IMG/VR virus record: IMGVR_UViG_3300021335_001443
Span: 1 to 33,950 of that record
Strand: one strand, 5' to 3'
Source of the DNA: a virus
Length of the DNA: 33,950 nucleotides
Positions 1 through 33,950 of the stretch are shown in pieces. The position numbers and the translations under genes are program-made. The notes beneath the pieces are model-generated. The model was not told the DNA's origin and searched no databases. It saw only the letters and a program-made list of their open reading frames with translations. Each line of letters starts with the position of its first letter. Within the stretch, counting starts at the first letter, position 1.

Positions 1-2
1 AA

Positions 3-1331
3 GCGGCTCAAAAGCAAGCCGCTGAGGAAGCAGTACGTAACGCTGCTGTTGAAGCAGGCATGTCTGGTGCAGAGCGTCTTCTTGACGAAGTTAAGAAGTC
101 TTTTGACGAAGGCCGTGCAGACACCATGAAAGAAATTGAAGAGCTTAAGAAAGCCCTTCACGACCGTTCTGAAGAGGTTGCTGCTCTTCAGAAGTCTAAG
201 CGTCAGTTCCTTGCTCAAGGTTCTAAGAACTGGAAAGAGGCTCATGAGTCCGATATCCGTGACGCTTATGTCCTAGGTGCTATTACCCAAAAAGGTTTTA
301 ACACTCAGTTTGGTAACGAAGTTATCGAAAAAGTTAACGACGATTCTGGTGTTGAAATGCCGGCTGCTGCTAGCACGACTGTTTTTGAATCTATCGCCTC
401 TACCGCTATTGAGCGCGACATTCAAAACCAGCTAGTACTTGCTCCTCTCTTCCGTGAGATTGCAATGTCTTCTGCTTCCATGATCATGCCGATCATGCCA
501 GACGCAGGCTATGCAGAGTTCACCACCAACGCAGGTGCAACTCAAACTGCTGGCAAAGGTAATATCGAAGCCCGTGGCGACGCTATTACTGCTAACAGTG
601 GTATTGACCTAACTCAGAAAGTACTTACCACACACAAGCTACTTTCTGTTACCTTCCTAGCCAACGACACTGAAGAGGATGCAATTCTTCCCCTTCTACC
701 GCTTCTAAACGAATCTCTAGTTCGTTCTCATGCCCGTGCTGTTGAGCACGCCATGATTGTTGGCGGAAGTGACGATGCAACCAACACTGGTGGATTCAAT
801 GGCCTAATTAAGCGCGCTGTTGATATCGAGGCTCAGGCCGTTACTGGTGTTAGCGGAACCGAGCGGAGCACGACTGCTTTTGCAACCGACGCTCTTACCA
901 CGGACAACCTACTCCAGCTTCGTAAGAACCTCGGCAAGTATGGTGTACGTCCTCAGGAAGTTGTATACCTCGTTAGCCAGCGTGCTTACTTCGAGCTTCT
1001 CGAAGACGCAGAGTTTGCTGATGCTAACCTAGTTACGCCAACCATTGCTACCAAGCTAGTTGGTGAAATTGGTTCCGTATACGGCTCTCGCGTTATGCTC
1101 GTAGACGAGTTTGCAGTTCCTGCTGTTGACAAGTTCTACGCTGCTGCAATTCACCCACGGAGCTTTGTTGTTCCGCGTCTACGTGGTGCTACGCTGGAAT
1201 CCCAGTATGTACCTCGTCTGCAGCATCGCGAGCTTATCGCAACTCAGCGTCTTGGCTTTGACCAGATTATTCCTGTTAGCGCCGCTAACCCGAATACTCC
1301 GATCTCTGCACGTCAGTACGCTGCTGCTTAA
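3..1331 (+). CDS. Major capsid protein, HK97 fold (5' end outside window)
   Basis: Builds the icosahedral head. The frame is open to the left edge of the window, so the ATG at 60 is probably internal and the true start lies upstream. The visible N-terminal part is Ala/Glu/Lys-rich and predicted coiled coil (roughly the first 70 residues), like the scaffolding delta domain that HK97-type capsid proteins carry and usually lose by proteolysis. The rest has the expected pattern for this family: an early region near EMPAAASTTVFESI, then a long alternating alpha/beta body ending in a beta-rich stretch with RLRGATLE and a QRLGFDQI motif. Every Arg codon seen in the main frame is CGN, none AGA or AGG, unlike neighbouring tail genes, which fits very high expression. 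It is followed by a strong hairpin and then the connector gene. Exact maturation site cannot be read from sequence. Confidence 0.9.
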   Translation, partial: AAQKQAAEEAVRNAAVEAGMSGAERLLDEVKKSFDEGRADTMKEIEELKKALHDRSEEVAALQKSKRQFLAQGSKNWKEAHESDIRDAYVLGAITQKGFNTQFGNEVIEKVNDDSGVEMPAAASTTVFESIASTAIERDIQNQLVLAPLFREIAMSSASMIMPIMPDAGYAEFTTNAGATQTAGKGNIEARGDAITANSGIDLTQKVLTTHKLLSVTFLANDTEEDAILPLLPLLNESLVRSHARAVEHAMIVGGSDDATNTGGFNGLIKRAVDIEAQAVTGVSGTERSTTAFATDALTTDNLLQLRKNLGKYGVRPQEVVYLVSQRAYFELLEDAEFADANLVTPTIATKLVGEIGSVYGSRVMLVDEFAVPAVDKFYAAAIHPRSFVVPRLRGATLESQYVPRLQHRELIATQRLGFDQIIPVSAANPNTPISARQYAAA

Positions 1332-1341
1332 TTTACTTGGT

Positions 1342-1361
1342 GGGTGCCCTTCGGGGCACCC
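1342..1361 (+). promoter_or_regulatory. GC-rich hairpin with UUCG tetraloop after the capsid gene
   Basis: A perfect 8-bp stem, GGGTGCCC (1342-1349) pairing with GGGCACCC (1354-1361), closes a TTCG tetraloop in the context C(UUCG)G, an exceptionally stable RNA loop. It starts 10 bases after the capsid stop codon. What follows is C-rich with no T-run, so it is not a standard intrinsic terminator. It more likely protects the 3' end of capsid mRNA or partly attenuates reading into the connector gene. Confidence 0.7.
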
Positions 1362-1382
1362 CCTACCCCTTAAAGGATAGAC

Positions 1383-1955
1383 ATGGCTGATTTAGTTACA
1401 ATTAACGCATATAAAGCATTTCGTGGTATCACCGGAACCACCGATGACACTAGACTTAATGTTATTGTTCCGTCTGTGTCTAACCTAGTCAAAAACTATT
1501 GTAGCCGTAGTTTTATTGACTATTATGCTTCTGACAAGGTGCAAACCTTTAGCATTAAATGGCCACAAAATGTAGTGTTTCTTAGCGAGATTCCTCTTGT
1601 CTCTATTACTAGTGTCAAAGAGTTTGAGTCCGAAACAGAAGGAGCAGACTACATTACACTTACATCAGATCAATATCGGTATGATTCAAATTTAGATGCA
1701 GTTTATCGTATCGACTCAGGTTATCGTAAAGATTTCCCACAAGGCATTAATAGTGTAGAAGTAACATATAAAGGCGGCTACAGCTCTCTCCCAGAAGATT
1801 TGAAGCTGGCCGTCATTGACCTTATTACTTACTACCTAAAAGAAGAACATAAACCAGAAAAGAATCATTCTAGCTTTACTATTCGCAATGTAAATGCAGA
1901 GCCTGATTTTCCAGACCACATCAAGCGTGTGCTAGACCTTTATAGAGATGGCTAA
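1383..1955 (+). CDS. Head-tail connector protein (gp6/gp15-like adaptor)
   Basis: A 190-residue protein placed directly after the major capsid gene, where the DNA-packaging adaptor of HK97-like and SPP1-like phages sits. The pattern fits that family: an N-terminal helical part with LNVIVPSVSNLVKNYCSRSF, a central beta hairpin region (VFLSEIPLVSITSVKEF), an Asp/Tyr-rich segment ending VEVTYKGGYSSLPEDLK, then a long helix (LAVIDLITYYLKEEHK). These proteins form a 12- or 13-membered ring under the portal. The ATG at 1383 follows an AAAGGA ribosome site at suitable spacing. The 3' end overlaps the next gene by 8 bases, indicating coupled translation. The assignment rests on position and pattern, not on catalytic residues. 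Confidence 0.75.
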   Translation: MADLVTINAYKAFRGITGTTDDTRLNVIVPSVSNLVKNYCSRSFIDYYASDKVQTFSIKWPQNVVFLSEIPLVSITSVKEFESETEGADYITLTSDQYRYDSNLDAVYRIDSGYRKDFPQGINSVEVTYKGGYSSLPEDLKLAVIDLITYYLKEEHKPEKNHSSFTIRNVNAEPDFPDHIKRVLDLYRDG

Positions 1956-3765
1956 AAAAGATCCCTTTAAATTAGCGTTTGGTTCAAAAATGCTTGGACC
2001 TCAGCTCGATAAGTTTAACCAAGGGCTTATTGACGCACCTGATTTAAGTGATTTGCTTAGAGGAGGTGTACTACCTCTACAAAGCGCAAGACTAGCAATG
2101 TTCAAAGGATCAGAACCTGTTGATGAAATCACATATGTGAACCTTATTATGGAAGCATACGAAAACGGCAAAATACCTGTTGAAGAAGGTATTTATATGC
2201 AAGAAATAAACAAATTAAAAATGCAAGATAAGGTTAAATATGAGAAGTGGCTTAAGTCTGGCTATAAACCAACTTCTTTTAAAGGCGGTGCAAACTCTTT
2301 ACTTAACAAAGAAATTCAGGCTAGAGGTGGATTAGAGCTATCTGGATATGATAGAAAATATTCATTTCATGAAAGCAGAGGTACTTTAATATTTGAAGCA
2401 ACTCCTGTTACTATTACTCCCTCAAATCAACGTCAAATATTTGAAAACTCTGTTCGAGGAAAAGCAAGAAATGGGCCTCTAAATATTGTTGGTGGTAAAG
2501 GTACTACTTTTGCAGTACATATTGTAGATGGTCAGGGTCGAGCAACTATACTAGAAAGTAATGTTAGAGAGCAAGATAATGAGCTTGTCTTTACGCAAGG
2601 TAAAAGCCAAGACTATGCTTCTTTTCCAATTACTCCTTATCCCCAGCCTACAGGCAAAGAGGTCCTTGGTATTGCTGCAGAAGGAGATGTTGGACACGTA
2701 AAAGCCGAAAGTACACAGGAAATAAAAGCTTCTGCAGATAGACTACAAAAAGCTATAGACATAGAAAAGAAAAGCGACGCTCCTAGAGAAAGAGTTTTAT
2801 CTTATTTACAAAAGCTTCATCAAGACGTTATGGAAGTCTATAAGGCTGCAACAATAAATGACAAGATTTTTTTCAAGACTCCAATTCCTACAGATTCTGC
2901 TGAGTTAAAAACAGCTTTTGCTATAGTACAAGAACAAGCAAGAATCTTAGGCCATAATCAAGTTTTAGTTATTGAAGAAAGTTCTGGGGGAAAGTTTACA
3001 ACTAAAGTAATAGAAGTTCCTTTTGGCTATAGTGCTGATTTTGCAGTTTCTGAGTTTAGAAGGCCAAACCAAAACTGGAAGGGACCTAGAAGTGCTGCAC
3101 TTAAGTCTTCTGTACTTAAACTATTAAAAGGCATAGCCGAGGCAAGAGTTGCAGGAAATTTGACGGATACTCGGTCTTCTAGTATCTTAACAAGGGGATT
3201 ACTACTTTCTTTAGACAGAACTTTTAATACGAAAGACTTTTCTAGTAAAATTAAAAAGAGTAGCGGTAAGAAGAAAAAAGTAGTCGCCGTAAAAAATAAA
3301 AGTAGAAGAAGAAAGAATACTACACGGCTAAATCAGACCGAAAAGAAATTGTCGTCTAGGGTAGCGTCTGAGCGAAAAAAGATAAGACAAGGCGTAAAAT
3401 CTACTCCTATTGTTTATACAAAAATGAGTGATCGTAGAAGTCGTCAAGGAGCAAAAGTAAATCTAGTAGATGCAATCAATATGGACTTATATGATGCTGT
3501 AGTAGATCAAATGGTACAGCCTTCTTTGGTCAATAGAACAGGAAGATTTGCACGCAGTGTCAAAGTTACTCTTGCAGAACAAAACGCTATCTTTTATGTT
3601 TACCAAAGGGCACCATACTCTGTTTTTTCTGTTCAAGAAGGTAGAAGTCCTTGGGCAACTAGATATAGAGATCCTCATAGAATAATTTCAAGTGCTATTC
3701 AAGATGTAGTACTTAGTAAGTACGCGGGTTACTTTAAACAACCCCTAAGAATTGTAGGTGCATAA
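1948..3765 (+). CDS. Putative neck / head-tail joining protein, unusually long (605 aa)
   Basis: No firm family. Its place between the connector and the tail terminator is where HK97 gp10-like neck proteins are encoded, but those are usually 110-190 residues. The last 110 residues or so (from about 500: VDAINMDLYDAVVDQM, NRTGRFARSV, PYSVFSVQEGRSPW, RDPHRIISSAI) resemble such a domain. The preceding 490 residues are unassigned. They contain a mixed alpha/beta region and a very basic linker at about 434-460, with runs of Lys then Arg. Basic charge suggests contact with DNA near the portal or with a capsid partner; this is inference. Arg is mostly AGA, unlike the capsid gene. It starts inside the end of the connector gene and meets the next gene at a TAATG junction. 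Confidence 0.5.
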   Translation: MAKKDPFKLAFGSKMLGPQLDKFNQGLIDAPDLSDLLRGGVLPLQSARLAMFKGSEPVDEITYVNLIMEAYENGKIPVEEGIYMQEINKLKMQDKVKYEKWLKSGYKPTSFKGGANSLLNKEIQARGGLELSGYDRKYSFHESRGTLIFEATPVTITPSNQRQIFENSVRGKARNGPLNIVGGKGTTFAVHIVDGQGRATILESNVREQDNELVFTQGKSQDYASFPITPYPQPTGKEVLGIAAEGDVGHVKAESTQEIKASADRLQKAIDIEKKSDAPRERVLSYLQKLHQDVMEVYKAATINDKIFFKTPIPTDSAELKTAFAIVQEQARILGHNQVLVIEESSGGKFTTKVIEVPFGYSADFAVSEFRRPNQNWKGPRSAALKSSVLKLLKGIAEARVAGNLTDTRSSSILTRGLLLSLDRTFNTKDFSSKIKKSSGKKKKVVAVKNKSRRRKNTTRLNQTEKKLSSRVASERKKIRQGVKSTPIVYTKMSDRRSRQGAKVNLVDAINMDLYDAVVDQMVQPSLVNRTGRFARSVKVTLAEQNAIFYVYQRAPYSVFSVQEGRSPWATRYRDPHRIISSAIQDVVLSKYAGYFKQPLRIVGA

Positions 3766-4217
3766 TGACACAAAGAACTTATTCTACTCGCAGATATGCC
3801 ATCGTTAATGCTTTGGTTAATAAACTAAAAGAAATAGATGGCTCTGGAAGCTATGTGTCAAACATAAATCGCCAGGTTTTTTCTAAGCTACGTTTCTTTG
3901 AAGAAGTTAGAGACTTTCCAACAATATGTGTTGTTGCAAGCAACGAGATAAGAGACTATCAAACCGGTGGATATAGAGATAGATATCTAGACGTAAGAAT
4001 TATGATTTATGTAAATCAAGACGATCCTCTGGAAGCCTGTGAGGCAATACTAGAAGACGTAGAAACTGTAATCGAAACTAACGGTAGGCTTGCGTATGAA
4101 GACAGAACAGGAACATCGCAAACTACCCATGATATAACGGTCCTTTCAATCAGTACGGATGAAGGAACGTTAGACCCCATCTCTATCGGAGAGATGACCG
4201 TAAGGGTCCATTACTAG
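3765..4217 (+). CDS. Tail terminator protein (lambda gpU-like)
   Basis: A 150-residue protein of the size and place of tail terminator/completion proteins, which cap the tail tube and provide the surface that joins the head. Visible pattern: N-terminal helix (RYAIVNALVNKLKEI), then FPTICVVASNEIRDYQTGGYRDRYLDVRIMIYV, an alternating strand region, then a helix with EACEAILEDVETVI and closing strands. This alpha/beta layout with a central strand pair before an acidic helix is that of gpU-type and related terminators. It overlaps the upstream stop codon by one base (TAATG) and is followed by the major tail gene, the usual order in lambda-like phages. No catalytic residues are expected. Confidence 0.65.
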   Translation: MTQRTYSTRRYAIVNALVNKLKEIDGSGSYVSNINRQVFSKLRFFEEVRDFPTICVVASNEIRDYQTGGYRDRYLDVRIMIYVNQDDPLEACEAILEDVETVIETNGRLAYEDRTGTSQTTHDITVLSISTDEGTLDPISIGEMTVRVHY

Positions 4218-4226
4218 GAAACTAGT
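4213..4226 (+). promoter_or_regulatory. Small GAAA-loop hairpin between tail terminator and major tail genes
   Basis: ACTAG (4213-4217) pairs with CTAGT (4222-4226) around a GAAA loop, a GNRA tetraloop. The 5' arm contains the TAG stop of the tail terminator gene. The hairpin ends six bases before the AAGGAG ribosome site of the major tail gene. With only five mostly A/T pairs it is weak; it may separate translation of the two genes or be chance. Confidence 0.3.
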
Positions 4227-4240
4227 TATAAGGAGACACA

Positions 4241-5401
4241 ATGTCTATTCTTTTAAAACGCGATACAAAAGTGTACCTTGAGAAAACGACGAGTGGAATC
4301 CCGACAACCATCTGGGAAATCCCAGTTCTCGACGGATTTACATTCACTCAGGGTAACACAACAACCGAAGTAACAATGAACGAGATGGAGTCCAGTGCAG
4401 GAGTAAGCAGACGCGGACGGCGTATGTTTAACGATGCTCTTGATCCGGCAGAATGGTCTTTTAGCACTTATATTCGTCCATTTGTTTCCGGAGGTGCAGG
4501 TGCATATACAAGTACACATATGCACGCTGTAGAAGAAGCCCTGTGGGCCAACTTTGTTGGTACTGGCGCACTTGGCGGAACAACCGCTGCTTGGGATGGA
4601 ACTCACGCAAATCTTACTGCTGATGCCACAGACCTAAATATTAGCTTCGCTGGTTCTGATAAAACTGAACTTGGCACGTTTAACCTATATTTTGTTATGG
4701 GGGCTAATCTAGCTGCTTCTGCTAACTACACAGCAAGTACAACACTAGAAATTTATAAGCTAACAGATTGTACTGTAAACGAAGCAACAATTAACTTTGA
4801 CGTTGAAGGTATTGCTCAGATTGATTGGTCTGGCAACGGTGAAACCCTAACAACTGTAGCTTCTTATGATGCAACAGGTGCAGAAACTGAAGGTGTTACG
4901 GCAACTAACAACTATATCCGTAATAAGCTAACTCAGATGACCTGTACTCGTGGGACATTTACAGGTAGCTCTGGTTTTGAATCCAGCTATTCTTTCACGC
5001 TTACTGGCGGATCAATTACTTTCAGCAATAACATTCAGTACCTAACACCTGAAACCCTTGGCCAAGTTAATACACCTATTGGCCATATTACGGGTAACAA
5101 GGCAATTAGCGGTAACTTTACTTGCTATATTTCGCCCGATACTGCCGGTCAGTCTGGTGACTTCCTAAGTGACATGCTTGCTAATACAGACGTGATCACA
5201 AACGAATTTGATCTAGCATTTGACATTGGTGGCACAAGCGCACCAACCTTGCAGATCAACCTTGATCACTGCCATCTAGAAATTCCTTCTGTTGCAACAG
5301 ATGACATTATTGGTCTGGACGTAAACTTCCATGCTCTACCAGATACCATTACGGACAAGGATGAAGCAGACCTAGTTTATAAAGGTGTAGCAATAGCATA
5401 A
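4241..5401 (+). CDS. Major tail (tube) protein
   Basis: A 386-residue protein that would polymerise into the tail tube. It is beta-rich throughout and has the typical start of tube proteins (LLKRDTKVYLEKTTSGIPTTIWEIPVLDGFTFTQG) and the common phrase AEWSFSTYIRPF. The C-terminal half (about 215-385) looks like a second beta domain (GSSGFESSYSFTLTGGSITF, ISGNFTCYIS), so the subunit is larger than the roughly 150-250 residues of simple tube proteins. It has the strong ribosome site AAGGAG eight bases before the ATG. Codon choice leans toward the capsid pattern (mostly CGN for Arg), in line with a protein made in hundreds of copies. A terminator follows directly. Confidence 0.8.
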   Translation: MSILLKRDTKVYLEKTTSGIPTTIWEIPVLDGFTFTQGNTTTEVTMNEMESSAGVSRRGRRMFNDALDPAEWSFSTYIRPFVSGGAGAYTSTHMHAVEEALWANFVGTGALGGTTAAWDGTHANLTADATDLNISFAGSDKTELGTFNLYFVMGANLAASANYTASTTLEIYKLTDCTVNEATINFDVEGIAQIDWSGNGETLTTVASYDATGAETEGVTATNNYIRNKLTQMTCTRGTFTGSSGFESSYSFTLTGGSITFSNNIQYLTPETLGQVNTPIGHITGNKAISGNFTCYISPDTAGQSGDFLSDMLANTDVITNEFDLAFDIGGTSAPTLQINLDHCHLEIPSVATDDIIGLDVNFHALPDTITDKDEADLVYKGVAIA

Positions 5402-5417
5402 TCTAGAAAAATTTAAC

Positions 5418-5446
5418 TTGACAACCAAATCATGTTAAGATAAACT
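5418..5446 (+). promoter_or_regulatory. Predicted sigma70-type promoter overlapping a terminator
   Basis: TTGACA (5418-5423, full -35 match), a 17-base spacer, and TAAACT (5441-5446, 4 of 6 for -10). The predicted start at about 5453 lies inside the 5' arm of the terminator at 5448-5481. RNA starting there would lack half of that arm, so this promoter's own transcripts should read through while transcripts from upstream stop. It would drive the chaperone, tape measure and tail tip genes. Confidence 0.55.
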
Positions 5447-5447
5447 T

Positions 5448-5481
5448 ATAGCATCTGGGTAATCTCAGATGCTATTTTTTT
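5448..5481 (+). terminator. Intrinsic terminator after the major tail gene
   Basis: A perfect 10-bp stem, ATAGCATCTG (5448-5457) with CAGATGCTAT (5466-5475), an 8-base loop, and seven T residues (5475-5481, the first shared with the stem). It lies 46 bases past the stop codon of the major tail protein. It would separate the highly expressed head/tube genes from the tail assembly genes. Confidence 0.85.
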
Positions 5482-5497
5482 GTACAAGGAGATAATA

Positions 5498-5908
5498 ATG
5501 AGTAAACTATCGTCAATGTTGACAAACAAGCTCGAAGCCTGGATTGAAATGGAAGGCTTTGATGGATTTGAGGTAAAAGTTGCGTACCTCTCTCGTGATG
5601 AACTAAATAAAATTCGTAACACTGTAACACGGGTAAGCTGGTCCCCTAAAACTAGGCAAAAAGAAGAAACGGTTGATAGCGACCTGTTTATTAGCGAGTT
5701 TGTAAAAGCCTGCGTAGTAGACTGGAAAGGCTTTACACTAGGCCACGCATCCCGTCTTCTTCCTCTTGAGATTCCTGAAGGTGCTGACCTTAACACAGAA
5801 GTAGAGTTTACCCCAGAAGAAGCGGTAGCTCTTGCTTCAAACTCTAATGTATTTGACGCTTGGTTAAATGATGTGATTTTTGACCTTGCCAACTTTCAAA
5901 GAAAGTGA
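5498..5908 (+). CDS. Tail assembly chaperone, upstream frame (lambda gpG-like)
   Basis: A 136-residue protein lying between the major tail and tape measure genes, the place of the G/GT chaperones that coat the tape measure protein during tail assembly. An in-frame TTG exists at 5480, but the ATG at 5498 has AAGGAG (5486-5491) at the right distance and is preferred. The protein is acidic toward its end (VEFTPEEAVALASNSNVFDAWLNDVIFDLANF), and the Asn/Asp-Xaa-W-Leu phrase is common in tail chaperones. The stop codon TGA at 5906 lies within the next frame, which is open from 5877, so a minority of ribosomes probably shift to make a 261-residue G-T fusion. It is the first gene after the 5418 promoter. 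Confidence 0.75.
   Translation: MSKLSSMLTNKLEAWIEMEGFDGFEVKVAYLSRDELNKIRNTVTRVSWSPKTRQKEETVDSDLFISEFVKACVVDWKGFTLGHASRLLPLEIPEGADLNTEVEFTPEEAVALASNSNVFDAWLNDVIFDLANFQRK
5877..5905 (+). other. Programmed frameshift window (+1 at TTT C, or -2 at T5)
   Basis: The two chaperone frames overlap only here: the downstream frame is open from 5877 (stop TGA at 5874) and the upstream frame ends at 5906. The downstream frame is +1, equivalently -2. The best +1 candidate is TTT C at 5894-5897, where tRNA-Phe can move from UUU to its preferred UUC. The alternative is a -2 slip of UUU on the T-run at 5877-5881. There is no lambda-type -1 heptamer in a useful frame. Conserved frameshifting at this gene pair is established for tailed phages. 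Confidence 0.6.
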
Positions 5909-6284
5909 GACACAGGATCTTTTTAAAACACTAGATAAATTTTTAAAGGATCAGGATGGTCCTATCAATAAAGAAAAATATCTAAAAATTCAAGAACAGC
6001 TGGGTAAAGAGCCTGACCCAAAACATATGCCTTTAGGGTTTGATGATTTAACAGAAGATGCTCAATTAGCTTTTAATATTTATAATAAACTAGGAAACCG
6101 TGTTTACGGGGATGTTGGTTTCACAGGGAAAGATTATACTAATCTCCCAATTCTCATCCAAATATATCATATCCGCGATGTAGACTTATTACTCGATCTA
6201 TTAAACACAATGGATGCGTATAATATAAACAAGAGTCAGAAGCAGATTAAAAAGATGTATGATGACATGAAGAAAAAGAAATGA
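5880..6284 (+). CDS. Tail assembly chaperone, downstream frame (lambda gpT-like, made by frameshift)
   Basis: About 128-134 residues, highly charged and Lys/Asp-rich (FKTLDKFLKDQDGPINKEKYLKIQEQL), predicted helical, ending in a run of lysines (DDMKKKK). The only early start codon is a TTG at 5880 with no ribosome site in front, and the frame overlaps the upstream chaperone by about 29 bases. It is therefore best read as the T half of a G-T fusion: upstream codons to TTT at 5894-5896, then in frame from about 5898. T parts bind the tape measure or tube protein while G parts bind the tape measure. The stop overlaps the tape measure start (ATGA), as in lambda-like phages. The product boundary needs protein data. 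Confidence 0.7.
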   Translation: MTLPTFKESETQDLFKTLDKFLKDQDGPINKEKYLKIQEQLGKEPDPKHMPLGFDDLTEDAQLAFNIYNKLGNRVYGDVGFTGKDYTNLPILIQIYHIRDVDLLLDLLNTMDAYNINKSQKQIKKMYDDMKKKK

Positions 6285-9200
6285 AGATTCGTTTAACAGC
6301 AATACTTGGGCTTAAGTCTCAGGGTGCAGATAAAGCTGAAAAAGAAACACGGAAACTGAAGGATAATATTCGTCAGGCAGAGCAATCTGCTGCACGAATG
6401 AATAAAAACCTTTCTAGCACCCGCACAGGTCAAAGTGCTATGGAAGCTGCGGGTTTTAATAGAGGTCAGTATAGAACAGATCGTAGTGTCGTTGGGGGTA
6501 GAGGGGCAACTGGTAAAAACTTTAGTGGCATGGCCGCAGGACTAGGAGGCGGCAGCGGTAGCCTTGTAGGTGCTTATGCACAGCTTGCTGCCAACGTGTT
6601 TGCTATTAGCTCTGCTTTTCAAGCGCTTTCTCAAGCTGCTAGATTTGAGCAACTAACTGCAGGACTAGAGCTTATGGGTGCTCGTGGTGGTGTTGCCCTA
6701 AAGGCTACCGCAGAAGGGCTAAGAGAAGTTACTGATAACGCTATCTCAACAGCTGATTCTTTTAGAGTTGTAGCACAAGCTTCCTCAGCAGGTCTAGGGT
6801 CTCAAGAAATCGAAAGACTTGGAGCAGTTGCTAGAGGAGCTTCTCTTGCTTTGGGTAGAGACATGTCTGAGTCTATGGACCGCCTTGTTAGGGGTGCAGT
6901 TAAACTAGAACCAGAACTACTCGATGAACTTGGTATTATGGTACGCCTCGATGAAGCAGTTAGAGAATATGCTCAGCAAAACAATAAAGTTGCATCGTCT
7001 TTGACAAACACAGAGAGAAGGCAAGCCTTTCTAAATGCTGTACTAGAAGAGGGTGAAAGAAAATTTGGAGATATTCAAGAAAATATTGCAGCTAATCCCT
7101 ATGACAAGCTATCCGCTTCTGTAAGAGACCTTGCAACAGGTCTTGGTAATCTTCTAAATAAAGCATTAATTCCTGCAGTAAAAATCTTTGCAGATAATCC
7201 TTTTGCACTTATGGTACCAGGAATATTTTTACTTACTAAAGCCTTACAAGGGTTGGGAGTTGGTGCAGGTCTTGCTGCTACTAGCTTTAACGGCGTATCT
7301 GATGGACTTAGAAAGCAAATAAGAGCTATTCAAAATACAGATAAAGAAGCAAAAGCTTTAAGAATTGGATTCAGAGAAGATGTTCTTGATTATACAAGGG
7401 GCAATCTTAAAAAATCGCAAAGTCTAAAACAATTTATGGCTTTACAAAGACAAAGTCGTCGAGAACTTTTAGCAAGTTCAGATGCTACTGGCTTATTAAC
7501 AAGGTCTACAATTAGACTCCAATCTGCGTATCTTAGTGCTAGTGTAGCTGTAAAAACTTTTGCAAAAAGTCTTGTAGGACTTACTAAAGCTGTAGGACGA
7601 TTATTAATACCTATGCTTGCAATGACTGCTTTATTTGCTGCCATAGAGTTTATAGGCAAGGCCGTTGGCAAGCTTATAGATAAGATGCGAGGGTTAACAC
7701 CAGAAATTAAAAATGCGAGACAAGGTTTTGAACAGCTTACAGAATCTGCTAAGAAAACGTTTGAAGAAACCCAAAAAATGGGAGCAGCAGAAGCTTTTGA
7801 TGCTCGTGTAAATGCTCTGAAAGGTATGGTAGAACAAAATCAAAAGCTGATACAAGCATATAAGGGGCAGTCCGAGGTAGAAAAAACAATAACAGGCTTT
7901 AGAGAAATGCAAGTAAAGCTAGATGTAACAAGAAATAGAGGCCGGCAAAAAATAACACAACAAGAAGAGATGGGGCTAGATGCTGCTTTAAAGCTAAGAG
8001 GTGTGTCTGAAGATGTAAGAGACGGTATTGCTGCCCAGCTAGCCTTGGTATCACAAATTAATCCAGAACTTGCGGCAAGAGCTGCCCAAACAATAGTTGT
8101 TCAAGAAGGCGAAGCAGCAATATTAGAAGCTCTAAATCAACAGCTTGGACCCGTAACAGAGATTGCAGGACGCTTTGCCGAGATCGCACTTCAAACAGTA
8201 GAACTCAGAAAAAATCTAAAAGAGATTGTTCCTAAACCTTTTGAAGATGCTACTACTAAAGCACTAGATAATTTTACAGCTATCTCTATCGAAGCAAGAA
8301 ACTTTAATGGTGAAGGACTTAGAGCTACAGGTCAGCGAGTACAAGAAATAGGTTTGGATACTCTTAAGCAGGTTCAAGCAGTAACAAGTATATATGCAAA
8401 GCAAGGACAAATACTAGAAGGAACTATTGAACAGTTAAAAAGAGTTGAAGCCTTAGAAGTAGCTATTAAAAAGGCTAAGTCCGAAGGTAACTTGATTGAT
8501 CTTATAAGTCTTGAAATTCAAAAGTTTAGAGCAAATATTCTTTTAGGTAGAATCTTTCAAAAAGAGTCTGAATCAGCAGAAGTAGCCACAAGAAATGCAA
8601 GGTTAGCTGTTCAGAGAGCAGAAGCAGAAAAAGCGCTAGCTACACAAAAGCTAAAAAATTTACAGCTTTCAAGAAAAATACTTTCTTTAGAACAAAAAAC
8701 ACAAGCAGTACGAGATAAATCCGCTTTGACAGCCATTGGAGGCAGCGGTAAAGAAGGCAGCATTGTTTTAGGTATAATAGCCCAAACAAACGCACTACAA
8801 GATAATTTAGCAACCGTAGATGCCAGAAAAGACGCTATTACGGCAGAGATCAATGCCGAAAGAAAAAGACTCCAGTCCCAGGCTGCAGTTTTAAGAGGTA
8901 TCGAGGAAAGATCAGAAACGGAGCAGGCTCAGCTAACTGCAATTACACGAACTATTAACTTACTAGATGAGCAGGAAGAAAATAGAAAAGCAGTTATTGA
9001 TGGAGAAGTTGATCTGGCTCGCGAACAGTTAGAAAGTCAAAAGCAACTTTTACAAAATCTTGCTACAGGCAATGCTGCGCGCAGAGAAGAAGCAAAGCAA
9101 CTACAGCAAGTTCTTACTTTGGAAAAACAAATTGCGAGTCAGCGGAGAGCATTAGCTTCAACACAACTTGCTGGGCGTCGTCAAGCAGCAGAGATTGCCG

Positions 9201-10309
9201 CAGGGCCTAGAGGACTAACTCAAGCACAACAAAATGCCTTTAGGGTCGAAGAAAACCAACTTCGCGTAAGTGCTTTAAATGATGAATTACGTCTCTTAGA
9301 GAGAGAACATGATCTTAAGATACAAAATCTAACTTTAGAAAAGGATATTAGAAACATGGAGTTAGAATTCCTAAAGAAGAGAATTCAGGCATCCACTAAT
9401 ATTAGTGAAGCAGATAAAGCTTCTATGGTTGGAAATATTCAAACGATACAAGATAGATCACAAGCAGCATTTGAAAGTAATGTAAAGCTTATGGGCGTCA
9501 GTGTAAATCTTCAAAAACAAAATATTGAAGCTCAACGTGATAATATCAATGATCTTATAGACTCTATACCTAAAACTTTGGGGGAAAGATTTCAAGAAGC
9601 AAGAGAAGCAGCTATGCCACAAGCACAAATTGCAGGGCTATCGGGAGCTGCTCTTAGCTTCGCTCAAGACGAACTAAGAGGCGCTACATCAGATGATGAA
9701 AGAGATAAAATTTTAGATATGGCATATGCCTTAGAAGAATCTATTATTGCTGCTGAAGGCTTTAACAATGTTATGAATACTGTGCAATCTTCTATGGAAG
9801 AAGCCTTTATGTCACTAATTGATGGGTCTAAGAGTGCAAAACAAGCATTTGCTGATATGGCTAAAGCAATACTAGCAGAAATTGCAAAAATTATTGTTAA
9901 GCTACTTGTTGTACGAGCATTACAAGCTATTGGACTGCCTATACCCGCTTTTGCCAATGGTGGAATTATTCCAATGGCAAACGGGGGCATCATGCCTTAT
10001 GCTAGTGGTGGAGTAACAGGTAGAGATAGCGGAGGCATAGTAAAACAGCCAACCTATCTAGTAGGAGAAGGTCGTTATAATGAGGCCGTGGTCCCGCTAC
10101 CAAACGGTAGAGCAATTCCAGTGCAAATGTCTGGTGGAGGCTCTCAGCAAAATAACGTAGCGGTTACTGTAAACATGACCGACAGCGGTACAAGTACCCA
10201 AACAGAAGGACGTGATCCAGCTAAACTTGGACAGGTCATTGCAGCCGCAGTACAAAAAGAGCTTATGGCACAAAAGTCACCTGGTGGTCTGCTAAGTAAA
10301 TATGGATAA
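6281..10309 (+). CDS. Tail tape measure protein (lambda gpH-like)
   Basis: A 1342-residue protein that sets tail length and is expelled ahead of the DNA at infection. From N to C: a basic, helical start (15-55); a Gly-rich and hydrophobic region (about 75-120); an alpha-helical hydrophobic segment near 305-335; another at about 440-465 (LLIPMLAMTALFAAIEFIGK), candidates for inner-membrane passage; long coiled-coil stretches with many Gln, Glu and Lys (470-1120); a hydrophobic helix (IIVKLLVVRALQAI, about 1203-1216); and a Gly-rich tail with repeated ANGGI/GGI units, EAVVPLP and VTVNM. That last part is the lambda-family tape measure C-terminus. At the usual 0.15 nm per residue this predicts a tail near 200 nm. 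Start overlaps the chaperone stop. Confidence 0.95.
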   Translation: MKIRLTAILGLKSQGADKAEKETRKLKDNIRQAEQSAARMNKNLSSTRTGQSAMEAAGFNRGQYRTDRSVVGGRGATGKNFSGMAAGLGGGSGSLVGAYAQLAANVFAISSAFQALSQAARFEQLTAGLELMGARGGVALKATAEGLREVTDNAISTADSFRVVAQASSAGLGSQEIERLGAVARGASLALGRDMSESMDRLVRGAVKLEPELLDELGIMVRLDEAVREYAQQNNKVASSLTNTERRQAFLNAVLEEGERKFGDIQENIAANPYDKLSASVRDLATGLGNLLNKALIPAVKIFADNPFALMVPGIFLLTKALQGLGVGAGLAATSFNGVSDGLRKQIRAIQNTDKEAKALRIGFREDVLDYTRGNLKKSQSLKQFMALQRQSRRELLASSDATGLLTRSTIRLQSAYLSASVAVKTFAKSLVGLTKAVGRLLIPMLAMTALFAAIEFIGKAVGKLIDKMRGLTPEIKNARQGFEQLTESAKKTFEETQKMGAAEAFDARVNALKGMVEQNQKLIQAYKGQSEVEKTITGFREMQVKLDVTRNRGRQKITQQEEMGLDAALKLRGVSEDVRDGIAAQLALVSQINPELAARAAQTIVVQEGEAAILEALNQQLGPVTEIAGRFAEIALQTVELRKNLKEIVPKPFEDATTKALDNFTAISIEARNFNGEGLRATGQRVQEIGLDTLKQVQAVTSIYAKQGQILEGTIEQLKRVEALEVAIKKAKSEGNLIDLISLEIQKFRANILLGRIFQKESESAEVATRNARLAVQRAEAEKALATQKLKNLQLSRKILSLEQKTQAVRDKSALTAIGGSGKEGSIVLGIIAQTNALQDNLATVDARKDAITAEINAERKRLQSQAAVLRGIEERSETEQAQLTAITRTINLLDEQEENRKAVIDGEVDLAREQLESQKQLLQNLATGNAARREEAKQLQQVLTLEKQIASQRRALASTQLAGRRQAAEIAAGPRGLTQAQQNAFRVEENQLRVSALNDELRLLEREHDLKIQNLTLEKDIRNMELEFLKKRIQASTNISEADKASMVGNIQTIQDRSQAAFESNVKLMGVSVNLQKQNIEAQRDNINDLIDSIPKTLGERFQEAREAAMPQAQIAGLSGAALSFAQDELRGATSDDERDKILDMAYALEESIIAAEGFNNVMNTVQSSMEEAFMSLIDGSKSAKQAFADMAKAILAEIAKIIVKLLVVRALQAIGLPIPAFANGGIIPMANGGIMPYASGGVTGRDSGGIVKQPTYLVGEGRYNEAVVPLPNGRAIPVQMSGGGSQQNNVAVTVNMTDSGTSTQTEGRDPAKLGQVIAAAVQKELMAQKSPGGLLSKYG

Positions 10310-10311
10310 TA

Positions 10312-10674
10312 ATGTCTGCTAGTTTCACTATTGATGGTACAGTTTATCCGGCACAGTCTGGTACAGTAGTTCTTTTTGATAAAGGACTTTCTGTCCAAAA
10401 TGCGCCGGCTAAACGTGTAACTAAGTTTGGAGATGGCTATTCTATGCACTTGCCTATTGGACCAAGTGTACGGTCTTATAGTGTATCTTTTAGCAATAGA
10501 CCTACTAGTGAAATTGAAATTATAGAAACATATTTTACGCTTCTAAAAGGTGAAGGATTTGATATCTCTGTAAGAGGAGAAACAGTTCATGTGGTTGCAT
10601 TAGGATTTAATAAGAACTATCAGAATGGTCAAGTGTATGGCTTAACGGCTAACTTAAAGGAGTACTTTAATTGA
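10312..10674 (+). CDS. Minor tail protein, lambda gpM-like, copy 1
   Basis: A 120-residue protein just after the tape measure, in the lambda order H-M-L-K-I-J. It contains KRVTKFGDGYSMHLPIGPSV followed by YSVSFSNRP, matching the FGDGY...R-x-P-x-G...YSV core of gpM-family proteins, which form a ring at the distal end of the tube. An acidic/aromatic helix (IEIIETYFTLLKGEGF) and a closing strand region follow. Start codon ATG lies two bases after the tape measure stop, with only a weak ribosome site, so coupled translation is likely. The next gene appears to be a diverged copy of this one. Confidence 0.75.
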   Translation: MSASFTIDGTVYPAQSGTVVLFDKGLSVQNAPAKRVTKFGDGYSMHLPIGPSVRSYSVSFSNRPTSEIEIIETYFTLLKGEGFDISVRGETVHVVALGFNKNYQNGQVYGLTANLKEYFN

Positions 10675-11054
10675 GCATTAGTTTTGATATTCCAGCAGGC
10701 ACTTATAATGGTAGGGCTGTATCTGCAACTACTGTAAAAGTAGATAGAGGTTTTTCTGAGGAGAATGCTATAAAAGTTTTTGAGCATAAAGCCGCAGATT
10801 ATCCTTTACAGTTTATAAAAGTAGATGGTATAAATGAGCGCAGCACTAAAATGGCCTTTACTATAAAGAATCAAACAAATAGTGCATACTTAGATGTGCT
10901 AAAATACTTTGAAAGTCTAAAAGGTTGTAAAGCTATAACACTTACTTATCCTGATGCAAGTACAAAAAAGATAATTGTTACCGGATGGAACTCTACTCTA
11001 AACGAGTCAGATTACTCTAGTTTACAAGTTAATGCGGAGTTGGTATACCTATGA
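10671..11054 (+). CDS. Minor tail protein, diverged tandem copy of the gpM-like gene
   Basis: A 127-residue protein that begins with TTG at 10671, overlapping the previous stop (TTGA), with AAGGAG nine bases before. It shares layout and spaced residues with its neighbour: VDRGFSEENA against FDKGLSVQNA, then DYPLQF where copy 1 has FGDGYS, an aligned strand, and VLKYFESLKGCKAI against IETYFTLLKGEGFD. The FGDGY core is lost. The two probably arose by duplication and may form stacked rings between tube and tip, or a mixed ring; that is inference. Similarity is clear by eye but weak, so a profile comparison would settle it. Confidence 0.6.
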   Translation: MSISFDIPAGTYNGRAVSATTVKVDRGFSEENAIKVFEHKAADYPLQFIKVDGINERSTKMAFTIKNQTNSAYLDVLKYFESLKGCKAITLTYPDASTKKIIVTGWNSTLNESDYSSLQVNAELVYL

Positions 11055-12187
11055 TATTAGATATAAATAAACAACGAGTTGAAGATGACTATATCGAGTT
11101 ATTTATACTAGAGACAGACTCTGGTAATAGCTACTTTACTAATTATCATACATCTCTTTGGTTTGCAGATAGAGACTCTCCTTATACTCGTAGAGAATAT
11201 GATCCACTACCAATAGAATTTAGCGGGTTTGAGCATCGCTCCGAGGGAGCCTATGCTCGTCCACAAGTGTCTTTTGCAAATGTACTTAGAACCCTTCCAC
11301 AAATTACAAATCCAGATAATCTAATTGGTAAAAAGATTACTCGTAGAAAGTCTCTGGATAAATACCTACCAACACAATCTGCTGGTACAGGTCCTGCTCC
11401 TACTGAGCTGCCTCAACAGGTTTTTTATATTGATCGTATTACGGAAGAAAACCCACTAACAATTACCTTTGAACTTACTACTGCCTTTGACCTTGAGGGC
11501 ATAACTGTTCCAAATAGATTTATTTTAGCCAATGTTTGTACGTGGCTTTACCAGGGCAATGCAGAAGACTTACCCGGTGCTACTACTCCTTTAGGTGCTT
11601 GCTCTTGGAGACAAGATAATACCTTTAATGGTGATAGTAGTTTTATTATAGCATATGATAGTGCAAACCGCGTACTTTTAAATAATAGCTACGCTGCTTC
11701 TGCTACAACCATGCCTACTAGCGGAAGTCTTAGTGCAAATCATTTGTACTCAAAAGCTATTACACTAAACTATGCTGACGGAAGCGGCACTAATGCCACT
11801 AACGAGTATTTTCAGGCTCTTGGCGCATTTGATGCTAGTCCTTTTGATTCTGCAAATTTTAGAAGAGTAAGAATGTACACTACTTGGAGTGGCGCTACTA
11901 GCTATAAAATCTACAAAGAAGGTAGGGTTTACAATCCTTGTGTTTTATATAGTAATAAAATTTGGGTTGCAGTTGCAGATAACACAAATGTTACTCCTGG
12001 CTCAGATGATAATGTTTGGGAGCGTATTGACATTTGTGGTAAAAAGCTAAGTAGCTGTGCTGCACGATATAGAGTTGTAAAATATACGGGACAAACAAGT
12101 GTTGTTATCCCATCCGCAACAGAAGAAAATAATGAAGAGGTATTACCCTATGGAGGATTCCCAGCCGCTAAAAGATATAATAGATAA
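11051..12187 (+). CDS. Minor tail protein, lambda gpL-like with predicted Fe-S cysteines and an inserted domain
   Basis: 378 residues, against about 230 for lambda gpL, which joins the tail tip hub and binds an iron-sulfur cluster through four C-terminal cysteines. The N-terminal 150 residues match the family (VEDDYIELFILETDSG, YDPLPIEFSGFEH, VSFANVLRTL). Four cysteines fit the cluster pattern: C163, C184, then C329-x6-C336, followed by a typical end (VLPYGGFPAAKRY). Between C184 and C329 lies an insertion of about 110 residues whose last part (about 290-326: GRVYNPCVLYSNKIWVAVAD, then NTNVTPG and WERI) resembles a chitin-binding type 3 / CBM5/12-like module. A fifth cysteine, C297, is inside that module. 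Start overlaps the previous stop as ATGA. Confidence 0.75.
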   Translation: MILDINKQRVEDDYIELFILETDSGNSYFTNYHTSLWFADRDSPYTRREYDPLPIEFSGFEHRSEGAYARPQVSFANVLRTLPQITNPDNLIGKKITRRKSLDKYLPTQSAGTGPAPTELPQQVFYIDRITEENPLTITFELTTAFDLEGITVPNRFILANVCTWLYQGNAEDLPGATTPLGACSWRQDNTFNGDSSFIIAYDSANRVLLNNSYAASATTMPTSGSLSANHLYSKAITLNYADGSGTNATNEYFQALGAFDASPFDSANFRRVRMYTTWSGATSYKIYKEGRVYNPCVLYSNKIWVAVADNTNVTPGSDDNVWERIDICGKKLSSCAARYRVVKYTGQTSVVIPSATEENNEEVLPYGGFPAAKRYNR

Positions 12188-12881
12188 AAGTCAAGAGTGG
12201 CTAAAATCTATAACATACGACAAAGAGCCCTGTGCTGTAGCACACTTGAAGAAAGGGCGGGTATATATTGTACCGCTAGAAAATACATCAACTGATCCAG
12301 AAAACTATTTTTTACTGGACAAAGATTATGTTAAACTAACCCTTACCGGAGAAATATTATATGTTATTCACGCTCATCCTGACAACTGTTGCCCTAGCGA
12401 GTACGATATTGCAGCTTGTAACAGCATCAATATACCCTATATCGTCTTCAACTATCAAACCCTAGAATACACGGTAATTGCTCCTATAGACTATAATAAT
12501 TTATCTGGCATACCATATGAGTTTGGGGTAAATGATTGTTTTGAGACAGCACGAAATTGGTACTTAGTACATGGTGTGCCTATTCCACCAAGAAAAGAAT
12601 GGATAGATGATTGGTGGCTAGAAGGTCATGATTATATAAAATATGTAGAACAAGAATGGCCTTTTAAAGAAACTAAGTCTCTAGAATATGGTAACTTAAT
12701 TACATTTGCTGTAGATCATGAAAAAGAAAATCATCTTGGAGTGTACTTAGGAAAAGATTGCTTTTTCCACCATGCCGTAGATCGGCTATCTTGCAAAGAA
12801 AACCTTTATCCATTTTGGGGTAAATTTATAAAGAAAGTTTATAAGTATGAAGGAAGTAGTATTAAACGGCTTTTTGGGTGA
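12150..12881 (+). CDS. Tail tip peptidase, JAMM plus NlpC/P60 domains (lambda gpK-like)
   Basis: 243 residues from the ATG at 12150, which has AGAGG at suitable spacing; the frame runs further back but without a better start. Two domains. The N-terminal JAB/JAMM metallopeptidase fold carries the zinc motif as H74-A-H76-P then S83 and D86 (HAHPDNCCPSEYD). The C-terminal NlpC/P60 cysteine peptidase fold carries C130 (GVNDCFETARNWY) and H195 (NHLGVYL), with a further histidine near 207-208. This is the gpK arrangement: a tail tip assembly protein able to cut peptidoglycan peptide stems or process tip proteins. Both catalytic sets look intact. It overlaps the L-like gene by 38 bases and the I-like gene by 35. 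Confidence 0.88.
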   Translation: MEDSQPLKDIIDKSQEWLKSITYDKEPCAVAHLKKGRVYIVPLENTSTDPENYFLLDKDYVKLTLTGEILYVIHAHPDNCCPSEYDIAACNSINIPYIVFNYQTLEYTVIAPIDYNNLSGIPYEFGVNDCFETARNWYLVHGVPIPPRKEWIDDWWLEGHDYIKYVEQEWPFKETKSLEYGNLITFAVDHEKENHLGVYLGKDCFFHHAVDRLSCKENLYPFWGKFIKKVYKYEGSSIKRLFG

Positions 12882-13578
12882 AAAGTACGGCAGAGACTGG
12901 AAGATAAAAGCCAAAAATATTGGTGATGTTTTTGCATGTATTGAAGCCAATAAACCATCTTTTAGACGGGATATGATTGAATTTGCTGAATCTGGTGGTG
13001 ATATATCTATACAGTGTGGCGATACTTTTATAGAAGATGAAGAGGAGCTACTTTATTCTATTGGGCCTGATGACATTATTATTACTCCTCTACCTGCTGG
13101 TGCTAAGGGTGGTGCATCTAAGCTACTTATGGCAGCATTAATTGTTGGTAGCTTTTTTCTTCCCGGCTCTGCTGCTCTTCTAACAACCGCTACTGGTATA
13201 GGAGGTGGTGCTGCTGTAGGGAGTGCTGCTTCTGTTATGGCTGTAGGAGGTATTGGCGCTCTAAATATAGGCGGACTTTTGTTAGCAGGTGTAGCTACAG
13301 GTCTAGCTATGCAGGGATTAGGAGCAATGCTAGCACCCGATCCTTCTGTAGATGGTGTAGAAGCAAACGATGAATATCTTTTTGATACGCCACAAAATAC
13401 TATTGCACAAAACAATATTGTTCCAGTACTGTTTGGAGAGATGATTGTTGGTGGTGTTATAATTTCAACAGCTACAGTTGCTGGGTACAATCGACCCATA
13501 ACAGGAGGCTATGCTTATGGTACTACTGTAGGTGGTGGAATAGGTACAATGTATGGAGTGACGGAGGAAGTTCGATGA
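12847..13578 (+). CDS. Tail assembly protein, lambda gpI-like
   Basis: 243 residues. The first 80 have the ubiquitin-like fold of gpI (VVLNGFLGEKYGRDWKIKAKNIGDVFACIEANK ... GPDDIIITPLPAG, paraphrased span 4-84). Next comes a hydrophobic, Ala/Gly-rich region (about 90-165) with segments such as LLMAALIVGSFFLPGSAALL that could cross a membrane or wrap the tape measure end. The C-terminus has the family phrase NNIVPVLFGEMIVGGVIIS. gpI acts with J, K and L in building the tail tip and is thought not to remain, or to remain in low copy, in the virion. Position between K and J homologues supports the call. Confidence 0.85.
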   Translation: MKEVVLNGFLGEKYGRDWKIKAKNIGDVFACIEANKPSFRRDMIEFAESGGDISIQCGDTFIEDEEELLYSIGPDDIIITPLPAGAKGGASKLLMAALIVGSFFLPGSAALLTTATGIGGGAAVGSAASVMAVGGIGALNIGGLLLAGVATGLAMQGLGAMLAPDPSVDGVEANDEYLFDTPQNTIAQNNIVPVLFGEMIVGGVIISTATVAGYNRPITGGYAYGTTVGGGIGTMYGVTEEVR

Positions 13579-16500
13579 AAATTAATGGTAGTAATAATAA
13601 CACAGGTATTGTATACGATCTTATTAGTGAGGGTCCTATTACTCTTGTTAATGGCTTAAATTCAATTTATTTAAATCGTACACCGCTTGCTAATACAACC
13701 AGTGATGTTGCTCTTCTTAAAGAAAAACTAACAGGAACTGTTACAGCTTCTAGAACCGGCATCACTTTTCTAGACAACCAAGACAGCACAGTACTACAAA
13801 GAGGTAACTCAGATAATAATAAAGTACTAGTTCATCGTGGGGGAGCGCAAGCAACAGTTTCTACAATTACTGCTGTTGCTGGAGAAAACCAATCTACTAT
13901 TGTAACATCTACCTCATTTTTTACAGATGCAATGCTTACACCCAATGGAGAAGGCTCTCTTACAGAAAAAATACGAATTCCTGGGTATGGCTTAGATGGG
14001 GCAGATTATGTAGGAACACTTTTTAGTAGAGCAAGTGGCACATCTGCTGTAGTTACTCCTAAGGTTCCTAAAACTGATGGTACACCTACTATTTATTTTG
14101 ACTATTATACTACAGCTTCGACCACAAAATCTAGAGCTGGAACAATAGATGTATACCAAGTTGGTTTTGGTGACGCTATTCCTAACTCTGCTTTGGCAAG
14201 TTCTACAGCAGAAATAAGCATTTTAGGTTCTTTAGAGTCTAACTTAACAGCAGGAAAAGATGCCCTTAACTTTGAGGGGGTAAAAGCTGCTTTTGTACCA
14301 GGTACTAGGGATCAGGCGCCTCAGTCTTCTGTACCTGCTATTTCTGCTGCAACAGCAACTACTAAAGTAGACACAACTCTTAAACAGCATACAGACTTTT
14401 TTGGTGCCCCAACAAAGCTACAAAACTTTTGGGGTAAGTATAAACTAGAGTATCCAGATGGTGCTACGGGAGGAGGCGTAGTTACAGTAAACGCTGCTGA
14501 TCTTGCTTCAGGAGATTATGGTGCTATTGACGAGCTGATCTTAACACTATCTTTTCCTAGTGGTTTATATACTAGTGGTGTTGAAGGTGCATATAAAGAA
14601 CAGTATGGAGCAGTTTTTCAAGTTTTCTTTGATTATAGTTTGGGAGGTAATACTAAAACTGTGCAAGTGTTTGGACCAACTGCTTCAGAAATCAGTCAGG
14701 CATCTATACTAGTTGCAGCAAATACAGGTACATTTAGAAAAGGTGGACCCACAGTAAGCGGTGAACTAGTTTCAAATAGTGAAACAAATATTGATTTTGA
14801 TCTACGTTTTTCTATTGAACAGTATAAACCTTTTAGTAACTTTGCTATACGAATTAAAAAAGTAACTCCAGATCGTTTGCTTTATCGTGGAGGAGTTTCA
14901 AATTATATTGCTGATAGCACTGTAAAGCAGGTAACAACAATTATTAATGATAAGCTTTCTTATCCTCATTCTGCCTATGCCGCTCTTTCTTTTGATAGTA
15001 ACCAGCTAAATGGAGAATTTCCAGAAAGAGCTTACCATTGTAGAGGTGTAGAAGTTTCTGTTCCTACTAACTATGTTACACGAGAAGAAGCTAGCGACGG
15101 TGTAGCAAACTACAATCGAAATGTTAGTACTGGAGTTATCGAATCCTCTTATCAAGTTTGGGATGGTAACTTACGCAGAGCCTATACTAATAATCCTGTT
15201 TGGAATCTAAGAGAAATACTTATCAATAAAAGGTGGGGCTTAGGACACTGGCTTGACCCAGATAATATAAATGATTACTCGTTATATTCTCTAGCAAGAT
15301 ATTGCGATCAGCTTGTACCAGATGGTAAAGGAGGACTAGAGCCAAGATTTACTTGCGGGGTATACCTTACACAACCAACAGAAGCCTATAAAGTAATTAA
15401 AGATTTTTGTAGTATTATGTTTGCGCTACCATACTGGGTAGATGGCCAGTTTATCTTAGAAGGCGATAGGAGAGGAGAACCTGTCTATACGTTTACAAAA
15501 GGAAATGTTATAGATGGCTTGTTCTCTTACGAAGGCACAGGAAACAAGACACGCCCCAATCAAATTGTGGTAAGGTTTAATGATAGAGATAATTTTTATG
15601 ATCAAGACATAGAATTAGTAGACGATATTGAAGATATGATTACTAAAAATCGCATCTTTAGTCAAGAAGTTGTAGCCTTTGGAGCAACATCTAGATCGCA
15701 GGCAATTAGATATGGTAAGTGGAAACTACTAACGTCTAAGATGCAAAAAGAGATAGTTTCTTTTAGAACAGGAGAAAATGCCGGATTCCTAAAGCCAGGG
15801 AGTATTATTGCTGTACAAGATGCGGATAGAACGGCTGTTCGTAACTCTGGTAGAATAGTAAGCTCAACAACAACAAGCGTTACACTTGATAGTAGTGTTA
15901 CTCTTGCTTCGGGAGAAACACATTATATCTATGTTCAAGTTGATGGAGCAGCTACTTATCTTGCTCAAGACTCTGCAACAATAAGTAGTGTAGCTTACGA
16001 AAGAGGAGATATTATTGCTGGAGTTACTACAGAGACAGCAGCCGAGACTTTAGTAGATGATAGTGGAGAGCCTGTAATCGTACAATTTGTTCCTGACACT
16101 CACCTAGAAAAAAGAGAAATTAATGAAACTCTTCCTTTTACAGGTAGCACAGTTGACGTCAGTACAGCATTTACTGCGGCTCCCGAAACAGAGTTTATTT
16201 GGGCTATAATTTCTACTAGAGATGATCTATTGGTAGATGGCAGCGCTAAAAGCTATAAAGTATTAGGCATTGCAGAAGAATCTCCAGGAGTTTATGCAAT
16301 TACTGCAGCAGAACACTATAATGCAAAGTTTGATATACTAGATGAAGACTATCTTTCAGACGTTCCTAGCCAAGTACCTCGCTATGCAGACGTACCTCCT
16401 GTAACAAACTTTACTTCTTTGTTAAAAAAGACGTTTGTATCGGACTCGGCTGCCTCTCAAACAGTACAAATTGTACTACGATGGAGTAGTCCTAAAAATG

Positions 16501-17792
16501 TAGATCAAACAAATTTTGAAGATTTTGCAGGGTACCGTATAAAGCATACTGACCCAGAAGGAGAAGTAGAAACCACAGATATCTCTTCTAGCGCTACATC
16601 GTACTCAGTTAGAACTTCTTTTGCAGGAACTCATACTTTTGTTATTCAAGCTGTCTCTGGCTATGGTCCTGTTTCTAAGCCCGTTCAAACAAACATATAT
16701 GTTGGAGATATAGCAACAGGCACAGTACAGTATAAAAATAGTGTGCCTAGCGGTGGTGTAATTTCCGTTCCAGTAAGACTAGAAACAGATACCCTTATTA
16801 TCCCTAGTGTCTATGAGTTTACTTCTGCTTCTGGTAAAAAAGTTTTTGTTGGTCCAGATACCCCTACCGACCCTACTGAAGGTGCGATTTGGTACAACAC
16901 TACAACAGGCAACCAAAATATCGGCTCTGCTGGAACTGATCCACCTTCTTGGGGAGAAGAAGATCAGGAAGGTGATACTATTAGCGTAGAGGATACTACA
17001 GTAGCAACTTCTGTCACAGTAGATAATGTAGGTACTACAGCTACTGCATCTATTACATTTAATACAGATGGTACGGTAGACCTTGCTAGAAGTCATGGTG
17101 TAACTTCCGAGCTAGATGTCTATGACTGGGTTATTCCTAACAACCCTACAAAAACTTATCATATTAGAGCAACACAAGTCTCGGCTCCTACAGGAACAGG
17201 TACAGCAACTGGAACTATTGGTAGCTGGTTGCAGCTAAATAGCAATAGAAGCTTTGGTCTTTCAGATACACAAAGTGCCGGTAGTTCTGGTTCTTCTACA
17301 TCTCAATATACTATTGAAATTAGTGATGATGGGGGCACAACAACCATTGACTCAGGGACAGTAACCTTTTCTACCACAATTACAAACGTATCAGAAACTA
17401 TTACCTTAACTGGTGGTAACATATTTGACTGGACTTCAGATACTACTAGTACCCTCACGACACAGTTAGTTATTACTAATGCAGGACTAGTTTATGCTAA
17501 TCAAATGAGCGGTGGTACAACTAACTTTACAAACTGGATTGATCCCGTATCTGCTGCTGGATCAAATTATGAGGTAAGATTCACTTCTACAGGAACAGGT
17601 CCAAATACTGGCGCTTCTACAGGAACATGGCTTAGCCTAGGTACAACAAGGGCCTGGGGTTATCAGTCTTCTGGTATAGTTTCAGTTACAGGTACATGGC
17701 AGTTAGAAGTCAGAGAAGTTGCTACCCCAGCTAATACTAGTGGAGTAGAAGATTTCCCTGTTAATATTACAAGAGAAAATCTTGAGTTCTAA
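13575..17792 (+). CDS. Tail tip attachment / host specificity protein, lambda gpJ-like
   Basis: 1405 residues; the central tip protein that contacts the receptor. It begins with the J signature YDLISEGPITLVNGLNSIYL. The J core (about 540-720) contains WNLREILINKRWGLGHWLD, the segment YCDQLVPDGKGG and PYWVDGQFILEGDRRGEPVY. A fibronectin type III domain follows at about 940-1045 (VTNF ... VQIVLRWSSP ... FAGYRIKHTD ... HTFVIQAVSGYG). The C-terminal 275 residues are Ser/Thr/Gly-rich beta structure with two similar units, probably the receptor-binding end. Start overlaps the I-like stop (ATGA) and has GGAGGAA in front. The C-terminal part is expected to vary most between relatives. Confidence 0.93.
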   Translation: MKINGSNNNTGIVYDLISEGPITLVNGLNSIYLNRTPLANTTSDVALLKEKLTGTVTASRTGITFLDNQDSTVLQRGNSDNNKVLVHRGGAQATVSTITAVAGENQSTIVTSTSFFTDAMLTPNGEGSLTEKIRIPGYGLDGADYVGTLFSRASGTSAVVTPKVPKTDGTPTIYFDYYTTASTTKSRAGTIDVYQVGFGDAIPNSALASSTAEISILGSLESNLTAGKDALNFEGVKAAFVPGTRDQAPQSSVPAISAATATTKVDTTLKQHTDFFGAPTKLQNFWGKYKLEYPDGATGGGVVTVNAADLASGDYGAIDELILTLSFPSGLYTSGVEGAYKEQYGAVFQVFFDYSLGGNTKTVQVFGPTASEISQASILVAANTGTFRKGGPTVSGELVSNSETNIDFDLRFSIEQYKPFSNFAIRIKKVTPDRLLYRGGVSNYIADSTVKQVTTIINDKLSYPHSAYAALSFDSNQLNGEFPERAYHCRGVEVSVPTNYVTREEASDGVANYNRNVSTGVIESSYQVWDGNLRRAYTNNPVWNLREILINKRWGLGHWLDPDNINDYSLYSLARYCDQLVPDGKGGLEPRFTCGVYLTQPTEAYKVIKDFCSIMFALPYWVDGQFILEGDRRGEPVYTFTKGNVIDGLFSYEGTGNKTRPNQIVVRFNDRDNFYDQDIELVDDIEDMITKNRIFSQEVVAFGATSRSQAIRYGKWKLLTSKMQKEIVSFRTGENAGFLKPGSIIAVQDADRTAVRNSGRIVSSTTTSVTLDSSVTLASGETHYIYVQVDGAATYLAQDSATISSVAYERGDIIAGVTTETAAETLVDDSGEPVIVQFVPDTHLEKREINETLPFTGSTVDVSTAFTAAPETEFIWAIISTRDDLLVDGSAKSYKVLGIAEESPGVYAITAAEHYNAKFDILDEDYLSDVPSQVPRYADVPPVTNFTSLLKKTFVSDSAASQTVQIVLRWSSPKNVDQTNFEDFAGYRIKHTDPEGEVETTDISSSATSYSVRTSFAGTHTFVIQAVSGYGPVSKPVQTNIYVGDIATGTVQYKNSVPSGGVISVPVRLETDTLIIPSVYEFTSASGKKVFVGPDTPTDPTEGAIWYNTTTGNQNIGSAGTDPPSWGEEDQEGDTISVEDTTVATSVTVDNVGTTATASITFNTDGTVDLARSHGVTSELDVYDWVIPNNPTKTYHIRATQVSAPTGTGTATGTIGSWLQLNSNRSFGLSDTQSAGSSGSSTSQYTIEISDDGGTTTIDSGTVTFSTTITNVSETITLTGGNIFDWTSDTTSTLTTQLVITNAGLVYANQMSGGTTNFTNWIDPVSAAGSNYEVRFTSTGTGPNTGASTGTWLSLGTTRAWGYQSSGIVSVTGTWQLEVREVATPANTSGVEDFPVNITRENLEF
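17052..17775 (+). repeat. Two diverged tandem beta domains at the C-terminus of the J-like protein
   Basis: Protein-level repeat at about residues 1160-1265 and 1297-1400 of the tip protein. Matching points in order: ITFNTDGTV / VITNAGLVY, DVYDWVIPNNP / NFTNWIDPVSA, YHIRATQVSAPTGTGT / YEVRFTSTGTGPNTGA, GSWLQLNSNRSFGL / GTWLSLGTTRAWGY, YTIEISD / WQLEVRE. The DNA is too diverged for a simple DNA repeat. Confidence 0.6.
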
Positions 17793-17801
17793 GGAGTAAT
17801 A

Positions 17802-18845
17802 ATGGCATTTACATACACAGGAAATAGGGCACTAACAAATGTCCCAAATAATATCAATACAAATGATGGTTTTGCTTTTCTGCTCTTTGATATCAACCAA
17901 GGATTTAAATTGGTAGTGCCAGAGATTAATGATTATGTTACATACTTTAGAGATGTGGACGACACGGGAGACGCAGACGGAGTAGAAAATACTGCTTCTG
18001 CTACAGTGGTACTACAACAAAATAAGGCAAGAAAAATTAGTGGAACAATACCTGAAAATGCTAACATTGTAAAGATAGGGTCAGACTTTTATAATATTCA
18101 AAACTATATTTCAAAAGATACTATTGCATTAGATAGAGTTGTAAGTAGAATTATTGTGACAGGAGTTACAGAAGCAAGTCCTGCTGTATTGACTACAGAA
18201 GAAGACCACGGTTTATCTGTTGATGACCCAGTAAGAATTACTTCTATATTTGATACGGGTACAACCCCATACCCTCTTGGAGATGGAGGAGCAGACAGTG
18301 GAATTTTTCCTGATGTAACTTACTATGTAGGAACAGTTCCAACAACTACAACCTTTACGTTGTCTTCTACAACTTCTAATGCTAATCCTATAGAAGTAAC
18401 TTCTGCTGGAAACAGCTCTTTGCAGGTTCTCCCAGTACTTTCTTTGTTTAAGCTAAAGTTTGATGCTGATAGTATTGAAGATACTATTATTGGTAAGGTA
18501 AATAAAAATAGTACTGTTTATGAATTTGAACCGTTTTTTGTTAGTAAAAATATTGACAACCGTATTGGTGAATCCGCGAATACAGCATCTACGCTAGACA
18601 AAGATGATGCAAATGATGCTGTTATTGCTACTGGCAATATTACTGTTCCTTCTGGAGAGTTCTCTCCTAGAGATGTTGTGATTATTATGGGAGGTGGTAC
18701 GGCTAGAACAATTACTCGTGGTAGTAGCTTAGCTATGTATTTTGATGGTACTGACAGTGCATCCGTTACTCTTAATGCAAATGGTATCATGAGTGTAACT
18801 TTTGAAACCGCTAACAAATGTTACGTTGCAGGAGATATTACGTGA
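17802..18845 (+). CDS. Tail tip / fibre accessory protein (virion protein of unknown role)
   Basis: 347 residues with no firm family. Ribosome site AAGGAG overlaps the J stop codon, so it is translated after J. Beta-rich with three visible parts: residues 1-110 (NDGFAFLLFDINQGFKLVVP); a segment at about 115-210 (VTEASPAVLTTEEDHGLSVD, then YYVGTVPTTTTFTLSS) that looks like the FCCH-type beta module found in many phage tail and adhesin proteins; and an Ala/Ser/Thr-rich C-terminal part (230-347). Location straight after the tip gene suggests it decorates the tip or is a fibre. Its stop overlaps the next start (GTGA). Confidence 0.6.
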   Translation: MAFTYTGNRALTNVPNNINTNDGFAFLLFDINQGFKLVVPEINDYVTYFRDVDDTGDADGVENTASATVVLQQNKARKISGTIPENANIVKIGSDFYNIQNYISKDTIALDRVVSRIIVTGVTEASPAVLTTEEDHGLSVDDPVRITSIFDTGTTPYPLGDGGADSGIFPDVTYYVGTVPTTTTFTLSSTTSNANPIEVTSAGNSSLQVLPVLSLFKLKFDADSIEDTIIGKVNKNSTVYEFEPFFVSKNIDNRIGESANTASTLDKDDANDAVIATGNITVPSGEFSPRDVVIIMGGGTARTITRGSSLAMYFDGTDSASVTLNANGIMSVTFETANKCYVAGDIT

Positions 18846-19282
18846 CAATAAAAGGAACCTTAATAAATGCTGTGGCAGGAACCCTACCTAGAGCTACAGC
18901 ACCTACCTATGCTGGAAATACTTTTACTTTAACGGTTGGTCAAGATGACCCAAAAACTCCTACTCTTTTTGGATATAGTCGATCTAATGCTTTTGGTTCT
19001 ATATCTCCAACTACGCAGTTTCTAGACATATATGGAACAGATACACATCAAGTAGATAGCTTATTTAAGAGTACTACTAGTAATACCTTAACTTTTGCAA
19101 TTAGTGGTACAGCAACAGTAACAAATAGTGTATGGACCTCAATAACTGTTCCTATAAGTGGTACTACAACTACATTAAATAGGGCAGATGCCTCTTATAC
19201 AAATGTAGGAGGTACTGGAGGCCAGTGGATTTGGTCATCCTTTACTTCTACATTAGCAAATGGAACCGTAACTTTAGCTTAG
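18842..19282 (+). CDS. Small tail tip-associated protein, hypothetical
   Basis: 146 residues from GTG at 18842, chosen because AGGAG ends seven bases before it and because GTGA overlaps the previous stop; the longer reading would begin inside the upstream gene with a poor start. Ser/Thr/Gly-rich and probably all-beta (NTFTLTVGQDDPKTPTLFGY, TLTFAISGTATVTNSVWTSI). TLFGYSRSNAFGSISPT-type phrases occur in small proteins next to J genes in other siphoviruses, but I cannot assign a named family. Likely a virion component with the two genes before it. Confidence 0.55.
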   Translation: MTIKGTLINAVAGTLPRATAPTYAGNTFTLTVGQDDPKTPTLFGYSRSNAFGSISPTTQFLDIYGTDTHQVDSLFKSTTSNTLTFAISGTATVTNSVWTSITVPISGTTTTLNRADASYTNVGGTGGQWIWSSFTSTLANGTVTLA

Positions 19283-19290
19283 GACTAATT

Positions 19291-19800
19291 ATGACTTTTA
19301 TAATTAATAAAATTAATACCAGGGAAGAGTTAGATACTCTAGTAAATATTGAGCACTTATTTGAACAAAGTGAATCTTACATTGATGAGCATGCTCAATT
19401 ACCCCCGCATATTCTTAGTAGAGAAGAAAAGTTTTCTTATGTAAAAAATATTTTTGCAGACTGCTGTGCTCGTGAAAAGTGGTTTATTTATCACGTTAAA
19501 CAATCTGACACGGATTTACTGCTTATGTTAGCAAGGGTACTAGATAGTACTACATGGCAGTATGAATTTAGTCTTCTTAGTCCAAATAAAGCAGGGTCAA
19601 GATCGTGGATATATGAGAAAGAGTTTACAGATAAAATGAATGCTTTTAGAGACTCTTATGGAATTATAAATATTGCTGTTAGAGACTGGAAAACTGGAAC
19701 TTCTAAAAACTACTTTAAAAAACAATTCAAGATGGATTTAGAGGTAGATAAAAAATCTGAAGACACTTTGACTCAAACCCACTCGAAAAAGATTAAATAA
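19291..19800 (+). CDS. Hypothetical protein at the end of the late operon
   Basis: 169 residues from the ATG at 19291; the frame extends back into the previous gene but that part reads as an out-of-frame shadow. Unlike the beta-rich tail proteins before it, this looks like a soluble mixed alpha/beta enzyme-like protein: acidic helical N-terminus, then DCCAREKWFIYHVKQSDTDL, WQYEFSLLSPNKAGSRSWIY and DSYGIINIAV, ending in a charged tail. The strand-loop-helix pattern around 95-135 faintly recalls GNAT acyltransferases, without a recognisable acetyl-CoA loop. It could also be a fibre chaperone, given its position. No ribosome site better than weak AGGA is seen. Confident as a gene, unknown function. 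Confidence 0.5.
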   Translation: MTFIINKINTREELDTLVNIEHLFEQSESYIDEHAQLPPHILSREEKFSYVKNIFADCCAREKWFIYHVKQSDTDLLLMLARVLDSTTWQYEFSLLSPNKAGSRSWIYEKEFTDKMNAFRDSYGIINIAVRDWKTGTSKNYFKKQFKMDLEVDKKSEDTLTQTHSKKIK

Positions 19801-19823
19801 AAACCCGGAACTTACGTTCCGGG
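19794..19823 (-). terminator. Intrinsic terminator of the minus-strand operon
   Basis: CCCGGAAC (19804-19811) and GTTCCGGG (19816-19823) form a perfect 8-bp stem. Read on the minus strand it is followed by TTTTTATTT, a good U-tract. The four-base loop (19812-19815) contains the stop codon of the methyltransferase gene, so coding and termination signals are fused. On the plus strand no T-run follows. Confidence 0.8.
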
Positions 19824-20396
19824 CCAGTTAAACTCTTGTATATTTCCATTAAATCCTTGATAGTTATATCCAGGAGGAAACCAAGGTGATAGCTTTTCTA
19901 TATCACCATAATCATAATGTAAAGCCGGCAGCGTAAAGTTGTCGGCTTTTGCTATTACAGATATATTATATCCATATTGCTTGATACTACAGTCGGTACA
20001 ATTATATCCTGCTAGAATAAGATTGTACATTACTAGTCCTGCGTTCCAAAGCGTAACATGGCCGCCGACAATATCATGTTTTAGTGGTGGAACAGTAATA
20101 CAAATAAGACCACCAGGCTCTTGCAAAGATCGACACTTTTGTAGGAAAGCATTTACATTTAGCTGGTGCTCCAAGACATGCGATGCCCAGATAAGATCAA
20201 AGCTATGACCAAAGCCTGCATACATAAAGTCACCCTCAACAAGATTAGGGGCACCTTTATCTACAATATCGCTAGACGTTACACCTTTACCCCAGGAAGC
20301 AAAAATATGTCCAGCAGCACCAGTACCAGCACCTACGTCTAATACTGTAGTAAATTCTCTTGCTTTTAGAGCATTTATTGCTTCGTTTCCGAACAT
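19812..20396 (-). CDS. SAM-dependent methyltransferase, class I
   Basis: 194 residues with the Rossmann-like methyltransferase core: motif I VLDVGAGTGAAGH at about 18-30, an acidic strand end near 41-44 (SSDIVDKG), motif with LVEGDF, then FDLIWASHVLEHQLN at about 66-80 and CRSLQEPGGLICITVPP, the layout of the methyltransferase type 11/12 group. The LEH motif is typical of small-molecule or glycan/lipid methyltransferases rather than DNA methylases; no NPPY or PC motif is present. It is last in the minus operon and overlaps the transferase gene before it by 22 bases; GGAAG lies before the ATG. Substrate unknown; the neighbouring transferase suggests a sugar or cell-envelope compound. Confidence 0.8.
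   Translation of the reverse strand: MFGNEAINALKAREFTTVLDVGAGTGAAGHIFASWGKGVTSSDIVDKGAPNLVEGDFMYAGFGHSFDLIWASHVLEHQLNVNAFLQKCRSLQEPGGLICITVPPLKHDIVGGHVTLWNAGLVMYNLILAGYNCTDCSIKQYGYNISVIAKADNFTLPALHYDYGDIEKLSPWFPPGYNYQGFNGNIQEFNWPGT
19921..19950 (+). terminator. Candidate plus-strand terminator inside the opposing methyltransferase gene
   Basis: AAAGCCGGCA (19921-19930) pairs with TGTCGGCTTT (19940-19949), ten pairs with one G-U, a nine-base loop, and T to 19950. The A-stem-T form is that of bidirectional intrinsic terminators. It lies 120 bases past the last plus-strand gene and would stop late transcripts after the convergence point. The T-run is short (four), so efficiency is uncertain. 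Confidence 0.4.
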
Positions 20397-21385
20397 AACT
20401 CTTCCAATCTATTAAAGGTACTAGCATAATTATGACACTGGTATTTTGTACAATACCAAGTTAACCATTCATCTGCTTTTTGCGGATTCCACCAAGAAGT
20501 GTCATCAATATAACTTTGTAGCATATTAAGATGTCTAAGGTCTTTGGTAATCCAATGATATTCTGGTAATCCGTAGCTAATCATAGGAATCTTGTGCATT
20601 AAACATTCTATTCCTGCTGTAGTATTTTCTACAATAGCTATATTTGTTTTTGGTAAAATATCATGAAGACTTTCTTGATCTTCATAAATTGTTACACCTT
20701 CAGTTCTCCACTGTAATAACATTCTATTAAAGTCAGGCCATTTGCCTGCTTTAGTAATAACAGGCTTAAAAGTAGGATGAAGTTTTAATACTACAGTATT
20801 TCTATCTTTGAGATAATTTACTATAGACTGTAGTTTAAGCCAATGATTACCAAAACTAAAGCCATTAACTGTTTCATCTCCAGGCATCTGACCTATTACT
20901 AAGATATGGTCTTCTGGCAAATCTACTGTTGCACAGTCAAAAATAACTTCTCCAGTAACTGTCCATTTATGTTCTCTTTTTGCTAGTAAGCTATTTACAA
21001 CACTATTAAAGAAGGCTTTAGTTTTTATACCTTCAAAGTTTGGCTTCTCATATGCAATCGAGGAGGAACAAGCATAGCCAAGAGGGTCAATAGTAAAGTA
21101 ATTTGAGGCAGGAGCAGTTGGCTTAATAAAAAAAGTTTTTGTTCCTGTAGGCAGCCTATCTTTCTTTACTTGGTCAAGGTAGGTGTGGTTGTACACATAT
21201 ATAGCCTCATCACTATGATCAAAACCAACTTCAGCAAACTCAGGTACTTCTTCTAACTGTAACTCTGGATCAAGATGAACAGTGTATCCTAGCTCTCTAA
21301 ATGCTTTTATAACGTGGTTATAGGCATCAGACCACTGCAAGGTTAGCTTATTGTATCTTTTTCCGTATAAATTAACTACCTTCAT
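20375..21385 (-). CDS. Capsule-polysaccharide-synthesis-like transferase
   Basis: 336 residues from the ATG at 21385; an upstream in-frame start at 21424 is less likely since it lies deeper in the preceding gene. Two-domain GT-B-like outline. The C-terminal half has a strand VVLKLHPTF followed by a linker, then VTIYEDQESLHDILPKTNIA, ENTTAGIECLMHKIPMISYG and EYHWITKDL. That LHP ... N-S/T-x-G-x-E ... K-P ... Y/F-G order is characteristic of capsule synthesis (KpsS/KpsC-like) and CDP-glycerol-type transferases. In a phage it might modify a host surface glycan, a virion protein or DNA. The protein is translated with the oxygenase (overlap 14 bases) and methyltransferase. Confidence 0.55.
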   Translation of the reverse strand: MKVVNLYGKRYNKLTLQWSDAYNHVIKAFRELGYTVHLDPELQLEEVPEFAEVGFDHSDEAIYVYNHTYLDQVKKDRLPTGTKTFFIKPTAPASNYFTIDPLGYACSSSIAYEKPNFEGIKTKAFFNSVVNSLLAKREHKWTVTGEVIFDCATVDLPEDHILVIGQMPGDETVNGFSFGNHWLKLQSIVNYLKDRNTVVLKLHPTFKPVITKAGKWPDFNRMLLQWRTEGVTIYEDQESLHDILPKTNIAIVENTTAGIECLMHKIPMISYGLPEYHWITKDLRHLNMLQSYIDDTSWWNPQKADEWLTWYCTKYQCHNYASTFNRLEELCSETKQ

Positions 21386-22013
21386 TATACCACCCACTAA
21401 TTGCAATACGAGGGTAAGGAACATACTGACTTACTTCGCTAACAAAGTGAGGTATTCCTGCCCCGTTTTTTAATCCTAACAATACAAAACTATTATATAC
21501 TGGAGGTATAGCTTTTATCTCATTATCTATTTTTATGTGTAGCATACCACCATACTCAGGTTTCCAACCAGCGGTTAAGTTTAGTATAAAAGCTACACCA
21601 CGATTTGCGTCTGTGTGCATACTTAGGAAATCTCCTGACTCATATACACTAACAAAAGACTCAAAAAGCTGAGGATTTTTTAGTCCTGTTTCTTGTGAAA
21701 TAAACTGTTTAAAATCCTCAGATTCTAGTGTATTTTTTCTAAACTCACATTCTACACAGTTACAAGTTTCTGTATGTTTTGTACTTCTTTTAAACTTATA
21801 AGTAAACGACCCTGCAAGAAAGCTATCCACTATGTTAGGCTGTGCCTCCCGTAGTCTTTGTCTTTCTCGCAGGGTGTTCTTATAGTATCGTGCAGTATCT
21901 AACTTTTCGTGTGCAACTGCATACGACCACCAATGCTCAGGTATTTCCATAAGGCCAGTGCTTAATTCGTATGCTTCTTTGGCTGCTAAAAAATTATTAA
22001 ATACTTTTATCAT
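21372..22013 (-). CDS. 2-oxoglutarate/Fe(II)-dependent oxygenase, prolyl 4-hydroxylase-like
   Basis: 213 residues. The double-stranded beta helix core has the metal and cosubstrate residues in order: H133-T-D135 (SMHTDANRG), GGMLHI, H189 (GIPHFVSEV) and R202 in PRIAISGWY. All needed residues are present, so it should bind iron and 2-oxoglutarate and hydroxylate a substrate. Ahead of the core is a Cys-rich knot: H80, C84, C86 and C89 (HTETCNCVECEF), possibly a small zinc site and not usual in this family. Such oxygenases are frequent in marine phages; substrates are mostly unknown. Start ATG overlaps the NrdB stop as TAATG. Confidence 0.85.
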   Translation of the reverse strand: MIKVFNNFLAAKEAYELSTGLMEIPEHWWSYAVAHEKLDTARYYKNTLRERQRLREAQPNIVDSFLAGSFTYKFKRSTKHTETCNCVECEFRKNTLESEDFKQFISQETGLKNPQLFESFVSVYESGDFLSMHTDANRGVAFILNLTAGWKPEYGGMLHIKIDNEIKAIPPVYNSFVLLGLKNGAGIPHFVSEVSQYVPYPRIAISGWYNEGS

Positions 22014-22963
22014 TAGAAAATGTCGTCCCAGTTTCCGGTTGTCGCTGCTTTAGCATATTCTGTAGGTCTATTCTCAAAGAAGTTGGTATGTTCAACTGCG
22101 TTAATCATAGCATCAATCCAAGGTAGTGGATTTTTTTCTGCCTTGAAAATATTTTTAAGACCTAACTGATTTAGCCTGCGACCTGCAATATATCGAATAT
22201 ATTCTTTAACTTCTTCTGGTCGGAGATTCTCTAGTTCACCACCCTCAAAACAAAGGTCGATGAAAGCATCTTCTAGCTGTACAATTCTCTCAGCAATCGA
22301 GTAAAGCTGAGACTTAAGTGTGTCCGTCCAAAGACTTGGATTTTCTTCAATATAGGTACGGAACATCTGAGTCATTCCTTCAACGTGCAGGTTCTCGTCT
22401 CGGATAGACCAAGATACAATCTGTCCCATATTTTTCATCTTACCGTGCCTTGGAAAGTTTAGCAAGATTGCAAAAGAAGAAAATAGCTGCACACCTTCTG
22501 TAAAGCCACTATATACTGCCAGAGACTTAGCAATGTCAGCAGGTGTATCCATAGTAAAGTTTTCTAGATACTCATGTTTATCTGCCATTGCTTTATACTT
22601 ACTGAACATCTTGTATTCATCATCAGATAGACCAAGTGTCTCAATAAGAAGAGAGTACGCTTCAATATGCGTAGCCTCCATACTAGCAAATGCTGCCATC
22701 ATCATGCGAAGCTCTGGCGCTTTAAATGTTGGCAAATAGTGCTGGCAATAACCACCAGCAACATCTACATCTGCTTGTGTAAAGAATCTAAAAATCTGTG
22801 TAATTAGCTTTTTAGTATATGGATCAAACTCATTGTAGTCTGAAATATCTTCTGCGAGTGGCACCTCTTCGGGATGCCACTCCATTTTCTTTTGGGCTTT
22901 GTAGTGTTCAAACGCCCAAGGGTATTCAAAAGGTTTATAGTAGTCTCTCGTTTCTGTTAGCAT
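22013..22963 (-). CDS. nrdB: Ribonucleoside-diphosphate reductase, class I beta subunit
   Basis: 316 residues from the ATG at 22963, chosen over an upstream GTG because GAGGG in the last codons of nrdA sits seven bases before it. Makes the radical used for reducing ribonucleotides. All dinuclear metal ligands are visible: D65, E96 and H99 (EATHIEAY), E156 (GFTEGVQ), E190 and H193 (RDENLH). The radical tyrosine is Y103, seven residues after E96 as in E. coli NrdB (E115/Y122), and the second pair spacing of 34 residues is also the same. The C-terminus ends WDDIF, expected to dock on NrdA. One base separates it from nrdA. Confidence 0.95.
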   Translation of the reverse strand: MLTETRDYYKPFEYPWAFEHYKAQKKMEWHPEEVPLAEDISDYNEFDPYTKKLITQIFRFFTQADVDVAGGYCQHYLPTFKAPELRMMMAAFASMEATHIEAYSLLIETLGLSDDEYKMFSKYKAMADKHEYLENFTMDTPADIAKSLAVYSGFTEGVQLFSSFAILLNFPRHGKMKNMGQIVSWSIRDENLHVEGMTQMFRTYIEENPSLWTDTLKSQLYSIAERIVQLEDAFIDLCFEGGELENLRPEEVKEYIRYIAGRRLNQLGLKNIFKAEKNPLPWIDAMINAVEHTNFFENRPTEYAKAATTGNWDDIF

Positions 22964-22964
22964 T

Positions 22965-24731
22965 TTATCCCTCACATGCTAGGCACTCTTCTTCATTCTC
23001 GCTGAAGTTGAAGTTATAGCGCTCTGTTTTCTTAGAAAGATCGTCTGATCGTTTGAAGGCTTCGGAGCGCAAGTAATATAGTGTTTTAACACCTTCTTTC
23101 CATGCAAGCATATGAACTTCATGAAGCTCTTTTTTGCCTACGTCGGCTGGAAAGAATAAGTTTACAGATTGTGACTGGCAGATATATGGCTGTCTATCTG
23201 CTGCATGAACTACTACCCACTCTTGCCCAATTTCAATAGCCGTCTTAAAGACATCCTTAATATGGTCAGGCAGGTCAAGATGAGAAATACTTCCTCGATT
23301 AGAAACTATACTAGCCCACACTTCATCAGTGTTCATTTTATATACATCCAAAACTTTTTCAAGATGAGGATTTCGGAAGGTATGGGTGCCGGTCAAAGTT
23401 TTTTGATTAAACGTATTTGCCCGATACGGTTCGATTCCCGGAGACGTATTTCCGCAGATAATGCTGCTAGAAGCGTTCGGAGCGATTGCCAATAGGTGTG
23501 CATTACGAACCTGGTCGTGACCCTTGGCATCTGGACATGGTCCTCTTTCCTCGGCAAGAATTTTTGTTTCTTGCAACGCTGCACGTTTGATGTGCTTAAA
23601 GATTGCCTTATTTACAGTTCTAGCAACATCACTTTGAAAAGCAATTCCTTTTGACTGTAAGTAGGCGTGGAATCCCATTGCTCCGAGTCCGATGGATCTT
23701 TCACGATGGGCGGAATAGACTGCTTTATATAGCTGGTCTGGAGCTGTTTTAATAAATACATCCAAGGTATTATCAAGCATCCTAATAAGATCAGGAATAA
23801 ATTGTTCATTGTTTTTCCATTCGTCAAACTTTTCCAGATTGACCGAGGATAGACAACATACTGCTGTTCTGTCGGTATCTGTGGGGAGTGTAATCTCAGA
23901 ACAAAGGTTTGACTGAGATACTGTAAGACCTAACCTGCGTTGATAATCGGGAAGATGGTCGTTTACAGTATCTCCCCACATAATATATGGTTCACCCGTC
24001 TCATGACGGTTTTGGATAATTTTAATCCACAGTGCCTTAGCCGACACCGTTTTAGTAACCTCATTTGTGTGAGGATCAATTAGCTGCCAAGAGTCATCGT
24101 AGGTTTTATCTACGGTGGCTTTTTCAATGATACGCATAAACTTATCAGAGATAACGATGCCGTGATGTATATTTACGCATTTACGGTTAGCATCTCCAGT
24201 TGGTTTACGAATATCAAGGAACTCTTCAATTTCAGGATGGCTAATGTCTAGGTAGGCTGCATTAGACCCACGACGAGTTACACCCTGCGAAAAAGCAAGC
24301 ATCATACTGTCACTTACTTTTACAAAAGGTACAACACCTGTAGACTCAGAGCCTCTAGATGTTTTTGTACCTTTAGACCTTACTGCACCCCAGTAAGTAC
24401 CAATGCCTCCACCTACACTAGAAAGAAAAGCATCTTCGGTAAAGATCTCTGTAATACCTTCACGACTATCATCAACATAGTTTAGAAAGCAAGAGATAGG
24501 CAGACCCCGACTAGTGCCGCCGTTGGAAAGTAGAGGAGTAGCAAACATAAACCACTGCTGAGAAGCATAGTCATAAATGCGTTGAGCATGAGCCTCATCG
24601 TCAGCAAAAGCCTTAGCAGCCCTAGCATACGCATCTTGTGGGCTTCTTTCTTCTGGTAGCATATAGCGATCCCGAAGTGTCTGCTTTGCAAACTCTCCAA
24701 TTAGTGCATCTCTGTTATAATCAATTTTCAT
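22965..24731 (-). CDS. nrdA: Ribonucleoside-diphosphate reductase, class I alpha subunit, without ATP-cone
   Basis: 588 residues, against about 760 in E. coli. Reduces ribonucleotides to supply deoxynucleotides for phage DNA. Active-site residues in order: C81 (PISCFLN), N275, C277 and E279 (NLCSEI), C292 (partner of C81), the radical-transfer pair Y552-Y553, and the C-terminal shuttle cysteines C583-x2-C586. The protein begins about where the catalytic core begins, so the N-terminal ATP-cone that switches activity off with dATP is missing. The substrate-specificity site region is present. AAGGA precedes the ATG. No thioredoxin or glutaredoxin is in the window, so host reductants are presumably used. 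Confidence 0.96.
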   Translation of the reverse strand: MKIDYNRDALIGEFAKQTLRDRYMLPEERSPQDAYARAAKAFADDEAHAQRIYDYASQQWFMFATPLLSNGGTSRGLPISCFLNYVDDSREGITEIFTEDAFLSSVGGGIGTYWGAVRSKGTKTSRGSESTGVVPFVKVSDSMMLAFSQGVTRRGSNAAYLDISHPEIEEFLDIRKPTGDANRKCVNIHHGIVISDKFMRIIEKATVDKTYDDSWQLIDPHTNEVTKTVSAKALWIKIIQNRHETGEPYIMWGDTVNDHLPDYQRRLGLTVSQSNLCSEITLPTDTDRTAVCCLSSVNLEKFDEWKNNEQFIPDLIRMLDNTLDVFIKTAPDQLYKAVYSAHRERSIGLGAMGFHAYLQSKGIAFQSDVARTVNKAIFKHIKRAALQETKILAEERGPCPDAKGHDQVRNAHLLAIAPNASSSIICGNTSPGIEPYRANTFNQKTLTGTHTFRNPHLEKVLDVYKMNTDEVWASIVSNRGSISHLDLPDHIKDVFKTAIEIGQEWVVVHAADRQPYICQSQSVNLFFPADVGKKELHEVHMLAWKEGVKTLYYLRSEAFKRSDDLSKKTERYNFNFSENEEECLACEG

Positions 24732-24740
24732 TATCTGTCC

Positions 24741-25577
24741 TTAAATAACTCTACCGTATATCTTGGCCAAGTCATCTTGAAGCATTTCTAGCTTATCCCC
24801 TATCGCTTCTTCGCAAAATGATCTTAGGTCCATCAACTGATATGACAGCAGCATCTGATCCTTAGACTCGTTCAATGCTTGAATATACTTTGCATTTCCG
24901 GGCAATGGTAAGTTACCGATGAGATCGAATACAGAGCCATACTCTTCTAGTAGACCTACTGCACGTTTGGGGCCAACCCCATCTACACCGGGAACATCAT
25001 CACCCTTATCCCCCATCAAAGTTTTCAAGTCAATATACTGTTCAATCTCTACTGGGTGGTCCCAGTTATCATATGTTGTTTCTTTCCGTGTTACTGTAGA
25101 AAAGCGAGAAACGTCTTCTTCGATAAGCAAGTCCCAGTCTTTATCGCTAGAGATCATCCATATCTCGTTGATATCGAGAGCATACTTATTTTCTACAATG
25201 TAAGCAGCAATATCATCTGCTTCTACACCTTGGTATCGCAAGATAGGAAACTCGCAGTTATCAAGGGTCTGCTGATAGTATTCAAAGAAACGTTCTGAAT
25301 CACGCTTCTCTTCTTCTGTAGCATTTTCATGACGCCTGCGACGAGTCATCTTATAGCCTGGATGGAGGCTCCTACGCCATGAGGAACCTCCATCAGCCAG
25401 TATAACTATCTGTCCACAATCATACGAATTAGCCAGAGACTTTACCGTGGAGATAAAGTCTGTTGGCATATCAAAGTCATTACCTGTATGCTTCCACCTA
25501 AACGCTAGGTTTAGGCTGTCTACTAGGAGGGTCTTTTTTGGGTCCCGTGGTGATAGTGGCTTCAACGGTCTTGACAT
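24741..25577 (-). CDS. 5'-3' exonuclease / flap endonuclease (FEN, T5 D15-like)
   Basis: 278 residues of the FEN/PIN superfamily. Removes RNA primers and 5' flaps during replication. Acidic metal-binding residues in the expected order: D20 (LLVDSLNL), D62 (ILADGG), E119, D121 and D122 (VEADDIA), D145 and D147 (SSDKDWD), then D190 and D193/D194 in MGDKGDDVPGVDGVGPKRA, the helix-three-turn-helix DNA-binding motif. Basic residues after the second Asp (RRSLHPGYKMTRRRR) suit the arch. The stand-alone gene complements the polymerase fragment, which shows no FEN domain in the visible part. The start overlaps the resolvase gene by 80 bases, a long overlap; no later start would keep D20 complete. Confidence 0.93.
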   Translation of the reverse strand: MSRPLKPLSPRDPKKTLLVDSLNLAFRWKHTGNDFDMPTDFISTVKSLANSYDCGQIVILADGGSSWRRSLHPGYKMTRRRRHENATEEEKRDSERFFEYYQQTLDNCEFPILRYQGVEADDIAAYIVENKYALDINEIWMISSDKDWDLLIEEDVSRFSTVTRKETTYDNWDHPVEIEQYIDLKTLMGDKGDDVPGVDGVGPKRAVGLLEEYGSVFDLIGNLPLPGNAKYIQALNESKDQMLLSYQLMDLRSFCEEAIGDKLEMLQDDLAKIYGRVI

Positions 25578-26004
25578 AGTTTTTCCATTCTTCTTTTAAC
25601 CATTCATCTGCAAGCATAGTGTAGCACGAAAGCTGATTGATGTAAAGATATTTTTTAAGTTTTGTTGGCTTAATTTTCACAGCGACAAACCACTTACTCC
25701 TATCGTACTTGTAAAAAAGCATAGGCTCTGCCTTAGCTCCTTTAGACTGGTGTTCAATTTTTGTCCACCACTTTACTAGGTTGTTTGTGGCTGCTGTAAG
25801 AATTTTATCGTTTAGTGCGCTATCTTTGTAGTGTTTTACTTCAACAAGAATTTTGTTTACTTGATTGGGAAGGAATAGGTCTCCCTTTGCCCACTCTAGG
25901 GCACCGGAAGAAGGAGTACGTTCCCAAGGCAGATCAGTATGCTCTCTTAGCATATCCCTTACTGCATATTCTGCCCGCAATCCTTTTGTTCTAGTATTAA
26001 CCAT
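25498..26004 (-). CDS. PD-(D/E)XK nuclease, Hjc-like Holliday junction resolvase
   Basis: 168 residues. The pattern of the archaeal Hjc/phage resolvase fold is visible: basic N-terminus with K8-G-L-R-A-E12, then WERTPSSGALEWAKGDLFLP with catalytic Asp, and VNKILVEVKHYKD giving the E-x-K pair. The SSG turn before the Asp is typical of Hjc. Would resolve branched DNA from recombination and replication before packaging. It sits among sbcC/sbcD-like and FEN genes, which suits this job. The basic C-terminus (GPKKDPPSRQPKPSV) is encoded in the stretch shared with the exonuclease start. A generic DNA endonuclease role is the alternative. Confidence 0.8.
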   Translation of the reverse strand: MVNTRTKGLRAEYAVRDMLREHTDLPWERTPSSGALEWAKGDLFLPNQVNKILVEVKHYKDSALNDKILTAATNNLVKWWTKIEHQSKGAKAEPMLFYKYDRSKWFVAVKIKPTKLKKYLYINQLSCYTMLADEWLKEEWKNYVKTVEATITTGPKKDPPSRQPKPSV

Positions 26005-27790
26005 AATTTAACCTTGATATGCCATCTTGTTTAGTTATGAGTACCTTTGCGAGCAAAGGGTGACTCCAACCATGTGATACTAGAAATGTATTCAACCCTT
26101 CCTCCTTGAGTAGTACTTCAATAAGACAGTCTCTTCCATGCTCAGCTAAAACATTTATTGCTTCATCCAAGAACAGAATGTTAATTTGAGTCTTGCTAAT
26201 AGAGTTCATCATCTTTCTAATAGCAAGAAGTGTAGCTACATTCACCATAGCAAGTTCCCCACTAGACAGTGCAGAGATATCAATGTCTTCTCCGTTATCT
26301 GTTAGTACGACATTTAGCTTATCTGCAACAATAGTGAACAGAAGGGTGAATCTTCCATCCGAGAGATCAGCCAAATACATGTTTGTTAGCTCTTCAATAT
26401 CCTTAACTAAGTTTTCTAGCTTATGTGCGACCAGACCATTAGTTGAAAATGCTTTCTTAAGCGTTTCTGCGATCGAAAGAGTCTCCGTAGCCTCACGTAA
26501 AATGTTCTTATATTTTGTCAGTTCGGCGCTATGCTCTGCAAGTTGTTCTGAAATTACTGCAATTCTTGAATTATGCGCGGTAATTTCATTATTTTGCCTA
26601 AGAACAATGTCATAACGAGCTTTTAGTGCTGCTGTTCGTTGTTCTATGCGGTCAATTTGTGCTGTAAGGTCGTCAATATTTTCTAGTGTCGATTGTAGTG
26701 AGTCATCAATTTGAACATAAATACTTTCCCACTCTGATTTTTGCTTTTTATGGTGGTCTATAAGAGAGTTTTTCTCTCTAATTCGCTTAATTTCTGCCTG
26801 TAAAGCTGCAATTTTAGCTTCTGCAGTTTCTACAGACTCTTCTTCATCTTGTATAAGCTGTTTTGTCTCAGATTCATCAATTTTTTGAAAACAGGTAGGA
26901 CAATTATTGCCTAATTTTGCCATTTTATTGATTAAAGCAGTACTAGAGTTAACTATAGCTGTCTGTTCACCAACTTTTAGAGTAAGGTCTCTAGTGTCTT
27001 CTTTTTCTTGAGCAATAATAGCATCATCATACTCAATTTGTTGTATTAATTCTTTAAATTTATTATTAGTATTAATTTTTCGATTGATTTCTTTAATTCT
27101 AGTAACTTTATCCCTAAGTGCCCATACCTCATCTTCATCTTTAGGCTCTTCGGGCTGTTCTAGTAGTGGCTTTTCTTCGGGTATATCTTTATTTTTATTA
27201 ATCCACTTTTGAATAGAGTCAATATTCCCGTGTATCCTAGTAACTTTAGTGTTTAACTCTTTAGTTAATTCTTTAAAGATATTATGATACTTGTCATACT
27301 CATCCAAGCCAAACAAGTCAATCAAAAACTTCTTTCTATTAGCATCTGTAGCTGTTAGAAAAGACAGTCCGTCAGTAACACTTTGATACATTAGCTGAAC
27401 AAAAACTTTATAGTCAATACCTAAGATTTTTTCTATAGTTTTAAACGTTTCTGTAGCCGTATGAGATGAAATGTCTACTCCATCTTCTAGTAAGTTTACT
27501 TTTAGATTGCCTCGCCGCTTAATTTTAATTATATATTGTTTGTCGTTATATGAAAACTGCAAGTCTATCCAGTATTGTTTTACGTCATTTACTCGATTAG
27601 GTATGTTAGCTTTCTTAATGCCTTTTGAATTTTTATTGTATAGTGCTTCTTGTATAATTAAGGAGATAGAAGATTTGCCTGCTCCATTATCTCCAATTAG
27701 CTGTGTGATTGTATTTTCGTTTAGCTTTAGCTCATTTTCTTTACCATAGCTAAAGCAATCACCCCAGTTAACTTGTTCTAGAATAAGCAT
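25997..27790 (-). CDS. SbcC/Rad50-like recombination ATPase (T4 gp46-like)
   Basis: 597 residues, a short SMC-type ATPase. Walker A is GDNGAGKSS at about 33-41; a long coiled coil follows; the zinc hook C-P-T-C is near 294-297 (NCPTCF); the returning coil leads to the ABC signature SSGELAMVNV and Walker B INILFLDEAINVL near 535, with the D-loop and a closing VSHGW. Together with the SbcD-like product just upstream it forms a DNA end-processing nuclease complex that makes 3' single strands for recombination-dependent replication. GGAGG lies before the ATG; the gene starts inside the end of sbcD (23-base overlap), as in T4 and T5-like clusters. Confidence 0.93.
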   Translation of the reverse strand: MLILEQVNWGDCFSYGKENELKLNENTITQLIGDNGAGKSSISLIIQEALYNKNSKGIKKANIPNRVNDVKQYWIDLQFSYNDKQYIIKIKRRGNLKVNLLEDGVDISSHTATETFKTIEKILGIDYKVFVQLMYQSVTDGLSFLTATDANRKKFLIDLFGLDEYDKYHNIFKELTKELNTKVTRIHGNIDSIQKWINKNKDIPEEKPLLEQPEEPKDEDEVWALRDKVTRIKEINRKINTNNKFKELIQQIEYDDAIIAQEKEDTRDLTLKVGEQTAIVNSSTALINKMAKLGNNCPTCFQKIDESETKQLIQDEEESVETAEAKIAALQAEIKRIREKNSLIDHHKKQKSEWESIYVQIDDSLQSTLENIDDLTAQIDRIEQRTAALKARYDIVLRQNNEITAHNSRIAVISEQLAEHSAELTKYKNILREATETLSIAETLKKAFSTNGLVAHKLENLVKDIEELTNMYLADLSDGRFTLLFTIVADKLNVVLTDNGEDIDISALSSGELAMVNVATLLAIRKMMNSISKTQINILFLDEAINVLAEHGRDCLIEVLLKEEGLNTFLVSHGWSHPLLAKVLITKQDGISRLNYG

Positions 27791-28706
27791 TAAATACCTC
27801 CATAGTAGCGTCTAGTGCATCATCTGTTACATTTAGTACTTCCTGTAGGTAGGTAGCAAGTTCTTCTTCAATAGTCTTGTCTGTCAAGTTAATCGACACT
27901 TCTGTGTTTCTCTTAACAATCTTCTTATCTAGTAGTTCTGTGTTTGCAATAGTACTAAGTTTTTGTAGGTCGCCTTCAATCTCATAAATTGTATGATCGT
28001 ACTCGGTTGGGATCATCTCTTCTGCCGTTAATACGGTCTTACGAATAAGTTGTGGCAGCTTAAACTTATGCCACGTCCACTGCGTTAGATCATCACTGTC
28101 AATAAGCAGATAACCTGTATCTACAGAAGAACGATGAAAGCTGGTAGTCATTGGACTTCCTGGATACACAATATTTCTTTGCGTATTGGAATGACTGTGT
28201 AAATCACCAGCATAAACCACAGGAAACACTTCTAGTCTTTCTAGGTCTACTTCTGGTTTTACATGAGGAGGTATTTCTCCCCTTACGTGGGTAAATAGAG
28301 GCTTGTGTGGTTCACATCTTTCTATTTCACCTTTTTTATGCAAGTCTGCATATGGTAGTATTGTAAAGTCTGTATACTCGGTTGTCTTTGTTACAATCTC
28401 TACAAATGGATTTAGGTTTTCTGAAACAGTAGTAAGATAGTCAAAAAATGTCTGACCCTTTTTAGTTGCTTCATGATTACCGTCAAAAATTATAGTTGGC
28501 ACCTTAACGCTTTTTAGAAACTTAAAGTAAACAGCTAGTTCTGTAAGAGTAGGTAGTCTATCAAAAACATCTCCACCTACAATGTGCATATCGCACTCTA
28601 TGTTCGAAAGCTGGTCTAGAAACATATCATACCTATTTTGTGCCCACTGCACAGGTACGTTTTTCTGTCCTAGTTTAATGTGCCAATCTGCCGTAAATAG
28701 TATCAT
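27768..28706 (-). CDS. SbcD/Mre11-like nuclease subunit (T4 gp47-like)
   Basis: 312 residues of the calcineurin-like phosphoesterase family. Metal motifs in order: D7-x-H9 (MILFTADWH), GGDVFDR, DGNHEA, then FTHVRG and YAGDLHSHSN. These bind two Mn ions and give exonuclease and endonuclease activity on double-stranded ends. The last 110 residues form the capping/ATPase-binding part. GGAGG sits before the ATG (28711-28716 region). It follows a strong hairpin after SSB, and its product pairs with the SbcC-like ATPase. Confidence 0.93.
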   Translation of the reverse strand: MILFTADWHIKLGQKNVPVQWAQNRYDMFLDQLSNIECDMHIVGGDVFDRLPTLTELAVYFKFLKSVKVPTIIFDGNHEATKKGQTFFDYLTTVSENLNPFVEIVTKTTEYTDFTILPYADLHKKGEIERCEPHKPLFTHVRGEIPPHVKPEVDLERLEVFPVVYAGDLHSHSNTQRNIVYPGSPMTTSFHRSSVDTGYLLIDSDDLTQWTWHKFKLPQLIRKTVLTAEEMIPTEYDHTIYEIEGDLQKLSTIANTELLDKKIVKRNTEVSINLTDKTIEEELATYLQEVLNVTDDALDATMEVFNAYSRTS

Positions 28707-28725
28707 TGGCCCTCCAATAGTAGGA

Positions 28726-28748
28726 GGGGGTGGAACGAATCCACCCCC
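28726..28748 (-). promoter_or_regulatory. GC-rich hairpin between SSB and sbcD genes
   Basis: TCCACCCCC (28740-28748) and GGGGGTGGA (28726-28734) form a perfect 9-bp stem with a five-base loop. On the minus strand it starts nine bases after the SSB stop codon and is followed by mixed sequence with no U-tract. It resembles the hairpin after the capsid gene and may stabilise SSB mRNA or lower reading into sbcD. Confidence 0.65.
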
Positions 28749-28756
28749 TTAATTAC

Positions 28757-29398
28757 TTAGCGGAAATCAGCAGGAATCTCGTCATCAATATCTTCCGAGG
28801 CTCCAGACCCGCTGCGAAGTTCATCAAGGTACTTCTTAATATCATCAGCAGCAGGACGGCGAAGAATGTCATCAATAGCTGCGCTGGCATTTACCACCTC
28901 CAGCTCATCTTCATTCAACGCACGATTTTTGCAACGAAGCTGCTTTACATTGTATTCTACGTTGTAAACTTTAGGTCCAGTCTTATCACGATTGAAGACA
29001 ATGTCCCATCCTTTTTCTGCGTCGGAAGGATCACCCAGGTCTTCAACCATATCTACGATTGTACCAAACAGCTTGCGCTTGTGGTTAAAAATGCGAACAA
29101 CTTTGTCGTCCGTCTTTGTATCCAGACACAGGCTTGCGTATGCCCACTCTGGAGTAAGGTCTGGGAAGTATTCTTTTACCCAGTCTTTTTCTTGGTTGTC
29201 AAATGTTTCGGTCTCACGATTAAATGCAAGACACTCTACTGGAGACTTTACGCCGTCTTTATTAGGAACCCAGTAGATGTAACGGGCAAGAACACCGCCA
29301 AAGATGCGTACTTTATTTTCTCCGGGAACCATCTTGTAGCTTGGAGTTTTGTCACGCTTTGGTGCTTCGCCTTTTACTTGGTTAAATGATAGTGCCAT
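28757..29398 (-). CDS. Single-stranded DNA-binding protein
   Basis: 213 residues. The middle looks like an OB-fold (KVRIFGGVLARYIYWVPNKD, then ECLAFN and a Trp/Tyr-rich part), the layout of gp32/gp2.5-type phage SSB proteins. The last 20 residues are strongly acidic and end DIDDEIPADF plus Arg, the hallmark tail through which SSBs recruit polymerase, helicase and nucleases. AAGGAAAG precedes the ATG. Codons are CGN-rich compared with neighbours, suggesting strong expression. It lies between replication and recombination genes. The fold is inferred from pattern; the acidic tail and context carry the call. Confidence 0.8.
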   Translation of the reverse strand: MALSFNQVKGEAPKRDKTPSYKMVPGENKVRIFGGVLARYIYWVPNKDGVKSPVECLAFNRETETFDNQEKDWVKEYFPDLTPEWAYASLCLDTKTDDKVVRIFNHKRKLFGTIVDMVEDLGDPSDAEKGWDIVFNRDKTGPKVYNVEYNVKQLRCKNRALNEDELEVVNASAAIDDILRRPAADDIKKYLDELRSGSGASEDIDDEIPADFR

Positions 29399-29409
29399 TT
29401 TAGCTTTCC

Positions 29410-29775
29410 TTATTCAAATGCAAAATAGATTTGGTTGTTTTTTACTGTTAGTAGCTCGTTGTCTGTAGGTATAAATGGTGCCAGCCTACAGTCTAGCGTT
29501 CTTTTTCTGCTATAAAGATACTCTGCGTATGATCTTCTAGCAGCTAGTGTAATATACTCTACAATCTTAAAGTTTGATAAGCCTCTTTCTTGTAGTAATA
29601 ATTCTGGATGTAACAAGAAGGAATCGCCATCAAACTGCATATCATAGAACTTATTTAGACTTCTTTGTTTTTTCGAGGGTAATACATATGGCCAAGTAAT
29701 GGAAGAGATAATTAATATTATGTCTTTCTTACTTTTAGCACGTCTTTTTACTTTTGCCCAGTCGAATAGAATCAT
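29410..29775 (-). CDS. Hypothetical protein before SSB
   Basis: 121 residues, basic N-terminus (WAKVKRRAKSKKDIILIIS) then mixed alpha/beta (DMQFDGDSFLLHPELLLQER, FKIVEYITLAARRSYAEYLY). No known family recognised. The Arg/Lys-rich start and its place in the replication operon suggest nucleic acid contact, which is inference. AAGGTG lies before the ATG. A promoter-like element ends directly at the start codon, so RNA from that promoter would miss the start of this gene. It ends 11 bases before SSB. Confidence 0.6.
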   Translation of the reverse strand: MILFDWAKVKRRAKSKKDIILIISSITWPYVLPSKKQRSLNKFYDMQFDGDSFLLHPELLLQERGLSNFKIVEYITLAARRSYAEYLYSRKRTLDCRLAPFIPTDNELLTVKNNQIYFAFE

Positions 29776-29804
29776 ATATTACCACACCTTGTTCTATAAG
29801 TCAA
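29776..29804 (-). promoter_or_regulatory. Candidate minus-strand promoter for SSB
   Basis: On the minus strand: TTGACT (29804-29799), 17-base spacer, TAATAT (29781-29776), 5 of 6 and 4 of 6 matches. The ATG of the 121-residue gene follows with no gap, so the start of RNA (about 29769) would be within that gene and the first complete gene on the RNA would be SSB. It faces away from the plus-strand promoter at 29824. Confidence 0.4.
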
Positions 29805-29817
29805 GAAAAATTTTTTA

Positions 29818-30180
29818 TTAGGGTTGACATGTATCATAAGCTGTCCTATACTGGGAAGCTAACTCCCTACAAACTTGTCTAAACTCAGAACCGTGGGGAC
29901 GAATACTAGTCCCATATTTTTCCCAAGCATACAGATGAGCAAGCTCATGTACTAGGGTGCTTTGTTGCCTAAAGTCACTTAGACTGTTATTAATATAGAT
30001 AACTTTGTCTCCGCCTTCATAGATGATGGCTCTTCCTAATGTGTAGCCACCTCTAATTGCTTCGTGCCTCCCTGACACATAGAAAACTTCAACATCTTCT
30101 GGAATATCTACTATACTAGTTGGGGTCATACTAGACCAGAACAGCGCTAGAGCTGTTAAGGTAAAAAATTTATAGATCAT
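29818..30180 (-). CDS. SprT-like zinc metallopeptidase with N-terminal hydrophobic segment
   Basis: 120 residues. Zinc peptidase motif H78-E79-x2-H82 (LVHELAH) with the third ligand H96 in PHGSEF, the HG-x-x-F pattern of SprT-like proteins. The catalytic core is small but has all ligands. Residues 5-17 (FFTLTALALFWSS) after a Lys at position 4 look like a signal peptide or membrane anchor, which intracellular SprT/Spartan proteins do not have. It could act on an envelope protein or peptidoglycan-linked target, or the hydrophobic stretch may just be a buried strand. Start overlaps the helicase stop by 11 bases. Confidence 0.75.
   Translation of the reverse strand: MIYKFFTLTALALFWSSMTPTSIVDIPEDVEVFYVSGRHEAIRGGYTLGRAIIYEGGDKVIYINNSLSDFRQQSTLVHELAHLYAWEKYGTSIRPHGSEFRQVCRELASQYRTAYDTCQP
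29824..29852 (+). promoter_or_regulatory. Near-consensus sigma70 promoter, antisense to the replication operon
   Basis: TTGACA (29824-29829, 6 of 6), 17-base spacer, TATACT (29847-29852, 5 of 6), with an A/T-rich stretch just upstream (29805-29820) like an UP element. It lies within the end of the SprT-like gene, pointing rightward against the minus operon. Expected start about 29859. No plausible plus-strand gene follows. Confidence 0.5.
29859..29921 (+). ncRNA. Candidate short antisense RNA
   Basis: Predicted from the promoter at 29824-29852 and a possible terminator: GGGAC (29896-29900) pairing with GTCCC (29909-29913), then ATATTTTT (29914-29921). The stem is only five pairs with an eight-base loop, so termination may be leaky. 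The RNA would be complementary to the last third of the SprT-like coding region, including its third zinc histidine. Confidence 0.25.
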
Positions 30181-31447
30181 TGATTTTGTAGCCCTGTTTC
30201 ATGTAGTAGGCTTTTCTCATCTGAGCCTGCTTTGAAACAGTTCTGCCTTTGAGTAAAAGGTCTACTACAACAGGGTCCTGTTTATTCTCTGCCTTTCTAA
30301 TAACCCGACCAACTAGTTGTTCCAGCAGAGGTTCATTGTTGAGAGGGGTACTTAGAATAAGGCAACTTAAGTCATTGATAGATATACCTTCGGAGAAGAT
30401 GTTTGTACTCCCATAGAGTACTTTAGCTTTGCCATCTCGTAGTTTATCTATCTCTCGGTTTCTATCTTTAGTGCTACCTACCACGCAAATGCTTTTTGGG
30501 GTAAGTTCTGCACATCTTTCTAGAAGTCGGGTTCTAGCTCCGACAACTAAGACTTTATGCCCTTTCGATGCATATGATGCCGCGATTACTGCAACTGCTT
30601 TTTGATATTCTGAACTATACGCAAGCTCATTTACCTTTTCTGCCCATGTCTGAACACCGTCAGCCACTAGAAAAGGTAAAGCTATTCTATGCACTGTTGG
30701 CACCATAAAGTTTTCTCGTGGTGGAGTAAACTTAGTGGTACCAAAGTAATCTTGGAACAACACATGCAGCCCGTCTTTTCTAGCATTAGAGGCAGATAGA
30801 CCTATCTTATATGTAGCATCTATACTATCTAGAATATTAGAAAAAGACTTTGCTGGGATATGATGACACTCATCTACCATAACCGTACCAAATAACTTAT
30901 TATAGCTAGTTTTATGCTTTCTAGCTAAAGTTTGTATATTGGCAATAGTAATGGGCTGAGAAGTATCGAAAGAACCGGAACCCACAATAGAAGGTTTAAA
31001 CCCATATACTTTTTCTACTTCTTTAGCCCATTGATCTCTAAGAGCTAGAGTGTGTACGATAATTAGTGTTTTTTGTCCCAACTTACCCGCAATAGCCAGC
31101 CCTGTAAATGTTTTACCCCATGAAGTCCAAGCGTTGATAAAGCAATCTGAATTTACTTTATCATAGACTTCTTTTTGTGCCGGTCTAAGATCATACTTAA
31201 ACTTCGGAAACTCAACAGGAACCTTATTACGCCGATCTTCTATTTCATAGTATGGCGGTATAAGATCTACCCTCCCACTGGGTATTGCTAGTAAATTTTC
31301 GTTAATTATTCTTACATTGCTTATAATTTTTGGAGGTAGCTCTGGTCTATAACTAGGGATCTTATAAGTAAGTGCTTCAAGCATTTCTTTCTGCACTTCT
31401 GGACTGTTGTCCAAGTAAATCCTATTAGTTATAATTGCTTTAGTCAT
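30170..31447 (-). CDS. SF2 DNA helicase (T4 UvsW / T5 D10-like)
   Basis: 425 residues. N-terminal 80 residues form a separate small domain as in UvsW. Helicase motifs: DLRPAQ (Q-like, 86-91), Walker A with W107-T-S-W-G-K-T113 (AWTSWGKTFTG), TLIIVHT (Ia), D192-E-C-H-H (motif II), GLSASNARKDG (motif III region, SAS in place of the usual SAT), and QLVGRVIRKAE (motif VI with arginine fingers). Works on branched DNA: fork regression and Holliday junction migration, and in T4 the shift from origin to recombination-dependent replication. It overlaps phoH by 8 bases. Confidence 0.92.
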   Translation of the reverse strand: MTKAIITNRIYLDNSPEVQKEMLEALTYKIPSYRPELPPKIISNVRIINENLLAIPSGRVDLIPPYYEIEDRRNKVPVEFPKFKYDLRPAQKEVYDKVNSDCFINAWTSWGKTFTGLAIAGKLGQKTLIIVHTLALRDQWAKEVEKVYGFKPSIVGSGSFDTSQPITIANIQTLARKHKTSYNKLFGTVMVDECHHIPAKSFSNILDSIDATYKIGLSASNARKDGLHVLFQDYFGTTKFTPPRENFMVPTVHRIALPFLVADGVQTWAEKVNELAYSSEYQKAVAVIAASYASKGHKVLVVGARTRLLERCAELTPKSICVVGSTKDRNREIDKLRDGKAKVLYGSTNIFSEGISINDLSCLILSTPLNNEPLLEQLVGRVIRKAENKQDPVVVDLLLKGRTVSKQAQMRKAYYMKQGYKINDL

Positions 31448-32087
31448 AAAGTTCTTGCTTTACTGTTAGATACTCTTTAACAATACCGCTTCTAACGATA
31501 TGCTTTACCTCAAACTCAACCAAATCAAAATAATTTGGCATACTTCTTAGTATGTGTAAGAATCTGTCTAGGCCGGAACCTTTTAAGTCAGACTGTTTTG
31601 CGTCGCCACAAAAGCTAATCTTACAGTTTTCTCCTAGCCTAGTGATGATGGAGTCCAGTTCATGAAATGTCATATTTTGAAACTCATCAACAATAATATG
31701 ACAGTCTTCTAGCGTGATACCACGCAGGTAAGATGATGTCATAAATTCTACTTGTTTATGCTTGTTCTTGAAAAGTCTGTATGCCTGATTGTTGTCATAA
31801 AGGAACGTAAAGATTTCTTCGTAAGGCATTTCATATACCTTTACTTTTTCATCTAGTGATCCTGGCAAGAATCCGACTTCTCTTGTTGGAACCGCACTTC
31901 TGACAATAATTAGCTTATCTACTTCATCCAGTTCTATGGCTCGCATTGCCTTATAAACTGCAAGAAGGGATTTTCCAGTACCAGCGGCACCATAGATAAC
32001 CATATTCTTGTCACTTTTTAATACTCTACCTTGTGCAGCGTTTAGAGGCTTCAGCCTCATTAAGTCTAACTTTTGTTTTTGAGACAT
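31440..32087 (-). CDS. phoH: PhoH-like ATPase
   Basis: 215 residues, P-loop ATPase of the PhoH family, very common in marine phages. Walker A GAAGTGKS (33-40), the family phrase LIIVRSAVPTREVGFLPGSL, the segment with SYLRGITLEDCHIIVDEFQNM holding Walker B, SFCGDAKQSDL (sensor) and the closing HIVRSGIVKEYL. Function in phages is unresolved; bacterial PhoH proteins have been linked to RNA helicase and nuclease activity, often with phosphate stress. It starts at a TAATG overlap with the previous gene and lies in the replication operon, so a nucleic-acid role is likely. Confidence 0.93.
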   Translation of the reverse strand: MSQKQKLDLMRLKPLNAAQGRVLKSDKNMVIYGAAGTGKSLLAVYKAMRAIELDEVDKLIIVRSAVPTREVGFLPGSLDEKVKVYEMPYEEIFTFLYDNNQAYRLFKNKHKQVEFMTSSYLRGITLEDCHIIVDEFQNMTFHELDSIITRLGENCKISFCGDAKQSDLKGSGLDRFLHILRSMPNYFDLVEFEVKHIVRSGIVKEYLTVKQELYD

Positions 32088-32611
32088 TACACTTTCTTTA
32101 CTGTGCTGGTACAGTCTTCTTTAAGTATATTGTAGAGTTTCCAAGGATAGCCTTTATAGTAGAGCATTTGTGCATAACTACCTGTAGGTGGCCTGGCTAC
32201 TTCTACTGGAAAGTTAACTCCGTCCAGTAAGAGAATCGAGTATGTACCTCTATAGACGACTTCTTCGATTCTGTGGCAAACTAGTTTTTCTAGTCGTGTC
32301 TTTCTATACTTAATTATTTTTCCGTACTTATCAATGTACCAGCCTATTGAAGACTTACTATCTTTGACCAATTCCACAATATTAAATCTTACTAGCTTTA
32401 ATTTGAAGAGTTTTTGTGGTGTTAGCAGTCTTCTACCCCCAAGGGTTTTGTGATTTACGTTACGGTCATCAATAACTTTCCCGTTTACAGTTACGATACC
32501 GTCTATTGCTAGAGGTTCTGCTTGTAACTTGTAAACGGGAAAGTCTATAACCTTGGAGTTATCAATCGTACTATAGGTATAATTTTTCGAACTTTCCAAA
32601 AGAATAGTCAT
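32087..32611 (-). CDS. Hypothetical protein between DNA polymerase and phoH
   Basis: 174 residues with no recognised family. Basic and probably beta-rich (PVYKLQAEPLAIDGIVTVNG, WYIDKYGKIIKYRKTRLEKL, YSILLLDGVNFPVEVARPP). The IDGIV..NGKVIDDRN part and the later RPPTGSYAQMLYYKGYPW part could be two small domains. GAGG sits before the ATG, and the gene begins 41 bases inside the polymerase gene, so it is coupled to it. Position alone hints at a polymerase accessory or DNA-binding role; I see no motif that proves it. Confidence 0.6.
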   Translation of the reverse strand: MTILLESSKNYTYSTIDNSKVIDFPVYKLQAEPLAIDGIVTVNGKVIDDRNVNHKTLGGRRLLTPQKLFKLKLVRFNIVELVKDSKSSIGWYIDKYGKIIKYRKTRLEKLVCHRIEEVVYRGTYSILLLDGVNFPVEVARPPTGSYAQMLYYKGYPWKLYNILKEDCTSTVKKV

Positions 32612-33950
32612 CGCCTACCTCAAAATCGGTACCAATCGGACAAGCTGGAATGGTTAGACCACGATCAGCTTGAACAAATTGCTTGAGAGCGGTATTGTAC
32701 TGCTCTACTTGATCCTCTTTTACTTCTGCCAAGATCGAGTCATGTACTAGGGCAAATATCTTTGCGTCTAGTTTTTCACGCTCGATATAGTTTTGCATAT
32801 CAATAGCACCTAGCAGATTAATGTCTGAGGAAGGAGACTGAATCAAAAAATTAATACCAGAACGAACTTCATGCGCGACAACTCCTTGATTATCGCTAGT
32901 AATATTGCGAAGGCGGCGCTTACGACCAAAATGACTATAAACAAAGCCATTATTGAGAATAAGCTCTTCAGACTTCTTAAGCCAAGACTTTAAGCTACGG
33001 AAGGTTCCAAAGTATTCATCAATAACACGTTGGGCTTCCGACTTGGAAAAGTAACTCCCGGAATCTTTAGTAACCTGGGCGGAAATCTTGTTTGCGCCTG
33101 CACCATACAAGATTCCAAAAGTTACAGCCTTAGCGGCCTGTCTGCGATCTCCATAGTATTCTGCAACGTCTTCGATCGCACACGGAAGATTAAAGACTTT
33201 CTTAGCAATAGAGCTGTGAAAGTTGCCGCCTTCCTGAAACACTGCCATAAGTTCTTTATCCTTAGATAGGATCGCTGCAATATAAACTTCGGCAGTGGTA
33301 AGGTCCATAGAAACAATCTTGTAACCATCTCGTGCTTTAATACAACCCTTAACAGCAGGATTATCTCTAGGCAACTGTTGCATGTTTAGTTTACCACTAG
33401 AGGAGAGTCTACCCGACGTGGTACCATGCAGGTTAAAGTTTGTTCTAAGGCGTCCATCCCGGTTAAGCTGTGGTATAATCTTGTCAAGGTAAGTATTCTT
33501 AATTTTAGAATCTTTACGAATGTTCAAGATCAGCTTAGGGATTTCGTGTTGTTCTGCTAGAATTTCCAGCACTTCGGCATTGGTTGAGTCAGCACCAGTA
33601 CCTGTCTTGATACCTGTAGGCTGCAAGCCCACGTAATCAAACAGCAGCTTACGAAGCTGTTGTACTGACCCAGGATTGAAAGGCTGTGCTTGATCGAGTT
33701 CAAACTCTTCTACCTTATCAAAACTGCGAAGTTGTTGCGAGTTAGCCTCAAGCTGGCTTTCCATAGTGCTTTGAGCAATACGCAAACGCTCCTCATCAAA
33801 AGGAACACCATTGTCTTGTATCTTGCCTAGGAATCGCATACCTGGAATAAGAATCTTGTCATAGAGGTCTTTTAACCGAGGATTCTTATCTACTGCACGT
33901 CGAAACTTATTATAAAGGATAAATGTCACACAAGCGTCGATAGCAGCATA
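32571..33950 (-). CDS. DNA polymerase I, family A (5' end outside window)
   Basis: The frame is open to the right edge; the GTG at 33929 is internal. The visible 459 residues start with YAAIDACV, the Y-x3-D Exo III motif of the 3'-5' proofreading domain. The polymerase domain follows: motif A DLTTAEVYIAA (usual D-Y-S-Q-I-E), motif B RRQAAKAVTFGILYGAG (O helix) and motif C LVHDSILAEV, where Ser stands in place of the common Glu after HD. The residue at the E. coli 762 position is Phe. Replicates the phage genome; a FEN is supplied by a separate gene downstream. The C-terminus overlaps the next gene by 41 bases. Confidence 0.95.
   Translation of the reverse strand, partial: YAAIDACVTFILYNKFRRAVDKNPRLKDLYDKILIPGMRFLGKIQDNGVPFDEERLRIAQSTMESQLEANSQQLRSFDKVEEFELDQAQPFNPGSVQQLRKLLFDYVGLQPTGIKTGTGADSTNAEVLEILAEQHEIPKLILNIRKDSKIKNTYLDKIIPQLNRDGRLRTNFNLHGTTSGRLSSSGKLNMQQLPRDNPAVKGCIKARDGYKIVSMDLTTAEVYIAAILSKDKELMAVFQEGGNFHSSIAKKVFNLPCAIEDVAEYYGDRRQAAKAVTFGILYGAGANKISAQVTKDSGSYFSKSEAQRVIDEYFGTFRSLKSWLKKSEELILNNGFVYSHFGRKRRLRNITSDNQGVVAHEVRSGINFLIQSPSSDINLLGAIDMQNYIEREKLDAKIFALVHDSILAEVKEDQVEQYNTALKQFVQADRGLTIPACPIGTDFEVGDDYSFGKFEKLYL

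Follow-up and report, generated by a model that had tools for sequence, protein, structure and literature searches.

Three overlapping genes at the end of an nrd operon, here called OXY (oxygenase), CAP (capsule-like transferase) and MT (methyltransferase), belong to a marine-phage gene pool whose products, on balance, probably carry out post-translational modification of a tail or fibre protein of the phage's own virion, by hydroxylation, addition of a CMP-activated ulosonic sugar and O-methylation. The enzyme classes, the active-site motifs and the adjacency to collagen genes can be read from the sequences, and since the same genes lie directly behind collagen-like tail-fibre genes in relatives, hydroxylation and glycosylation of the phage's own fibre are suggested. 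At the level of the gene families, such modification is well supported by context.

Organization of the gene cluster

The stretch analysed (the window) is an entire IMG/VR virus record of 33,950 bases; as the record carries no completeness estimate, it may be a fragment. The positions of the genes are listed in Table 1. The nrdB/OXY junction is TAATG, and the overlaps are 14 nt between OXY and CAP and 22 nt between CAP and MT. With all three ORFs intact and a terminator present, the arrangement reported in the initial annotation, an overlapping trio that follows nrdB and closes the operon, was upheld. The start of CAP is the ATG at 21385; an upstream start listed at 21424 is not common to the homologs. 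Because homologs of OXY, CAP and MT were found at 33–70% identity, the three are taken to be real genes. The trio lies within the replication operon and probably has early expression, and nrdB itself probably stands outside the proposed pathway. Weak matches to the window's nrdA-nrdB region came from 62 phage records, among which Pelagibacter phages are numerous. The tail module ends with a 191-aa ORF (19225–19800) that matched nothing in Pfam or PHROG and whose true start may be an internal ATG.

Table 1. Genes and sequence features of the window, with positions, strand and supporting matches
Feature	Position	Strand	Description	Evidence
Central tail protein	13575-17792	+	1405 aa, candidate target	BLASTP to L019 tail protein
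Intrinsic terminator	19825-19802	-	GC-rich hairpin, 10-bp stem with 6 GC pairs, followed by T run	
MT	19812-20396	-	Class I SAM-dependent methyltransferase, 194 aa	PF13489 3e-10, PF08241 7e-9
CAP	20375-21385	-	KpsC-like GT-B transferase (Capsule_synth), 336 aa	PF05159 4e-5, above gathering
CAP KXHP motif, K201-L-H-P204	20774-20785	-	Predicted CMP-binding site	17/17 homologs
CAP QXXXD motif, Q166-MPG-D170	20876-20890	-	Predicted catalytic nucleophile	17/17 homologs
OXY	21372-22013	-	Prolyl-hydroxylase-type 2OG-Fe(II) oxygenase, 213 aa	PF13661 (2OG-FeII_Oxy_4) 5e-14
OXY R202	21408-21410	-	Partner of HxD motif	
OXY H189	21447-21449	-	Partner of HxD motif	
OXY HxD motif, H133-x-D135	21609-21617	-	Iron-binding motif	Invariant in 18/18 homologs; aligns with OGFOD1 HxD
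OXY H80-C84-C86-C89	21747-21776	-	HxxxCxCxxC cluster	18/18 homologs
nrdB	22013-22975	-	Upstream operon neighbour (context)	PF00268 2.7e-71

OXY resembles prolyl hydroxylases

The assignment of OXY to the oxygenases was borne out by its Pfam match, its HxD...H...R site and its prolyl-hydroxylase fold, the HxD...H iron triad and the 2OG-binding Arg being kept in all 18 homologs. A profile of these homologs matched, among PDB sequences, human OGFOD1 (3.9e-21), Streptomyces PolD (1e-6), Pseudomonas PPHD (2.7e-4) and a P4H (0.0027). The AlphaFold2 model (pLDDT 95) gave Foldseek matches to PPHD, PHD2, OGFOD1 and Tpa1, and the top 50 were all prolyl hydroxylases except PolD. By profile and fold OXY is closest to the prolyl hydroxylases (OGFOD1, PPHD, PHD2), and proline hydroxylation itself is predicted. 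OGFOD1, which has the same HXD...H triad, acts on uS12 as a prolyl 3-hydroxylase (PMC4396695). OXY shares fold, HxD...H...R site and profile similarity with OGFOD1/Tpa1 and PPHD but differs from them in an invariant HxxxCxCxxC insert. This Cys/His cluster, already noticed in the initial annotation, has no counterpart in the aligned OGFOD1 and is a possible zinc knuckle; it may recognise a substrate, as suggested there. Moreover, the OXY family adjoins phage tail genes, whereas OGFOD1/Tpa1 and PPHD are tied to ribosomal proteins or EF-Tu. The P4H of the virus PBCV-1, cited in PMC9301287, belongs to the same set of nearest known enzymes. OXY was matched weakly by phrog_274 and phrog_19810, two PHROG families whose label, DNA endonuclease V, may be mistaken where 2OG oxygenases are concerned.

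CAP and MT

In CAP, GQxxxD and KxHP are kept in 17 of 17 homologs. Structure prediction, named in the initial annotation as a check on its capsule-like transferase, agreed with it: the AlphaFold2 model (pLDDT 88.6) has a KpsC-like GT-B fold, with Foldseek matches to WaaG, KpsC and WbbB. The match to KpsC (6mgc) had E=3e-8 and a TM of 0.54, whereas WaaG, which is not a Kdo transferase, ranked slightly above KpsC by E-value with a lower TM. In retaining Kdo transferases QXXXD is the nucleophile motif and the HP motif, occurring as (K/R)XHP in GT99 and GT107, binds CMP (PMC10148158, PMC12887879). Like KpsC (GT107) and WbbB (GT99), both retaining beta-Kdo transferases, CAP combines a GT-B fold with QXXXD and KXHP. 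Unlike them, it is phage-borne and its acceptor is probably a protein; it found no match among PDB sequences even at E=10, the identity in the fold alignments is 11–16%, and against the KpsS equivalog model (NF050054) it scored 16.4 bits for a cut-off of 600.

Since CAP carries both QXXXD and KXHP, a CMP-ulosonate donor is predicted; these KpsC-type CMP-sugar motifs speak against the transfer of a polyol-phosphate unit, which had also been envisaged. Gram-negative hosts supply CMP-Kdo, made for LPS, and Kdo is therefore the simplest donor sugar; the donor could be Kdo, the most likely candidate, or another CMP-ulosonate. Single-sequence searches of phage records with CAP and MT, and of IMG/VR with CAP, returned nothing, relatives of CAP being reachable only by profile searches. 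In bacterial genomes CAP had one match, on a contig binned as planctomycete (L289, NHBP01000001.1). This contig, probably viral, also carries nrdB-like, exonuclease-like and DUF6445-like genes.

MT matched Methyltransf_23/11 of Pfam, consistent with the class assigned initially; it is a generic class I enzyme of no specific family and adjoins CAP or OXY-CAP in relatives.

Gene neighbourhoods of the relatives

Profile and sequence scans of IMG/VR yielded, counting those of the window, 19 distinct sequences of OXY, 17 of CAP and 14 of MT. Their contexts were as follows: i) OXY follows nrdB without CAP or MT in L001 and L013–L016, and three nrd-linked OXY contigs (G001, G002 and G004) have Gly-X-Y proteins nearby; ii) the six non-nrd OXY lineages (L009, L017, L018, L019, L020/21 and L022) all have the gene in a tail operon, 0–4 genes behind a tail protein that has 85–124 collagen triplets, and usually overlapping CAP; iii) CAP lies closely behind a collagen tail protein without OXY in L032, L039, L040, L043 and L044, so that hydroxylation by OXY is no general prerequisite; iv) CAP-MT occurs in replication modules (L050, L052–L055), for the most part where no collagen is visible, and contig G001 (46.9 kb) has CAP-MT in the replication module and OXY and collagens elsewhere; v) the trio follows nrdB in the window and in L031, where the order nrdA-nrdB-OXY-CAP-MT also shows overlaps; and vi) in L019 collagen-MT-OXY-CAP form one tightly packed operon. 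In all, ten CAP lineages lie closely behind collagen-like tail-protein genes, and the distant myovirus OXYs (L023–L030) are mostly without nearby collagen.

In the trees, nrd-linked OXYs nest among collagen-linked OXYs. Between the window and L031, NrdB is 94% identical but OXY, CAP and MT only 52, 63 and 70%, indicating that divergence or exchange is faster in the trio than in the adjoining genes; a close relative, L293, has genes for 203 and 93 aa in the slot and no trio. Co-occurrence over phage genomes, named in the initial annotation as a check, gave a divided answer: the linkage is far from random, yet OXY or CAP may stand alone and the pairs OXY-CAP and CAP-MT are found too. The three genes are associated without forming a fixed unit.

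A double break marks most of the collagens

The collagens beside CAP contain a double break in the Gly-X-Y register, GT[T/E]PG recurring exactly 22 residues on. It was found in the collagens of L009, L017, L019, L020, L022, L032, L039, L040, L043 and L044 and in most of L063–L139, frequently in the central part of that domain, and may act as a hinge or recognition site. Scanning DNA for this pattern gave 80 loci, each in a collagen frame; 37 of them had at least 700 nt downstream, and as 14 of the 37 are near-duplicates, about 23 cases are independent. In 36 of the 37 the genes after the collagen are OXY/CAP or an unrelated oxygenase-like gene that usually has a glycosyltransferase with it: 12 loci have OXY/CAP/MT, 24 a DUF6445 protein (nearly always with GT2), and the one other locus, L125, has a different oxygenase-like gene. 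Part of the 12 are not independent, the scan having also recovered the families that defined the motif, whereas the 24 DUF6445 cases are. Judged by HxD/H/R-like motifs, DUF6445 may be a family of 2OG oxygenases and the L125 protein is a putative oxygenase; some related proteins carry a 2OG-oxygenase annotation in cyanophages.

At L125 (13178–14149) the collagen gene is followed by that for the 227-aa oxygenase-like protein and by a carbamoyltransferase-like fragment, and L070 (6413–7887) and similar myovirus loci have DUF6445 and GT2 behind collagen genes. The DUF6445 gene of L100 (3429–3979) is broken into two frames of 111 and 102 aa, apparently by a frameshift or an error of assembly.

Control collagens were collected with a palindromic GPx pattern (GGNCC), which does not give a random sample, and filtered to collagen frames of at least 30 triplets. 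Among the matches listed, none of the 75 control collagens had the double break and none had OXY or CAP; DUF6445 was present at four of these loci. The 93 proteins downstream of the listed controls included, by Pfam, six 2OG-FeII_Oxy_3, two DUF6445 and three Glycos_transf_1 matches, so that phage collagens outside the motif class can have oxygenases beside them as well. Because the double break also precedes DUF6445-GT2, it was no longer regarded as a site specific to CAP.

Enzyme type and collagen residues

In the OXY-linked collagens Pro is abundant at X and Lys almost absent, and lysyl hydroxylation by OXY was ruled out on the latter ground. The L043 collagen has Lys at 80 of 150 Y positions. 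Across such loci the class of enzyme tracks the residues offered by the collagen, which would be unexpected for genes acting on host metabolism. Behind the Lys-rich L043 collagen tail protein (L043:3159–6584) are CAP, a 618-aa LH3-like protein with GT25, GT_PLOD and 2OG-oxygenase domains, and an FkbM methyltransferase. Two cultured phages, the Synechococcus phage S-CAM9 (L165, 890–9746) and the Roseobacter phage CRP-6 (L166, 6140–9752), have genes for collagen fibres rich in Lys at Y (repeats GQKGEKG, GAKGQKG), followed by homologs of the L043 protein, GT25+GT_PLOD proteins of lysyl-hydroxylase/glycosyltransferase type annotated as hypothetical; in S-CAM9 two 2OG oxygenases lie between the collagen fibre gene(s) and the GT25+GT_PLOD protein.

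Proposed pathway and candidate target in the window

The pathway, whose substrate, sugar donor, sequence of reactions and advantage are all deduced from comparison, would run as follows. In relatives the enzymes would act on the collagen-like Gly-X-Y domain of a tail protein whose gene lies immediately upstream; OXY would hydroxylate proline, for which the X-position prolines of GPQ/GPT/GPA triplets are abundant candidates; CAP would attach an ulosonic sugar, most likely Kdo, from its CMP-activated form, either to the hydroxyl so created or to threonine; and MT would O-methylate the added sugar. The fibre might gain stability, shielding or altered adsorption. A series of hydroxylation, transfer and methylation had been proposed in the initial annotation and agrees with the enzyme classes. 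Of the targets offered there, a virion protein is the best supported, through the collagen-like tail fibre of the relatives; phage DNA fits poorly, as OXY groups with prolyl hydroxylases and not with nucleobase oxygenases.

For the window itself modification of the phage's own fibre is a weaker reading, because the fragment has no collagen, the operon is of early type and L293 lacks the trio. Residues 12–1088 of the window's tail protein are homologous to the collagen-bearing tail protein of L019 (33% identity, 4e-164, BLASTP), but the L019 collagen domain lies beyond the homologous part; a collagen domain was looked for in the 1405-aa protein and not found, nor is there a Gly-X-Y run in the 33.95 kb of the window, where the tail module is apparently complete though the record may be a fragment. 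The trio would then act on a tail protein that lacks Gly-X-Y repeats, or on a collagen whose gene lies beyond the fragment.

We also consider, tentatively and as something short of an even chance, a more general scheme in which interchangeable hydroxylases (OGFOD1-like, DUF6445, LH3-like) and transferases (KpsC-like, GT2, GT25/PLOD) make up a widespread modular collagen-maturation system of marine tailed phages around the conserved double break, the window trio adding methylated Kdo to hydroxyproline or threonine and having moved to another tail substrate.

Alternative explanations

OXY may instead hydroxylate a host translation protein, uS12 or EF-Tu, with CAP-MT as independent cargo. Its closest solved relatives do act on uS12 (OGFOD1) and EF-Tu (PPHD), the trio sits in an early-type operon, and L001–L016 carry OXY without CAP or MT. 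Yet six lineages have OXY in a late tail operon behind collagen, mostly overlapping CAP, and unrelated oxygenase-like genes occupy the same place in other phages, so that we regard this as unlikely. About equally improbable is a role at the host surface, in which CAP would decorate LPS or capsule with Kdo or a comparable sugar and MT would cap that sugar, blocking superinfection, with OXY incidental; the KpsC/KpsS-type fold and motifs of CAP and the CAP-MT pairs without adjoining OXY in replication modules (L050, L052–L055) would fit. An early surface enzyme, however, has no reason to track fibre genes as the ten CAP lineages do, and behind collagen genes other transferases replace CAP.

A different view is that the region between nrdB and the tail module is a variable cargo slot and that the three genes share no pathway. 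The 203-aa and 93-aa genes found there in L293, the solitary OXY of L001–L016 and the separate location of CAP-MT in G001 favour it, but the same three families come together in unrelated places, in the tail operon of L019 and after nrdB in L031, and we consider it quite unlikely. Oxygenation followed by glycosyl transfer is known for phage and trypanosome DNA, and this logic, with the placement after nrdAB, could point to DNA hypermodification tied to the adjoining nucleotide-metabolism genes. This we judge very improbable: OXY falls among prolyl hydroxylases, CAP is of the CMP-sugar type, homologs lie in tail operons away from nrd, and profile and fold comparisons of OXY and CAP revealed neither a nucleobase oxygenase nor a base-specific transferase.

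Relation to known systems and significance

Mimivirus modifies its virus-encoded collagen-like proteins with a virus-encoded hydroxylase and glycosyltransferase, L230 (PMC9614988). Both L230 and animal PLOD3/LH3 resemble the cassette, as interpreted here, in pairing a hydroxylase with a glycosyltransferase for collagen-like proteins. However, L230 is a single lysyl-hydroxylase/glucosyltransferase protein of a giant virus, whereas the phage cassette consists of separate prolyl-hydroxylase-type, KpsC-type and methyltransferase genes; closer in design to LH3 are the GT25+GT_PLOD proteins of L043, S-CAM9 and CRP-6. Adjacency of the enzyme genes to a collagen-like structural gene, as in systems of the L230/LH3 type, is seen in relatives but not in the window.

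The use of viral prolyl hydroxylases has been called cryptic (PMC9301287), and phage 2OG oxygenases have been described as not specifically investigated (PMC9602691). Earlier proposals for marine-phage 2OG-Fe(II) oxygenases concerned nitrogen/2OG signalling or DNA repair (PMC3037559, PMC11288001); OXY shares superfamily and habitat with these auxiliary metabolic genes, but fibre modification is proposed here. A phage collagen hydroxylase-transferase cassette was not found described in the open-access literature searched, and its novelty is provisional.

Should the pathway be correct, it predicts Kdo on a protein, of which we know no description. 2OG-Fe(II) oxygenases are among the commonest marine-phage genes without an assigned role and are usually filed under host metabolism or DNA repair; the neighbourhood evidence points to a concrete substrate for one group of them, the phage's own collagen-like fibre, and the cultured phages S-CAM9, CRP-6 and DSL-LC02 are suited to testing it. 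If true, bacterial viruses would hydroxylate and glycosylate collagen with enzymes partly unrelated to those of animals.
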